Below the pieces are notes generated by a model. It saw nothing but the letters and a program-made list of their open reading frames with translations. It was not told the DNA's origin and ran no database searches. From NCBI GenBank assembly GCA_030747175.1, contig JASLLE010000007.1, positions 1 to 64,000 on the forward strand: a DNA stretch of 64,000 nt, written 5' to 3'. A program made the position numbers and the translations under genes. Of the stretch, positions 1 through 64,000 are shown in pieces; position 1 is the stretch's first letter; every line of letters starts with the position of its first letter. The stretch comes from Dehalococcoidia bacterium. GTDB taxonomy: Bacteria > Chloroflexota > Dehalococcoidia > Lucifugimonadales > Lucifugimonadaceae.

Positions 1-275
1 GCCACCGTGAAGGTGTAAGCGTCGGCGTGTTCCGGGTCCGCCCGATAGAACGCGCAGAAGGTGCAGTAGGCATCGCAGACGTTCGTGTAATTCAGGTTGG
101 TGTCGACGACGAAGGTCACGCGCCTCTCCGGGTTGTGCCGGTAGCGCAACTGTTGCGCCAGCGGCGCGAGGTCAAGCAGATCGGCTTCGGTCAGGAGAAA
201 GAGCGCCTCTTCCGGGTCGATTCGCTCGCCGGCACTCACCTTCCGGCGGATGTTCAACAGCACCGTGTTCCTCAA
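1..275 (-). CDS. mqnC: Radical SAM cyclic dehypoxanthinyl futalosine synthase (MqnC), N-terminal part, truncated by window edge
   Basis: Minus-strand translation gives ...RVTFVVDTNLNYTNVCDAYCTFCAFYRADPEHADAYTFTV with CX3CX2C radical SAM motif; TTG start at 275 overlaps the mqnA stop (TTGA); neighbours are mqnA and mqnE. Confidence 0.85.
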   Translation of the reverse strand, partial: MRNTVLLNIRRKVSAGERIDPEEALFLLTEADLLDLAPLAQQLRYRHNPERRVTFVVDTNLNYTNVCDAYCTFCAFYRADPEHADAYTFTV

Positions 276-1084
276 TTTCTATCCGATGTCGCGGACGGAA
301 CGGCGGGCCGCCACTCCGGCATTCGTTCGTAGTAACTGCGGAAGAGCGCCAGCGACTCCCGTTCCCGTTCGCCCATCCGGTAGATGAACTGATCGAGGTA
401 GGAAATCGCCTCCTCCGGTTGCATATCGGCGGACTCCCAGCCCTCCGAAGTGATCGCTTCGACGTCAGCCAGCCCGCGGTCGAGGCCCTCCCCGAGCGAG
501 CGCTCAAAAGCGGCGAGCGCGTCCGGATCGGTGTCAGCGCGTGCCAGCCAGTGAGCGTAAACAAACGGCAGACCGGTGAACTCGTGCCAAACTTCGCCGA
601 GGTCATGGACGAATGGGTAGCCGTCTATTCCGCTGCGGTTCCGCAGGGCCTCGTCGCCGATCAGAAGAATTGCATCGTGCGGCTCATCCCGGGTTACGAG
701 GGCTTCCGGTTCAACCGCCCAGTGTTCCCGAAACAGCACACGTAATAGCTGGACGGTGGTCGCCGTTTGCTCCGTCACGCCGATTCGCGCTCCCTCCATC
801 TCCTCCGGCATCAACTTGCTGAACAGGAGAATGCTCACGGACATCTGCCGTGTGGCGACGCAGTAGCCCCCGATCGGCGTCAGTGACTCACCCATCCGGA
901 ACCATTCGGCCACCGGAAGCGGGCCGGCGTCGAGATCGCCGCGCTCTACGGCAAGCGCCATCTCGCGCGGCACGCAGACCTCCAGATGCGCGGCGTCGGA
1001 AGCCAGGCGCTTGTAGAAAACAGCCGAATTCAGGTACGGCATCAACCCGACTCGAAGTTTTCTGGGTCCGATATTTTCAGGCAT
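272..1084 (-). CDS. mqnA: Chorismate dehydratase (futalosine pathway) MqnA
   Basis: ORF 270 aa; KLRVGLMPYLNSAVFYKRL... periplasmic-binding-like MqnA fold sequence; sits between mqnE and mqnC. Confidence 0.88.
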   Translation of the reverse strand: MPENIGPRKLRVGLMPYLNSAVFYKRLASDAAHLEVCVPREMALAVERGDLDAGPLPVAEWFRMGESLTPIGGYCVATRQMSVSILLFSKLMPEEMEGARIGVTEQTATTVQLLRVLFREHWAVEPEALVTRDEPHDAILLIGDEALRNRSGIDGYPFVHDLGEVWHEFTGLPFVYAHWLARADTDPDALAAFERSLGEGLDRGLADVEAITSEGWESADMQPEEAISYLDQFIYRMGERERESLALFRSYYERMPEWRPAVPSATSDRN

Positions 1085-2190
1085 CAGGAGTACACCTTGA
1101 TCTCGTTATAGAGGGCGTCGCGCTCGACCGGCGTCCGGCCTGTGGACGCGATCAATCGGGCCATGCGTTCGCGCGCCAGCCCGGCGGGAGAGTCGGCCTG
1201 CGCAGCGTGGGCGATGCGCTCTTTACCGATGGTGCCGTCCATGTCATCGGCGCCGAAGTGCAGCGCGAGCGCCGCCGTCGCCTCGCCGAGCATCACCCAG
1301 TACGATTTGATGTGCGGGATGTTGTCCAGCATCAGGCGGGCCACGGCGATCATCTTGAGATCGTCCATCGGGGGCGCGTGGCGCGGTACCAGCATCGTGC
1401 TGCCCACCTGGTATTCGAGCGGGATGAAAGCGAGAAAGTCGCCGGTGTCGTCCTGTATTTCCCGCAACCGGATCAGGTGATCGATCCGCTCTTCCATGGT
1501 CTCGATGTGGCCGTACAGGAGCGTGCCGTTGGACTTGATGCCCATCGCGTGCGCCGCGCGGTGGATCTGCGCCCACCTCTGGGCGTTCGCCTTGCCGGGC
1601 AGCAGTTCCCGGTGCACGCGCTCCGAGAACACCTCTGCGCCCCCCCCGGGCATCGACCTCAATCCGGCCTCTTTAAGACGGGCGAGCGACTCCTCCGGTT
1701 CGATCTTCCAGCGCCTGTGGAAGTAGTCGATCTCGGACGCCGTAAACCCCTTGATGTTCACGGTCGGATACGCGGCGTGGATGTCCCGGACCAGTTGTTC
1801 GTAATGCTCAAACGGCCAGTCCGGGTGATGCCCGCCCACGATGTGGACCTCGCCCATTTCAGGGTCGATCGAATCCAGGATTTCTTCGGTGGTCAGCTCG
1901 TACGCCTCTGCATCGCCCGGTTTCTTTGCGAAGTCACAGAAAGCACAACTCAAGACGCAGATATTGGTCGGATTGATGTGCCGGTTCAGGACGAAGTAGA
2001 CCTTGTTTCCCGACACGAGCCGCTTCCGGTAATCTCCCATCTTCCCGAGCGCCGGAAAGTCGTCGCTATAGAGCATCGTCACCCCGTCATCAAAGCCCAG
2101 ACGCTCCCCTGACCGGGCGTTCTCCCAGATCGGCGCAAGCGCCGGGTCGATGAACTGGATGCCGTTTGCTTCCAGCGTTTGTAGGGTCAA
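1084..2190 (-). CDS. mqnE: Aminodeoxyfutalosine synthase MqnE (radical SAM)
   Basis: ORF 368 aa; CVLSCAFCDFAKKPGDAEAYELTTEEIL CX3CX2C radical SAM signature. Confidence 0.9.
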   Translation of the reverse strand: MTLQTLEANGIQFIDPALAPIWENARSGERLGFDDGVTMLYSDDFPALGKMGDYRKRLVSGNKVYFVLNRHINPTNICVLSCAFCDFAKKPGDAEAYELTTEEILDSIDPEMGEVHIVGGHHPDWPFEHYEQLVRDIHAAYPTVNIKGFTASEIDYFHRRWKIEPEESLARLKEAGLRSMPGGGAEVFSERVHRELLPGKANAQRWAQIHRAAHAMGIKSNGTLLYGHIETMEERIDHLIRLREIQDDTGDFLAFIPLEYQVGSTMLVPRHAPPMDDLKMIAVARLMLDNIPHIKSYWVMLGEATAALALHFGADDMDGTIGKERIAHAAQADSPAGLARERMARLIASTGRTPVERDALYNEIKVYS

Positions 2191-2242
2191 TTTGTCCTGC
2201 TCTCATCTGTGCCTGGTCGCTACACCCTGCGGTTTTCGTATT

Positions 2243-4006
2243 TCAGCTGAAGTACTCGCCCCACCTGCGATCCACCTTCTGAATCACGCCCGGGTCCATT
2301 ACGAGCGGCCGCGGGTAGGTGGACTTGAGGGAGGCGTCTATCCCCATCACGCCGGAGTACGCGGGAACCGGCCCGCGTAGCTCTGCGCCCGTAAAAACGA
2401 TGTCCTGCGCCGGGTCGAACCGGGTGAAGAGACCCCACAGGACTGAGGTGTCGTCGTCGATATCGATATCCGGTGACACGACGGCGATCAGCTTGACCGG
2501 AGACAGGAGCGGCGACGCCACAAGCGCTTCAAGAGCGCGACGCGGCTCGTTCTCGACCTGGACCACCAGCAATGTCTGTTCGATAAACCGCGAACGCATC
2601 ACGCCCGGCGCTATCGCAGCCAGATCGCCCGGCAGCGGGACCGCCGTATCGGGCGATGCCCCCCGGCCTGTGGCGTCGATGATCAGCTTCCCACCGCCGA
2701 CAGGTGTCGTGGCGCCGCCCGTGAAGTCCAGCGTGTCGACCGGCGCCCGGGCGATCACCTGCACGTCCCTCTGAACGTCGAAATTACGGCGGATCGCCCC
2801 CACCACCCGGGCGAAGCTACGGACGTTCACATCCGGATCCACGAGTACGATCACTTTGCACAGGGCGAGTTGCCCCGTCCCGAGCAGGCCGAGCGCGGTC
2901 TTGAGCGGTTCCCGCTCGTAGCGCGTCTCCACCGAGACAACAAGCAGGTTGTGGAACCCCGCCTCGAAGTAGGCCCACAGGTCCGTGAGTTCCGGGTGGA
3001 TCAGTTTCGCAAGCGGCTTCAACACTTCCTGCGTGGCGTCGCCGATGAACTTGTCTTCCTGCGGCGGCCTTCCGACCACCGTCGCCGGGTACACCGGGTT
3101 GCGCCTGCGCGTGATCGCTATTACCTGGAAGATCGGGAACTCAGCGGGTTCGGAATAATGACCGAAATGGTCCCCGAACGGGCCTTCGACGCGCCGAACG
3201 TTGGGAGGTACAACGCCCTCCAGCACGAACTCCGCCTGCGCCGGCACCTGCATATCCAGGGTGGCCGCTCTGGTCATGGGCGTCCTCGCGTTTCGCAGGA
3301 ACCCGGCAAACGCCGCCTCGTCAAATCCCTCCGGAAGCGCGGCAACGGTCGCCAGCCACAGCGCCGGATCGCCGCCGATAGCCACCGCAACCTCCAGCGG
3401 ACGCCCGCGCCCTTCCGCCTGCCAGTGATGGACGCCACCGCCTCGCTCGATCTGGATGTGCATGCCAGTGGTCTGCCCGTCGTACACCTGCATCCGGTAC
3501 ATTCCGATGTTTCGGATTCCAGTTACCTGGTCGACGGTGTGCACGAGCGGAAGCGTGACGAAACGGCCGCCATCCCCGGGCCAGCACTTCAGGATCGGCA
3601 TAGTCCCGAGATCGGGATTCGACTCCACGACTTCCTGTACAGGCGCTTTACGCGATTTGCCAGGACGGAAGTTCATGAAACGTTTCGCCATTCCGCGATT
3701 ACGCCAGATCGCCTTGAAGGACGGCGGGTTCATGTCCCGCATGAAATGGAGAAGACGCTCGCCCAGCTCTTCCGGCTCTCCGCCGATCGCCATGTTGACG
3801 CGCCGGCGCGAGGACAGGACGTTGATCGCAACCGGGTAAGACGAGCCTTCGACGTTCTCGAACAACAGGGCCGGACCGCCTTCGAGCACGGATCGCGTGG
3901 CGATCTCGGTGATCTCAAGCTCTGGACTCACCGGCGCGGAGATACGGTGCAATTCGCCGTTTGCTTCCAGGTAGGCCAGGAACGACTGGAGGTCCGTGAA
4001 TGCCAT
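2243..4006 (-). CDS. UbiD-family decarboxylase, probably menaquinone pathway (MqnL-like)
   Basis: ORF 2243..4072, start reassigned to MAFTDLQSFLAYLEANGELHRI; UbiD-type sequence; adjacent to UbiX and UbiA homologs. Confidence 0.88.
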   Translation of the reverse strand: MAFTDLQSFLAYLEANGELHRISAPVSPELEITEIATRSVLEGGPALLFENVEGSSYPVAINVLSSRRRVNMAIGGEPEELGERLLHFMRDMNPPSFKAIWRNRGMAKRFMNFRPGKSRKAPVQEVVESNPDLGTMPILKCWPGDGGRFVTLPLVHTVDQVTGIRNIGMYRMQVYDGQTTGMHIQIERGGGVHHWQAEGRGRPLEVAVAIGGDPALWLATVAALPEGFDEAAFAGFLRNARTPMTRAATLDMQVPAQAEFVLEGVVPPNVRRVEGPFGDHFGHYSEPAEFPIFQVIAITRRRNPVYPATVVGRPPQEDKFIGDATQEVLKPLAKLIHPELTDLWAYFEAGFHNLLVVSVETRYEREPLKTALGLLGTGQLALCKVIVLVDPDVNVRSFARVVGAIRRNFDVQRDVQVIARAPVDTLDFTGGATTPVGGGKLIIDATGRGASPDTAVPLPGDLAAIAPGVMRSRFIEQTLLVVQVENEPRRALEALVASPLLSPVKLIAVVSPDIDIDDDTSVLWGLFTRFDPAQDIVFTGAELRGPVPAYSGVMGIDASLKSTYPRPLVMDPGVIQKVDRRWGEYFS

Positions 4007-4007
4007 C

Positions 4008-4622
4008 TCAGTCCCCGGTCCCCCGCCATCGACGCAACAGGTCCGACTCCACCTCCAGGGTGTCGAGCACACGCCCGGCGATCATGTCTACGAGGTCGTC
4101 CACGCTCTCGGGCCGGTGGTAGAAGCCGGGCATGGCGGGCAACACGATCGCCCCCGCCTCGGTGACCGCGGTCATGTTGCGAAGATGGATCAGGCTTAGA
4201 GGGGTTTCTCGGGGCACGAGGATCAGCTTCCGCCGTTCCTTCAGCGCCACGTCCGCCGCCCGCTCAAGCAGGTTTGATGAGATCCCGGTGGATATCCGTG
4301 CCAGCGTTCCCATCGAACACGGCACAACGACCATGCCCGCGCATTCAGACGATCCGCTGGCGATCGCCGCTCCGACGTCCCGCTGATCGAAGAGTTCAAT
4401 CGAACCGGGCCCTGAATCCAGGCCGAGGCTATCCATGACGGTCCGGGTATCAGACGCCGGGTTCCCGGTCAGCGAGATACCCAACTCGATATCGATCACG
4501 CGCCTGCCGGCGTCCGTGATAACTATCTTGACGTCGTGGCCGGCTCGAACGAGCCCCTCGATCACCCGCCGGGTGTATGGAGCGCCGCTGCCGCCCGAGA
4601 TTCCAACGATGTAGTTCGCCAT
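4008..4622 (-). CDS. UbiX-family flavin prenyltransferase
   Basis: ORF 204 aa; MANYIVGISGGSGAPYTRRVIEGLV ... VVVPCSMGTLARISTGISSNLLERAADVALKERRKLILVPRETPLSLIHLRNM typical UbiX. Confidence 0.93.
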   Translation of the reverse strand: MANYIVGISGGSGAPYTRRVIEGLVRAGHDVKIVITDAGRRVIDIELGISLTGNPASDTRTVMDSLGLDSGPGSIELFDQRDVGAAIASGSSECAGMVVVPCSMGTLARISTGISSNLLERAADVALKERRKLILVPRETPLSLIHLRNMTAVTEAGAIVLPAMPGFYHRPESVDDLVDMIAGRVLDTLEVESDLLRRWRGTGD

Positions 4623-5506
4623 CAGCTCACCAGCGTTCCGGCGATGACGAACACGGCGAATACAACAGCGATGATGCCGTTCATCGTGAAGAACGCAGCG
4701 CCCAGCTTTGAGAGATCGTTCGGCGAGATGAGCCTTTGCTCGTACGTGAGCAACGCCGCAGCAGCTCCGGTTCCGGCGAAATAGAGAGCGTGCGCATCAA
4801 GCAGCAGGCCGGCGATCACGAGGGCCGCCACGGTGACGAGATGGAATGAGCGAGATATCCAGAGGGCGGCACGGATACCGAAGCGAGCCGGGATGGAATT
4901 GAGACCCTGCGCGCGGTCAATCTCGATGTCCGCCGTGGCGTAAATGATGTCGAACCCGGCTACCCAGAACATTGCGCCAATACCCAGCCACGTTACGCCC
5001 CAGTTGAGGTCGCCGGTCAATGCGACCCACGTGGCCGGCGGGATGATGATGTATACGGCCCCCAGTGCCAGGTGGGCGAGCCACGTAAAGCGCTTCGTGT
5101 ACGGGTAGACCGTCAGCACGGCGATAACGACCGGGCTCAGATACCAGGCAAGCCGGTCGAGCTGCGACACGGCCAGAAGAAACGCCGCCAGCGCGACGCC
5201 CATGTAGACCCAGACCTGCCGCGACGTGATCAACCCCGCCGGGATCGCCCGGCTCGCTGTGCGCGGGTTGCGTGCGTCTATCCCGGCGTCGATGACCCTG
5301 TTCGCGCCCATGCCAAAGGTCCGCGCCCCCACCATCGCCACGGCCAGCCAGACCAGCGGCCGCCACTCCGGGAGCCCGTCTGTGACAAGAAACGCGGTGG
5401 CCGCGGCGAAAGGCAGCGCAAACACGGAGTGCTCAAACTTGATCGTCTCGGAGAACAGCATGATCCGGCCCCAGGCCGTCGTCGCCTGCGGAGTCGCACT
5501 AGCCAT
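4622..5506 (-). CDS. UbiA-family prenyltransferase (probable MqnP)
   Basis: Multi-TM protein; KFEHSVFALPFAAATAFL ... GMGANRVIDAGIDARNPRTASRAIPAG prenyltransferase Asp-rich motif; start at MASATPQ... Confidence 0.9.
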   Translation of the reverse strand: MASATPQATTAWGRIMLFSETIKFEHSVFALPFAAATAFLVTDGLPEWRPLVWLAVAMVGARTFGMGANRVIDAGIDARNPRTASRAIPAGLITSRQVWVYMGVALAAFLLAVSQLDRLAWYLSPVVIAVLTVYPYTKRFTWLAHLALGAVYIIIPPATWVALTGDLNWGVTWLGIGAMFWVAGFDIIYATADIEIDRAQGLNSIPARFGIRAALWISRSFHLVTVAALVIAGLLLDAHALYFAGTGAAAALLTYEQRLISPNDLSKLGAAFFTMNGIIAVVFAVFVIAGTLVS

Positions 5507-6119
5507 CGGTGTTCTCCCGCTCTGGATCAGTGCCGGTATCAGGCCGCTCAAGTCCATCGACCAGCACGGTCCGGAGCACCGGAAGCGCCTCGGCCGGGGT
5601 CGGCGTTCCCCGGTACACCCAGTTCACGACTATCTCGTTGACGGCGCCGAGCCAGGCGCGGGCCACGACTTCCGTATTCGTCGGTGCGATCTCGCCCGCT
5701 TCGACCGCCCGGTCCAATCCGTCCCGGATCACTGCAGCGAAGCGTCCGAATGTCTCGACCCGTTTCTGCTCAAACGCCGAGCCCATCGAGTATCCCTGTA
5801 CGAGGAGAACCTTGGCCAGCCGGCGCCGACGGCCAAGCCGGGTCAGCACTTCGGATAGCGCCGCGTCCGCCCCGGCGAGGGGAGATTCGCAGGCCGCCGC
5901 CGCCTCTTCCGCACGGCGGGTAAGTCGGTCGGCCAGCCGGTCGATCACCGCAAAGAACAGGTCTTCTTTGCTCGGGAAGTGAAAGTAGAAGCCGCCCTTG
6001 GACAATGAGGTGCGGCCGGCGATATCGTCCACCAGCGTCTGGTGGTATCCCTGATCGGCGAACGCGTCCTCTGCAGCTTCAAGGATCCGTTCACGAGTCG
6101 TTTCACGCTGGGCGGGCAT
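5499..6119 (-). CDS. TetR/AcrR family transcriptional regulator
   Basis: ORF 206 aa; RERILEAAEDAFADQGYHQTLVDDIAGRTSLSKGGFYFHFPSKEDLFFAVI TetR HTH. Confidence 0.93.
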   Translation of the reverse strand: MPAQRETTRERILEAAEDAFADQGYHQTLVDDIAGRTSLSKGGFYFHFPSKEDLFFAVIDRLADRLTRRAEEAAAACESPLAGADAALSEVLTRLGRRRRLAKVLLVQGYSMGSAFEQKRVETFGRFAAVIRDGLDRAVEAGEIAPTNTEVVARAWLGAVNEIVVNWVYRGTPTPAEALPVLRTVLVDGLERPDTGTDPERENTDG

Positions 6120-6151
6120 CGGTACTCAAAAGAAGACGATCCGTGGTATCA

Positions 6152-6173
6152 ACCGACCGACTGGTCGGTCGGT
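6152..6173. promoter_or_regulatory. Putative TetR operator (inverted repeat ACCGACCGAC-TG-GTCGGTCGGT)
   Basis: 10-bp perfect arms with 2-bp spacer, 33 bp upstream of the tetR start codon. Confidence 0.8.
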
Positions 6174-6256
6174 CACGCCAAAGTTTAGACTGCGTTAATT
6201 ACGCGGTCAATGAATAATGCGTGAACACCTGGTTCCATCCTTGTGACATCGGCAGA

Positions 6257-6297
6257 ATCGCCCCCTCCTGATGTAGGAGAGGGTTCGGGGGTGGTTA
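6257..6297. repeat. Dispersed intergenic repeat module B (copy 1)
   Basis: atcgccccctcctgatgtaggagagggttcgggggtggtta; near-identical copy at 39416..39455. Confidence 0.75.
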
Positions 6298-6352
6298 ACT
6301 ACCGCTACGACGCTCTTTGCGTCATTCCCGTGCATACGGGATCGACGCGAGT

Positions 6353-6394
6353 CGCGACCCACCTCCAACCTCCTCCCTCCCAGGGAGGAGGCTA
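6353..6394. repeat. Dispersed intergenic repeat module A (copy 1)
   Basis: cgcgacccacctccaacctcctccctcccagggaggaggcta; near-identical copy at 39371..39412. Confidence 0.75.
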
Positions 6395-6416
6395 ATACCC
6401 ATCCCCGGAGGCCAAT

Positions 6417-6839
6417 ATGACAGCAGACATCACAATCAGGCCGTGCCGGTTTGAAGACATCCCTGCCGTTCTCAAACTGTGGATAGACGCAGACACAGTG
6501 CCCGGGCCAACGGACCACGCGGCAGCGATCGAGCGACGGTTGCAACGCGACGGAGAGCTATTCGTACTCGCCGTTGACGGAGCGCGTATCGTCGGATCAC
6601 TCATGGGAGGCTGGAACGGCTGGCGTGGAGACATGGCCCGCCTGGCCGTGCACCCGGACTATCGTCGTAGGGGCATCGCGAGGCAACTCATAGCAGAGGT
6701 CGAAACTCGCCTCCGTGACCTTGGATGCAGTCGCATAACAAGCCTCGTATTCATCAACGAACCGGGCGCGCCTGAGTTGTGGTCAAACGCCGGTTACAAA
6801 CCAGACTCCGAGATAGGCCGCTACTACAGAGACCTGTAA
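6417..6839 (+). CDS. GNAT family N-acetyltransferase
   Basis: ORF 140 aa; MARLAVHPDYRRRGIARQLIAEVETRLRDLG acetyl-CoA binding motif (R/Q-x-x-G-x-A). Confidence 0.9.
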   Translation: MTADITIRPCRFEDIPAVLKLWIDADTVPGPTDHAAAIERRLQRDGELFVLAVDGARIVGSLMGGWNGWRGDMARLAVHPDYRRRGIARQLIAEVETRLRDLGCSRITSLVFINEPGAPELWSNAGYKPDSEIGRYYRDL

Positions 6840-6996
6840 GGCTGGACGTAACGCCCTCTCCCAGCGGGAGAGGAAGAACCCCGATCAATTCGGGGTGAAG
6901 GTGAGGGAGAAGTCCTTCCCACCAAAACCGTATTCGTGAGCGAATCCTCTCCCCCACCCAACCCTCTCCCGCTGGGAGAGGGCGTTACGTCAAGCC
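6840..6996. repeat. Palindromic intergenic element (MITE/REP-like) with long terminal inverted repeats
   Basis: gacgtaacgccctctcccagcgggagagg (6845..6873) is the exact reverse complement of 6963..6991 (29 bp); extends to 34 bp with one mismatch; nested hairpin ccccgatcaattcgggg inside. Confidence 0.85.
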
Positions 6997-7022
6997 CATT
7001 CCCCCGTCGTCGCCATTCCCCG

Positions 7023-8879
7023 CTAACGCCGTCCGAAACCTCGTTCCAGGTCGGGCTGGCTCATGTGGATCATGGTTGGGCGTCCGTGCGGGCAGGTGTG
7101 CGGCTGATCCGCCTTCTCCAGGCTCCTCAGGAGCGCCCTGCCCTCGTCATCGGTAAGTCGCATTCCGGCCCTTACCGATGAATGGCAGGCCAGCGTTGCG
7201 ATCATCCTCTCGCGCCAGGCATCGTGACGCCCTCCGGACGCCACCTCGTCCAGCAGGCCCCGGAACGCGTCGCCCGCCGCCGATGTGCGGTCGGCGAGCA
7301 TGCGCGGGATCGCCCGGATCAGCGCCGTTCCCGGCCCGAACGGCTCGACGACGAATCCCATCCCTGCGATCAGATCGCTTTGATCCGCCAGTAGTTCTTC
7401 CTGCCTCGGTTCGAGCGCGACCGGCTCTGGCTCCAGCATCGTCTGCGCATCGGGAGCGCCGGTGTTGAGCGCCGTGGTTATCTCTTCAAACCGAACCCGC
7501 TCGTGCGCGGCGTGCTGGTCGATCAGGTACACGCCGTCCGGCCCTTCCGCCAGCAGATAGGTTTCCTGCGCCTGTCCGATCATCCTCAGGACCGGTAGAG
7601 TTTCGCGCTGCGTCTGCATTCCGGGGACCGACACATCGGGCGCTGGCTCGCTTTCGGCCGTGCTCGTGCTCGTTCCGATCGCCGAATCCACGCGATCCCC
7701 GGACACAGGCTCCCCTTCACGACGTGAAGGCCATAGTGGGTTCTGCTCAAGATCTGTTCTCGGCGCGCTCACCGCCGCCGGCCCCCCGGGACTACCGGCC
7801 GGTCCACGGGCCGATCCGCCGACGCCGGCAAAGGTGTGTGACGGAGATGTCGGCCGGAACGTCGGGACCGGCGCATTAGCGACCAACACGGCTCTGACCG
7901 CCCGTTGCACCTCTCCAAACACGAGGTCTTCCCGCAGGAACCGGACCTCTGTTTTTGCCGGGTGCACATTCACATCCACGTCATTCAATGGCGCCCTCAC
8001 CAGCACAACAGCGATGGGGTACCTCCGCTCGCCGAGGAACCCGTGATACGCCTGTTCGATTGCGTATGTAATACGTCTGCTCTGGACCCACCTGCCGTTG
8101 ATTCCGAGAGTTATGAATCCACGATTACCCCGGCTGACAGACGGCGCTCCGGTCAATCCACCAACGCTGAACGCCGGAGGCGCTCCATCGGAGAACGGTT
8201 CCGCTTCTGGAATTTCCAGCATCGCCTCCGCGATCCGCGCGCCGTACGTCCCGGCCACCGCTCCAGCGAGATCGCCTCCGCCGGGAGTTACCAACCGTTG
8301 ACGACCGTCCGCAGTCAGACGAAATGCAACATCGGATCGCACCAGCGCGTACGAGGTGACCAGCGACTGGATCCGGCCGAGCTCAGCCCCGGGAGAGCGC
8401 AGGAACTTCCGCCGGGCAGGGACGTTGGAGAACAATCCCCGTACGGCAACACTCGTCCCGGCGGGCACACCCGTCTTCCCGAACTCTTCCGCCTCGCCAA
8501 ATTCAAGCAACAGCCGTTCGCCGGAATCCTGGCCAGCTGTTCGGCTGGAAGCTTCGACACGCGAGACCGATGCGATGCTCGGCAACGCCTCGCCACGAAA
8601 TCCCAGTGTGGCGATGCCGAGGAGGTCGGACGTCTCATCAACCTTGCTCGTGGCGAAGCGCTGAAACGCCAGCTCCAGTTCGCCGGGCGCTATCCCGCCG
8701 CCGTCGTCGACAACCCGGATCAGTTCGGAGCCGCCGCCATCGACCTCGATATCGATACGCGTGGCCCCGGCGTCGAGCGCGTTTTCGACCAGTTCCTTAA
8801 CGACCGAGGCCGGCCGTTCGATCACCTCACCCGCGGCGATGCGGGCGGCGGTGGCATCGTCGAGCAGGCGGATCGGCAT
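7023..8879 (-). CDS. mutL: DNA mismatch repair protein MutL
   Basis: ORF 618 aa; MPIRLLDDATAARIAAGEVIERPASVVKELVENALDAGATRIDIEV ... GFRGEALPSIASVS GHKL ATPase motifs. Confidence 0.97.
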   Translation of the reverse strand: MPIRLLDDATAARIAAGEVIERPASVVKELVENALDAGATRIDIEVDGGGSELIRVVDDGGGIAPGELELAFQRFATSKVDETSDLLGIATLGFRGEALPSIASVSRVEASSRTAGQDSGERLLLEFGEAEEFGKTGVPAGTSVAVRGLFSNVPARRKFLRSPGAELGRIQSLVTSYALVRSDVAFRLTADGRQRLVTPGGGDLAGAVAGTYGARIAEAMLEIPEAEPFSDGAPPAFSVGGLTGAPSVSRGNRGFITLGINGRWVQSRRITYAIEQAYHGFLGERRYPIAVVLVRAPLNDVDVNVHPAKTEVRFLREDLVFGEVQRAVRAVLVANAPVPTFRPTSPSHTFAGVGGSARGPAGSPGGPAAVSAPRTDLEQNPLWPSRREGEPVSGDRVDSAIGTSTSTAESEPAPDVSVPGMQTQRETLPVLRMIGQAQETYLLAEGPDGVYLIDQHAAHERVRFEEITTALNTGAPDAQTMLEPEPVALEPRQEELLADQSDLIAGMGFVVEPFGPGTALIRAIPRMLADRTSAAGDAFRGLLDEVASGGRHDAWRERMIATLACHSSVRAGMRLTDDEGRALLRSLEKADQPHTCPHGRPTMIHMSQPDLERGFGRR

Positions 8880-9311
8880 CTAACCGGCCCCGTTGCGCGG
8901 GCTGATAAACCGGGAGAACGACGAGGTTCCGGAGGAGGCGTAGTCGAGCAATGCGTTGGCCACATTGACCAGTTCCCTATCGTCGTCATCGGCAAAGAAA
9001 TAGGGCCGGACAATCACGCCCCCAAACTCGTGCACTATCTCTTCGTGATCGTCCACCACGAGGTCTGGCGAGACGGGCAGCGCCGCCCTTTCCACCGCGG
9101 CGCGGTAATCGGTGGTTGGCTTCTCGAAGTAGTCGGTGACCATCGGATCGATCCGATGCCGGGTCATCTCGTACTTTCGGATACCCACGCCGGACCAGAT
9201 GTACATCGCGTGCCCGGCATCTGTCACACGGCTGAACAGGGTTTCGGCGTGCGGGCGCAGCGCGCCGTTGGCAGAGATCAATGTGTAGTCGACGTCTATG
9301 AAGAAGTTCAA
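8880..9311 (-). CDS. HAD-superfamily hydrolase-like protein
   Basis: ORF 143 aa; N-terminal FIDVDYTL (HAD motif I DxDxT-like) and DLVVDDHEE. Confidence 0.65.
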   Translation of the reverse strand: MNFFIDVDYTLISANGALRPHAETLFSRVTDAGHAMYIWSGVGIRKYEMTRHRIDPMVTDYFEKPTTDYRAAVERAALPVSPDLVVDDHEEIVHEFGGVIVRPYFFADDDDRELVNVANALLDYASSGTSSFSRFISPRNGAG

Positions 9312-9449
9312 CGGGTAACTCGAAGAATGCCGGGCAGTGGAATAAGACGGCCCGAGTATAGCTATCGCCCGCCCGTTCCCGGCGCGCCATATATCCGAAG
9401 CCGGCGTTTCCCGGCCATCAACAGGGTCGGCACGCTGAACGTCCGGAAA

Positions 9450-10757
9450 TCAAAGACGTCGGATGTACCGGTCCACCACCAGGAACCATGCTCCGGTCAC
9501 CAGGAGGCCGGTACCCGCCACCACGGAAGCGACCCGAATGTCCCAAATGTCCGACAGTTGAGCGAATAAGACGATCCCTATGGGCATGAACCCGAAGTTC
9601 ATCATCCAGATGCCCGATATCCGCCCCCGGTACTCGTCGTCCACGACCTCCATCAAAAGGGCGTTGTTCAACGAACGTCGGCCGGCGTCGGCAAGTCCCA
9701 TGAAAAAAAGGAAGACGAAGGCGGAAGCGAGTATCGGCGCGACGCCGAGGCCGACCACGGCGACCCCGGACAAGAAAGTTGACGCTATTAGCCAGAGACC
9801 GCGATGCGCCCCGCGTCTCAACCCGGCGATGAAAAGCGATCCCAGAAACGCGCCGGCGCCGAAAACCGCCAGCAACCATCCAACCGTCTGCGGGCCGCCG
9901 GCCTCGATAGTCTTTCCAAACACGTCGTCCACGTATGCCGGCAAAAAGTTGCGTGCGGCGTTCGCGAACATCGTCGTCCCGAGAGCTATCAGCAGAAGCC
10001 CGATGACCGTCCGATTTCGGGCGGCGTAGCGCAACGCGTCGCTCAGATCCCCCAGGACGTTGCGACGCTTCCCGGCGGCGATCACTGACGGCAACATGGC
10101 GCTGAATATCAACGAGCTCGCGTTGAACAGCAAGATCGTGTCGTACGCGGCGGCCGGACCAGCCCATGCGTAAATCATGCCGCCAATGGCTGGCGCGCCG
10201 AGCGTCATCAGCGACATGCCCATGCCGTTCAGGGCGAGCGCGTTCGCCATCAGGTTGTCGCCCACGATTCCTGGAATAATCGATTGACGTGCGGGCATCA
10301 AGAACGCGAAAAGTGTGCCCTGGAAGATCGAGGCGATGAACAGGTACCAGATCGTGATCGTATCCGTGTAGATCGCGGTCGCGATCACGGCGGCGTTGGC
10401 GACCATGCCCAGCTGGCCGATCTGGATCATCCGTTTCCGGTCGATGCGATCCGCGACCACTCCGCCGAACATTCCGAAGATCAACATCGGCGGTGCAAAG
10501 CCGATCGAGATCATGCCCATCATCTGGTAGGAATGCGTCAGGTCCCATGCCAGGAGGCCACGAGCGACCATCTGCATGTTCATGCCGCCCATCATCAGCA
10601 GCATTGAGAGCCAGAGGGCCCGGAAGTGGGGATTGGACAGGGACTGGAACGTTCGACGCCAGTAACCGTCCGCCACGGTGACCTCAGGCGCTACGGCAGA
10701 GACGTCGGGCGCGACCGCGCCTGAGGTCACCGGGGCGTCCTGACGGTCAATGGCCAA
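9450..10757 (-). CDS. MFS transporter
   Basis: ORF 435 aa; about 12 hydrophobic segments; FGGVVADRIDRKRMIQIGQL MFS loop motif. Confidence 0.9.
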   Translation of the reverse strand: MAIDRQDAPVTSGAVAPDVSAVAPEVTVADGYWRRTFQSLSNPHFRALWLSMLLMMGGMNMQMVARGLLAWDLTHSYQMMGMISIGFAPPMLIFGMFGGVVADRIDRKRMIQIGQLGMVANAAVIATAIYTDTITIWYLFIASIFQGTLFAFLMPARQSIIPGIVGDNLMANALALNGMGMSLMTLGAPAIGGMIYAWAGPAAAYDTILLFNASSLIFSAMLPSVIAAGKRRNVLGDLSDALRYAARNRTVIGLLLIALGTTMFANAARNFLPAYVDDVFGKTIEAGGPQTVGWLLAVFGAGAFLGSLFIAGLRRGAHRGLWLIASTFLSGVAVVGLGVAPILASAFVFLFFMGLADAGRRSLNNALLMEVVDDEYRGRISGIWMMNFGFMPIGIVLFAQLSDIWDIRVASVVAGTGLLVTGAWFLVVDRYIRRL

Positions 10758-10817
10758 ACGTTATCGCTCCTGCCGGTTTGTCTCAGTTAGGTCTATGGCC
10801 CTATCCGATCCCAGAGG

Positions 10818-12191
10818 TTAACCCAACCGCCTCAGGCCTCGCATAAACACCATAGACACCAGCCAGGAGCCTACTAGAAGAATACCGAGTCCCATCATGG
10901 AAGCCCGGGCGCCGTAAGCCTCCATGGCGATCCCGAGCGGCAGCATGCCGAGCGCCACGACCGAGAACGACATCATGAAGAGGCTGGCGACATGCGCGCG
11001 GTGATCGTCGTCGGTTAGTTCCATGGACAAAGCCTGGCCGAGTGCGAATCGGACCACTTCGGCGAACCCGACCGGGATCATAAGGATCAGGCCGATCCAG
11101 TAGATCGGAAGGCTGGCGAACAGGATGAATGCGACGCCCGAAATCAACGAACTCGCCAGGAGCACGAAACCACGCCTTTGTCCGCTACGCAGGTTTGCGA
11201 TGCCGAGAGCGCCAATTAATGATCCAACACCGACGACCGCGACGAGTATCCCGTTTTCGACTTTCGAAGCATCGAACATGTCGATCGCAATCGGCGGCAG
11301 CAACATCCGGAACGGCATGGTCAGCAGGGCTGCGAAACCGGAGAAGATCATCACCTGCAGGAGGGTCTTGCGTGAGGCGACGTGCCGGAATCCTTCGGTC
11401 CAACTTGCCAGGACAGATCTCCTTGGCGCGTTCGGGTCCGGTGGGAACTTCGAAATCAGCCCGGTCACGAGTACCGCCACGATATTCAAACCGGCCACCA
11501 CCAGGTAAACGCCCTCGGGACCGATCTTCCAGTACAACACGCCACCAATCGCCGGAGCCGCTATCGACGTGAGGCTCATCGCCGCGGCATTAAGCGACAT
11601 GGCGTTGGACATCAGTTCGTTGCCGACCATCTTGGGGATCATGACCTGGCGGACCGGCATCATGAACGAGAACAACCCGCCCTGCACTATCGACGCCACA
11701 AGCATGTACTGCCAGATGAGCGTATCGGTCAGGAGCAACACCGCGACGCTGCCCGCAAGGATTACCTGGCCTGCCTGTACCAGCTGGATCATCCGGCGCC
11801 CTTCCACGCGCATCGAAATGACCGGCGCCAGGACAGACCCGACGAGCATGGCCGGGCCGAATCCGACCCCGACGACTCCCGTCAACAGGAAGTTCTCGTC
11901 GGTGATATCGAATACGAGGACGCCCCGGGCGAAGAACTGCATCTGCGTGCCGCTCATGCCGGCCGTCATCCCAAGCCACAGGAAGAGGAATTGCCGAACT
12001 TTGAGTGATTCGAAGGTCCGGTCGAGGGCCTTCCTCAACCCCCCGGCAGATCCTCCGGCGCCGACAGAAGCACCGATACCAACCGGCGCGTTAGCGCCCA
12101 CTGGGGCTGGAGTCAGGGACCCGCGGTCGGGCGGCGAAGCATCGTCACCAGACGATCTCCCTTGCCCTGAATTCGGTTCGGAAGCGGCCAT
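10818..12191 (-). CDS. MFS transporter (paralog 2)
   Basis: ORF 457 aa; about 12 TM; co-linear with neighbours; N-term MAASEPNSGQGRSSGDDASPPDRGSL shared with paralog 3. Confidence 0.9.
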   Translation of the reverse strand: MAASEPNSGQGRSSGDDASPPDRGSLTPAPVGANAPVGIGASVGAGGSAGGLRKALDRTFESLKVRQFLFLWLGMTAGMSGTQMQFFARGVLVFDITDENFLLTGVVGVGFGPAMLVGSVLAPVISMRVEGRRMIQLVQAGQVILAGSVAVLLLTDTLIWQYMLVASIVQGGLFSFMMPVRQVMIPKMVGNELMSNAMSLNAAAMSLTSIAAPAIGGVLYWKIGPEGVYLVVAGLNIVAVLVTGLISKFPPDPNAPRRSVLASWTEGFRHVASRKTLLQVMIFSGFAALLTMPFRMLLPPIAIDMFDASKVENGILVAVVGVGSLIGALGIANLRSGQRRGFVLLASSLISGVAFILFASLPIYWIGLILMIPVGFAEVVRFALGQALSMELTDDDHRAHVASLFMMSFSVVALGMLPLGIAMEAYGARASMMGLGILLVGSWLVSMVFMRGLRRLG

Positions 12192-12255
12192 TCTTCCTCG
12201 CAGCCAAGACTGATTAGTCCTTGCCTAGCCTACTCGATAGGCTCAGACAGGTATA

Positions 12256-13626
12256 TCAGCCCAGCTGGCGAAGCCGCTTCATCAGGCCGAGTGACAGCAC
12301 GCTGGTCGCCAACAAAATGATTCCCAGGCCGAACAATGTCCGTTCAGCGCCGAATAACTCCATCGCAACCGAAACGGGAAGAATACCGAGCGGCATGAGT
12401 CCAAAAGTCATCTGGAAAAGGCTCGCCACTCTCGCCCGGTGCTCGTCGTCGGTCAGTTCCATCGACAGAGCCTGCCCGAGAGCGAAACGGCCGGCTTCAC
12501 CGATTCCCATGAATATCATTACGAATATGCCGACCCAGTAGTACGGGAGGCCGGCAAACACGACAAGGCCGAACGCCGACACGAACGCCGAAGCCATCAG
12601 CACCATGCCGCGCCTCTGTCCCTGGCGGAGGGCGGCGATCGCAAGCGCTCCAATCAGCGATCCAACGCCCATAACGGCCACGAGCACGCCGGTCTTGAAC
12701 TCTGAAGCGTTGAAAACGTCGCTCGAGATCGCCGGAAGGAGCATCCTGAAGGGCATCGAAAGGATCGTCCCCAGCGCCACGAAGACGATCACCGACATCA
12801 ATGTCCGGTTGTGCCGCACATACGCGAATCCTTCGGCGGTGTTGGAGAGGATAGAGCGGCGCGGCACGTTCGAGTCCGGTGGAAACTTCGGCAAAATGCC
12901 GGTCAAACCGATCGCCGCCACGTTCAATCCGGCCACGATGAAGTACACGCCTTCGGCGCCGATAATCCCGTACAGGACCCCGCCGACCGCCGGCGCCGCC
13001 ATCGAGGTGAAGCTCATCGCCGCAGAGTTGAGGGACATGGCGTTGGACATGAGGTCTTTCCCGACGATCTTCGGGATGACCACCTGCCTGGCCGGCATCA
13101 TGAACGCGAAAACCCCGCCCTGGGCGATGGACGCTACCAGGATGTGCTGCCAGATGATCTGGTCGGTCAGGACCAGGGTTCCGATCGAGGTCGCGATCAC
13201 CACCTGGCCGAACTGGGTGGCCTGAATAATGGTGCGGCGCTCGATGCGCTCAGTGACCGTTCCGCTGATTACGGAGCCGATCAACATCGCGGGCGCGAAC
13301 CCGGCGCTAACGATTCCGGTCAGCGCGTACGAACCGGTAATTTCATAAATCAGGATGCCGCGAGCCAGCATCTGCATCTGCGTCCCGCTCATCCCGGTCA
13401 TCATGCTCAGCCACAGGTACAGGTAGTCCCGGTTGCCCAGTGATTCGAAGGTGCGGCCGAGCAGGCGGGATGCGCCACTTTTATGGGCCACAAGCACCGG
13501 CGCTGAGTTCACGCCGCCCGATGGCGACGTTCCGGAAGGAACAGGATTCAACGAGCCGCGGTCCGGTGGCCGGGCATCATCAGCGGACGACGTCCTTCGG
13601 CCTGGAGTCGGTTCGGAGGCAGCCAT
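12256..13626 (-). CDS. MFS transporter (paralog 3)
   Basis: ORF 456 aa; about 12 TM; N-term MAASEPTPGRRTSSADDARPPDRGSL. Confidence 0.9.
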   Translation of the reverse strand: MAASEPTPGRRTSSADDARPPDRGSLNPVPSGTSPSGGVNSAPVLVAHKSGASRLLGRTFESLGNRDYLYLWLSMMTGMSGTQMQMLARGILIYEITGSYALTGIVSAGFAPAMLIGSVISGTVTERIERRTIIQATQFGQVVIATSIGTLVLTDQIIWQHILVASIAQGGVFAFMMPARQVVIPKIVGKDLMSNAMSLNSAAMSFTSMAAPAVGGVLYGIIGAEGVYFIVAGLNVAAIGLTGILPKFPPDSNVPRRSILSNTAEGFAYVRHNRTLMSVIVFVALGTILSMPFRMLLPAISSDVFNASEFKTGVLVAVMGVGSLIGALAIAALRQGQRRGMVLMASAFVSAFGLVVFAGLPYYWVGIFVMIFMGIGEAGRFALGQALSMELTDDEHRARVASLFQMTFGLMPLGILPVSVAMELFGAERTLFGLGIILLATSVLSLGLMKRLRQLG

Positions 13627-13974
13627 TCATCCTCGTAACACGGATGGTCTCCGGTTCGCGCCTCGCCCCACATTTGGAGTCCGGCCGAACCGCCCGTGGA
13701 GGTTTGATGACACTGGCGCGGGCGGGAATGCAAATCGCCCCGCTCGTATCCGTAATACGACGTCGCGGGCGATGGAGATCACCATAAGTCCGAAGCCGAT
13801 TATATACCCGTCGGATTCCGAAACTTATGGGTGTCCGACCCCGGATTCGCTATGTAATACCCGTACATAGATACAATCTCCGGGCGAAACTTACCGGGCT
13901 CGATCCTCCGAGACGCTTACCCGTGTCAACGCCGCCTCGATCGGTCCCGCGTTCACCATGCCCGACTGCGTTCG

Positions 13975-14961
13975 GTGTTCAGAAGGAAGCAATTGCTGCA
14001 ACCGCCAGACCTTCGTGACGTAATCGACGCCGCCCGCAGGATCGCGCCGTATATGCACCGGACCCCGCTCCGGCCATACCCGGCGCTGGGGCGTTTGATC
14101 GGGCTGGACACCGAGTTGTGGGTCAAACACGAGAACCACCAGGTCCTCGGTTCGTTCAAGCCAAGGGGCGGCATCAACCTTGTCTCGCAGCTTGAACCCG
14201 GGGAACTCGCCGGCGGCCTCGTCGCCGCCTCCACCGGAAACCACGGCCAATCAGTGGCTTTCGCCGGGAGAACCTTCGACACACCGGTGACGATAGTCGT
14301 GCCGAACGAGGCCAACCCGGGAAAACTCCAGTCGATGAAAGACCTTGGAGCGGAGGTTCTGCACCACGGCGAGCAGTTCGACGTATCCCACGACTTCTCG
14401 ATCCAACTCGCCGCCGACAAGGGAGCCCGGCACGTGCATTCCGCGAACGAGCCGGATCTGATCGCCGGGGTCGGAACCTACTCCCTGGAAATCTTCGAGG
14501 ACCTGTCGGATATCGACGTACTGATCGTCCCGGTGGGAGCAGGCAGTGGCGCATCGGGGGCGGCGATCGTCACCGCGGCGGTGTCTCCATCGACCGAGGT
14601 GATCGCTGTCCAGGCGGAGGCGGCGCAATCCGCATTTCTGTCCTGGGAGGGTGACACGCTGGTCGAGGCGCCTATGGGCACGGCGGCGGAGGGACTGGCG
14701 ACCGGGCATTCATACGAACTGCCGATCAGGATCTTGCGCGAGCACATCAAGACCTTCGCCCTGGTGTCGGAAGACGAGATCCGGAGGGCGATAGTCCACT
14801 ACCTGGAGCACGCCCGGTGTCTCGTGGAGGGCGCCGGAGCGGTGTCGCTTGCGGCGGCGATCAAACTGAAGGATCGACTGGCCGGGAAGCGGGTGGTCGT
14901 GGTCGTCAGCGGCGGCAATCTGTCGATGGCGCACCTGCGCGAGGCGCTTGCCAGCAACTGA
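13975..14961 (+). CDS. Threonine/serine dehydratase-like PLP enzyme (fold type II)
   Basis: ORF 328 aa; HRTPLRPYPAL...VLGSFKPRGGINLVSQ (PLP lysine SFKPRG) ... VSGGNLS. Confidence 0.88.
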   Translation: MFRRKQLLQPPDLRDVIDAARRIAPYMHRTPLRPYPALGRLIGLDTELWVKHENHQVLGSFKPRGGINLVSQLEPGELAGGLVAASTGNHGQSVAFAGRTFDTPVTIVVPNEANPGKLQSMKDLGAEVLHHGEQFDVSHDFSIQLAADKGARHVHSANEPDLIAGVGTYSLEIFEDLSDIDVLIVPVGAGSGASGAAIVTAAVSPSTEVIAVQAEAAQSAFLSWEGDTLVEAPMGTAAEGLATGHSYELPIRILREHIKTFALVSEDEIRRAIVHYLEHARCLVEGAGAVSLAAAIKLKDRLAGKRVVVVVSGGNLSMAHLREALASN

Positions 14962-15251
14962 TCTGCAACTCGGCGTGTCGACCGTATCGGGACAGGGCTT
15001 GCTCCGCCCGAAGCCACCATCACGCTATCTCATCGCGTGCCCGGCAAACTTTCATGCTGATCCTTCCGTGGAAGGAGAAGTATCTCCCGGCCCTTAATCG
15101 GAGAGATTCACGTGGAGAACCTCAACAGACGCGCCGACCACACGCATCGTTCCGAAACAACGCAGGGGCGTATGGCAATGCGCCCGGGGCGTCGGCGACG
15201 GGACGGGAGACGTTCGCAGGCGTTCTTCGGATGTGACGGAGCACTCACCGG

Positions 15252-15280
15252 GAGATCCTTCGCCCCGCTCGCAGGATGAC
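15252..15280. repeat. Member of dispersed 'gtcatcccgagc..cgagggatctt' intergenic repeat family (degenerate)
   Basis: gagatccttcgccccgctcgcaggatgac; compare 26821, 26952, 32183, 39302. Confidence 0.5.
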
Positions 15281-15343
15281 AACTTGAGGTGTGATGCGCT
15301 TCCCGGGGTCGTCGCAAACCGAGCGGGGTCAGTCCCTGCCCCT

Positions 15344-16117
15344 TTAGGTGTCGCCCGTGCGCTCGATATCCTCGTCCAACGCTTTGACTCGCAGGTAATC
15401 CTCACGGTACAGCGCGTATGCCCGCTCAAGGTAAAGCTGGGCAAGTCGACCGCCGGCCTCTGACTTGTCCAGGGCGGCGTCGATAAGAAGGTCGATATTC
15501 CGGTTCCCGGCGACGTGGATCGCGATGGCACGCATGTGCGCAGTCGCCTCCCCGGCGGTGTCATCGTCTCCGCCCTCAGCGGCGAACCTCAGGCGTCCCG
15601 TGAGCTTCGTCAACTCGCCAAGTTGGTCGGCCTCGCTCATCATGGCGTACACCACGTCATCGACCGTATACCGGGATGTTTCACCGGCCCCGGCGGAAAC
15701 AGGCGCATCGGCCGGCTCTCCAAGTTCGGGGCTGGACGGAGTACCGATCTGATACCGGTCCCCGTACTCGCTGAGAATCTCGCCAATGACGCCCATCATT
15801 TGCGCCGCGTCCGAGAGAGACCGGTTCCCCGCGAAGATCAGGTCATCGCCCCGCGCGTCTGCTATCGAGACAAGAAAGTCGTAGCTTTCCACCGGCTCCG
15901 GAGCGGGAGGAAAAGCGAATGCCGAGAGGTCGGCCTCGCCGCCCATCGGCAACTGCCCTGCCAGGAAAGGCGGAACGTACTTCTGCAGATCGACGCTAAC
16001 CGGCAGCAGGATCAGGTAAGTAGCCGCGATCTCATCCGGGTTCGCGGTGTCCCGGAAATACACCAGGGCGTGACCGCGTGGCGCGCTGGCATCTCCACGT
16101 TCGAAGGTTAGATCCAT
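15344..16117 (-). CDS. Conserved hypothetical protein
   Basis: ORF 257 aa with consistent coding character, no family recognised. Confidence 0.65.
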   Translation of the reverse strand: MDLTFERGDASAPRGHALVYFRDTANPDEIAATYLILLPVSVDLQKYVPPFLAGQLPMGGEADLSAFAFPPAPEPVESYDFLVSIADARGDDLIFAGNRSLSDAAQMMGVIGEILSEYGDRYQIGTPSSPELGEPADAPVSAGAGETSRYTVDDVVYAMMSEADQLGELTKLTGRLRFAAEGGDDDTAGEATAHMRAIAIHVAGNRNIDLLIDAALDKSEAGGRLAQLYLERAYALYREDYLRVKALDEDIERTGDT

Positions 16118-16306
16118 CGGCCGACGGCCTCGTGCCTCTCTGATTCTGTGAACATGGCGCCTCGATTCATTGACTGCCCATCACCACGAGCGTCCGGTCT
16201 GTATCGTATACCCACAGCGTTTCACTCACGAGTCCCGGGCGACCCCTGCGCGAGCAGGCGACCTCGTCTGTCCGGGCCGAAGACAAAGGACCGGATCCCG
16301 GACCAT

Positions 16307-17332
16307 ATGGGCCTGTACAGCGCACTCGCAAGACCCTTGCTCTTCCGATTCCAGCCGGAAACGGCGCACCGGTTTGGCGAATATGCACTTCGAGCATCAC
16401 CGCTCTGGTCTGCGCTGCGGCCGATGCTGTCCACCAGCGACAAAAGGCTTGAAACCACCGTCGCCGGGATCAAGTTCCCGAACCCGGTTGGGGTAGCGGC
16501 GGGTCTGGACAAGGACTGTCGCTTCCTGCCGGGACTTCTCGACATCGGGTTCGGATTCGCCACGGGCGGAACCGTCACACGCGACGCACGGCCCGGTAAC
16601 GCCCGGCCGCGCGTGATCCGCGAACCGGGTCAGCGCGCCCTCCTTAACGCCCTGGGATTCCTCGGCGAAGGACTGGACGCCGCAGAATCCCGGCTGCGAA
16701 AGCTTTCAGACGAGCAACGTAAACGGATTATGGTGAGCATCTCCGGGACCGAGGTCGATGACATCGCCGAGTGTCATCGCCGCCTTCAGCCTCTCGTGGC
16801 CGCTCTCGAGGTAAACGTATCCAGCCCGAACACCGCCGGGCTGCGAACGTTCCACCAGCCGGACAACCTGGGACGGCTCGTAACAGCACTGGTGGAGCAG
16901 CAGGACCGCCCTTTGTGCGTCAAGCTGCCGCCGTGGCGATCGGACGAGGAGCGGAACGAGATGATGCCGATGGCCCGCGCGTCGCTCGAGGCCGGCGCAG
17001 ACGGGCTGGTAATCGCCAACACGCGTCCAACCGAGGACGACCGGCTAGCCGTCGGACGCGGCGGCCTTTCCGGCGCGCCCCTGTTCGAAGACACGCTCCG
17101 AATGGTGGCCGATGCCCGGCAAGAGCTAGGGAGTGAATTTGCCCTGATCGCCTGCGGCGGAATCGGTGCCGCGGATCACGTGTGGCGGCTGCTGGAGGCC
17201 GGCGCATCGGCCATCCAGCTCTACACAGCCTTCATCTACGAAGGCCCCGGACTCCCGGGACGCGTTAACCGCGACCTGGTGAAGCGTATGGAATCAGCCG
17301 GACTTAATAGCTTGCCGTCGGGCGGCGGGTAG
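16307..17332 (+). CDS. pyrD: Dihydroorotate dehydrogenase (quinone, class 2)
   Basis: Start at MGLYSALARPLLFRFQPETAHRF; FPNPVGVAAGLDKDCRFLPGLLDIGFGFATGGTVT ... ACGGIGAADHVWRLLEAGASAIQLYTAFIYEGP. Confidence 0.95.
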   Translation: MGLYSALARPLLFRFQPETAHRFGEYALRASPLWSALRPMLSTSDKRLETTVAGIKFPNPVGVAAGLDKDCRFLPGLLDIGFGFATGGTVTRDARPGNARPRVIREPGQRALLNALGFLGEGLDAAESRLRKLSDEQRKRIMVSISGTEVDDIAECHRRLQPLVAALEVNVSSPNTAGLRTFHQPDNLGRLVTALVEQQDRPLCVKLPPWRSDEERNEMMPMARASLEAGADGLVIANTRPTEDDRLAVGRGGLSGAPLFEDTLRMVADARQELGSEFALIACGGIGAADHVWRLLEAGASAIQLYTAFIYEGPGLPGRVNRDLVKRMESAGLNSLPSGGG

Positions 17333-17452
17333 GCGCCGTCCGGTCCCCAGGATCAACGTTGCCGCATGAGTCGACCCTTCGAGAACCTCAGGGTATTTTC
17401 ACAAACGCGTCAGGCCCTTTCGTGGTTTCTTAAGCGCGTAGCCCCCGCCCCG

Positions 17453-18409
17453 CTACTCCGCTCGCGTCGCCAGGAGCGCCTCGATCTCTGCCCGCTTACC
17501 CATCGACTCCTGTGCTCCTTCGTTGGACACCGCCACCGCTCCGCTGGCCATTGCGAGCCACGCGGCATCCTGGATGCCCTTGCCCTCGTTCAGCCCCACG
17601 GCGAGACCGGCGTTGAAGGCGTCTCCTGCGGCTACAGTCGCCACCGGGGTCACGTTGAAGGGCGGGAAGTAACCCTCAAACTCCAGCGACGCCACGTAAG
17701 CGCCATCCTCGCCGAGTTTGACCACGGCGACCGGCGTACCCCGCTTTCGCAGTTCCAGCGCGGCTTTCTCGGCGGACATCACATCGCTCACGCTGATGCC
17801 GGTCAACGACTCCGCCTCGTGCTGATTCGGCGTGATCACATGCGCCAAACTCAAAAACTCTTCCGGCTGGGCCTCCCGCACCGGGGCCGGATCAAGCACG
17901 ACCGTCACCCCCGCTCCGCGTGCGGTCCGCATGCACTCAAGCGTTACGTCCATAGAGATCTCTTGCTGAACCAGCAACACCGACACGTCACGCACCATCC
18001 CGCTGAAGTCCTCCACCTGTTTCGGCCCGCAGGTCGCGTTCGCCCCGTAAACCGGCAGCACGTAGTTCTCGGCGGTCTCGTCGATGAAGATCAGCGCCAC
18101 CCCGGACGACTGCGAGGCGTCAACGCGCGTCAATCCGCAGTCGATCCCCTCCGCCTCCATGCTTCCCACAAGTTCCCGGCCGAATGGATCATCGCCGACC
18201 TGACCGATCATCACCGCCGTGCCCGGTTCACGGGCGAGTCGCGCTACTCCGACGGCCTGGTTGGCGCCCTTGCCACCGCCACCGGTCGAGAAACTGTTCC
18301 CCTCGAACGTTTCTCCCGGGTTCGGCAGGCGTTCTCCCTGGATGAACAGGTCCATGTTCAGACCGCCGACTATGGCGATTTTGCCTCCCGTTCTGGTTTC
18401 GAGCGTCAT
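17453..18409 (-). CDS. PfkB-family carbohydrate kinase (ribokinase-like)
   Basis: ORF 318 aa; GGLNMDLFIQGERLPNPGETFEGNSFSTGGGGKGANQAVG and VATVAAGDAFNAGLAVGL PfkB signatures. Confidence 0.93.
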   Translation of the reverse strand: MTLETRTGGKIAIVGGLNMDLFIQGERLPNPGETFEGNSFSTGGGGKGANQAVGVARLAREPGTAVMIGQVGDDPFGRELVGSMEAEGIDCGLTRVDASQSSGVALIFIDETAENYVLPVYGANATCGPKQVEDFSGMVRDVSVLLVQQEISMDVTLECMRTARGAGVTVVLDPAPVREAQPEEFLSLAHVITPNQHEAESLTGISVSDVMSAEKAALELRKRGTPVAVVKLGEDGAYVASLEFEGYFPPFNVTPVATVAAGDAFNAGLAVGLNEGKGIQDAAWLAMASGAVAVSNEGAQESMGKRAEIEALLATRAE

Positions 18410-18458
18410 CCAGGCCTCTTTCCCATCTCAACTGTCGTTCCGGTATCGATCCCCCGGG

Positions 18459-19331
18459 CTAACCCGAGAGCAGATTGCGGTCCAGTAACTCTTCCAGGGC
18501 CTGCGCCACGCCGTCCGCGTCCGGCCCCGGGATCAGAGTATCGGCTGATTTCACGGCGGCCGGGTGAGCGTCGCCGACCGCGATACCCAGGCCGGCCCAC
18601 CCCAGCATTTCGGCATCGCCGACGCCGTCTCCAAAGGCGACGACCTGCTCCGGCGTCGTGCCGAGTCCTTCCAGCACGATTTCCAGCGCCTTCAATTTGC
18701 CGGCATCCGGGCTGGCGACCTCACAGAAGTGCGGTAGTGAATGGGTGATAAGCGCGCGATCGCCAAAATGGCGCGTCAGACGCCGAACACGATCTCCGGT
18801 CGCTTCGGGTTCATCGACGGCCAGTATCAACGTCGGCCCGCCATCGGAAACATCCCTCAACGAGCCAACAACGCACAACTCTTGCTCCATCCGGCGCGCG
18901 TAACCGTCGGCCCACTCGGTCCTCTCTTCCACGTAGATCTGGTGGTCCAACAGCATGCTCAACTGGCCGCTTCCGCCGTTCAACATCCCGAGCGCTTCCC
19001 CGGCCAGTGACGCGTCCATGCGCGCGTGCCGCGCCACCTCGCCGGTGGAAGGGTCGGCGGTCACTGCTCCCTGGTAGCAGACGAGCGGCCCGTTGGTTTT
19101 GAGCGCCCGTGCAAAGCCGAGCGCCGAACCCAGAATACGTCCGGTAGCGATCAGCACCGTAGCCCCGGCGGCCTGGGTGGCAGCGACGGCTGCGCTCAGT
19201 CTCGGAGAAAGTGTCATATCAGGGCCAACGATCGTGCCGTCGATATCCAGGGCGACAACGCGAAAGCCCGGCCCGGCCCGGCCATCTTCCCGGGGTATCG
19301 CTTTCCCGCCGCTCAACTGAAGCGAGACCAT
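18459..19331 (-). CDS. HAD-superfamily Cof-type phosphatase
   Basis: Start at MVSLQLSGG...; VVALDIDGTIVGPDMTLSPRL ... VVAFGDGVGDAEMLGWAGLGIAVGDAHPAAV. Confidence 0.9.
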   Translation of the reverse strand: MVSLQLSGGKAIPREDGRAGPGFRVVALDIDGTIVGPDMTLSPRLSAAVAATQAAGATVLIATGRILGSALGFARALKTNGPLVCYQGAVTADPSTGEVARHARMDASLAGEALGMLNGGSGQLSMLLDHQIYVEERTEWADGYARRMEQELCVVGSLRDVSDGGPTLILAVDEPEATGDRVRRLTRHFGDRALITHSLPHFCEVASPDAGKLKALEIVLEGLGTTPEQVVAFGDGVGDAEMLGWAGLGIAVGDAHPAAVKSADTLIPGPDADGVAQALEELLDRNLLSG

Positions 19332-19532
19332 ATATGTACCGTGGTTAACCGCACACGCGCAGATCCCCGGAAATGTGAGCCACTGGTTGGTGAAGTTGAT
19401 CCCCGCTCGACGTATGAGTCGGAGTAATATCCGGCAGAATCTTACGCCCATACACCTGCCGGTCATCCCAACGGATGGGTAACCGGCGTGTCCCGGATAG
19501 CTGCAAACACTACCAGGACAGGAGAAACCGCC

Positions 19533-20612
19533 TTGAAGATCGCCTCCCACGAAGTGATCGTCGTCGACCTTCCGCTCGAACGCCCGTTCATGGGCCGGAC
19601 GACGTTTCCGCACATCATTTTGAAACTGCGGACCGACGACGGGATCGAAGGACTGGGCTGGGCCTTCGTCGGCGGCCCGATGGGCCCGGCGCTATCGAAG
19701 GCGCTCGACGGCATGGCAGAGATGCTGCACGGGGAAGACCCGATGATGCGCGAGCGCATCGATGCCCTCGTGGACGCCGCCACTTCATCCTCCGGGCCGG
19801 GCCTGTCCCATTACGTCCGGGCCGTCTTCAACTTCGCCGCCTGGGACATAACGGGAAAGGCCATGGGGCAACCCGTCTGGAAACTCCTCGGCGGCGCGCA
19901 CGCCGAATCCGTGACGACTTACGCCAGCGGCTGGCTGTGGCGGGACTATTCGCTGGACGACCTCGACAAGACAGCCGGGGAACTGGTGGAGCGTGGTTTC
20001 ACCTCCATGAAGTTCCGTTGCGGCGCAGAACCCCGTATGTCTGACGAGGCTGAGCGCGCACGCGTGATGCGTAACGCCGTCGGGGAAGACGTCACGATCA
20101 TGGTCGATATCAACCAGGGCTGGGACATCCCGCGGGCCATGGAAGGCGCACGCCACCTTGAGGCGCAAAACGTTTACTGGCTCGAAGATCCGATCGACTA
20201 CCGGGACGTCCGGGGCTACGCACAGCTCGTTAACGCCACCGACATCGCCATCACACACGGCGAGTACAACTATGGCTATGAACCGTTCGGCCCCATAGCA
20301 GACCACCGAGCCGCGGACATCTTCATGATCGACGCCCACCATGTCGGCGGGATCGACGCATGGAAGCGCGCCGCAGACATCGCCGCTGGCGCATTCCGTC
20401 CGGTGGTCACGCACCTGAGTCCGGAGATCGCCGTCCACCTGGCCGCCGGGATTTCCGGCGTGAAGACCGTAGAGTTCATGCCCTGGTCGTTCGGGCTCTG
20501 GGAGGAGCCGATGGATATCAACGCGGAGGGCGAGTTAATCGTGCCCCAGGGAGCGGGACTCGGCGTAGCGTTGAACGAAGATGTGGTGAAAGCTCACCTG
20601 ATCGACGCCTGA
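19533..20612 (+). CDS. Enolase superfamily (mandelate racemase/muconate lactonizing enzyme) protein, paralog 1
   Basis: TTG start LKIASHEVIVVDLPLERPF; metal-ligand motifs VDINQGW, WLEDPID, ITHGE. Confidence 0.92.
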   Translation: MKIASHEVIVVDLPLERPFMGRTTFPHIILKLRTDDGIEGLGWAFVGGPMGPALSKALDGMAEMLHGEDPMMRERIDALVDAATSSSGPGLSHYVRAVFNFAAWDITGKAMGQPVWKLLGGAHAESVTTYASGWLWRDYSLDDLDKTAGELVERGFTSMKFRCGAEPRMSDEAERARVMRNAVGEDVTIMVDINQGWDIPRAMEGARHLEAQNVYWLEDPIDYRDVRGYAQLVNATDIAITHGEYNYGYEPFGPIADHRAADIFMIDAHHVGGIDAWKRAADIAAGAFRPVVTHLSPEIAVHLAAGISGVKTVEFMPWSFGLWEEPMDINAEGELIVPQGAGLGVALNEDVVKAHLIDA

Positions 20613-20661
20613 TCACCTTCCAACCGAAACAAACACGCTAAATGAACCGGAGAACCGTCCC

Positions 20662-21756
20662 TTGAAAATCGTCTCGCATGAAATCGCCTGGGTTGATGTC
20701 CCGCTCCCGCGTCCCTTTGTCTCCGGAACCGGATTCCGGACGTCGGAGATGCGGCACGTCGTGCTTAAACTCCGGACCGATGATGGTATCGAGGGACTCG
20801 GATGGGCGTTCGCCCACTCCCACACGATGCTGCCCGCGCTCGGCGCTGCCATCGACGATGTCGCCACGATGATCCGAGGCATGGATCCGATGATGCGAAA
20901 CGAGATCCAGAACCGCATCAGCCGCGCCACGCAGTGGACCGGCGGCGGATTCAACGAATGGGTGTCCGCGGTCATCAACTTCGCCCTTTACGACATCGCC
21001 GGCAAAGCCCTCAACACGCCGGTTTACAAGATCCTCGGCGGGATGCACACCGAGTCGGTCCCGACCTACGCCAGCCACAAACTCTGGCGTGACTGGTCGC
21101 TCGATGACCTCGCGATCGGCGCCGCAGAGGTGAAGGCGGACGGGTTCAAGATGCTGAAGTTCCGGGTGGGCGCTAACGACGCTGCGCTGGACGAACGTGA
21201 CCGGGCGAAGGCAGTGCGGGAAGCCGTCGGACCCGATTACCCGATCGCCGTGGACATCAACCAGGGCTGGGACGTGGCACGCACGATGGAGGTCGCGCCC
21301 TACCTGGAAGAGTTCCGCGTCCACTGGCTTGAGGACCCGATAAACAGGCACGACTTCGTCGGCTACCGGCACCTCGTCGACGCGCTCAACATCGCAATAA
21401 CGCACGGGGAGAACCTGTGGGATTGGCGGCTGTTCCTGGACGTCGTAAAGCAGGGCGCGGTGGATATCGCCATGATCGACGCCCACCACGTTGGCGGAAT
21501 CGACGGCTTCATCAAGGCCGCCGCCGTATGTGACGCCGCGTTCCGTCCCGTAGTCACCCACCTGTCTCCGGAGGTCGCGGTACACCTCGGGGCGTCCGTA
21601 CCCAACTGCACGCTTGTCGAGTACATGGACTGGTCCTTCGGACTGTTCGAGGACACCAGCCAGATAAACGCCGAGGGCCGGATGATCGTCCCGCAGGAAC
21701 CCGGATTCGGCGTGACCCTTAACGAAGAACTTCTCAAGCGGGGCATCAAGGATTAG
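20662..21756 (+). CDS. Enolase superfamily protein, paralog 2
   Basis: TTG start; strongly similar to upstream paralog (KLRTDDGIEGLGWAF, VDINQGWD, HWLEDPINR, ITHGE, IDAHHVGGIDG). Confidence 0.92.
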   Translation: MKIVSHEIAWVDVPLPRPFVSGTGFRTSEMRHVVLKLRTDDGIEGLGWAFAHSHTMLPALGAAIDDVATMIRGMDPMMRNEIQNRISRATQWTGGGFNEWVSAVINFALYDIAGKALNTPVYKILGGMHTESVPTYASHKLWRDWSLDDLAIGAAEVKADGFKMLKFRVGANDAALDERDRAKAVREAVGPDYPIAVDINQGWDVARTMEVAPYLEEFRVHWLEDPINRHDFVGYRHLVDALNIAITHGENLWDWRLFLDVVKQGAVDIAMIDAHHVGGIDGFIKAAAVCDAAFRPVVTHLSPEVAVHLGASVPNCTLVEYMDWSFGLFEDTSQINAEGRMIVPQEPGFGVTLNEELLKRGIKD

Positions 21757-21827
21757 CCGGCAACCACCTGGCTTGGCCCGGGCTAAACCCCGAATACTGG
21801 ACAATAATCACGCCCGGAGAATCCCAC

Positions 21828-22733
21828 ATGACAGTGACGCTTGACTGGTTTGGTTGCACGACCTACCGCCTCAACATCGACGGATTGGTCGTGTTCCTGG
21901 ACACCTTCATGGACCGGCTTTCGAGCGCGCCGGACAACGGCGCCACTTCCGCCGACATCAAGGAGGCCGATTTCGCACTTATCGGTCACAGCCACATGGA
22001 CCACATCGCCGGCGCTGACGTGATCGCAAAGAACACGGGTGCAAAGGTGATCGGGTCCTTTGAGACGGCTCGCGTCCTCAGGCGGGCCGGTGTGCCGAAA
22101 GAGCAGTTGCTTCCTTCTGCCGGTGGCGAGCTTCACCAGCTCAACGATGACGTGACGGTACGGGTCTTCCCGAGTCTTCACTCGTGCATCTGGTCAACCG
22201 CAGCGCCATCCGGCGTACTACTCGAAGGCGACATCGGCGTCTCCTACGGCGAGCGCGCCGCACGTCTGACCTCCCAGCGTGACGAAGGCCCATCCCTTCC
22301 CGCCGCACTCGCGGCCGAGCAAAAGGAACTCGATGCCCGGAGGATCGGCAGCGGCAACGACGGCGGAGCCCTGGACTACCTGATCGACACGCCGGACGGC
22401 ACGATCTTCTTCCAGAACAGCATGGGGTTCTGGAGCGGAATACTCGCCGGTATCCGGGCGGATGTAGCGATCATGGGTTGCGCCGGCCGCGGCAACATTG
22501 ATGGCGAGCCGATTCAGGGCTCGGTCGAGGAGTACGTGGCGATCGTAGCGAACACCGTTGCTCCAAAACAGTTGGTCCTCGGCCATCACGATAACTGGGC
22601 CGGTGATCCCGATGCGCCGGACCTGATGAATATCGAGCCGATCCGCGAAGAACTGGAACGATCTGTGCCTTTCGCCGAGATCATCGAGCCGGGCTACCAG
22701 GACGGTAGGGAGCTGCTCCCAGCCTCTGAGTAA
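21828..22733 (+). CDS. MBL-fold metal-dependent hydrolase
   Basis: ORF 301 aa; LIGHSHMDHIAGADVI (HxHxDH) ... VLGHHDNW. Confidence 0.9.
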   Translation: MTVTLDWFGCTTYRLNIDGLVVFLDTFMDRLSSAPDNGATSADIKEADFALIGHSHMDHIAGADVIAKNTGAKVIGSFETARVLRRAGVPKEQLLPSAGGELHQLNDDVTVRVFPSLHSCIWSTAAPSGVLLEGDIGVSYGERAARLTSQRDEGPSLPAALAAEQKELDARRIGSGNDGGALDYLIDTPDGTIFFQNSMGFWSGILAGIRADVAIMGCAGRGNIDGEPIQGSVEEYVAIVANTVAPKQLVLGHHDNWAGDPDAPDLMNIEPIREELERSVPFAEIIEPGYQDGRELLPASE

Positions 22734-22766
22734 GCGCGCCCGTAGCCCAGGATCCGGAGACGCCTC

Positions 22767-23567
22767 TTGCTGACGGAGAAATCACATCGGGTCGGCGATC
22801 TGACACTTGAGTACGTCGAGGCGGGTTCCGGCGATCCGCTGGTGCTCCTGCACGGATTCTCCGGCAACTGGCGCTCGTGGTCGCAGGAGATCGGCCTGCT
22901 GTCTCACCGCTGGCGGGTAATCGCGCCCGGTTCTCGGGGACACGGCGGCTCCTCGTCCGCTCCCGACGGTCAGTACGGCTACGACGTGCGGGTGGCAGAC
23001 GCTGCATCCTTCATAGCGGACGTCGCCGACGGGCCGGTTATCCTCGGCGGACACTCGATGGGTGGAGCGACCGCCATGGGAATCGCCGGGCTACACCCCG
23101 GGCTGGTGCGTGCCGTGGTCCTTGAAGACCCCCATGTGTCCGCCGGGTACGTCGAATGGGTCGATGAACTCAAGCGCCGCCGCGACCTGTTGAGGAGCAG
23201 GCCTACGTTCGCCGAACTGGCCACGGCAATTCAGACCGATAGCCCCGAAACGAACGCAGCCGCAACACGCTTGAGCACCGCCAAACAGACAGCGATGGAC
23301 CCGGAGGCGTACAACCCGTTCATCGAGGAATCGATGTTCGACGGGTTCGATCCCGACAGCGTACTGTCAGCTATCCGGTGTCCCGTTCTGCTGATGCAGG
23401 CCGAATTCAACCTCGGCGGCGTAGTAACCGATGACGCCGCAGCGCGGCTCCAGGACCTCATTCCAGACTGCACCCACGTCAAGTTCCCGGGCACTGGTCA
23501 CAACATCCACGAAGACGCTCCGATCGAGTTCCGCCGAACGCTTTTCGATTTCCTGGACACTATCTAA
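22767..23567 (+). CDS. Alpha/beta hydrolase
   Basis: ORF 266 aa; LVLLHGFSGNWRSW ... LGGHSMGGATAMG nucleophile elbow ... GTGHNIHED. Confidence 0.93.
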   Translation: MLTEKSHRVGDLTLEYVEAGSGDPLVLLHGFSGNWRSWSQEIGLLSHRWRVIAPGSRGHGGSSSAPDGQYGYDVRVADAASFIADVADGPVILGGHSMGGATAMGIAGLHPGLVRAVVLEDPHVSAGYVEWVDELKRRRDLLRSRPTFAELATAIQTDSPETNAAATRLSTAKQTAMDPEAYNPFIEESMFDGFDPDSVLSAIRCPVLLMQAEFNLGGVVTDDAAARLQDLIPDCTHVKFPGTGHNIHEDAPIEFRRTLFDFLDTI

Positions 23568-23619
23568 GCCAGCTACGAAACTTCCCCCCGTTATCACCGG
23601 AGAAGCGAGCACAGCAACG

Positions 23620-24171
23620 ATGTCTGACATAGTCGTCGATCCTGACATCTCACTGCGTCCGTACACACCGGAACATGCAGAGCTGCTTTCCCCCCTGCTG
23701 GAAGCCAACCGCGCATACCTGGAACCGTGGGTCCGTCTGCCCGGACTCGTCGCCGATGTTGAATCGTACAGAAACGTCCTCTCGGAACTCCAGGAACGTC
23801 AAAGTCGGGGAGAGGTCGGCGGTGGATCAATCGTCTACCGCGGAGAACTCGTCGGTGACGTCAATTTCGATGGCGGGTTCTGGGCGTCAACCGGACACGC
23901 CGTGGGTATCTCTTACTGGATCACCGAGAAGTTTCAAGGGCGTGGCATCGTGACACGGGCGTGCGAACGCGTGGTGACTCTCGCGTTTGAGACGCCCGGG
24001 ATCGCTAAGGTCGAGTTGTCGGCGGCGGCGCACAACAAACGAAGCCGTCGGATCATCGAGCGTCTCGGATTCCGTCTCGATGGAGTCCTCCGCAGCGAGT
24101 TGAAACGCCGGGATGATCTCCACGACCTCGCGGTGTACTCAATGCTCCGCCCTGAATGGCTCGCGCGGTAA
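23620..24171 (+). CDS. GNAT acetyltransferase (RimJ/RimL-like)
   Basis: Start MSDIVVDPDISLRPYTPEHAEL; ISYWITEKFQGRGIVTRACERVVTLAFE. Confidence 0.9.
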   Translation: MSDIVVDPDISLRPYTPEHAELLSPLLEANRAYLEPWVRLPGLVADVESYRNVLSELQERQSRGEVGGGSIVYRGELVGDVNFDGGFWASTGHAVGISYWITEKFQGRGIVTRACERVVTLAFETPGIAKVELSAAAHNKRSRRIIERLGFRLDGVLRSELKRRDDLHDLAVYSMLRPEWLAR

Positions 24172-24234
24172 CCACCCCGCCGCGGCGATATCAGGCGGGC
24201 ACACACCTGCCACACCCCGCAGGACCGATACAGC

Positions 24235-25308
24235 TCATTCGTCCTCAGCGTCGCCTTCGCTATCGTCGCCCGGGACCTTCCACTTCGTCACGGCGATCCG
24301 GTGGTCGGGATCGGCGAGGTATCTGGCGAGATTGTCTGGGCGATACGCCATTTCGGGCGCTTTGAATTTGGCGTCGATGCCCGGGTGCACCGCCTCGGTC
24401 CCCCCGGAAGCATCGCCGAGTATGCGGTGGTACCCCCTCGTGAACTTGAAAAGACCCTTCTTCGAATCATGTGGCCCGCTCAAATGGTCAACGTGAATGA
24501 TGCTTTCGACGTACTCTTCGTCGAACGCCAGCCCACAGCCCTCGGCTTTCTCTTTCATCCAGTCGAAGGCCATGTCCGATAGCCCGGCCCGGTAATACCC
24601 GCCGCCCACGTCCGAGTGCGCGCCGGCAAACCAGACCTGCTCGACCACCTGGCCTTCCTTCTTTTTCGCCATCCAGAGACTTGGCTTAAACGACCCTCGC
24701 TTTTCGTCGATCGCCAGTGCGTGAAACCCGTTCTTAACGCCCCTGCTCAATTCCACGTCGTGAAAGCCATGTTTGCGCCGCGTGAGCCAGCGGAGCCCGC
24801 CGAGTGGAATGCCGAGGGCGCCGACCGTGTCCCAGACGCCGACGAAATGGATGTCGATTTCGCGTGCGTGCCGGTTCCGAAAGGCCCGCGCCTCGCTCGA
24901 CTCTGGCCCGGCGTCTTTTCGCCGGTAAAGCGCGAAAGCATTTTGAAACTCATCGACTTGCGTCTTGTGCAGCAGCCCAACATTCCGAATAAGGCCGGCC
25001 AGACTGCGCGCGGTGTACGCGCCCCGGCTGAACCCGAACAGGAACACGTCGTCGCCGGGCTCGTAGTTGTGAATCAGAAAACGGTAGGCATCTTCGATGT
25101 TCTTCACGAGCCCCATGCCCAGCGCCCCCCCGGTGTAGCGATCGAGCCAGGGACCGGTGCCGACTCCCAGGTCGTAAAAAACGATCTGCGAAGTGCCGTC
25201 GGATGACACCGGCGTGATCGAACGAGCCAGCTTGACGACGTTGGTGGGGTTGCTTCTATCCGGCGTGTTCCAGGTGCCGTCGCAGCAAATGACGATTCTT
25301 CGTGTCAT
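24235..25308 (-). CDS. DUF2235 domain protein (Tle1-like alpha/beta hydrolase)
   Basis: MTRRIVICCDGTWNTPDRSNPTNVVKLARSI ... GFSRGAYTARSLAGLIRNVGLL (GxSxG). Confidence 0.92.
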   Translation of the reverse strand: MTRRIVICCDGTWNTPDRSNPTNVVKLARSITPVSSDGTSQIVFYDLGVGTGPWLDRYTGGALGMGLVKNIEDAYRFLIHNYEPGDDVFLFGFSRGAYTARSLAGLIRNVGLLHKTQVDEFQNAFALYRRKDAGPESSEARAFRNRHAREIDIHFVGVWDTVGALGIPLGGLRWLTRRKHGFHDVELSRGVKNGFHALAIDEKRGSFKPSLWMAKKKEGQVVEQVWFAGAHSDVGGGYYRAGLSDMAFDWMKEKAEGCGLAFDEEYVESIIHVDHLSGPHDSKKGLFKFTRGYHRILGDASGGTEAVHPGIDAKFKAPEMAYRPDNLARYLADPDHRIAVTKWKVPGDDSEGDAEDE

Positions 25309-25538
25309 CGCAAATCCTCCCTGCAATAAATGCATGCTCCGTGAACACGACGGCGCACGTCAAACGGCAAGTCAGGCGATCTCCCGGTACCTGGCACCCG
25401 TCTTAACGCCAAATCCTCACGCCGAAACCCCGGCCCGATAGCTTGCTTTCGCTCGAAATACGCCCCATCCTGCGCATCGTCGATGCAGACCGCACTCTGA
25501 CAACCCGGGACGCGACAGGCAGAAAGCAGGAACCTTCC

Positions 25539-26729
25539 ATGAAGATCACGGACGTCAAAACATGGGCCGTCGCCAACCCTCCGCCCCATTTCGGCGGTCC
25601 CTTCTGGGTCTTCGTCAAGCTGACCACCGACAACGGAATCGTCGGATATGGCGAGGCGTACGGCGTGCCATTCGCGCCCACCAAAGTCTGCGGCCTGATC
25701 GAAGACGTCGCTGAGCGCTACCTCGTCGGGAACAGCCCGTTCGAGATCGAGCGCATGTGGCGTTCCATCTACGGCAGCGGCTTCAACCAGCATCCGGAGT
25801 TCACGGTCGGCGGAATCCTGAGCGCGCTTGAGATCGCCTCGTGGGACATCGTCGGCAAGGCGTTGGATCAGCCCGTCTATAACCTGCTCGGCGGCAAGTT
25901 CAACGAGCGGCTCCGGTCCTACACGTACCTGTACCCGGATACTTCTGATCCCGACCACATGGCGGTCACCAACATCCACGGCGATCCCGATGTCGCGCCA
26001 AAACGTGCCGAGCATTACATGAAGATGGGATTCACCGCAGTCGGATACGACCCCGTGATGCCGATGGGCGACCCGAGACAACTTTCGCTCGAACAGCTCA
26101 GCAACGCAGAACTCGTCACGAAGAACCTGCGCGAAGTCGTGGGCGATAAGGTTGATCTGCTGGTCAAGACGCACGGCCAGATGGTTACATCAAGCGCGAT
26201 CCGGCTCGCCAAACGGCTGGAGAAGTACGACCCGCTCTGGTTCGAGGAGCCGGTCCCGCCGGAGAACCGGGACGAAATGGCGCGCGTCGCCCGCATGACG
26301 ACGATCCCGGTCGCAACCGGTGAGCGACTTGTCACCAAGTACGACTTCTGGGACCTGCTCAGCAAGCAGGGCGCAGCCATCCTGCAACCGGCGCTCGCCC
26401 GCGTCGGCGGGATCATGGAGGCGAAAAAGATCGCCGGCATGGCGGAAGCCAGCTACGTCCAGATGGCCCCGCACCTGTACACGGGACCGATCGAGGCAGC
26501 GGCGAACATCCAGGTCGCCACATGCAGCCCCAACTTCTTGATACAGGAAAGCATTCAGAACTTCACTGGCTTTTTCGCCGATGTGCTGAAAAAGCCGATC
26601 CAGTGGGAAGAGGGATACATCATCCCGCCGACCGACCCCGGCATCGGCTACGAGCTGGACGAGGCGGTCGTCGAAGCGAACCTGTACACGGGCGACGGCG
26701 TGTTCCCGCCGATGGGGCCGAGGGAGTAA
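25539..26729 (+). CDS. Enolase superfamily protein, paralog 3 (galactonate dehydratase-like subgroup)
   Basis: Start MKITDVKTWAVANPPPHFGGPFWVFVKL; LWFEEPVPPEN, IPVATGERL. Confidence 0.9.
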   Translation: MKITDVKTWAVANPPPHFGGPFWVFVKLTTDNGIVGYGEAYGVPFAPTKVCGLIEDVAERYLVGNSPFEIERMWRSIYGSGFNQHPEFTVGGILSALEIASWDIVGKALDQPVYNLLGGKFNERLRSYTYLYPDTSDPDHMAVTNIHGDPDVAPKRAEHYMKMGFTAVGYDPVMPMGDPRQLSLEQLSNAELVTKNLREVVGDKVDLLVKTHGQMVTSSAIRLAKRLEKYDPLWFEEPVPPENRDEMARVARMTTIPVATGERLVTKYDFWDLLSKQGAAILQPALARVGGIMEAKKIAGMAEASYVQMAPHLYTGPIEAAANIQVATCSPNFLIQESIQNFTGFFADVLKKPIQWEEGYIIPPTDPGIGYELDEAVVEANLYTGDGVFPPMGPRE

Positions 26730-26820
26730 AGGACCGCAAAAAGACCTCGACTTTGTTCGGGATGACATTTCAACGGCTACTGACGCCGCTGACGCTGAGA
26801 TTTGCGGCGTAACGCTCTCC

Positions 26821-26996
26821 GTCATCCCGAGCAAAACCGAGGGACCTGCACCGCGCGGGTTGCTGTACATGAAAGGCTGTTCGGGTCCCAAACCCGCTCG
26901 CACGGACGGCTGTCGTCCCGGTTTCCTGTTTGGGCAGGAGATCACCCGTCTGGTAAAGGTCCCTCGTCCTTCCGGGCCCTGAAGGATCGGGATGAC
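26821..26996. repeat. Inverted pair of dispersed repeat ends flanking about 100 bp
   Basis: gtcatcccgagcaaaaccgagggacctgcacc (26821..26852) versus ggtaaaggtccctcg...gatcgggatgac (26952..26996). Confidence 0.6.
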
Positions 26997-27037
26997 GTAT
27001 CTGGTGATCCCGGGGCGAAAGGGTGCGCCCCCTGGCC

Positions 27038-28405
27038 CTAGTCCCCGCCCGGGCTCTCCGCCATCCGCCGGAGATCGGCGCTGTTCATGGCCCGTAACCG
27101 GCTGTCGATCCGCATCGAATCGGCGCGCCGCAGAATCGGGAATCTCAGCGTTGCCGCGAGCATCACCGTCACTCCCATGAGCCCGGTGATCATGACCGCA
27201 GTTTGCGGGTCGAGCATACCGGCCATGATTCCGACGTTGATCTGTCCTACCGGTCCCGCGCCTATAAACACCGCCACGGCGCCCATCACTCGTCCGCGCA
27301 TCTCTGGCGACGCAGCGGACGCCATGATCGTGCTCTGCATCGTGCCGAACGCAGACATGCCGAACCCTCCAGCAAACACGATCCCGAAGCTGACCCAGTA
27401 CCAGGAAGACTGCGAAAACAGCAGTATCCCGACCAGGAACAGTAACGAGCCATACAAATAGATGCGCGTGTAATGCCGCGGCAGAGCGAACAAAGCGATC
27501 AGTGTCGCTCCGAGCACCGAACCGAGACCTTCCACCGAATTCAGAAGCCCGATCAGCACGTCTCCTGCCCCGAGCGTCTCACGGGCGATGATCGGCTGCT
27601 GGCTCATGTACGGGAAGGCGAACACGTTCATGAGCAGGGTCACGACCAGCGTCCCGACCATAAGGCGGCTGGCTCGTATGTACCGGACACCCTCCGCCAG
27701 GTCCGTGAACACTCCTGCGCCGGCGCCGGTCGCGGCCGGACGCTCGTATCGAAGCGTGGTGGCCACCAGTGCCGCCAGCAGGAACAGGACAACACCAGTC
27801 ACGTAAGCGCCTTCCGGCCCGACCGTCGCCATGAATACGCCGCCGGCGAACGGGCCAATGATCCTGCTCAGCGCGTTCGTCGCGGAGTCCAGGCTCATCG
27901 CCCGGCCAAGCCGCTCGGGATGCACGAGTTCGCCGATCAGCGTCCGTCTCACCGGAAACTCTGAAGCCCACACGATCCCGGACAGGAAGGTCGCAACGGC
28001 CAGTTGCCAGTACACAAGCACGTCCGCGATCAGCAGCACCGCCATGCTGGCCGCTATCACCGCCTGGGTGAAAAGACCGAGCACGAGGAAGTATTTCCGG
28101 TTGACGCGATCGGCGACGATTCCGAGGCCGATTCCAAAGAGCATTGGCGCCATGCGGAAGAAAAAGGTCAACGACACCAGGAACGGCGAGCCGGTCATGT
28201 TCAATGCGACCAGCGCCAGGACAAGTGTGTCCAGCCAGCGCATCGTTCCGCCGAACGCGCCTATCGCCCACAACCGCCTGAATTCCGGATTCTTGAAGAT
28301 CGGCGTCGGCGGTCTGGACACCCGGGTCCGCACCGGTCCGAAGTCGGACGAAGTTCGAGGTGAATCTGCGCCGGTGGAGGCTATGACAGCGCCCCCGTTG
28401 CGGAC
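27038..28405 (-). CDS. MFS transporter
   Basis: ORF 27038..28519; about 12 TM; GLGIVADRVNRKYFLVLGL; start placed downstream of the overlap with the nuclease gene (approximate). Confidence 0.88.
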   Translation of the reverse strand, partial: VRNGGAVIASTGADSPRTSSDFGPVRTRVSRPPTPIFKNPEFRRLWAIGAFGGTMRWLDTLVLALVALNMTGSPFLVSLTFFFRMAPMLFGIGLGIVADRVNRKYFLVLGLFTQAVIAASMAVLLIADVLVYWQLAVATFLSGIVWASEFPVRRTLIGELVHPERLGRAMSLDSATNALSRIIGPFAGGVFMATVGPEGAYVTGVVLFLLAALVATTLRYERPAATGAGAGVFTDLAEGVRYIRASRLMVGTLVVTLLMNVFAFPYMSQQPIIARETLGAGDVLIGLLNSVEGLGSVLGATLIALFALPRHYTRIYLYGSLLFLVGILLFSQSSWYWVSFGIVFAGGFGMSAFGTMQSTIMASAASPEMRGRVMGAVAVFIGAGPVGQINVGIMAGMLDPQTAVMITGLMGVTVMLAATLRFPILRRADSMRIDSRLRAMNSADLRRMAESPGGD

Positions 28406-28415
28406 ACTGGTCGGA

Positions 28416-29138
28416 TCAAGCCGGGCTCGCTTCTGCTGCGTTATCGCCTTCCCATATGCCGCGTCGTTCGTTTCGAGCCGCGTTCTCGGCGGCCAGCAAC
28501 ATCGAGTTGTGACGGCCATTGGACTGATCGGGCTGGTACCTGGCCAGGCCGCTGGCGAGCAGGGCGGCGTTGATCATGATGTTGTCCACGTACACGTATC
28601 GGAGCAAGCGCCCTTCTTCGTCCCGATCATCTCCATCGCGTTCCAGGGTCACGATCTGGCCGTCCACCCAGCTTCTGTTAGTGATCTGAGAGGTCAGGTA
28701 GAAAGACTCACCCTGCACCCCGACCGAGACACCGATGTAACGCACCGTCTCGGTCTCGCCGGCGACCGTCACCACGATCGTGTTGCCATCCAGCACCTGC
28801 AGAACCTCCGCCGATAGGAAGGCGCTCTCGGGAACACCGTCGCCCCGCGAAAAAGCCAGCGGGCCGACGAGCGATAGCAGTAGTCCCAGCGCAGCGAGCA
28901 CCAGCAAGACGGCCCCGGCACTCCGGAGCCACCGACCGCCCTCCCCTCCATTGCCGTCGTCGAACGCGTCCCGCTCCGAACGCGCTATGTCGTCAGCAGA
29001 TGGTCCCGGGTACTCGAATTCGGGCTCGGGTTCGTATTCGCCGGAGTTCCTAACATCATCGGGCGCGAGTATCTCGACGAACTCGGAATCGGGTTCTTCG
29101 TGGTCGTGATCGTCGGGTCCGTCGTGTCGGTAAACCAT
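28416..29138 (-). CDS. Membrane-anchored thermonuclease (SNase-like) family protein
   Basis: Acidic N-term, one TM segment, then VLQVLDGNTIVVTVAGETETVRYIGV ... LLASGLARYQPD...AARNERRGIWEG SNase domain. Confidence 0.85.
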   Translation of the reverse strand: MVYRHDGPDDHDHEEPDSEFVEILAPDDVRNSGEYEPEPEFEYPGPSADDIARSERDAFDDGNGGEGGRWLRSAGAVLLVLAALGLLLSLVGPLAFSRGDGVPESAFLSAEVLQVLDGNTIVVTVAGETETVRYIGVSVGVQGESFYLTSQITNRSWVDGQIVTLERDGDDRDEEGRLLRYVYVDNIMINAALLASGLARYQPDQSNGRHNSMLLAAENAARNERRGIWEGDNAAEASPA

Positions 29139-29450
29139 GCTTGAACGCGGGATGCAGCCCTCAACCAGGCGCGTCCGCTACAACACATTCTGGCTGTGAT
29201 CGCTCGCATATGAAAGGCGCACGCGCTCCGTGTGTAGATCAAGCTGGATACCGCAACAGGAATCTCGCAGACGTGATCGGGGCGAGAACAGGCTCACCCG
29301 CAGGCATCGCCAGCAGCGGCAAAACAACCTCCAAACCCGGCCATCCCAAACGTAACGCGTTGACTGCCCGGGGCGCCGGACGTAACATTTAAGGCTAGAT
29401 CCACGCTGTGATGGCGTTCGCCTCGCTTACCGAGAGCGCTAACGCAGCCG

Positions 29451-30824
29451 GTGAATCAGCGGACTTTGAGGAAAGTTGCTGCTGTCACTCCCGGCAAGGA
29501 TCGCCCGGGCCCGGTGACAGTTGCACACACAACGCACCGGAGGGATTACCGGGTGGCATACGCCTCTGCTCTACATTGCCGGGAATGCGGCAACGAGTAC
29601 CCGATCGCACCTATCCACGTATGTGAATGGTGTTTCGGGCCTCTCGAAATCACGTACGACTACGACGCAATCGCCGGCGCTATCAGCCGCGAGAAAATCA
29701 AAGACGGCCCGCTCACGATGTGGAGGTACGCAGACCTCCTTCCCGTGAGCAGCGACAACGCCGTCGACATCGGCACAGGCATGACGCCGCTGCTCAGGGC
29801 AGACAATCTGGGCCGTGAGCTTGGCATCGACGAACTCTGGATCAAGAACGACGCCGTCAACCCGACCTACTCGTTCAAGGACCGCGTCGTCTCCATCGCC
29901 GCGACCAAAGCCCTTGAGTTTGGCTTCGACACACTGGCCTGCGCCTCCACCGGAAACCTGGCCGGCGCTGTCGCAGCGCACGGCGCGAAAGCCAACATGC
30001 GCACGCTCGTTTTCATTCCGAGCGACCTCGAAGTCGGCAAGGTGATCGGCGCAGCGATATACGGGCCGACCGTAGTCGCGGTGGACGGCAACTATGACGA
30101 TGTGAACAGGCTGTGCAGCGAGCTGGCCGACGCCAACGAAAGCTGGGCCTTCGTCAACATCAACATGCGACCCTACTACTCCGAGGGCTCAAAAACCCTC
30201 GGGTACGAGGTGGTCGAGCAGCTCGGCTGGAAGGCCCCGGATCACGCCGTGGTGCCGATCGCATCCGGTTCCCTGTTCACCAAGATCTGGAAGGGCATGA
30301 ACGAGTTCGCAAAACTCGGGCTGATCGACGACGTACGCACCAAGATGCACGGAGCACAGGCGGACGGCTGTTCACCGGTTGCGCAGGCATTCGCAGACGA
30401 CCAGCTTCACGTGAGGCCCGTAGTTCCTGACACGGTTGCGAAGTCGCTGGCCATCGGCAACCCGGCCGACGCTTACTACACGCTCAAGATCACGCAGGAG
30501 GCCGAGGGCTCGACCGTCGGCTCCACTCCGGATCCCGAGATCATCGAGGGCATCAAGTTGCTCGCGCAGACCGAGGGCATCTTTACGGAGACGGCCGGCG
30601 GGGTCGTGATCTCTAACCTGAAGAAACTTGCCGAGGCGGGTCGTTTCCAGAAGGGCGAGTCCGTGGTGGCGTTCATCACCGGTAACGGCCTCAAGACCAT
30701 CGAGGCGGTTCAGCATGAGGCCAACCCGGTCAACATCAAGGCGACCGTATCGTCCTTCGAGGAGGCGGTCCCTGTTGATTCGAAAGGGGATCAACAGGTT
30801 GGCAGCAAGGCCACATCGTCTTAG
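29451..30824 (+). CDS. Threonine synthase-like PLP enzyme with N-terminal zinc-ribbon
   Basis: CRECGNEYPIAPIHVCEWCFGPLE; LWIKNDAVNPTYSFKDRVVSIAATKALEFG. Confidence 0.9.
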   Translation: MNQRTLRKVAAVTPGKDRPGPVTVAHTTHRRDYRVAYASALHCRECGNEYPIAPIHVCEWCFGPLEITYDYDAIAGAISREKIKDGPLTMWRYADLLPVSSDNAVDIGTGMTPLLRADNLGRELGIDELWIKNDAVNPTYSFKDRVVSIAATKALEFGFDTLACASTGNLAGAVAAHGAKANMRTLVFIPSDLEVGKVIGAAIYGPTVVAVDGNYDDVNRLCSELADANESWAFVNINMRPYYSEGSKTLGYEVVEQLGWKAPDHAVVPIASGSLFTKIWKGMNEFAKLGLIDDVRTKMHGAQADGCSPVAQAFADDQLHVRPVVPDTVAKSLAIGNPADAYYTLKITQEAEGSTVGSTPDPEIIEGIKLLAQTEGIFTETAGGVVISNLKKLAEAGRFQKGESVVAFITGNGLKTIEAVQHEANPVNIKATVSSFEEAVPVDSKGDQQVGSKATSS

Positions 30825-30891
30825 CATTTCCACTCGGATTGATCCGACGGCGCTTTGCCGCCGGATCACCCGACAGGGGAGTTGAAGGCAC

Positions 30892-31134
30892 GTGGCCATC
30901 CGAAGAGTCCGATTAACTTTCGAGGGCGATCAGATTACGGAACCGGTGATCTACCAGCTCGGCAGGGATTTTGAAATTGTCACCAACATCCGCCGGGCCG
31001 AGGTCCACGCGGATGTCGGATGGGTGATCCTGGAGCTGGACGGAGCGGAGGCGGAGATAGACATGGCGCTGGCCTGGGCGTCCGGAAAAGGCGTGCGGGT
31101 CGATCCCATAGCGGGGGACGTGATCGAAGGCTAA
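30892..31134 (+). CDS. NIL domain-containing protein
   Basis: 80 aa; RVRLTFEGDQITEPVIYQLGRDFEIVTNIRRAEVHADVGWVILELDGAEAEIDMALAWASGKGVRVDPI. Confidence 0.88.
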   Translation: MAIRRVRLTFEGDQITEPVIYQLGRDFEIVTNIRRAEVHADVGWVILELDGAEAEIDMALAWASGKGVRVDPIAGDVIEG

Positions 31135-31326
31135 AGCCCGGAAGCGGCTCTTAACGGTTAATATCTGTCGGGCATCACCGGCATCAAATAATTCACGAGT
31201 CCGGCAACCCGACGATGGCCGGCTCAAGACCTCAACGCACTCGACCACCGGTCCGGGATGAGATCCGGGACACGGAACCGATAACAGACCCAGACACGAA
31301 CCCAGACACAAACAGGGAAAATTGAT

Positions 31327-31605
31327 ATGGCAGTAATGGTCCGAATTCCGACTCCCCTCCGCCGGTTGACCGGCAACGCCGATCGCGTCGAGGTCGAGGC
31401 CGACACGCTACAGGCGGTAGTCGACGCCCTGGACGATACCCACGCCGGGATCAAGGCCCGCATCTGCGGCGAAGACGGCGAGATCCGGCACTTCGTGAAC
31501 GTCTACGTGAACGGTGAAGATGTGCGCTACCTGGACGGCCTGGCTACCCCGACGAAGAGCGGCGACGAGATCAGCATCGTCCCCGCAGTAGCCGGCGGAC
31601 GTTAA
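31327..31605 (+). CDS. MoaD/ThiS-family (ubiquitin-like) protein, C-terminus ...AGGR
   Basis: 92 aa; VRIPTPLRRLTGNADRVEVEADTLQAVVDALDD...GDEISIVPAVAGGR. Confidence 0.88.
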   Translation: MAVMVRIPTPLRRLTGNADRVEVEADTLQAVVDALDDTHAGIKARICGEDGEIRHFVNVYVNGEDVRYLDGLATPTKSGDEISIVPAVAGGR

Positions 31606-31632
31606 ACACCAACCGGTCGCTTATCGCAAATG

Positions 31633-31664
31633 AAACAGGGGCGTCCCGTAGGACGCCCCTGTTT
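31633..31664. terminator. Rho-independent terminator (bidirectional)
   Basis: aaacaggggcgtcc-cgta-ggacgcccctgttt perfect 14-bp stem followed by T. Confidence 0.9.
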
Positions 31665-31782
31665 TCGTATGTGGCCGCTGACGTCGCCCGGGTTCAAGAG
31701 TGAGCAGGTAAAATCCCTCCGGATCGAGATATTCCTCGACACTGTCGGCGGATCGAGGCCGTAGCCTCACCGGGAGGACGAC

Positions 31783-32016
31783 ATGACCCCGAGGGAACGA
31801 CGAGAAAGGGCGAGTCGCAACGCCCGACGAGGCCCGATTTACGAAGGCATCGGATTTGGCGTGATCGTCCTGGTAGCCGCGCTCATCGCCGGTCCGACCG
31901 GCATCCTGTTCATGCTCGTCGCCGGCGCGGTGCTACTCGTTACGGGGCTGGTGGCCGGCATCGCTCTGGGACCTGCAAAGAAGCCGGGTGGCCGGGGCGA
32001 CCTTCCCCCGACGTAA
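31783..32016 (+). CDS. Small membrane protein
   Basis: 77 aa; two hydrophobic segments; preceded by gaggacgac. Confidence 0.6.
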   Translation: MTPRERRERASRNARRGPIYEGIGFGVIVLVAALIAGPTGILFMLVAGAVLLVTGLVAGIALGPAKKPGGRGDLPPT

Positions 32017-32182
32017 GACCTGGACCGCGACGCTGTTCATACCTCAACGCTCCGGGGACACGCACAGCATCCTGAGGCTCCACGCGAGTGTCCTGAGGCT
32101 CTCGAAGGACCGCCTCTCGCGGCCCACTCTCGAATGCAGAGCGGCGTTGCGCCTTCGCTGCTTCATGTAAATAGGGTCGCGC

Positions 32183-32214
32183 GGTAAAGGTCCCTCGGCT
32201 ACACTCGGGATGAC
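32183..32214. repeat. Member of dispersed 'ggtaaaggtccctcg..ctcgggatgac' repeat family
   Basis: ggtaaaggtccctcggctacactcgggatgac; inverted relative to 39302..39332. Confidence 0.65.
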
Positions 32215-32232
32215 GTCAGGGCTTACGCCTAC

Positions 32233-32484
32233 CTAACGCAGCCGTCCGCCTATTCGGCGTCCGATCTTGTACGGGAAGATGAAGAACCCGAAAAATCGGC
32301 GGACCAGGTAGCCGAAGACCTCGGTGAATTCCCGGGACATCGTCCCGGCCGGCGGCAGGGCGCCGCCTTCGCCGCCAGAGAACGCCACCACTTTGGTGGT
32401 ATCGGTCCTCGTTGCGGGATCAGTTCCGGCTCTGCGCTCCGTGTCACGGATGTATTCGCTGTCGTCCGTCGGTCTCGTCGACAT
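32233..32484 (-). CDS. Small hypothetical protein with C-terminal hydrophobic/basic segment
   Basis: 83 aa ORF ending VRRFFGFFIFPYKIGRRIGGRLR. Confidence 0.45.
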   Translation of the reverse strand: MSTRPTDDSEYIRDTERRAGTDPATRTDTTKVVAFSGGEGGALPPAGTMSREFTEVFGYLVRRFFGFFIFPYKIGRRIGGRLR

Positions 32485-32520
32485 AGCGGACCTCCCATGG
32501 GCAGCCAGTGTTCCTGCGCC

Positions 32521-33630
32521 CTACCCTACCAGCGATGCGATCGCAGAGCGAACCAGTTCGTCCGGCACGTCGCGTCGAGTCGACGACTGGCCCGATCCCT
32601 CAAGCACGACCCACCTGATCGCTCCGCCGGCCGATTTCTTGTCGGACTTGGTCGCTTCAAACACGGCGTCCACGTCCATCCCGGGGGCGGAGGTCGGAAG
32701 GTTGTATCGCTCAAGCACTGCGCGTTGACGATCGATCAACTCGTCCGATATCAGCCCGAGTTCACGGCAAATCTGGGCCGCGCCCATCATCCCGACGCTC
32801 ACAGCCTCGCCATGCAGGAACTGCCCGTACTCGCTCACCGCTTCAAGGGCGTGACCGATCGTGTGTCCGTAGTTCAACAACACGCGCGTATCGCCCGTCT
32901 CAAACTCGTCTGCTGAGACCACCTCCGCCTTGATCGCCACGCTGCGCCGGATCACTTCAACCGAAAGCTCGTCTTCCAGGCCGATCAGGCGATCCGACTC
33001 CGTCTCAAACGTATTGAGCAGGTCCGCATCGAGGATCAGCCCGTGCTTGATCGCCTCTGCCCACCCCGCCGCCATCTCCCGGTCCGGCAGCGTTTTCAGC
33101 GTGTCGATATCGGCCAACACCAGCTTCGGCTGATGAAACGCGCCGACAAGGTTCTTGCCCTCGGGCAGGTTCACCGCCACCTTGCCCCCGAGCGATGCGT
33201 CCACCATCGACGCCAGCGTTGTCGGCACCTGGATGAAGGGCACTCCGCGCCGGTAGGTCGCAGCGGCAAATCCGGCTGCGTCCCCCATCACGCCGCCGCC
33301 GAGCGCCAGCACCACGTCCTGCCGTTCGGCCCGCAGCCGAGCCAGCCAGCCGTAAATATCTCGAATCTTGTCCAGGTTTTTCGTGGTTTCCCCGGATTGG
33401 AGGACAAGGACATGCGTTTCGAAACCGGCAGACTCCATCGACTCCTGCACCGGGCGGACACACGATCGGAAAACGGCCTCGTCTGCGATCAGAAACGCTT
33501 TCCCGTGCAGACCGGCGTTACGCGCCTCATCGCCGAGATGCTCGATAAGCCCGCGTCCCACCAGCGCCCGGTAATCACCCTGTGATGTGCGGACCACCGC
33601 TGCGATGTTTGATTCCGGTGCACCGGTCAC
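32521..33630 (-). CDS. aroB: 3-dehydroquinate synthase
   Basis: ALGGGVMGDAAGFAAATYRRGVPFIQVPTTLASMVDASLGGKVAVNLPEGKNLVGAFHQP. Confidence 0.96.
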   Translation of the reverse strand: MTGAPESNIAAVVRTSQGDYRALVGRGLIEHLGDEARNAGLHGKAFLIADEAVFRSCVRPVQESMESAGFETHVLVLQSGETTKNLDKIRDIYGWLARLRAERQDVVLALGGGVMGDAAGFAAATYRRGVPFIQVPTTLASMVDASLGGKVAVNLPEGKNLVGAFHQPKLVLADIDTLKTLPDREMAAGWAEAIKHGLILDADLLNTFETESDRLIGLEDELSVEVIRRSVAIKAEVVSADEFETGDTRVLLNYGHTIGHALEAVSEYGQFLHGEAVSVGMMGAAQICRELGLISDELIDRQRAVLERYNLPTSAPGMDVDAVFEATKSDKKSAGGAIRWVVLEGSGQSSTRRDVPDELVRSAIASLVG

Positions 33631-34313
33631 TATTCCGCCTCCGAATTGTCGGTTCTCGAACGAATCAGAGCCACGATCTCCGCGGCAACATCGGGCGGCT
33701 CGCGCCCCTCCGTGTCGATCGCCACGTCCGCAGCCGACGCATAGGCATCTTCGCGCTCGTCAAGGAGTTGCCGAACGCGCTCGATAGCGGTCTCTTCGGC
33801 CTCCGAGCCGGCAAGCATCGGTCGTACCGCTGCCTGACGGCCAGATCGTCTATTCCGGCGCGAGCTTGGCCGGTTGATCCGACCGTGGATCGTCTCCGCC
33901 GATGCCATCAGCCGAATAGTGAGGCCCGACGCCGCCATCACTTCACGGTTTCGCACATCCACGGGGACTCCCCCGCCGGTGGAAACCACCCTCCGTCCCG
34001 GTTCGCCCGATATCTCGCGCAATACTTCACGCTCGATGCGCCGGAACGCATCTTCGCCGTCATCTTCAAATATCTCTGATATCTGTTTGCCCGCCCGTCT
34101 CACTATGAGCCGGTCCATATCGACGAAGGCCGCGCCCAGGGATTGAGCAGCCAGTCGCCCGCTGTGAGACTTTCCCGTGGCGGAAAAGCCGATCAAGTAG
34201 ATCTTGTCCCTGGCGTTGGCCGGGGCTCCGTCCCCAATCGGGCCAGGGGAATCGGAGGAATCGGGGGAATCAGGCGATGCCAACTCAATCCGCCTGCCCA
34301 CTCGGCTGGCCAA
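33630..34313 (-). CDS. aroK: Shikimate kinase
   Basis: IYLIGFSATGKSHSGRLAAQSLGAAFVDMDRLIVRRAGKQISEIFEDDGEDAFRRIEREVL; between aroB and aroC. Confidence 0.92.
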   Translation of the reverse strand: MASRVGRRIELASPDSPDSSDSPGPIGDGAPANARDKIYLIGFSATGKSHSGRLAAQSLGAAFVDMDRLIVRRAGKQISEIFEDDGEDAFRRIEREVLREISGEPGRRVVSTGGGVPVDVRNREVMAASGLTIRLMASAETIHGRINRPSSRRNRRSGRQAAVRPMLAGSEAEETAIERVRQLLDEREDAYASAADVAIDTEGREPPDVAAEIVALIRSRTDNSEAE

Positions 34314-35475
34314 ACTCCTGGTGACTTGCGACGTACCCGTCCAGGTTGCGACGCGATTCGCTAATGTGGTCGCCCCCGAACTTCTCCAGGGCGGCCAGCG
34401 CGAGCACCTGCGCCATCATCGCTTCACCGATCACGCACGCCGGTGGCACCTGGCATACATCGCTACGGTGGTACGGCGCTTCGATCACCTCGCCGGTATT
34501 GATGTCCACGGACGGAAGCGGCTCCGTCATCGTGGCGATCGGCTTGATGGCGACCTGTACGACGATAGGACTTCCGTTCGACATGCCGCCCTCTATGCCG
34601 CCCGCCTCGTTACTGGTCTGTCGGAAGCGTCGCGGATCGTCCGGCGCCGGCACGACCACGTCCTGCACCTCACGGCCGGGTCGTTGCGTGTTGGCGAAGC
34701 CACGACCGATTTCCACGCCCTTGACTGCGTTAATGCTCATCATCGCCTGAGCCAGCATGCCGTCCAGTTTCCGGTCCCACTGTATGTGACTGCCAAGCCC
34801 TACCGGCACGCCTTCAGCCACTACCTGGAACACGCCGCCTATCGTCGTCCTGTCGGCCTTTGATGCGTCGATAGCAGCCCTGAAGGCATCGGCCGTCTCC
34901 TGGTCGTCCGTCCGAACGTCGCACTCCTCGACGGCGTCCCAGTCGATCTCGGTCGTTGCTGTATCGGGAGCGCTGATCGTGCCGACGCTCACGGCCCGGC
35001 TGTGTATCACGATCCCGAGTTCCTCAAGAAAGGCGCGTGCAACCGCGCCTGCGGCGACCCGCGCCGCCGTCTCACGCGCCGAAGCCCGTTCAAGCACGTT
35101 CCGCATGTCATGCGCCATGTACTTGAGCGCGCCCGGGAAGTCCGCATGGCCGGGGACGACACGCGTGTTCTCTTTGCGATCGACCGCCGGCCCGACAGGC
35201 CCGACGTCCATCGCGCCCTGCCAGTTGGCGAAGTCCTTGTTCTCGATTGTCATCCCTATCGGAGACCCGAGCGTTTCACCGTGCCGCACGCCGCTCCGGA
35301 TCGCGGCGAAGTCGGTCTCGATCTTCATCCGACCGCCGCGGCCGTAACCCCGCTGGCGTCGCGCGAGTTGTTTCGCGATGTACTCCTCGGTGAGCGGAAC
35401 GCCCGCCGGAACACCCTCGACGATGATGGTCAACCCGGGGCCATGCGACTCACCGGATGTAAGAAATCGGAACAT
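34285..35475 (-). CDS. aroC: Chorismate synthase
   Basis: MFRFLTSGESHGPGLTIIVEGVPAGVPLTEEYIAKQLARRQRGYGRGGRMKIE. Confidence 0.97.
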   Translation of the reverse strand: MFRFLTSGESHGPGLTIIVEGVPAGVPLTEEYIAKQLARRQRGYGRGGRMKIETDFAAIRSGVRHGETLGSPIGMTIENKDFANWQGAMDVGPVGPAVDRKENTRVVPGHADFPGALKYMAHDMRNVLERASARETAARVAAGAVARAFLEELGIVIHSRAVSVGTISAPDTATTEIDWDAVEECDVRTDDQETADAFRAAIDASKADRTTIGGVFQVVAEGVPVGLGSHIQWDRKLDGMLAQAMMSINAVKGVEIGRGFANTQRPGREVQDVVVPAPDDPRRFRQTSNEAGGIEGGMSNGSPIVVQVAIKPIATMTEPLPSVDINTGEVIEAPYHRSDVCQVPPACVIGEAMMAQVLALAALEKFGGDHISESRRNLDGYVASHQEFGQPSGQAD

Positions 35476-35833
35476 TTGTCACCAGATGGTTCTCTGGGCC
35501 AGTTTCATGGAGATTTGCTGCGCCAGCCCGCCACGCGCAACACGTCCGGGAACGCCGGACTATTCTATTGCAGCCGCCAGGCATATCCCTTCGTCGATCT
35601 CTGGGTCGAAGGTGGATGTGTTTCCCCGGCATGTACCATCTGGTGGATCCACGCGAGGTCACCCTCCGGCAGGCGTGCTCCAGGGGTCATCACGGCCCGA
35701 ACCGGATTAACATGGCGTCCGTTTCCACGCATGTCCCCGCCCCGAGTCGCAATCTGAATTACACTCGGCGCCGATAAACGATCCCCGTGCCAGAAGGTCC
35801 CAGGAACGTCCCGGAGCGCAACAGGAGGAATCG

Positions 35834-38800
35834 ATGGCCCTGTCCAGGCTGCTCGTGGCGAATCGTGGTGAGATCGCTATACGCATCATGCGGGCCGCAG
35901 CCGATCTCGGAATATCGACCGTCGCGGTCTACCCGCAGGACGATTCCGAGTCGCTGCACGCTTACAAGGCCGGTGAGACGGTGGTCCTCCCGGGCAACGG
36001 GGCGCGTGCCTACCTTGACATAGAGCAGGTCGTGGAGGCTGCCAGACAGGCCGGGGCCGACGCCGTTCACCCGGGATACGGATTCCTGGCCGAGAACGCC
36101 AACTTCGCCCGCGCGCTGGAGGAGGCCGGGATCACGTTCGTCGGACCGACAGCAGAGACGCTGGAAATGTTTGGCGACAAGATCCGTGCGCGTGATCTCG
36201 CGGCGGAGAACCACGTCCCGGTACTGCCGGGAACAAACAAACCTGTTTCCGTTGACGACGCGCGCGCATTTTTTGAATCGCTGACCCCTGGACAGGCGAT
36301 GATCCTCAAGGCCGTTGGCGGCGGCGGCGGCAGGGGCACACGGGCCGTCATCTCGACGGACAACCTCGCAGAGACGTTTGATCAATGTTCGGGTGAGGCG
36401 CTCGTCTCTTTCGGTAACGGTGATCTCTACGTGGAGCAGTTCATCCCGCGCGCACGGCACATCGAGGTACAGGTGCTGGGCGACGGCAGCGGCGACGTGG
36501 TTCATATGTGGGAACGCGAGTGCAGCATCCAGCGTCGATTCCAGAAAATCGTCGAGATCGCACCTGCGCCCGGTCTTCCGGGGGGACTTCGCACGCGGAT
36601 CATCGAAGCCGCAACCCGGCTCGCATCGGCGGTCAATTACCGCAGCCTGGGGACGTTCGAGTTCCTGGTGGACGCTGACCGGTGGAGCGACGATGCGCCC
36701 TTCTATTTCATGGAGGTCAACGCCAGGCTCCAGGTCGAGCACACCGTGACGGAAGCGGTAACGGGCATCGACCTCGTGGAGTCGCAGCTTAAGATCGCTG
36801 AACCCCGGCGCATCGCCGATCTTGGGCTCGAACAGGCGTCTATCCCGGATCCACGCGGGTTCGCCATCCAGACTCGCGTCAACATGGAAACGATCGCCCC
36901 GGACGGACAGACATTGCCCTCGGGCGGGACGCTGACATCATTTGATCCCCCGTCAGGTCCGGGTATCAGGACCGACACGTACGGTTACACGGGCTACACA
37001 TCCAATCCGTCGTACGACTCCCTCATCGCCAAATTGATCACACACTCCACTTCACCGGATTTCTCCGACGCTGTGCGAAAGACGTACCGCGCGCTGTCAG
37101 AGTTTCGGATCGAAGGCGTGCCCACCAACCTGGGGTTTTTGCAGACTCTTTTGCAGCACGACGACTTCATCGGGTTGAACTTCCACACCCGGTTTATCGA
37201 GGAGAAAGCCGCCGAGCTGGCCTCTCCTAACGGCACAGCGCACCCGCGGCTGTATGCCGAGCCGACGATGGCGGTCGCGAGCGCAGCGGATCTGGGTGGA
37301 TACGCCGGAGCGCAGATAGACACGTCAGATCCGCTCGCGCTCTTCAACCACGACCGCGATATCAAGTCCGCACAAGCGCCCCTCGCGCAGACAGACGATA
37401 GCGGGCCTGATCTGACCGGGCCCGACGGTTCGGTCGGCTTTCCCGCACCGATCCAGGGCACGATCGTCTCGATCCACGTGTCAGAGGGTGACGAGGTGAA
37501 ACGCGGCGATCAGCTGGTCGTCATCGAGTCCATGAAACTGTTCCATGAGATCAAGGCGGAGCAGTCCGGGGTGATCCGCAGGGTCACCATGGCCGAGGGC
37601 GATACGGTCCGCCAGGGCTACCCGCTGGTGTTTGTGGAGCTGTCTGGTGACGCGAGCGATGAGGGGGACAGCAGGGACGCGATAGACCCGGATTACATCC
37701 GTCCCGACCTGGAACTGCTGTACGAGCGCAAGGCGTACACGCTGGACGAGAACCGCCCGGACGCGGTCGAACGACGTCGACGCTTCGGGTACCGGACCGC
37801 ACGCGAGAACATCGAAGACCTGGTCGATGACGGGACCTTTGTCGAGTTTGGCACCATCGTAGTAGCCGCCCAGCGAGCGCGCCGGACAGAGGAATGGCTC
37901 CGTGAGAAAACCCCGGCCGACGGCATGGTGCTGGGACTGGCCCACGTCAACGGCCACCTGTTTCCGGAGACGCGGTCGCGGGTGATAGCGATGTCCTACG
38001 ACTACACCGTCTTCGCCGGTACACAGGGCACCCGCAACCATTACAAGCAGGACCGCATATTTGACCTTGCGCAGCGGCACCAGATACCCGTCATCGCGTT
38101 TATGGAAGGCGGAGGCGGACGGCCGGGCGACACGGATGGCAAGGGCGGCGTCGCCATGGACACCAAGACCTTCACGGACTGGGCGAAGCTCAGTGGACTG
38201 GTGCCACTGGTCGGCATCACCAACGGGCGCTGTTTTGCCGGCAACACCGTGCTGCTCGCCTGTTGCGACGTGATTATCGCTACCGAGGGCTCCACCGTTG
38301 GCATGGGCGGCCCGGCTATGATCGAGGGCGGCGGCGTCGGCATCTACACGCCGGAAGAGGTCGGGCCGATGTCGTTCCAGGTTCCGAACGGCGTCATCGA
38401 CATCCTCGTCAAGGACGAGGCCGAGGCCGTCACAACGGCCCAGAAGTACGTGTCGTATTTCCAGGGTCCCGTGGACGACTGGGAGGCCAACGACCAGCGC
38501 CGCCTGAGGCACGTCGTCCCGGAAGACCGGGTGATCTCTTACGACATGCGCGAGGCCATCGAGATCATCGCCGACAGGGACTCCGTGCTCGAGATCCGAA
38601 AAGCGTTCGGTATTGGCATCATCACGGCCTTCATCCGTGTCGAAGGCAAGCCGATGGGGCTCATCGCCAACAATCCGCATCACCTCGGCGGCGCCGTGGA
38701 CAGCGATGCGGCCGACAAAGGAGCTAGATTCCTCCAGCTATGTGACGCCTTCGACCTGCCCGTCGTAAGCCTCATGGACTGCCCCGGCATCATGGTCGGT

Positions 38801-39253
38801 CCGGAGGTAGAGCGAACTGCGCTCGTTCGCCACGCGGCCCGCCTGTTCAACACCGGGGCCAACATGTCCGTCCCGATGTTCGGACTCATCCTCCGCAAGG
38901 CTTACGGCCTCGGTGTGCAGGCCATGTGCGGCGGAAGTTCGATGTTCCCGACCTTCATGGCGGCATGGCCCACGGCGGAATTCGCCGGCATGAACATAGA
39001 GGGCATGGTCAAGCTCGGCTACCGCCAGGAGCTGGCCGATATCGAGGATGCGGAAGAGCGGATCAAGTTCTACGACGATATGGTCGCCGAACGCTACGAA
39101 AAGGCCAAGGCGATCTACGCCGGGACCTTCTTCGGCATCGACGACGTGATCGACCCGGCGGAGTCACGCCGCTGGATCGTCGCCGGGATGGCGGCGCAAC
39201 CGCCCGTGGAGCCGCGCAAGGGCAAGAAGAAGGCCTACATCGACACCTGGTAA
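35834..39253 (+). CDS. Single-chain biotin-dependent acyl-CoA carboxylase (BC-BCCP-CT fusion)
   Basis: 1139 aa: biotin carboxylase (RLLVANRGEIAIRI, VNARLQVEHTVTE), BCCP (VVIESMKLFHEI), carboxyltransferase (MDCPGIMVGPEVE, MCGGSSMFPTFMAAWPTAEFAGM). Confidence 0.95.
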   Translation: MALSRLLVANRGEIAIRIMRAAADLGISTVAVYPQDDSESLHAYKAGETVVLPGNGARAYLDIEQVVEAARQAGADAVHPGYGFLAENANFARALEEAGITFVGPTAETLEMFGDKIRARDLAAENHVPVLPGTNKPVSVDDARAFFESLTPGQAMILKAVGGGGGRGTRAVISTDNLAETFDQCSGEALVSFGNGDLYVEQFIPRARHIEVQVLGDGSGDVVHMWERECSIQRRFQKIVEIAPAPGLPGGLRTRIIEAATRLASAVNYRSLGTFEFLVDADRWSDDAPFYFMEVNARLQVEHTVTEAVTGIDLVESQLKIAEPRRIADLGLEQASIPDPRGFAIQTRVNMETIAPDGQTLPSGGTLTSFDPPSGPGIRTDTYGYTGYTSNPSYDSLIAKLITHSTSPDFSDAVRKTYRALSEFRIEGVPTNLGFLQTLLQHDDFIGLNFHTRFIEEKAAELASPNGTAHPRLYAEPTMAVASAADLGGYAGAQIDTSDPLALFNHDRDIKSAQAPLAQTDDSGPDLTGPDGSVGFPAPIQGTIVSIHVSEGDEVKRGDQLVVIESMKLFHEIKAEQSGVIRRVTMAEGDTVRQGYPLVFVELSGDASDEGDSRDAIDPDYIRPDLELLYERKAYTLDENRPDAVERRRRFGYRTARENIEDLVDDGTFVEFGTIVVAAQRARRTEEWLREKTPADGMVLGLAHVNGHLFPETRSRVIAMSYDYTVFAGTQGTRNHYKQDRIFDLAQRHQIPVIAFMEGGGGRPGDTDGKGGVAMDTKTFTDWAKLSGLVPLVGITNGRCFAGNTVLLACCDVIIATEGSTVGMGGPAMIEGGGVGIYTPEEVGPMSFQVPNGVIDILVKDEAEAVTTAQKYVSYFQGPVDDWEANDQRRLRHVVPEDRVISYDMREAIEIIADRDSVLEIRKAFGIGIITAFIRVEGKPMGLIANNPHHLGGAVDSDAADKGARFLQLCDAFDLPVVSLMDCPGIMVGPEVERTALVRHAARLFNTGANMSVPMFGLILRKAYGLGVQAMCGGSSMFPTFMAAWPTAEFAGMNIEGMVKLGYRQELADIEDAEERIKFYDDMVAERYEKAKAIYAGTFFGIDDVIDPAESRRWIVAGMAAQPPVEPRKGKKKAYIDTW

Positions 39254-39301
39254 GGCCTGGGCCCTATCAGGCGGCTGTTCTGGGTCCGGAGGGCGTTTCA
39301 G

Positions 39302-39332
39302 GTCATCCCGAGCGTAGTCGAGGGATCTTCAC
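39302..39332. repeat. Member of dispersed 'gtcatcccgagc..gtcgagggatctt' repeat family
   Basis: gtcatcccgagcgtagtcgagggatcttcac. Confidence 0.7.
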
Positions 39333-39370
39333 CGAAACGCCGACCGAGGATCAACGCGTTGTCACCTCAA

Positions 39371-39412
39371 CGCGACCCACTTCCGGCCTCCTCCCTCCCA
39401 GGGAGGAGGCTA
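39371..39412. repeat. Dispersed intergenic repeat module A (copy 2)
   Basis: cgcgacccacttccggcctcctccctcccagggaggaggcta; compare 6353..6394. Confidence 0.75.
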
Positions 39413-39415
39413 TCT

Positions 39416-39455
39416 ATCGCCCCCTCCTAATGTAGGGAAGGTTCGGGGGTGGTTA
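39416..39455. repeat. Dispersed intergenic repeat module B (copy 2)
   Basis: atcgccccctcctaatgtagggaaggttcgggggtggtta; compare 6257..6297. Confidence 0.75.
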
Positions 39456-39471
39456 GTCCCGACAAACAGTC

Positions 39472-41949
39472 CTAGAACGTCCGGTCAGGCTCCTCGCCGA
39501 TGATGCGTTCCGCCTCCAGGTGGTTTAGCTGCTCGTCGCTCACGTCCAGCAATCCCGCCAACACCTCTCGGGAGTGCTCGCCAAGCGTCGGCGCCGGAGA
39601 GTCGATCTTGAACGGCCCATCGCCCGTCCGGTACGGCGTGATCGGGTGGGGAATCAAGCCCGCGTACTCCCGTTCCATCCACTGCCAGTAACCGCGCTCC
39701 TCGAACGCGGGATGGGTCAGGAGGTCTGGCGATCCGAGAACGGGAGCCGCCGGGATTCCGAGGTTCTGTAACTGTTCAGATATCGCATCGCGTTCACGTG
39801 TCCCCGTCCATGCGGCGATCTTTTCGTCGATCAGGTCATGCTGCGCCCAGCGCGCGGCCAGCGTGGCAAACCGGGCACTCTTGAGATCCTCGTCGCCGGT
39901 CAGCTTCGTAAATCGTGACCACGCCTCGTCGCTGTCGATCGTCAGCGTGAGCCACATTTCGTCGCCCGCGCAGGGGTAGACGCCCCGGGGGGCGAGGCCC
40001 GGGTCACGGCTTCCGTAGCGAGCCGGAGTCTTGTCCAACAGCACCTGCGAGGCGACGCCGTGAAGCGCCAGCGATGTACTGGCCTCAACATGGGATATGT
40101 CCAGGTGCTGTCCTTTTCCAGTACGTTGGGCGTGCAGGATGGCGATCAGCACGCCGGCCAGCCCATGTAACCCCGCCACCGGATCTCCCAGAGCCACATG
40201 CGTCATGGAGGGCGGATCTTCCGGCCGACCCTGGAGGTGCGGCAATCCGGACGCCTGTTCCACGGTCGAGCCGTACGCCCGGAAAAAATGCCACGGCCCG
40301 CCTGCGCCAAAAGGCGGCATGGACAGCATCACCAGTTGAGGGTTTGCTTTTCGGAGCACCGGCTCGTCCAGCTCAAGCTTGGGCAGCACTCCGGCGGAGT
40401 AGTTCTGTATAACCACGTCGGAGATCGAAACCAGTTCCTTCAGGAGTTCCTTACCGCGGGGATCGACGAGATTCAGCGTCACGCCCCGCTTGTTGCGATT
40501 CATGATGTTAAAGTTCGGGGCCTTCTCGTACAGGCGTTGGGCGACCCGCTCCGGAGACACGTCCCAGTCCCGCCACCAATCGAAATATTGCCGCGACTCC
40601 ACCTTGATGACCTCGGCCCCCGCATCGCCGAGGTTTCGCGCGCAGAGTGGACCAGCCCAACCCATTGAGAGGTCTATCACCCTCAGACCTCGCAGCAGGT
40701 CTGGCCGCAGCGTCGGCTCTCGCACCGGGTTGGGTTTTGCCGATCGGGCCGACACTCCCTTGCTCATGGTGGGATGAGAACTGGCGGACCCTATCGGCCG
40801 ATGCTCGCCAAGCTTTGCGACGTGTCCGTCTTTGCGCGCAGGCGTGTTGTGCAATCTGAACGGCTGGCCGGGGACTTCCAATTTCCGGCCTCCCGGAAGC
40901 GTGACCTCCCTGAAGGCGTCCACGGCGCGCAATTGGGCGCTGCTGAACAGGTCCTCCATCGTTGGAACCAGGGCCAGCGGCACGCGCAGCCTCTGGCCTT
41001 CATAGAACCAGTACTCGGCTGATTTCTTTTTCAGCGCGGGAACGAGAACGTCATCGATCCGTTGTGCGCCCATGATGCGATTCGCGGCGACATCAAACTC
41101 CGGAATTGCCGAGAGTTCTTCCACGTCAACCAGCGTGCAAAAGGCGTGCCACTGCGCCGGTGTCAATGCCGTTACGCCGAGCCAGCCCTCACTTGTCTCG
41201 TATATAGACGCCGGGTATGTCGGATAGAAGCGGTTGATCCCCAGGCGGTTCGGCCGGTCAGGAAGCGTGCCGGGCGGGTTCATCGCTATGCCGGCGCCCG
41301 TCGATTCTTTGAACGCCATCGCCGTTTCGAAGAGCGACAGGTCGATATGGGCGGCTTCGGTTCGACCTCCGAGCACGCTGGAAATGAGGTGGACCGCCGT
41401 AGCGGAGAACCCGTTCACCCCTCCCAGGATCTGGACCGGGTATCCGCTCATGAGGAGCGGCGGGCCTTCCGTCGGGCCGAAGTTGATTACCTGGCTGATC
41501 ATCGATAAGACGCTCTGGTCGTTGCCGGGCTTTCCCGCCATCGGGCCGGTCTGGCCCCACCACGTGAGCGAGGTCAGGATCACGTTGGGAGCGACAGCCT
41601 TGAGCGCCTCGAACCCGATTCCAAGCTCGTCCAACGTTCCCGGTTTCTCCGATTCGAGCACCACGTCAGCAGTCTTGACCCACTCAAGTAGCTCGGCGTG
41701 CCGGACCGGATCGCTGATATCGAGCGCCAGCGACTCCTTGTTCGGGCTGAGAAGAGCGTGGAGCCCGCTGTTGTCGGGAGCTTCCAGTGCCGGATCGAAC
41801 GGTGCCAGCGCCCGGGTCGAATGTCCGTCAGTCGGGTTTTCGACGTTGATGACACGAGCGCCAAAGTCCGAAAAGACCCTCGCACACGATGCGGTCGCTA
41901 TGGAGCCCGAGAGGTCGAGGACGGTGTATTCAGACAGTGGAAAAGTCAT
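39472..41949 (-). CDS. Tandem-domain CaiB/BaiF (family III) CoA-transferase
   Basis: Start MTFPLSEYTVLDLSGSIATASCARVFSDFGARVINVE; second domain LRVIDLSMGWAGPLCARNLGDAGAEVIKVES ... GDPVAGLHGLAGVLIAILHAQRTGKGQHLDIS. Confidence 0.93.
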   Translation of the reverse strand: MTFPLSEYTVLDLSGSIATASCARVFSDFGARVINVENPTDGHSTRALAPFDPALEAPDNSGLHALLSPNKESLALDISDPVRHAELLEWVKTADVVLESEKPGTLDELGIGFEALKAVAPNVILTSLTWWGQTGPMAGKPGNDQSVLSMISQVINFGPTEGPPLLMSGYPVQILGGVNGFSATAVHLISSVLGGRTEAAHIDLSLFETAMAFKESTGAGIAMNPPGTLPDRPNRLGINRFYPTYPASIYETSEGWLGVTALTPAQWHAFCTLVDVEELSAIPEFDVAANRIMGAQRIDDVLVPALKKKSAEYWFYEGQRLRVPLALVPTMEDLFSSAQLRAVDAFREVTLPGGRKLEVPGQPFRLHNTPARKDGHVAKLGEHRPIGSASSHPTMSKGVSARSAKPNPVREPTLRPDLLRGLRVIDLSMGWAGPLCARNLGDAGAEVIKVESRQYFDWWRDWDVSPERVAQRLYEKAPNFNIMNRNKRGVTLNLVDPRGKELLKELVSISDVVIQNYSAGVLPKLELDEPVLRKANPQLVMLSMPPFGAGGPWHFFRAYGSTVEQASGLPHLQGRPEDPPSMTHVALGDPVAGLHGLAGVLIAILHAQRTGKGQHLDISHVEASTSLALHGVASQVLLDKTPARYGSRDPGLAPRGVYPCAGDEMWLTLTIDSDEAWSRFTKLTGDEDLKSARFATLAARWAQHDLIDEKIAAWTGTRERDAISEQLQNLGIPAAPVLGSPDLLTHPAFEERGYWQWMEREYAGLIPHPITPYRTGDGPFKIDSPAPTLGEHSREVLAGLLDVSDEQLNHLEAERIIGEEPDRTF

Positions 41950-42399
41950 ATTGTTCGTCGGAAAGCGTTGCCGTCTACGTAGTGAGCGGTGGATCGAGCG
42001 CAGCCTATACGAACTCTGACCCTTTCTGGCAGCCAATCTGGCGCGTCACATCCGCCGATTGCGCAATCCCTTCTCCCGTCGCGCCCGTCAAACGACCGGA
42101 GAACTGGCGGCTCAATGCCACGGTCACAGGATCGTCTCCCGACAGAGCAGATGCCATACGCCATCTGGTTCGTAGCGCCTCTTGTCACCCTGCTGTGTCA
42201 GACCGATTTTGGCGTTTCCGCCGGTGTCACGGCATTCGGTCTCGCGCGACGGACATACAGACCTCACATTAGTGATCCGGAACGTCATGCGCCGTTCACG
42301 ATTCCCGGCCTAGCTTCATGGTGGCGTTCCGCGCTCTGCGGGTGCGCTGTGACCACCTGGTCGAGCAATGCGTGCCCAACGCTAACTGGAGAAATCGAA

Positions 42400-44337
42400 T
42401 TGCTGCGTCTCGGGCTCCAGAAACGGATCATGCTGTACGTGGCGATCGGGCTCGTCGGGATGTTCGCCGCCGTGTACTGGCTTGGTACGCGAACGATCGA
42501 GACGGCGACCGAAGCGGCGTTTGAAGAGCGACTCGCCATCGCAGAGACGGTAGCCGGCGCTCTAAGCAACGAGTTCGATCACGCCATCCAAGACGCTGTT
42601 GAAGAGACGGAATCACTGAACGGCGACGTATCTCTGGCGGATGCCACCGAAGCAGTGCAAGCCGCTTATGAACACCTGTCCGAGACCGATAATTTTTCGT
42701 TCTTTGATATCGCTGGCGTGTACATCTCGAGCTATTCAGGCGTGACGGCATTTGCCGGTCCAGAACAGGCAACGAGCCGTGCCGAACGCCTTCTACCGGA
42801 GGTCATCACGGTTGCGGCGGGCGGCAATTCCGGACTGCGGATTTTCTGGGATGACGCCAGTGACCGGGGCGGTCTGGCCACACTATCGATGCCCCTCGTT
42901 TCCCTTGACGGGGCGCGCTGGGGCCGGGTCGAGGTAGATACCGTGGCGGTGTCTTCGAGCGGTCCATTCGTTCCGTATGGACACCTGACGCTTTCTTCCG
43001 GTCCCGATGATCCCCGCCCGGACCTCCCGAGCGTTGCCGAATACCGGCTTGAGGTGATCTCCCCAACCGGCAGGACGCTTCTCACCGCGGGCTCCGACGC
43101 ACCGCTCGGCGAGAAGAGCCTGCACTTCGAGGCGTTGTCCGAGATGCTCTCCCGTAACACGGGTGGAGTGATGGTTCATCGAAATCCGGGCGGAGGGCTG
43201 CGAGACCATGTGATGGCCGCCGTGCCAGTACCTCGTTCCGATCTACTGCTGGTCCTTCTTCAGGACAAAGACGTTGCGCTGGCGCTGGCCACCGATTTCC
43301 GGACGAAGCTGACGCTCTATGCAGGGATTGGGATGATGGCGGCGCTGCTGGTCGCATGGTTCACGACCCGTCACGTTGTGCGCTCCGCAGAAGAGTTAAC
43401 GGTGGCCGCAAAGCGCATGGCGGCCGGGGACCTCGAATCGCCGATACGCACCCACGCCCAGGACGAGATCGGGGAGTTATCAGAGAGTATCGAGTCGATG
43501 CGGCAACAGCTCTCCAGCGCCAGCGCTGAAAGGGAGACCGCCCGGCGGGAGCTTGAGGTGCGTGTAGTGGAACGAACGCGCCAGCTCCGCGAGGCTTTGC
43601 GACAGGCAATCTCGGGCCAGGAGGGGGAGAGGCAACGACTGGCGCGCGATCTGCACGACGAAGTGGCGCAGGAGCTGATCATCCTGGCGCGCGGGATCGA
43701 CGGCGTCCGTCTCCGGGCATCGGATCAAAACGAGGAAGATCTGGCCGAACTGGAGCATATGGAGGAGCTGGCTCGATCGACACTGGACACCGTCCGTCGA
43801 TTTTCCCGGAACCTTCGTCCATCCGTGCTGGATGACCTGGGACTGGTCCCGGCGCTCCGCTGGATCGGCGCCGATACCAGCGATCGGACAGGGGTGGATG
43901 TAAAGGTCACGGAAGACGAAGATGTGCCGGACCTGGACCCTGACACGGCACTCGCATTATTCCGGATCGCACAGGAATCCGTGCACAATATCGAACGGCA
44001 CGCCGAGGCGACGAGCATAAGTATTATCGTCGGCGGCGGAGACGGCCGGGCCACGCTTGCGGTAACGGACAACGGCCGGGGATTTGACGTTTCCGGACGG
44101 CGTGACGAACTTGAACGCGGCGGTCATCTCGGAATCCTGGGGATGACGGAACGCGCTGAACTCGTCGGCGGCAGGCTGGTCATCACCAGCCATGCGGGAC
44201 AGGGGACGACCGTGAAGGCGACGGTGCCACCTGCGCCGGTCTCCGGTGGTGATCCCGTTGCGGTGGATCTGTCTTCAGTCGTCCGAGATATCGACAACCC
44301 CGCGTCGGACGGCGGCCACGACGGCCTCGGTGCGTGA
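42400..44337 (+). CDS. NarX-like sensor histidine kinase (HAMP, HisKA_3, HATPase)
   Basis: TTG start after GGAG; TM-sensor-TM; RLARDLHDEVAQELIILARGIDGVR; FRIAQESVHNIERHAEAT; GHLGILGMTERAELVGG. Confidence 0.92.
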   Translation: MLRLGLQKRIMLYVAIGLVGMFAAVYWLGTRTIETATEAAFEERLAIAETVAGALSNEFDHAIQDAVEETESLNGDVSLADATEAVQAAYEHLSETDNFSFFDIAGVYISSYSGVTAFAGPEQATSRAERLLPEVITVAAGGNSGLRIFWDDASDRGGLATLSMPLVSLDGARWGRVEVDTVAVSSSGPFVPYGHLTLSSGPDDPRPDLPSVAEYRLEVISPTGRTLLTAGSDAPLGEKSLHFEALSEMLSRNTGGVMVHRNPGGGLRDHVMAAVPVPRSDLLLVLLQDKDVALALATDFRTKLTLYAGIGMMAALLVAWFTTRHVVRSAEELTVAAKRMAAGDLESPIRTHAQDEIGELSESIESMRQQLSSASAERETARRELEVRVVERTRQLREALRQAISGQEGERQRLARDLHDEVAQELIILARGIDGVRLRASDQNEEDLAELEHMEELARSTLDTVRRFSRNLRPSVLDDLGLVPALRWIGADTSDRTGVDVKVTEDEDVPDLDPDTALALFRIAQESVHNIERHAEATSISIIVGGGDGRATLAVTDNGRGFDVSGRRDELERGGHLGILGMTERAELVGGRLVITSHAGQGTTVKATVPPAPVSGGDPVAVDLSSVVRDIDNPASDGGHDGLGA

Positions 44338-44952
44338 ACTCACCCTCAACTTTGCGAATATATTCCGCATGTGCGTCTGAACCGTCCGAGGACTCAGACC
44401 CAGTTTGTCCCCGATCAGCGCGTTCGTGAATCCATGTGCCGCCTGGGTTAATACCTCGGTCTCTCGTTCGCTGAGGTATTCGACATCGAGTGACTCACCC
44501 GGAGCAGAGGCTGGCTGGCCTGAAATGCGCGCCATGAGTTTCCTCATCACCGTGGGGTGCAATACAGGCTCTCCAGCGTGGACGGCGCGCACCGCTCGCA
44601 CGACCTCCTCCGCCGGTACGTCCTTCAAGAGGTAACCGGCGGCGCCGGCGTCAACGAACGCGAACACGTACTCATCGTCTTCGTACGCGGTGAGCACGAG
44701 CACATTGATGTCCGGCCAGCGTTTCTTGATCTCCCGGGTTGCCTCGATGCCGTTCATCTCGGGCATCCCGATATCCATGATCGCCACGTCAGGGTGCTCC
44801 CGGCCAGCGATCTCTATCGCTTCTACTCCGGTCGCGGCTTCTCCAACAACTTCGAAATCGATTTCGCGCTCCAGGAGATTACGCGTGCCCTCTCGGACTA
44901 CTGCGTGATCCTCAGCCAGCACGATTCGGATTGTCGACATTTCCTGCGTCAC
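44275..44952 (-). CDS. NarL/FixJ-family response regulator
   Basis: IRIVLAEDHAVVREGTRNLLE receiver; LSERETEVLTQAAHGFTNALIGDKLGLSPRTVQTHMRNIFAKL LuxR-type HTH. Confidence 0.95.
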   Translation of the reverse strand: MTQEMSTIRIVLAEDHAVVREGTRNLLEREIDFEVVGEAATGVEAIEIAGREHPDVAIMDIGMPEMNGIEATREIKKRWPDINVLVLTAYEDDEYVFAFVDAGAAGYLLKDVPAEEVVRAVRAVHAGEPVLHPTVMRKLMARISGQPASAPGESLDVEYLSERETEVLTQAAHGFTNALIGDKLGLSPRTVQTHMRNIFAKLRVSSRTEAVVAAVRRGVVDISDD

Positions 44953-45183
44953 CTCGCCGGGATTGTAGCCGCCAGTTCCACATAAGGCGCATTACTTTCC
45001 GATTGCAAGCGCCATTCCAGCGATCGCACTACGCATTTCGCGGTACGCCGTTCTGCCCCCTCACACTGCGCAGGCGCGCCGGTTGGCGGAAGACGGCCCT
45101 CCGGGAGGGTCATAGCTTGTTTATAACGCATGTTTTTTGGAGATCGTGCGCGCCATCAATGAGGAGCATCTCAAGGTCTCAAG

Positions 45184-46158
45184 ATGGATAGGGAAGAGAA
45201 CCTGAAAAAGTGGCATGTAAGCCGCCGGCGGTTCCTTCAAATGGCCGGCGCCCTCGGTGCGACCGCTATGGCCGGCGTCGCCCTGCCATCCGCGCTACGC
45301 GACGGGTCCGGCGTGTCTGTAGCCGGCGAAGACCAGCTGGGCCCCGGGGAAGCCGCGGCACAACGTCGATTGCGCAAGTGGATGATGATCATCGACTTGC
45401 GAGCGTGCGACGGTTGCCAGTCTCAGGATTCCCCTCCGAAGTGCTCCGAGGCCTGCATAGCAGGCCACTTTGTGCCGGAGCCGATGCAGTGGATCGAAGT
45501 GTACGAGCACGAATTGAGCTCCGAGGCCGAGCTCCGTCCTGACGAACAGCCTGACCTGCCCATCAACGGCACTCGTTTTATGCCCACCCCCTGCATGCAG
45601 TGCCAGAACCCTCCATGCGTAAACGTCTGTCCCGTGGGAGCGACGTGGTCTACGCCTGAGGGACCGGTGTTGATCGATCAGGACCGGTGCATCGGCTGCC
45701 GCATGTGCATGGCCGCCTGTCCCTACGAACGCCGCTTCTTCACATGGGGCGAGCCGCCGATTCCACCCGAGTCCCTCTTCGTGGAGCGCAGCCCGGAGCA
45801 CCAGGTGCCTCTCAAAAAGGGCGTCGTCGCCAAATGCGACTTCTGCCCGGAAATGGCGCGTTCCGGACGACTCCCCTTCTGCGCCCAGGCCTGTCCCCAG
45901 AACGCCATTTACTACGGCGATCTTGAGGAAGACATAGCCACCAACGGGGACCAGGTCGTCAAGGTGAGTGATTTCCTGGCGGAAAACTCCGCCTTCCGTC
46001 ACAAGGACGAGCTGGGAACTCGGCCACGGGTCTACTACGTCCCCGGCCACGGCGAGCTTGCAGGTCGTAAGCCGACCGATCACGGTCTCCAGGAAGTCAG
46101 CTGGGATTACCAGAGCATCAGGAAAGGATCCAAATCGTGGAAGCGCTCGGGCACGTAA
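45184..46158 (+). CDS. Tat-exported 4x[4Fe-4S] ferredoxin-like electron-transfer subunit (PsrB/TtrB/HybA-like)
   Basis: SRRRFLQMAGALGATAMAG Tat signal; CDGCQSQ, CMQCQNPPCVNVCPVGA, CIGCRMCMAACPYERR, CDFCPEM...CAQACP. Confidence 0.92.
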   Translation: MDREENLKKWHVSRRRFLQMAGALGATAMAGVALPSALRDGSGVSVAGEDQLGPGEAAAQRRLRKWMMIIDLRACDGCQSQDSPPKCSEACIAGHFVPEPMQWIEVYEHELSSEAELRPDEQPDLPINGTRFMPTPCMQCQNPPCVNVCPVGATWSTPEGPVLIDQDRCIGCRMCMAACPYERRFFTWGEPPIPPESLFVERSPEHQVPLKKGVVAKCDFCPEMARSGRLPFCAQACPQNAIYYGDLEEDIATNGDQVVKVSDFLAENSAFRHKDELGTRPRVYYVPGHGELAGRKPTDHGLQEVSWDYQSIRKGSKSWKRSGT

Positions 46159-47534
46159 GCGCCAGCGAAGCGCGACTCCAAGAGCGGGTAGAAGCCCCTC
46201 TGCTGGGCACCAGCCGTGCGTTCTGGATCTGGGTTGCGGTTCTCCTGGTGGCGATCGCCTGGGGAGGTGTCGCCTACTTCTTGCAGGCGCGTGACGGCCT
46301 GTACGTGACCGGGATGCGCGACCGGATCATGTGGGGCCTCTACATCGCGCTGTTCGTCTTCTTCATCGGGGCGAGCATGGCCGGGACCTTCGTATCGGCG
46401 CTTCTCAGGCTGACCCGGGCCACCTGGCGCGCACCGATAATCCGCGGCGCGGAAATCATGACCGTGGCGGCGTTGATAACGGCCTCACTGTTCGTGCTTT
46501 TCGACATCGGCCGCCCGGACAGGCTGCACCACTTCCTGCTTTATGGCCGCTGGGAATCACCACTGATCTGGGACGTCTACGGCCTCGCCACCTACATGGC
46601 GGGCAGCATGCTCTACCTGTACCTGGCGATGATCCCGGACCTGGCGTTCGTGAGCGATCGGCTCGGGGACGGTTTCGGGACCATCAAACGCGGCTACTAC
46701 CGCCTGCTCTCCATCGCGTGGGCCGATAGCGACGAGCAGCGGGCGACTCTGCATCGCGCCATCGTGGTGATGACGATCGCGATGGTTCCGGTGGCCGTCA
46801 TGATGCACACGGTCACGTCATGGATATTTGGCATGACGCTGCGCGAGCCGTGGAACAGCGCCATGTTCGGCATCTTCTTTGTGGCCGGAGCCATCTATTC
46901 CGGCATCGGGCTGATCGTGATCCTCATGGCGGTGATGCGGCGCGCGTACCGCCTTGAAGAGTTCATCACGGACCGTCACTTCCTCTACCTCGGCTACATG
47001 CTCGCCGCTTTCGCCGTGATCATGGTGTTCTTCAACGTCAGCGAATTCGTGACCCTCGGTTACAAGCTCTCGGCGGACGCCACGTTCAACCTGAACCAGA
47101 TGGTCAGCGGCGACCTTGCCCCGGTGTTCTGGACATACGTGTGGGCGGGACTGGCGCTGCCCATCCTCGTCATCCTCATCCCGTACACCCGTAACCTGAA
47201 GGGCATCCTCGTTGCCGCGATCGCGGCCAACGTAGGAATGTTCCTGGAGCGCTACTTCATCGTCGTTGGCGGGCTTCGTGTTCCTCTCAACCCGTATGAA
47301 CCGGCGACTTACACGCCCTCGTGGGTTGAATGGTCCCTGATGGCCGGCGGCGTCGCCATCTTCCTGTTGCTGGTGACGGTGCTCTTGAAACTCCTGCCGG
47401 TCGTCGCGCTCTGGGAGATGCACGAAGAGGCGTTCGCGAGCGGGCCCGCCACGAGCCCCGGGGGATATGCCGATCCCTCCGAAACGTTCGCGGGCGTTGC
47501 CGATCCTGGGATCGTCGCGGGGGCGAGGTCATGA
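46137..47534 (+). CDS. NrfD/PsrC-family polytopic membrane quinone-interacting subunit
   Basis: 465 aa, about 9-10 TM; follows FeS subunit with 22-nt overlap. Confidence 0.9.
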   Translation: MEALGHVSASEARLQERVEAPLLGTSRAFWIWVAVLLVAIAWGGVAYFLQARDGLYVTGMRDRIMWGLYIALFVFFIGASMAGTFVSALLRLTRATWRAPIIRGAEIMTVAALITASLFVLFDIGRPDRLHHFLLYGRWESPLIWDVYGLATYMAGSMLYLYLAMIPDLAFVSDRLGDGFGTIKRGYYRLLSIAWADSDEQRATLHRAIVVMTIAMVPVAVMMHTVTSWIFGMTLREPWNSAMFGIFFVAGAIYSGIGLIVILMAVMRRAYRLEEFITDRHFLYLGYMLAAFAVIMVFFNVSEFVTLGYKLSADATFNLNQMVSGDLAPVFWTYVWAGLALPILVILIPYTRNLKGILVAAIAANVGMFLERYFIVVGGLRVPLNPYEPATYTPSWVEWSLMAGGVAIFLLLVTVLLKLLPVVALWEMHEEAFASGPATSPGGYADPSETFAGVADPGIVAGARS

Positions 47535-48145
47535 CTCGTCCGGGATCCGGGTTCCTCATCGGTATGGTGGTCGCGTCAGGCCTGCTCTGGTCGGGGTTGA
47601 TGACCGCCGCCGCAGATCAGCCAGAGCCGCAGGTGGTTCTCGGTTTTCAGCCGGAGGTTGAAGCCGGGGGAACGATCGCCATATCCGCGTACCTTGTGGA
47701 TCCGGCGGGCAACCCCGTCGTCGGCGAAGAAATCGCCTTCGCAATCGCATCATCTTTCCTGAACGTCGATGGACAGATGGAGATCGGCAGCGCGACCACT
47801 GATCTGGATGGACTCGCCCTGCTGCCGTATGCGCCGCGGATCGAAGGCGATCGCGTAATACGGGCGCAATTCACCGGCAACGATGTGTTCGCGTCCGCCG
47901 AGGCAAGCGAAACGCTGCTCGTAACGCCGGGTCTCCGGCTGCATGAAGAGTTCAGCCCTCTGAGGACCCCCGGCGCCAACATCTGGATGGCCGCGGGCGT
48001 GCTGATCGTCGTGTGGGGTGTCTTCCTGTTCATCTGCGCACTGATCTGGCGGATCGCTTTTCTTGGCGTTAATGGGGGAGTCGGTGAGGGAGTCAGCAGT
48101 GGCACGCCTCACGTCGTGACCGGGGCCGAGGCGTCCGATGACTGA
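47531..48145 (+). CDS. Signal peptide / Ig-like domain / C-terminal TM protein of unknown function
   Basis: Start [20 protein letters not shown]; Ig-like body ([26 protein letters not shown]...[16 protein letters not shown]), C-terminal TM. Confidence 0.75.
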
Positions 48146-49073
48146 GAAACGCAAATTCGGACGGTCTGCATTCGTAACGCCTGTCGCCCTCTCCGGCGGG
48201 ATCGCCGCGGTGGCACTGGTACTCATCTTCCAGATCACACTTCGGCCGTGGGCGGGCGCAGACAGTGGTACCGACACGCACCTGAACATGAGCGACCCGA
48301 TGTCCGACTACACCAGGAGTGAGCTGGCGGTCGTCGGCGCTCCGGAGATCGCCCCGATCGGCTGGGTACGGTCCGGGGACGGACAAGAGTCCGATGATAC
48401 GGGCCTGACCGGCTACGTCGCGTACGGCTGTGCAAGCTGTCACGGCCTGGCAGGCGAAGGCACAGCATCCGGGCCGCCGGTTGTCGGCAGTAGCCTTCGC
48501 CGGACCGGCACCCTGTCCCGTAAAGGCCCGGGGGGAATGCCCGTATATGACGACGTGCATCTCGTTGACGCAGACCTGGACGCCATCGCCGCGTACATAA
48601 CGGGCCTCCCGGAGATCCCGGAGGTGGCTGATCCAGTACCCCAACCCGCAGCGACTCCGTTCCCGACCGCGACGCCCCTGCCGACGGCCACGCCGGTCCC
48701 AACTCCAACTCCTCAGCCAACACCCACTCCCCTGCCGCCGGACGCGCCCACACCCACGCCCGGACCCACGTCTACGCCCGCGCCCGCGCCCACACCAGAG
48801 CCCACTCCCGATCCGGGCCTTGTCGCCGCAGCACGTCAGCTTTACATCGACGTCGGCTGCGACCTCTGCCACGGGGTTGGAGCCGAAGGTGGGGACGACG
48901 GACCGGCTATCGAGGACGCGACGGCGAAGGAGATAGAGGACAGCGTCCGAGACCCGCAGCGCGATCCCGACTCCATCTACCCGAAAGGCATGACGGAATA
49001 CCTGCTGACCGACCTGTCCGAGGCCGAACTGATCGACATCATTTTCTACCTGAGGAACCTCCCCGGAGAGTAA
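48138..49073 (+). CDS. Diheme cytochrome c with Pro/Thr-rich linker
   Basis: [11 protein letters not shown] and [11 protein letters not shown]; linker [54 protein letters not shown]. Confidence 0.92.
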
Positions 49074-49075
49074 GC

Positions 49076-50125
49076 ATGAGGCGAGTAGTCAGAGAGAAAT
49101 CAGCTTCCGGACGGACATGGTTGTTCGCCGTCGGTTCCACGTCGGCGCTGATCCTTTTCTTCGCATGGGCATGCACCGGAGAGATCGGGGCCGACGGTTC
49201 AGCCGGACCGATCGGGCCAGCCGGACGACCGGGGCTTACGGGCGATGCCGGCCCACAGGGGGAGTCTGGTCAGCAGGGCGAGACGGGGGCCGACGGGCTT
49301 CCTGGCATAGCCGGACCACCCGGGGCGACGGGAGCAGATGGGATGGACGGGATCCCGGGGGCGCAGGGTCCGGCCGGTGACGCGCCTTCGGACGACATGC
49401 TCGTGGCACTCATAACCGCCGCTCTGGCCGAGTTCGATTTCGCCGGCGGGCCTGTATCCGGCGATTCGGTCCTGGGCGGAAAACTGTTCGACAACTGGCC
49501 GAAGGTCACCGGCGTGACACCGGACGGCGAGCACGGACTGTGGTCCCTGCAATCCACAAACACCCGGACCGGTGAAGCGACATGGCGCTGCAAAGAGTGC
49601 CACGGATGGGACTACAAAGGCGCCGGGGGCGCGTACTCAACCGGGTCTCACTTCACGGGTTTCCTTGGTCTGCTGAAAGCGGGCCGCCTGCTCTCGCAAA
49701 GCCAGATCGTCGAGGTGTTGCACGGCGGTCTTGACGCCCGACATGACTTCACCGAGCTACTGACCGATGAACAGATCACCTCGCTGGCCGCGTTTGTAAA
49801 GACGGAGATCATCAACGAGGCCGAGGTCATCGATTACGACACTCTCACGCCGAGAAACGACTGGGACTTTGACGCAGGGAGATTGCTGTACGCCCGGACC
49901 TGCAGCGCCTGTCACGGAGTCGACGGCAAAACGGTCAACCTGGGCTCCCAGGACAGTCCTGTCTACATCGGCGGACTGGCCAGCGACAACCCGTGGGAAT
50001 TCCTCCACAAGGTCCGCTTCGGGCAACCGGGCACACCGTCTATGCCGGCCGTTGAGGAACGCGGTTGGACTATCGAAGACGCGATCGCGCTGCTCGGCTA
50101 CTCACAGTCGCTTTCGAGTGAATAA
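49076..50125 (+). CDS. Collagen-like (Gly-X-X) stalk diheme cytochrome c lipoprotein, paralog 1
   Basis: Lipobox-like ILFFAWAC; about 23 GXX triplets ([25 protein letters not shown]...); CKECHGWD and CSACHGVD heme motifs. Confidence 0.9.
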
Positions 50126-50292
50126 CTCATGTCTCTTCTACGACATATACATCTTGTAACTCCCGGACCGATTCCGGGGTCGAGGGAAGTTCGATCGTGC
50201 ACGGGCACCGCCCGGCACGAGCAACTGCGCGCCGGCGAACCGGCGCGGAACGGCTGCCGCGGAAATGCCTCCAAGAAAGGAGTGGGTGGTCG

Positions 50293-51387
50293 ATGACCAG
50301 AAAGATTTGGCTTGCAGTCGCAGGAGCGGCTGTACTAGCAGTGATTGGCGTTGCCTGTGCGGGCGATGATGGGGCGGATGGGGTGCCGGGCGCAACCGGT
50401 CCCGCAGGCGCACAGGGCGACACGGGGCCGGCAGGCGCCAAGGGTGATACCGGAGACGCAGGAGCGAAAGGCGATACCGGGGCGACGGGCGCACAGGGTG
50501 AAACCGGCGCCGCAGGAGCCACGGGCGCGGCCGGAGCCACCGGCGCAACGGGCGAGGCCGGAGCCGACGGGGCAACCGGAGCGGCCGGGGCAGACGGCCT
50601 CGACTGGCCGGGGCTTATCCCGGCTGCGTACAACGACGCAGACCCGATCGCCGGCGGCGCGGCTTATGCAAAGTGGTGGAAAACTGACGGAGGTGGGACC
50701 GGCATACAGCCAACCGGACCGGCGGCGGATTTCATGCGTTGCAAGTCGTGCCACGCATGGGACGGCAACGGAAATCGCTCGTCTTACGCCAACCGCACCG
50801 GACAGAGCAGCGGCAAAGCCACGCGTCCAGACGTGTCCTCCGTGGACCTGCGCGCGGCTGCGCTGAGCGAGACCCCGAGCGAGTTGTTTGACCTGATCAT
50901 GCGCCCGGCCGGACGCCCGTTGCTCCAGGAAAGCAACGCGCACCCGAACTACAGCGCAGAAGGAGGACTAACGGACGACCAGGCATGGAACATAGTCAAG
51001 TTCATGAAGGAAGGGTGGATGGAGCCGACCGCGCTCTATGACCTCACCGTCACCGGCGAGCAGATGTCGTGGGACTACTCCACTACTCCGCGTACGCTAA
51101 TCACCCCAACGCTGACCTACTCGAATGTGGGCGCAAAGGGTGACGCCGTCAACGGCGCAGCCGTGTACACGCAGGCTTGTTTCGAGTGCCACGGCGTGGA
51201 TGGGACCGAAATCGACATCGGAGGCCGATCGCTGGGCCAGTTCATTCGGGAGAAGCCGCACGAGGCCTGGTTCAAGGCCAAGTTCGGCGAACCCGGAAAG
51301 ATGGACCCGGCGATGGTTACCGTGCTGAGTGACATGCAAGACCTGTATGCAGCACTCGCAGACGTAACCAACTTCCCGGACCCGTAG
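50293..51387 (+). CDS. Collagen-like (Gly-X-X) stalk diheme cytochrome c lipoprotein, paralog 2
   Basis: [22 protein letters not shown] lipobox; about 27 GXX triplets; CKSCHAWD and CFECHGVD heme motifs. Confidence 0.92.
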
Positions 51388-51429
51388 GCGGGAGATCCGG
51401 GCAGCCTTGAGTGCCCGGAACGCCTGTGT

Positions 51430-51461
51430 CCGCCCCGCCGTGATCTTTCACGGCGGGGCGG
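51430..51461. terminator. Strong hairpin (terminator or processing signal) between cytochrome cluster and hemA
   Basis: ccgccccgccgtga-tctt-tcacggcggggcgg perfect 14-bp stem; no clear T-tract. Confidence 0.7.
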
Positions 51462-51571
51462 CACGCACGCTCAAGAGTCGACTGCCGGACCGCGCGTCAA
51501 AAACACTCGTGCCGGTCCGAGCTCGGGATCGCCAGATAACTGGAAATGTTGAGAACTACAGGAGCGGGCAG

Positions 51572-52921
51572 ATGATCGCTTCAATGAGAACCGCGGCCAG
51601 AGAGCCTGTTCACGCGATCGGGCGAAACGGCGAACCTCCAATCGATCGCGGATTCGAGCACGAGGTTCTCATAATGGCGGGGATCAGTCATCAAACTGCC
51701 AGCGGAACGTCTCTTGAGACGGTGGCGGTGGCGGGGGACGAACACGGCTCGGTTCTCCGGCGGTTACGACAACGGTTCGGAAACGGTGTGCTCCTGTCGA
51801 CGTGCAACAGGACGGAACTTTACGCGACAACGCGCGAGCCGGAATCCGCGATTCCCGAGCTGCGAGAAATCCTGCACGCGCTCGGGTGTCGGGGCGAAGG
51901 GGTTTCGGATCCCGATATTGACCAACAGATCTACGTGTTTCGCGGGATCGAGGCGGTGAACCATCTCTTCTCGGTCGCGTCCGGCCTGGACTCGGTGATC
52001 CTCGGCGAAACTCAAATCGCCCATCAGGTCGCCCGAGCTATCGAAATGGCGGTCGAAAATGACACCGCCTCCCAGGCCGCTATTGATATATTTGACCGGG
52101 CGATTCGGACCACGCGAAGGGTCAGGGGCGAAACGACGCTGAATCGAGGCAGAGCGACAACAGACTCGATAGCGGTCGACCTCCTGGCCGAACATCGAAA
52201 CGGATTTGACGGCGCGAGCGCGCTGGTTGTCGGGGCCGGAGAGATGGGAAGATCGGTCGCTCACAGGCTTCGGCGGGCAGGCGTGAGCGAACTCAAAATT
52301 GTGTCGAGGACGTATTCTCGTGCCAGGACACTGGCAACCGAAACGGAATCCATCGCGATTCCGTTCGACCGGCTCACTGACGGTCTAAACAGCTCGGACG
52401 TATGGGTGACATGCACATCATCCGCCGGAGCGCTGATCGATGCGGCAGCCATAAGACAGGCCGCTGATCACATGCAGGACCGCCGCATCGTCGTCGCCGA
52501 TCTCGCGCTGCCGGCGGACCTCGACAAAGATGCTGCTTCCGAGGATGTGATTGATTACATCGACCTCCAGGATATCGGGCGGGCCGGAGCGCGGAGACGT
52601 CACGCCTTACGCGCTCAAGCGAACAAGGCTCGAGAGATCGTCGACTCCGAAATAGCGAAAGCCATCATGAACGCGGAAGCCCGGCATTCGTTACCCACGG
52701 TAAAGGCCCTGGGCAAGAAGGCCGAAGCCATCAGGCAAAGCGAGGTCCGGAAGGCGATCCGCATGTTGGGCTGGAGCAGCGGATCAAACGCGGAGTCCGT
52801 GGTTGAAGCGATGTCGCAGTCGATCGTGAAGAAACTGATTGCTCGTCCTATTTCGTCCGCGCGAGAAGACGAAAACAGCGCGAACACCGTGTCAAAAGTT
52901 TTCGGGATGGATGGGATCTAA
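51572..52921 (+). CDS. hemA: Glutamyl-tRNA reductase
   Basis: MAGISHQTAS...; LLSTCNRTELYATT; HLFSVASGLDSVILGETQIAHQVARAIE; VVGAGEMGRSVAHRLRRAGV. Confidence 0.95.
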   Translation: MIASMRTAAREPVHAIGRNGEPPIDRGFEHEVLIMAGISHQTASGTSLETVAVAGDEHGSVLRRLRQRFGNGVLLSTCNRTELYATTREPESAIPELREILHALGCRGEGVSDPDIDQQIYVFRGIEAVNHLFSVASGLDSVILGETQIAHQVARAIEMAVENDTASQAAIDIFDRAIRTTRRVRGETTLNRGRATTDSIAVDLLAEHRNGFDGASALVVGAGEMGRSVAHRLRRAGVSELKIVSRTYSRARTLATETESIAIPFDRLTDGLNSSDVWVTCTSSAGALIDAAAIRQAADHMQDRRIVVADLALPADLDKDAASEDVIDYIDLQDIGRAGARRRHALRAQANKAREIVDSEIAKAIMNAEARHSLPTVKALGKKAEAIRQSEVRKAIRMLGWSSGSNAESVVEAMSQSIVKKLIARPISSAREDENSANTVSKVFGMDGI

Positions 52922-53291
52922 CGTGGACGGGATCACCCGAGGGATTCACTGGATGGGATCTGTCGGATCTTGATGCCGGGTTGCCCGAGGCGCCAGGTAA
53001 AGGAAGATCATCGGTCCGTAGCGCGCTTGTGATGTACCTCCTCGGGAGGTCGCGACAGGTACCCGCAGAATCAGACACCGTTTTGCCGGCGCACACGGCG
53101 GGGGCGGACTTTCGACTGTAGGCGGGGACCAAGTGTCACCGGCGAAGCCAGGCTGAAATAGCGCATGCGGAAGCGCCCGATCCGGGATTTGCCCCCGGTC
53201 CCCACGATTGCACCGGGAAGTCCACGGCGTTCAGCGCTATCAGCACGAATTCCTCACGCGTTCCTCATACGCTCAATGTCACACTTGTCAC

Positions 53292-53726
53292 ATGACGAAT
53301 CGAACAGGCATCGAGTGGCTGAGCCTGAACACGGCCTCTTCGACGCCCCTTCACCGGCAGATCGATGAAGGGGTCAAGATCGCCATCGCCATGAACCGGC
53401 TTCGCGCTGGCGACAGGCTGCCGACCGTTCGCGGGCTGGCCGACCATATGGGAATCCACCCCAACACCGTGTCCCGCGCCTACTCCGGCCTCGTGAGAGA
53501 CGGCGTGCTGGTCGCACAACCCGGCAGGGGTACGTTCGTTCCATCGGAGGTCGATGACCTCGGCGCAGAGCGGCAGGTGCGACTTGACTCCATCATCACC
53601 AGGAGCCTGGTTCGTGCCCTGAGCCTCGGCTTCCCGCTGGAACAGATCGAGGCGAGTTTCACGAGGGAAGTAGCCGGGTTCCGGGAAGACATCGAGGATC
53701 CGGTGAAACGAGGCATCCGATCGTAA
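53292..53726 (+). CDS. GntR-family (YtrA-like) transcriptional regulator
   Basis: TPLHRQIDEGVKIAIAMNRLRAGDRLPTVRGLADHMGIHPNTVSRAYSGLVRDGVLVAQPGRGTFV. Confidence 0.93.
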   Translation: MTNRTGIEWLSLNTASSTPLHRQIDEGVKIAIAMNRLRAGDRLPTVRGLADHMGIHPNTVSRAYSGLVRDGVLVAQPGRGTFVPSEVDDLGAERQVRLDSIITRSLVRALSLGFPLEQIEASFTREVAGFREDIEDPVKRGIRS

Positions 53727-53764
53727 GCGATCGAACGTCGACGGCATGCTTTGCATATGGTCCG

Positions 53765-54622
53765 ATGCTGCGGGGTGTGACGATCAGGCGCTGGCTGGCA
53801 TTTATCGCCCTGGTCGCCCTCGCCGGTGGGGTTGTCGGGTGCGGAAATACACGGGATACGAACGTGATCCTCGCGACGACCACGAGCACCTTCGACACCG
53901 GTCTGCTCGATGTACTGATTCCCGAATTCGAAAAGGAAAGTGGATATAACGTGAAACCGATCGCCGTCGGGACCGGCAAGGCCCTCGCCATGGGCGAGCG
54001 CGGCGAAGCAGATGTCCTGCTGGTCCACGCGCCCGCGGCCGAGGCCGAGTTACTGGCAAGCGGCGCCGCATTAGACCGGAAACCGGTCATGCACAACTTT
54101 TTTGTGCTAGTCGGTCCTCAGGCCGATCCCGCCCGGGTTATGGCCACCTCTTCTGTGGGGAATGCCATGGCGTCCATCGAAAGGGCGGGCTCCGATTTCA
54201 TGTCGAGGGGAGACGATTCAGGCACCCACAAGATGGAGATGAGCCTGTGGGATCTTGCCGGGGTAGCGCCCGGTGGACACTGGTACCAGGAGACGGGCCA
54301 GGGGATGGGCGCAACGCTTCAGATAGCGTCCCAGAAATCAGCGTACACGCTCTCCGACCGCGCCACGTACATCGCGCTGAGCAACGTCCTTGACCTGGGA
54401 ATCGTTTCCGGGTCAGACGGCGACCTGCTGAACACCTATTCCGTTCTTCAGTTGAACGGCGATCGATTCTCCGGTCTGAACGTTGACGGCGGAAGAGCGT
54501 TCGCTGAGTTCCTGCTGTCCATGGAAACCCAGGCGACGATCCGTGACTTTGGTATCGACAGTTACGGCGAACCGTTATTCATCCCCGGGCCCGCTAGCGG
54601 GCCGGGTGAGCCGGCCAGTTAA
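53765..54622 (+). CDS. tupA: Tungstate ABC transporter substrate-binding lipoprotein TupA
   Basis: Lipobox GGVVGC; ILATTTSTFDTGLLDVLIPEFEKESGYNVKPIAVGTGKALAMGERGEADVLLVHAP; SRGDDSGTHKMEMSLW. Confidence 0.9.
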   Translation: MLRGVTIRRWLAFIALVALAGGVVGCGNTRDTNVILATTTSTFDTGLLDVLIPEFEKESGYNVKPIAVGTGKALAMGERGEADVLLVHAPAAEAELLASGAALDRKPVMHNFFVLVGPQADPARVMATSSVGNAMASIERAGSDFMSRGDDSGTHKMEMSLWDLAGVAPGGHWYQETGQGMGATLQIASQKSAYTLSDRATYIALSNVLDLGIVSGSDGDLLNTYSVLQLNGDRFSGLNVDGGRAFAEFLLSMETQATIRDFGIDSYGEPLFIPGPASGPGEPAS

Positions 54623-55321
54623 ATGGAGTTGATCTGGGACGGCATCGTAGAGGCGGTCAGGCTCATCTTTGGCGGCGACAAAGAGGTCGCCGAAATAGTG
54701 TTCCTCACGCTTCGCGTGTCTGGGGCAGCCACCGTCCTCGCCACGCTCATCGGAGTACCGATCGGCGCCGCGCTGGGCGTCTGGCAATTCAGGGGCCGGG
54801 GCGTCTTGATCAGCATCGTCAACACCGGGATGGGGGCGCCGCCGGTCGTCGTGGGACTCGTCGTGATGATCATGCTCTGGCGCACGGGCATCCTGGGCGG
54901 GCTGAACATCCTCTACACACCGTGGGCGATGGTGTTCGCCCAGGCCCTGATCGCTCTGCCAATAGTCATCGGCTTTTCGATGGCGGCGATCGCAGGGATC
55001 GACCCCGCGTTCCGGCAGCAGATGCTGGCGCTTGGAGCGTCGAGATCACAGGCGCTATACCTGATGGTCCTCGAAGCGAGGCTCGCGATCCTGGCCGCTG
55101 TGATGGCCGGATTTGGCGCCGTCATATCGGAAGTTGGCGCCGTGATGATGGTGGGCGGCAACATCAAGGGCGAGACCAGGGTCCTGACCACGGCCACGGT
55201 GCTCGAATCCAACCGCGGCGAGTTCGGTACGGCCATCGCGCTCGGCGCCATACTCCTGACGCTCGCGTTCCTGGTCATAGCCACGTTAACCATCCTCCAA
55301 CAGAGGGCCAGGATCAGATGA
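54623..55321 (+). CDS. tupB: Tungstate ABC transporter permease TupB
   Basis: Five or so TM; VLATLIGVPIGAALGVWQFRGRG; start abuts tupA stop. Confidence 0.88.
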   Translation: MELIWDGIVEAVRLIFGGDKEVAEIVFLTLRVSGAATVLATLIGVPIGAALGVWQFRGRGVLISIVNTGMGAPPVVVGLVVMIMLWRTGILGGLNILYTPWAMVFAQALIALPIVIGFSMAAIAGIDPAFRQQMLALGASRSQALYLMVLEARLAILAAVMAGFGAVISEVGAVMMVGGNIKGETRVLTTATVLESNRGEFGTAIALGAILLTLAFLVIATLTILQQRARIR

Positions 55322-56415
55322 CCGAGTCGCACGCGATCGAACTCATTGACGTCAGAGTCTGGAAGAACCGGCGGCTGATTCTCGACGTGCCGTCGCTGAA
55401 ACTACCCACTCACGAGACGTTTTCGGTGATAGGGCCGAACGGCGCCGGGAAGACAACGCTGCTACGTATCATTTCGTTGCTTGACCGCCCGGGGGAAGGG
55501 CAGGTTCTTCACGCCGGGCAGAGAATCAGCTCGGGCCGCGAAACTCTCCGGCGGCGACGTCGCCTGGCCATGGTGATGCAGCAGCCTGCTCTTCGTAATT
55601 CGAGCGTCTGGGAGAACGTATTGACCGGGCATCGATTCCGGCACACTCCGAAGGACATCGCATCCCGCAAGGTAGGAGAGTGGCTTGAGCGGCTGGGGAT
55701 CAGCCACCTCTCAGATCGAAATGCCCGGCGGCTCTCGGGCGGAGAGGCACAGCGCGTAAACATGGCGCGGGGGCTCGTACTTGAGCCAGATCTTTTGTTG
55801 TTGGACGAGCCGTTCAACGGACTCGATCAGCCAACGAGACTGGCGCTGATGGACGACCTGTGGCGAATATTGCAAGAGATTCGCACATCCACGGTCCTCG
55901 TTACTCATGACCGGGGAGAGGCACAGGCGCTGAGCAGCTCGGTAGCGGTCATGCTCGACGGGAAGGTAGAGCAGATCGGAGACCCGGACCAGGTGTTTAC
56001 CGCGCCCCGCACCGAGGAGATAGCGAGCTTCGTCGGTGTCGAAAACGTGCTCGCCGCAAAGGTGATCGAATCGAACAACGGGTTGACCACGGCGAGCGTC
56101 GGAGAGGGCCTCGTCTCGCTGGCCGGCGAGTACCCCACCGGCGAAGATCTAGTGCTCGGAATCAGCCCGGAGGCGGTGGTGATAGAGGATCCCTCCGATC
56201 TCGGCGCGACAACCAGCGTCCGCAATCGCATTCCCGGGAGCGTGAGCCGTTTGTTTGAGATGGGAGCGCAGGCCCGCGTAGTGGTTGAATGTGGGTTCCC
56301 ACTCGTCAGCCTGGTACCGGGCAGCTCGGTAGTCGATCTGAGGCTGTCGCCGGGCGCTCAAGTCGTGGCGTCGTTCAAGGCCAGCGCCGTGCACGTCATA
56401 CGGAGTGGGCGATAA
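55318..56415 (+). CDS. tupC: Tungstate ABC transporter ATP-binding protein TupC
   Basis: ATGA overlap with tupB; IGPNGAGKTTLLRIISLL; RLSGGEAQRVNMARGLVLEPDLLLLDEPFNGLD; C-terminal TOBE-like region. Confidence 0.9.
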   Translation: MTESHAIELIDVRVWKNRRLILDVPSLKLPTHETFSVIGPNGAGKTTLLRIISLLDRPGEGQVLHAGQRISSGRETLRRRRRLAMVMQQPALRNSSVWENVLTGHRFRHTPKDIASRKVGEWLERLGISHLSDRNARRLSGGEAQRVNMARGLVLEPDLLLLDEPFNGLDQPTRLALMDDLWRILQEIRTSTVLVTHDRGEAQALSSSVAVMLDGKVEQIGDPDQVFTAPRTEEIASFVGVENVLAAKVIESNNGLTTASVGEGLVSLAGEYPTGEDLVLGISPEAVVIEDPSDLGATTSVRNRIPGSVSRLFEMGAQARVVVECGFPLVSLVPGSSVVDLRLSPGAQVVASFKASAVHVIRSGR

Positions 56416-56525
56416 CCTCATCCAGATGCATTTAGCGAAACCATCAATCCAATAATCGCCCCGGACATGCCCCTTTCACCCCGTTATCTGTCGGTCGATT
56501 GCCCGTCGAACAGAGGAGAAGATCG

Positions 56526-57842
56526 ATGACCGCCCATACTCATCATGATGATCATGTCCACGCTGATGAGGACGACATGATCAGCATCGAGGAGGCCCTT
56601 GAGAGGGTGTTGTCCTACACCTCTGTTCTTCCCGGCGAGAGCCGCCCTTTACTTGAATCGCTGGGGGGCGTTCTCGCAGAAGACATCATCGCCGGGTTCG
56701 ATATTCCGCCCTTGCCCAATTCGGGCATGGACGGGTATGCGGTACATGCCGATGACGTGGCTGGCGCCACCGAAGCGACGCCGATCGAGTTGCCGGTTCT
56801 TGGTGAAGTCGCGGCTGGCGCGGTCCCCTCAGCCCCTCTGGCGCCGGGTGGCGCGATCCGGATCATGACCGGCGCGCCCGTCCCCGCCGGGTCTGGAGCA
56901 GTCGTGCCGTTCGAGGATACGGATGAGATGGAACGGCGGTCGGCGGGAGACGATCTCAAAAAGATAAATGTGCGCAGGGCGCCCAGGCCCGGAGCGAATA
57001 TCAGGCTCGCGGGTGAAGACATCGGCGCCGGGTCAAAGGTCCTGAGCCGGGGCATGACCCTGCGTCCGTGTGACATCGGGCTGGCGGCGTCACTGGGGCT
57101 CACGCACCTGCCCCTTATCAGAAAGCCGGTCGTGGCGATCATCTCGACGGGCGACGAGATCATGGAACCCGGGGAGGAACGCAGGCCCGGGGCAATCTAC
57201 AACTCCAACGCGTACACGATCGCCAGCTTCGTCGCTCGCCACGGGGGCACGCCGCGTATCATCGGTACGGCACGCGACACGGAGGCATCCCTGAATGAAA
57301 TGCTGGATCGCGCGATGGAAGCCGATCTCGTGCTGACGTCGGCCGGCGTATCGCGCGGCGACTACGACGTGGTCAAGGACGTGCTGGCGTCACGCGGACA
57401 CATCGTAAACAGGTCGGTCCGTATCAAGCCGGCGCGGCCGCTGGCGTTCGGGGCGCTGAAAACGGCCGATGGCCGGGATATTCCGCACATCGGCCTGCCC
57501 GGCAACCCTGTCGCCGTCGTGGTGGCGTTCGAGGTTTTCGCGCGGCCCGCCATCCTCGCGATGGCGGGACACACGTCATTGGAGAAGCCCGTCGTGGAGG
57601 CGGTGCTTGAGGATCCGATCAGGAATCCCGATCACCGCAGGGTGTTCGCCCGCGTGGAGGTCTATATCGACCGCGAAACCGGCGACTACCGGGCCAGGCT
57701 CAGTGGCAGCCAGGGATCCGGGGTTCTTACCGCCGCGGCCGCGGCAAACGGACTGGCCATTTGCCCCGAGGACAGTGACGGCCTGAAACCGGGAGATGTG
57801 GCGACCGTACAGATGCTGGACTGGTCCGAGCAGATGCTGTGA
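56526..57842 (+). CDS. moeA: Molybdopterin molybdotransferase MoeA with His-rich N-terminus
   Basis: MTAHTHHDDHVHADEDDMISIEEAL; PPLPNSGMDGYAVHADD; ISTGDEI; TSAGVSRGDYDVVKDVL; GLPGNPVAVVVAFEVFARP. Confidence 0.95.
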   Translation: MTAHTHHDDHVHADEDDMISIEEALERVLSYTSVLPGESRPLLESLGGVLAEDIIAGFDIPPLPNSGMDGYAVHADDVAGATEATPIELPVLGEVAAGAVPSAPLAPGGAIRIMTGAPVPAGSGAVVPFEDTDEMERRSAGDDLKKINVRRAPRPGANIRLAGEDIGAGSKVLSRGMTLRPCDIGLAASLGLTHLPLIRKPVVAIISTGDEIMEPGEERRPGAIYNSNAYTIASFVARHGGTPRIIGTARDTEASLNEMLDRAMEADLVLTSAGVSRGDYDVVKDVLASRGHIVNRSVRIKPARPLAFGALKTADGRDIPHIGLPGNPVAVVVAFEVFARPAILAMAGHTSLEKPVVEAVLEDPIRNPDHRRVFARVEVYIDRETGDYRARLSGSQGSGVLTAAAAANGLAICPEDSDGLKPGDVATVQMLDWSEQML

Positions 57843-57867
57843 AGGCTCAATATCCGGACCGGAACAG

Positions 57868-57903
57868 AAAGGGCCCGATCACTCCACCGTGATCGGGCCC
57901 TTT
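57868..57903. terminator. Bidirectional intrinsic terminator between moeA and AOR
   Basis: aaagggcccgatcac-tccacc-gtgatcgggcccttt perfect 15-bp stem between convergent genes. Confidence 0.93.
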
Positions 57904-57922
57904 CATTAGAACGCTGCGCGTT

Positions 57923-59818
57923 TTACGCGACCGGCGTCGGAAGTTCCTCCGCCGCCCACGAGATGCCGAGTTCGGCGAGTTTGACCTCCGTCGGCACGCC
58001 CGTCTGAGGGTCCCAACCCATCATGGTGTACATGTTGTGGATGGCCTTATCCATCTCGTCTTTGTTTATGCCGCCGCCTGACAGGCCGCCGGTCTCGGTC
58101 CCGTTAAAGAACCGCTTCGGCAACTCATCCCGGGTGGCGTCGATGCCTTCCCGCAGGTTGAATATGCGGCCCAGCGTGGCGATGCGTTCGCCCAGTTGCT
58201 GCGCCTCATGGCCGGTGTAGGACCACCCTGTCGCCGCCGAGATGATCTCGATAAGCTGCGAGAACCTCCACGGGACGAAGTTGCAGGCGATCACCGAGTC
58301 CTTGAACAGGTTGTTCGTGTGTACAGCCCTCTGGTTGGCGACCTTGTCCAGGCCGAGATCGTCCGCCGCCAACGGAACCGTCGCCCCCATGCCTTTCATG
58401 TGCTCAAACCCGGCTCCCCACTGGGTCGCCGCGGTGTCGTGCAAGCCGGCGCAGTGGTCAGCGCCCACGGCCTCCATTGAGTAAATGATGCCAAGTCCCT
58501 GCTTCACCCTCGGGTCGTGCATCGGGAGTTCGAGACCCTTCACCTGCATGGCGAACTCTTCGGCGCCCTGCCCGATGATCTCCGCTGCTTTCCTCGTGCC
58601 CTCGGCAAGGGTTGCGCCGATACCTTCACGTTTCGCGATCAGTTCGATCGTCTGTATCAGGGCTTCGGCGTTCCCAAACCTGAGGTCAATGCCTCCCGTG
58701 TCTTCGAGGGTCAGGATCTCGTTCTCAAAGCACTCCATCCCGAACGCTATGGTGACGCCGAGGGATATGGAGTCCAGTGAGTACAGGTTGGCGAGCTCAT
58801 TGGCCTTGATGACGGCGGCAAGGTCATCCACGCCACAGGTGGAGCCAAGCGAGCCAAGAGCTTCGTACTCCGGGCCGCCGTTGCGCTTGTCGACGTTCCA
58901 GGGTTCGGCGATCTCCACCGTCTTCTTGCACCTGATGGCGCAAGCGGCGCAGCCTTCCATCCCGGTTCCGTAGACCTCCATCGTGGTGGTCGCTGTGATC
59001 GCCTCGGTGTTCGGGAAGTCGTTCTTCCCGAAGTTGTGAGAGGGCTGGTTGCCCACCGCATTACCGGAGATCATCATCGAGTGCTCGCCCGTGCCCACCT
59101 CGCTCATGGACGGGTTAAACAACGAGACTTCCATGAAGCCCTGGTTCATGGTCAGGGTCAGTTCACGGATCTTCGCCGGGTCAGCGACCTTCGGGTTCGT
59201 GCGACCACGAGCAGCGATCGCCTTGAGGTTCTTGGATCCCATCACGGCGCCGAGTCCGCCGCGTCCCGCGGCGTCTTTGAGGTCGTTGATCACACACGCG
59301 TACCGGACCTGGTTCTCGCCGCCGGCGCCGATGGCCGCGGTGCGGATGTTCCTTATGCCGGTCTCTTCGGTGATCGTGTCATGCGTGTCCATGACCGTCT
59401 TGCCCCAGAGATGCCCGGCGTCCTTTATCTCCACACCGTCGTTCGTCATCAAGAGGTAGACGGGAGAATCGGCTTTGCCTTCGAAGATGATGGCGTCGTA
59501 ACCGGTCTTCTTGATCTCCATCGGAACGAATCCGCCGACCTCGGACTTGGCGAAGCCGCCAGTCAGCGGAGATTTCGCTCCGATACAGGCACGCGTTGCG
59601 CCGGGCATCGCGAGGCCGCCCATCGGGCCAAGGGCGTAAATGAGTTTGTTCTCGGGCGAGAGCGCGTCGATGCCCTGTGGGACTTCCTTCAGGAGGAAGT
59701 AGGAGACGAATCCGGCGCCACCCAGGTACATCCGGTAGAACTCTTCGTCGGGCTCGTCCACCGTTATCTTTCGTTCTGTGAGGTCAACCCTCAGGATCTT
59801 TCCGGCAACTCCGAGCAA
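57923..59818 (-). CDS. Aldehyde ferredoxin oxidoreductase (AOR, tungsten) 1
   Basis: 631 aa; GKILRVDLTERKITVDEPDEEFYRMYLGGAGF; AAGRGGLGAVMGSKNLKAIAARG; CAACAIRC [4Fe-4S] motif. Confidence 0.95.
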   Translation of the reverse strand: MLGVAGKILRVDLTERKITVDEPDEEFYRMYLGGAGFVSYFLLKEVPQGIDALSPENKLIYALGPMGGLAMPGATRACIGAKSPLTGGFAKSEVGGFVPMEIKKTGYDAIIFEGKADSPVYLLMTNDGVEIKDAGHLWGKTVMDTHDTITEETGIRNIRTAAIGAGGENQVRYACVINDLKDAAGRGGLGAVMGSKNLKAIAARGRTNPKVADPAKIRELTLTMNQGFMEVSLFNPSMSEVGTGEHSMMISGNAVGNQPSHNFGKNDFPNTEAITATTTMEVYGTGMEGCAACAIRCKKTVEIAEPWNVDKRNGGPEYEALGSLGSTCGVDDLAAVIKANELANLYSLDSISLGVTIAFGMECFENEILTLEDTGGIDLRFGNAEALIQTIELIAKREGIGATLAEGTRKAAEIIGQGAEEFAMQVKGLELPMHDPRVKQGLGIIYSMEAVGADHCAGLHDTAATQWGAGFEHMKGMGATVPLAADDLGLDKVANQRAVHTNNLFKDSVIACNFVPWRFSQLIEIISAATGWSYTGHEAQQLGERIATLGRIFNLREGIDATRDELPKRFFNGTETGGLSGGGINKDEMDKAIHNMYTMMGWDPQTGVPTEVKLAELGISWAAEELPTPVA

Positions 59819-59851
59819 TGCATTCTCCTTAGTTCAATGTCGTCGTGTTTG

Positions 59852-60085
59852 TCATCCACCTGCGATCGGGGAAAAGACCAGCAGGTCATCCCCGTCCGAA
59901 ACTTCCGCGTCTTTATAAACCAGTTGGCCCCCGATACTGGCGTTCCACTGGGCTTCCGAATCAATGCCGATCAGGGCGAGCGCGTCGGCGACCGTTGAGC
60001 CATCCGGCAGGGTCACCTCAACACTTTTGCTGTCGCCCTCCAGATGGCGACGGAGCGGGCCTATGGGTCGAATTGTTATTTTCAT
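59852..60085 (-). CDS. MoaD-like protein with GG C-terminus
   Basis: 77 aa; ITIRPIGPLRRHLEGDSKSVEVTLPDGSTVADALALIGI...DDLLVFSPIAGG; directly upstream of AOR 1. Confidence 0.9.
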   Translation of the reverse strand: MKITIRPIGPLRRHLEGDSKSVEVTLPDGSTVADALALIGIDSEAQWNASIGGQLVYKDAEVSDGDDLLVFSPIAGG

Positions 60086-60159
60086 ATGACCGCTACTGTA
60101 AATCAGAGTGGTCGTATGCGAAACCTCGGGCAGGCCATACCCGGTTTAGTTACCCCCGA

Positions 60160-61995
60160 TTACGCCGCCCCGACTGTCTGTTTCAGGCCAAGCGCCTCCA
60201 ACTTTGAGTCGCTCGGGCGCGTCGTCACCGGATCCCAGTCCAACGCACGCAGGTAATCCGATACGAGGGCGTCATCGTCGATGGTCACGCCCTCGTTAGG
60301 TCCTTCCGTCTGCGGTGTCTTGCCGAGAGCGCGCGGGTTGAAATCCATTTCGAGGGGATTCATTCCTTCGCGCAGATTGAACATGTGGCGCAACGTGCCA
60401 ATTCGCTCTCCGGCGAGTTCCAGTTCCTCCCCGGTGTACTTCGCGCCCGTTATCGTCTCAAGGAACTCCGTCACAAAGCTCACGTTGTACGAGTTAAAGC
60501 CAAATAGACAGATGCCGGTGGTGTTTGCCACATGCACCCAGGCCGCCGCCTTTATCTGCAACTCGCCAAATCCCTCGGCGGAGTACTTGTCCGGACGGGT
60601 GTCTTCCATCACGCCATCGCCCATGATCCATCCGACACCGCCCTGTGTATGACGGCCCGGGGTCGCGTCCATTCGGTAGCTGACCGATAGCGACGGAATA
60701 AACTTGGGATCGTGCGCCGGCAACTCCTGTCCACCGGCGTGGACGGCGAACTCTTCAGCGCCCTGGCCCAATTTTTCGGCGGCGGATTTCACGCCGTCCG
60801 CCAGGATCTCGCCGATGCCCTCGCGCCTGGCGATCAGGTCCACCAGAGACGTCACCGCTTCTCCGTCACCCCAGTTAAGTTCGAATCCAACGTCATCCAG
60901 GCCGATGATCTCATTCTGGTACGACTCGACGGCGAATGAGACAGCAGAGCCGGCCGAGATCGTGTCCAGCCCGGCAGCATTACAGATGTCATTAAACCGG
61001 ATGATCGACTCCAGGTCGTCGTTCAGGACGTTGGTGCCGGCCATCGTGAGGGTCTCGTATTCGGGCTTGTGCGATTCCTTCGCCCGGCCCGGACCCGCTT
61101 TCATATGTCCGCCGCATGCGATCGTGCATCGCCAGCAGCCGTAACGTTTGGCCTGTTCCGAAACGACCTCATCGCCGCCGATATTCTGGACCGTCGGGAA
61201 ATCGACCGAGCTGCCTCCCCAGTTCTTGACCGGAGAGTCACCCACGGCGACCAGGCCCTCGGTAATTCCAGCCGTTCCATATTCGTGGAACAGGTCCCCA
61301 CCCTCGTTGAGCCGCGGAATCCACCGCCGCCGCATAAGCGTCGCCTCTTTTGCGTCGTGCATCGGGACCTTGATTGTGCCCCGGGCCACGATCGCCTTGA
61401 GCTTCTTGGACCCCATCACAGCGCCCAGCCCGGACCGGCCGGCCGCACGGCCTTTGTCGTTCATCACACAGGAAATCAGCGACTGCATCTCGCCGGCGGG
61501 GCCAATGCAGGACACCCGTGTGTGCCGTCTCCCGTACTCCGCGCGAAGCAGGTCGTCGGTGATCTGTGTGTCCTTGCCCCACAGGTGTTCGGCGTCCTGT
61601 AGAGACGCTTTGCCTTCATCCAGCAGCAGATAGACCGGTTTCTCGGATATGCCGGTGAAGAAAACGAAGTCGTAACCGGCAAACTTCATGTACGGACCGA
61701 AGTCACCCCCGGAACTGGCGTCGCCCCACGTACCGGTCAAAGGCGACTTGCCGACCACCGTGTACCGACCGCTGGTCAGGGCCGGTGTCCCCGTCAGCGG
61801 GCCGCTCGTAAACCCGAGCATGGCGTCCGGGCCAAGCGGGTCAACACCCGGCTTCATCCGGTCATACAGGACTTTGACGCCGACTCCGTAACCGCCGAGA
61901 TAATCCCGTGCGAGACTTTCGTCAGTCGTCTCTTCGGTCAGCGATCCGTTCGCCAGATCGACGAAAAGAGTTCGGCCCATAAATCCATTTGACAT
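60160..61995 (-). CDS. Aldehyde ferredoxin oxidoreductase (AOR, tungsten) 2
   Basis: 611 aa; RTLFVDLANGSLTEETTDESLARDYLGGYGVGVKVLYD; AGRSGLGAVMGSKKLKAIVARG; CWRCTIAC motif. Confidence 0.95.
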   Translation of the reverse strand: MSNGFMGRTLFVDLANGSLTEETTDESLARDYLGGYGVGVKVLYDRMKPGVDPLGPDAMLGFTSGPLTGTPALTSGRYTVVGKSPLTGTWGDASSGGDFGPYMKFAGYDFVFFTGISEKPVYLLLDEGKASLQDAEHLWGKDTQITDDLLRAEYGRRHTRVSCIGPAGEMQSLISCVMNDKGRAAGRSGLGAVMGSKKLKAIVARGTIKVPMHDAKEATLMRRRWIPRLNEGGDLFHEYGTAGITEGLVAVGDSPVKNWGGSSVDFPTVQNIGGDEVVSEQAKRYGCWRCTIACGGHMKAGPGRAKESHKPEYETLTMAGTNVLNDDLESIIRFNDICNAAGLDTISAGSAVSFAVESYQNEIIGLDDVGFELNWGDGEAVTSLVDLIARREGIGEILADGVKSAAEKLGQGAEEFAVHAGGQELPAHDPKFIPSLSVSYRMDATPGRHTQGGVGWIMGDGVMEDTRPDKYSAEGFGELQIKAAAWVHVANTTGICLFGFNSYNVSFVTEFLETITGAKYTGEELELAGERIGTLRHMFNLREGMNPLEMDFNPRALGKTPQTEGPNEGVTIDDDALVSDYLRALDWDPVTTRPSDSKLEALGLKQTVGAA

Positions 61996-62293
61996 AAAAT
62001 TCTCCGTTCCCGGCGCCTTCTCGACAGGGGCATGAAGTGTCTACTAGCGACATCGTAGTGATCACGTCGCCCCGGGGCGTGAGGATTTCGTGAACCTCGA
62101 TGTGCGGCGAAGCTAGTTTCGGCGATCACCCAAAGCGAAATAGCAGGGACGCGGCCGGTTGACGCCATCGGAAATGGCAGGATCCATCATCCCCATCCAC
62201 GAGCGACATCTCGACCGCTTTTTCAAGACGCCCGTACACCGCTGTTCCGGGTTTCACCCGCAACCGGCGCGCCGACCTGGCCATCGCATCGTC

Positions 62294-62950
62294 TCAATCG
62301 TGGAAGCTTCTCGCCTGTATTCCGGGAAGTGTGACCGTCTCCGGTGCCAGCCCCCAGTCCTTCAGCAGGTGCTCGAATTCCCGTGCGTTTGGCGCGACGA
62401 TCCGGTCTTCGCCGTGTACGGGTAACCAGAGTGGATGGTAGTAACTACCCGGTGGCGACAGGCCCAGCACCACCACGACAGCATCCCTGGCGGTCGCCAC
62501 CGCGCGCCGGACATACGGCGTAACGGGCGCAACGCCGTAAAGCAGATGCGACATCAGCACTACATCGGCCGGCTCCTGATCCGCGTCTTCCCACCGGACC
62601 GACTTGATGTCGATATTCTGGACTCCTCGCCGGGCGATCTGATGACGCAACTCCATCGCCATCGCCGGGGACGGCTCAACCGCTACCACCCTCTTGCATA
62701 TTCGCGAAATCGGAACAGACAGGCGTCCGGCCCCGGCCCCTATGTCCAGGAGCACCGAATCCGGGCGCAACACGGAACGCAGATACGCAACCACCGGATC
62801 ATCCGGCTCACCCTCGGGAGCGGGCAGAAAACTGGAGGTCAGGCCGCGCCAGGGATCCGGCCTGCCTTCGTCCAGGAACACTCGCCGGTGCTGCATTCGA
62901 GAGAGTTCTACTTGCGCGTCCCAACGTCGGGCCAGGGCGGTCAACGGCAT
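62294..62950 (-). CDS. SAM-dependent methyltransferase
   Basis: 218 aa; SVLLDIGAGAGRLSVPISRICKRVVAVEPSPAMAMELRHQI. Confidence 0.88.
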   Translation of the reverse strand: MPLTALARRWDAQVELSRMQHRRVFLDEGRPDPWRGLTSSFLPAPEGEPDDPVVAYLRSVLRPDSVLLDIGAGAGRLSVPISRICKRVVAVEPSPAMAMELRHQIARRGVQNIDIKSVRWEDADQEPADVVLMSHLLYGVAPVTPYVRRAVATARDAVVVVLGLSPPGSYYHPLWLPVHGEDRIVAPNAREFEHLLKDWGLAPETVTLPGIQARSFHD

Positions 62951-63353
62951 GGCCCGTTATCTCTCGGGGCGGGCGCGCTACCCTGCCCGCGCTGACGCTG
63001 CATCCTCACTTCACTCACAGAAGCGCCCGCGCTGCGTTGTTACATGGATCGCCGAAACACCTTCCCGGCAGGGATACCGATCAGGCGTTCGTCGGCGTTG
63101 AAACTTCAAGCAGATCGTGACGGGCCAGCACTCCCACGGCTTCGATGCCGTTAGCCATTACGACTTGGCTCATGTAGCTTCCCAGCATAACGCGCTGAAC
63201 CGGTCGTATTGGCCGCGATTGGCCCGGTAAGCGAACCCGCACAGTCCTGAGCGCGGGTGGCGCTGCGCCCCCGCGCTCACCATCGTCCTGCCCCCTCCCA
63301 TACACTGGCGTTCTCACCTTCCCGGGCAAGAACTTGGACAAGGAGCGAACGAT

Positions 63354-64000
63354 TTGGCCATCGGTGGCGGGTATCGGCCCCACATCCTGCGCGTCGACCT
63401 GGAGCAGGGGAGTATCGATCGACAACCACTGCCGGACGAAGCGATTCTGCGCAGGTACGTCGGCGGCACAGGTCTGGGGCTGTATTTCCTGTTGAAAAAC
63501 GCCCCGCCACAGGCAGCCGCGACCGATCCCGATGCTCCACTTATCTTCGCGGTAGGACCGCTGACGGGGACCCCCGCGGTTAACTCTACGGACTGGACTA
63601 CCGTCTGCTTCAACCTCCTCGTCCCTTATTCGGTCGGGATTGGTCACGGACACGGGTTCTTCGGCGCATACCTGAAGCTTGCCGGGCACGAGGGCATCTA
63701 CCTGACCGGGGTGTCGGAGCGACCATGCTACCTGTGGATCGACGATGGCCATGTGGAACTCCGGGACGCGGGCCATCTCTGGGGGCTCGACACGAGAGAA
63801 ACCGAGCGCCGTCTCAAGATCGAGCTGGGCGATGAGACAAACATCAGTGTCGCCTGCATTGGTCCCGCGGGTGAGGCGCAACTCCCCGGAGCGATGGTGA
63901 AGGCGGATCGCAACCACGGCTCCGGCAAGGGCAGCCCGGGTGCCGTGATGGGGAGCAAGAATCTAAAGGCGATCGCCGTTCACGGGACCGGCGTCGTACC
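63354..64000 (+). CDS. Aldehyde ferredoxin oxidoreductase 3, N-terminal part, truncated by window end
   Basis: TTG start after aaggagcgaac; YRPHILRVDLEQGSIDRQPLPDEAILRRYVGGTGLGLYFLL...GSGKGSPGAVMGSKNLKAIAVHG; open to window edge. Confidence 0.9.
   Translation, partial: MAIGGGYRPHILRVDLEQGSIDRQPLPDEAILRRYVGGTGLGLYFLLKNAPPQAAATDPDAPLIFAVGPLTGTPAVNSTDWTTVCFNLLVPYSVGIGHGHGFFGAYLKLAGHEGIYLTGVSERPCYLWIDDGHVELRDAGHLWGLDTRETERRLKIELGDETNISVACIGPAGEAQLPGAMVKADRNHGSGKGSPGAVMGSKNLKAIAVHGTGVV

What the first reader, a model, noticed from the sequence alone, without database searches (positions are those of the whole stretch)
45184..51387. Candidate undescribed respiratory module: FeS + NrfD + Ig-like membrane protein + three diheme cytochromes c, two on collagen-like stalks
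Seen: six co-directional, nearly abutting genes encode a Tat-exported 4-cluster ferredoxin, an NrfD/PsrC quinone-interacting protein, a membrane protein with an Ig-like body, a diheme cytochrome with a Pro/Thr-rich linker, and two diheme cytochrome lipoproteins with Gly-X-X repeats. Known: FeS/NrfD pairs normally partner with a molybdopterin catalytic subunit (Psr, Ttr) or with extra Act subunits in alternative complex III. Here there is no Mo/W-bisPGD catalytic gene in the cluster. Inference: a menaquinol-to-periplasm (or extracellular) electron conduit in which trimeric collagen-like stalks project heme domains from the cell surface.
Basis: partly seen in the sequence, partly recalled or inferred. 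Interest (0 to 1): 0.85.

Follow-up and report, generated by a model that had tools for sequence, protein, structure and literature searches.

The report
Quinol module with collagen-stalked cytochromes
This cluster looks like a stripped-down relative of a respiratory complex (alternative complex III) that passes electrons from the cell membrane to small heme proteins, two of them held away from the membrane on collagen-like stalks; the set-up recurs across related uncultured bacteria and suggests a little-described way of wiring respiration to the cell surface.

Summary
In detail: six co-directional genes encode a Tat-exported 16-Cys ferredoxin, an NrfD protein, an Ig-like membrane protein, a Pro/Thr-linked diheme cytochrome and two diheme cytochromes on Gly-X-Y stalks (23 and 27 triplets). 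The NrfD is ActC-like, but the other ACIII subunits are absent from the cluster and the genome carries a separate ACIII. FeS-NrfD-Ig modules recur in about 60 related loci, group apart from ACIII-like operons, often sit beside a two-component system, and have exchangeable partners (stalked cytochrome, EB_dh subunit, cupredoxin, NapAB). The stalked cytochrome's family heads true ACIII operons elsewhere in Chloroflexota. Stalk length tracks the partner cytochrome's Pro-linker (r=0.96, 13 genomes), and two relatives encode OmcA/MtrC-family decaheme cytochromes on collagen stalks of similar length. Best reading: an ACIII-derived, Mo-free menaquinol:cytochrome oxidoreductase feeding lipid-anchored, tethered cytochromes on the outer face of a cell without outer-membrane markers. 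Acceptor, electron direction and stalk trimerisation are unproven.

The parts
45184..46158 (+). Tat-exported four-cluster ferredoxin (16 Cys, four complete 4-Cys motifs); DsrO/NrfC/PsrB-like
46137..47534 (+). NrfD/ActC-like quinol-interacting membrane protein; quinone-site Ser and Asp and the gate Arg conserved
   Evidence: residue roles from PMC8076601
47531..48145 (+). Ig-like domain protein with N-terminal signal/TM helix and C-terminal TM helix; marker of this module
   Evidence: not ActD
48138..49073 (+). cyt1: membrane-anchored diheme cytochrome c; hemes separated by a 69-residue Pro/Thr linker
49076..50125 (+). cyt2: lipobox, 69-residue collagen-like stalk, short neck helix, diheme c domain; member of a phylum-wide ACIII-associated cytochrome family
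50293..51387 (+). cyt3: divergent paralogue of cyt2 (27% identity over the heme region) with lipobox and 81-residue collagen-like stalk
44275..44952 (-). LuxR-type response regulator divergent from the FeS gene; frequent neighbour of the module
41989..44337 (+). HAMP/HisKA_3 sensor kinase (true start probably near 42400); frequent neighbour, but in inverted orientation here

Best explanation
The cluster encodes a Mo-free, ACIII-related menaquinol:cytochrome c oxidoreductase with tethered acceptors. NrfD (ActC-like) oxidises menaquinol near the outer face of the membrane (inferred from conserved quinone-site residues). Electrons pass through the four FeS clusters of the Tat-exported ferredoxin to the membrane-proximal heme of cyt1; the Ig protein is a structural or docking subunit. 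The second cyt1 heme domain, on a Pro/Thr linker of about 20 nm contour length, moves between the membrane base and the diheme heads of cyt2 and cyt3, which are lipid-anchored and held at about the same height on collagen-like stalks, probably trimers. From there electrons go to an exchangeable terminal partner: NapAB in two relatives of the same family, plausibly decaheme OmcA/MtrC-like proteins in two others, and an unidentified acceptor here. Shown: gene content, homology, module recurrence, partner swapping, tether-length correlation. Inferred: direction, trimerisation, the swinging heme, surface exposure, the acceptor.
For: NrfD best PDB hits are four ACIII ActC chains; S135, D140 and R366 conserved, His139 of ActC replaced by Asp. 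Module-type NrfD scores separate from ActC across 393 class genomes (mostly 490-790 versus 337-390 bits); Ig+ modules group apart from most Mo/pentaheme operons in the tree. Of 60 Ig+ loci, 1 has an upstream Mo gene and 0 a pentaheme; of 71 Ig- loci, 47 and 34 do. The cyt2 family is encoded first in ACIII operons (L246, L247, ActD confirmed) and in Mo-FeS-NrfD operons (L242-L245), so it is a likely redox partner of ActC-type complexes. Neck helix present in 12/12 stalked and 0/7 unstalked cyt2. Pro-linker versus stalk length r=0.96, n=13, including five genomes where the genes lie on different contigs. Collagen-stalked decaheme OmcA/MtrC-family proteins in L267 (72 aa, next to a cyt2 with 78) and L044 (24 aa, cyt2 also 24). 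NapA plus a NapB-like lipoprotein on a Pro/Thr tether directly upstream in L037 and L264. No Omp85 in the genome; ActD and CcmF/CcmH present.
Against: No experiment. The genome is 89% complete and its terminal acceptor is not identified (no NapA, EB_dh or MtrC-like hit). cyt3 may be transcribed separately. The tether correlation is post hoc, uses simple length rules, and several genomes are close kin; genomes with an Ig-fused heme (G185, G476) have stalks without a matching linker. The cyt2 family is often encoded away from any NrfD gene. Asp253 of ActC is Ile here.
Confidence: 0.6

Rival explanations
1. Split Mo enzyme complex: the module is the quinol/cytochrome half of a periplasmic molybdoenzyme (for example NapA or a type-II DMSO reductase family enzyme) whose catalytic gene lies elsewhere or was missed in the incomplete assembly.
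For: NapA sits directly upstream in two same-family genomes, G086 and G874. Type-II alpha/beta genes and EB_dh-fused cyt1 occur in other relatives. tupABC and moeA lie downstream of the window cluster.
Against: Of the seven Mo-bisPGD proteins in the genome, six were classified: NarG, formate-dehydrogenase-like, BisC/TorA-like, Psr/Phs-like, AioA-like and ActB; the seventh (C56) has an in-frame TGA and was not classified. None classified is NapA. No EB_dh protein. Most Ig+ modules have no Mo gene nearby.
Confidence: 0.15
2. Reverse flow: the tethered cytochromes collect electrons from an extracellular or periplasmic donor and the NrfD protein reduces menaquinone, as in Qrc and as assigned to Nhc.
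For: NrfD subunits work in both directions in known complexes (PMC8076601). EB_dh-linked variants could serve periplasmic dehydrogenases.
Against: The closest homologues (ActC) are quinol oxidisers; NapA association in the same family points to reduction; the cyt2 family is attached to ACIII operons.
Confidence: 0.12
3. Ordinary aerobic bypass: a second quinol:cytochrome c oxidoreductase that simply feeds a cytochrome c oxidase, with stalks only anchoring the carrier.
For: ActC ancestry; the cyt2 model resembles generic diheme carriers, including actinobacterial QcrC and ActE, though no hit reaches E 0.001.
Against: The genome already has an ACIII; collagen stalks of about 20 nm and stalked decaheme partners in relatives are unexplained by this.
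Confidence: 0.1
4. The collagen-like segments are adhesive or structural and incidental to electron transfer.
For: Their best NCBIfam matches are bacterial collagen-like adhesins.
Against: Stalk length tracks the redox partner's linker in the same genome; the neck helix comes and goes with the stalk; non-stalked orthologues keep the redox domain.
Confidence: 0.05

Closest known systems
Alternative complex III (ActABCDEF)
   Same: NrfD is ActC-like; c-type heme acceptors; the cyt2 family also heads true ACIII operons in other Chloroflexota
   Different: No ActA pentaheme, ActB1 Mo-like domain, ActD, ActE or ActF in the cluster; ferredoxin is separate, Tat-exported, with four full 4-Cys motifs; Ig protein and collagen-stalked dihemes added; a separate ACIII exists in the same genome
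NrfABCD, NhcABCD, MccACD and DsrMKJOP (Mo-free FeS/NrfD with cytochrome partners)
   Same: FeS plus NrfD plus c-type cytochrome, no Mo subunit
   Different: NrfD is closer to ActC; no multiheme NrfA, NhcA or MccA; DsrO/DsrP models score below their cut-offs (155 of 200, 130 of 350)
Psr/Ttr/Phs-type complex iron-sulfur molybdoenzymes
   Same: Four-cluster FeS plus NrfD
   Different: No molybdoenzyme in the cluster; the genome's Psr/Phs-like enzyme has its own FeS and NrfD on C96
PgcA of Geobacter sulfurreducens
   Same: Lipidated cytochrome with heme domains separated by Pro/Thr repeats (PMC5732950)
   Different: Triheme; no collagen stalk; not known here to be encoded with NrfD
OmcA/MtrC-family decaheme cytochromes
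   Same: Relatives (L044, L267) encode such proteins, with collagen stalks, beside cyt2
   Different: None detected in the window's own genome
Bacterial collagen-like surface proteins (Scl/SclB type)
   Same: Gly-X-Y stalk carrying another domain
   Different: Head is a diheme cytochrome and the anchor is a lipobox

Membership tests
Alternative complex III | ActC-type quinol-interacting NrfD | tested here: met
   Best PDB hits all ActC; S135, D140, R366 conserved
Alternative complex III | ActA pentaheme cytochrome | tested here: not met
   Absent from the cluster; 0 of 60 Ig+ loci have one upstream
Alternative complex III | ActB with Mo-like domain and a [3Fe-4S] cluster | tested here: not met
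   No Mo-like domain in the cluster; ferredoxin has 16 Cys in four complete motifs
Alternative complex III | ActD subunit (PF11821) | tested here: not met
   Ig protein gives no ActD hit; ActD is on C136 with the genome's separate ACIII
Alternative complex III | ActF second NrfD-like subunit | tested here: not met
   Single NrfD in the cluster
DsrMKJOP | DsrO/DsrP models above cut-off with DsrM, DsrK and DsrJ encoded together | tested here: not met
   155.3 versus 200 and 130 versus 350 bits; no DsrM, K or J in the cluster
CISM molybdoenzymes (Psr, Ttr, Phs) | Mo/W-bisPGD catalytic subunit in the same operon | tested here: not met
   No PF00384 protein on this contig; seven elsewhere in the genome
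NrfABCD, NhcABCD, MccACD | Multiheme catalytic cytochrome (5, 9 or 8 hemes) | tested here: not met
   Cluster cytochromes carry two CXXCH each
Collagen-like proteins | Uninterrupted Gly-X-Y run scoring above the Pfam Collagen cut-off | tested here: met
   38 and 53 bits versus 27.2; 23 and 27 triplets
Collagen-like proteins | Triple-helical trimer | not testable with these tools
   Only indirect: neck helix co-occurs with the stalk in 12 of 12 and is absent in 7 of 7 without
TsdA thiosulfate dehydrogenase (weak fold match to cyt2) | Cys ligand on the active-site heme | tested here: not met
   cyt2 has five Cys: four in CXXCH and one in the lipobox
OmcA/MtrC-type extracellular conduit | Decaheme outer-surface cytochrome (PF22113) | tested here: not met
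   None in the window's genome, 89% complete; present in relatives L044 and L267

The most novel reading that the evidence does not exclude
A collagen-scaffolded electron conduit: in these Chloroflexota, which lack outer-membrane markers, menaquinol electrons leave through an ACIII-derived module and are relayed by a Pro-linker-tethered heme to diheme and decaheme heads held at a matched height on lipid-anchored collagen stalks, projecting respiration to or beyond the cell surface.
Probability: 0.35. Interest if true: 0.92.

Novelty: new variant of a known kind. Interest (0 to 1): 0.77.

Why it matters
It would add a reduced, widely recurring branch to the NrfD/ACIII family and show that the ActC-FeS core is a general hub with exchangeable partners. 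The collagen-stalked cytochromes, the stalked OmcA/MtrC-family proteins in relatives and the matched tether lengths would give a physical design rule for moving electrons tens of nanometres from the membrane in bacteria without an outer membrane, and they make surface electron transfer in uncultured Chloroflexota directly testable. In the open-access library searched, no paper describing cytochromes on collagen-like stalks was found; the one paper holding both terms, a draft genome report, was not read in full.

Tried and rejected
Canonical ACIII: rejected for lack of ActA, ActB1, ActD, ActE and ActF. DsrMKJOP: rejected on cut-offs and missing partners. TsdA-like cyt2: rejected for lack of a Cys heme ligand. 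Ig protein as ActD: no Pfam support, and Foldseek gives only generic Ig-like folds; two relatives do carry an N-terminal cupredoxin-like domain on it. An early note that C136 carries a caa3 oxidase was wrong; the genes are CcmF and CcmH. The first tether correlation, n=5, was weak evidence, because long linkers also occur at loci without a cyt2 gene; two of those genomes proved to carry a cyt2 of matching stalk length on another contig (79/78 and 52/54), and later genomes fit. Plasmid and Rfam searches gave nothing useful.
Full report
Observation. The six genes exist as described. The first five form an unbroken series: the first three junctions overlap and cyt2 starts 2-3 nt after cyt1; cyt3 follows a gap of about 167 nt and has its own AGGAG-like ribosome-binding site. 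The stalks are not chance: 23 and 27 consecutive Gly-X-Y triplets against maxima of 9 and 10 in 20,000 shuffles, with Pfam Collagen scores above cut-off. The Ig protein scores below Pfam cut-offs, but its AlphaFold2 model has a confident beta-sandwich and a C-terminal membrane helix; Foldseek hits are generic Ig-like folds.

Ancestry. The NrfD protein matches ActC of alternative complex III better than any other solved structure. Numbered from codon 46155, S135, D140 and R366 align with ActC Ser164, Asp169 and Arg395, and D117 replaces His139, a substitution found in PsrC, HybB, DsrP and QrcD; ActC Asp253 is Ile here. Across 393 genomes of the class, NrfD matches fall into two groups, about 490-790 bits (module type, 43 genomes by my count of the list) and 337-390 bits (mostly ActC), with few between. 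In the window's family nearly every sampled genome has only the ActC group; the window and G086 have both. In a tree of 102 proteins the Ig-associated NrfDs group apart from most proteins with upstream Mo and pentaheme genes (SH-aLRT 89-95 on the separating branches). Some rows without a called Ig gene lie inside, several of them probably gene-calling misses, and three long branches are unsure.

The genome has its own ACIII: pentaheme, ActB-like and FeS genes at the end of C75, and an NrfD pair, ActD (PF11821), a monoheme cytochrome and CcmF/CcmH on C136. The window cluster is therefore an additional, reduced system.

Recurrence and partner swapping. Among 131 distinct NrfD loci, 60 have the Ig gene: 1 of them has a Mo gene upstream, none a pentaheme; the other 71 have 47 and 34. 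A LuxR-type regulator lies within five genes in 34 of 60 versus 11 of 71 (Fisher p about 1e-6, not corrected for kinship). The partner after the Ig gene varies: diheme cyt1, cyt1 fused to an EB_dh domain, coiled-coil and TIG lipoproteins, Ig fused to heme or to a cupredoxin-like domain. The window's own branch mixes cyt2 partners (window, L036, L037, L039) with EB_dh partners (L038, L040, L056). In two same-family genomes napA and a napB-like diheme lipoprotein lie directly upstream (L037, L264).

The stalked cytochrome. cyt2 belongs to a tight family found in 20 of 393 class genomes, often alone behind a two-component pair or next to a different regulator pair. In other Chloroflexota it is the first gene of full ACIII operons (L246, L247; ActD confirmed in L247) or of Mo-FeS-NrfD operons as a tandem tetraheme (L242-L245). 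This independently ties the family to ActC-type complexes. Family members carry 0 to 78 residues of collagen. A short helix-like segment follows the collagen in 12 of 12 stalked members and is missing in 7 of 7 unstalked ones, as expected for a trimerisation neck; the cyt2 model shows this helix.

Matched tethers. The Pro/Thr linker between the cyt1 hemes and the cyt2 collagen stalk have similar lengths in each genome: window 69/69, G087 57/51, G086 58/56, G059 60/57, G012 35/24, G882 58/57, G870 55/48, G874 55/48, and on separate contigs G168 79/78, G203 52/54, G154 36/48, G162 0/0, G165 17/0. Pearson r is 0.96 for 13 genomes, permutation p about 5e-6, and 0.90 for the 11 with stalks. The rule was noticed in five genomes and broadly held in eight more, but several genomes are close kin and these p values ignore that; collapsing the first ten to six lineages gave r 0.96, p 0.002. 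Genomes whose heme is fused to the Ig protein do not follow it (G185, G476). Per-residue rises of about 0.29 nm (collagen) and 0.31 nm (polyproline II) are textbook values and give about 20 nm for each tether in the window.

Stalked decahemes. G059 encodes an OmcA/MtrC-family decaheme lipoprotein with a 72-residue collagen stalk beside a cyt2 with a 78-residue stalk; their first 100 residues are 82% identical, against 41-54% for three comparisons between cyt2 proteins of different loci. G012 encodes a decaheme with a 24-residue stalk near a cyt2 with a 24-residue stalk, in the same locus as the module. No such protein was found in the window's genome. No Omp85 was found either, while 7 of 14 control genomes gave a hit.

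Conclusion. The best-supported reading is an ACIII-derived, Mo-free menaquinol:cytochrome oxidoreductase feeding tethered cytochromes on the outer face of the membrane.

Noticed in passing
L267:4400-7417 (-) and L044:1989-4982 (+): OmcA/MtrC-family decaheme cytochromes with a lipobox and collagen-like stalks (72 and 24 residues); in L267 the N-terminal 100 residues are 82% identical to those of the neighbouring cyt2, suggesting a recent copy or a shared trimer.
   Followed up: partly
L037:4003-7070 and L264:11050-14163: napA plus a NapB-like diheme lipoprotein on a Pro/Thr tether directly upstream of the FeS-NrfD-Ig-cyt1-cyt2 module in two genomes of the window's family.
   Followed up: partly
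window 41989-44337: The sensor kinase next to the response regulator is inverted relative to most relatives, where kinase and regulator are co-directional; here the two genes converge and overlap by about 60 nt.
   Followed up: no
window 51407-57842: hemA-like glutamyl-tRNA reductase, a GntR-like regulator, tungstate transporter genes (tupA, tupB, ABC ATPase) and moeA/glp follow the cluster on the same strand.
   Followed up: no
L048:3600-4556 and L050:1162-2199: The Ig protein of related modules carries an extra N-terminal cupredoxin-like domain with a C-x3-C-x2-H motif, a possible copper electron-transfer site.
   Followed up: no
L048, L049, L051, L199 and others: Many modules are followed by conserved coiled-coil and TIG-domain lipoproteins of unknown function in place of or beside cytochromes.
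   Followed up: no
G000:C154:36621-36816 (within L055): Collagen-family matches on both strands of one short stretch; probably a GC-rich repeat rather than a gene.
   Followed up: no
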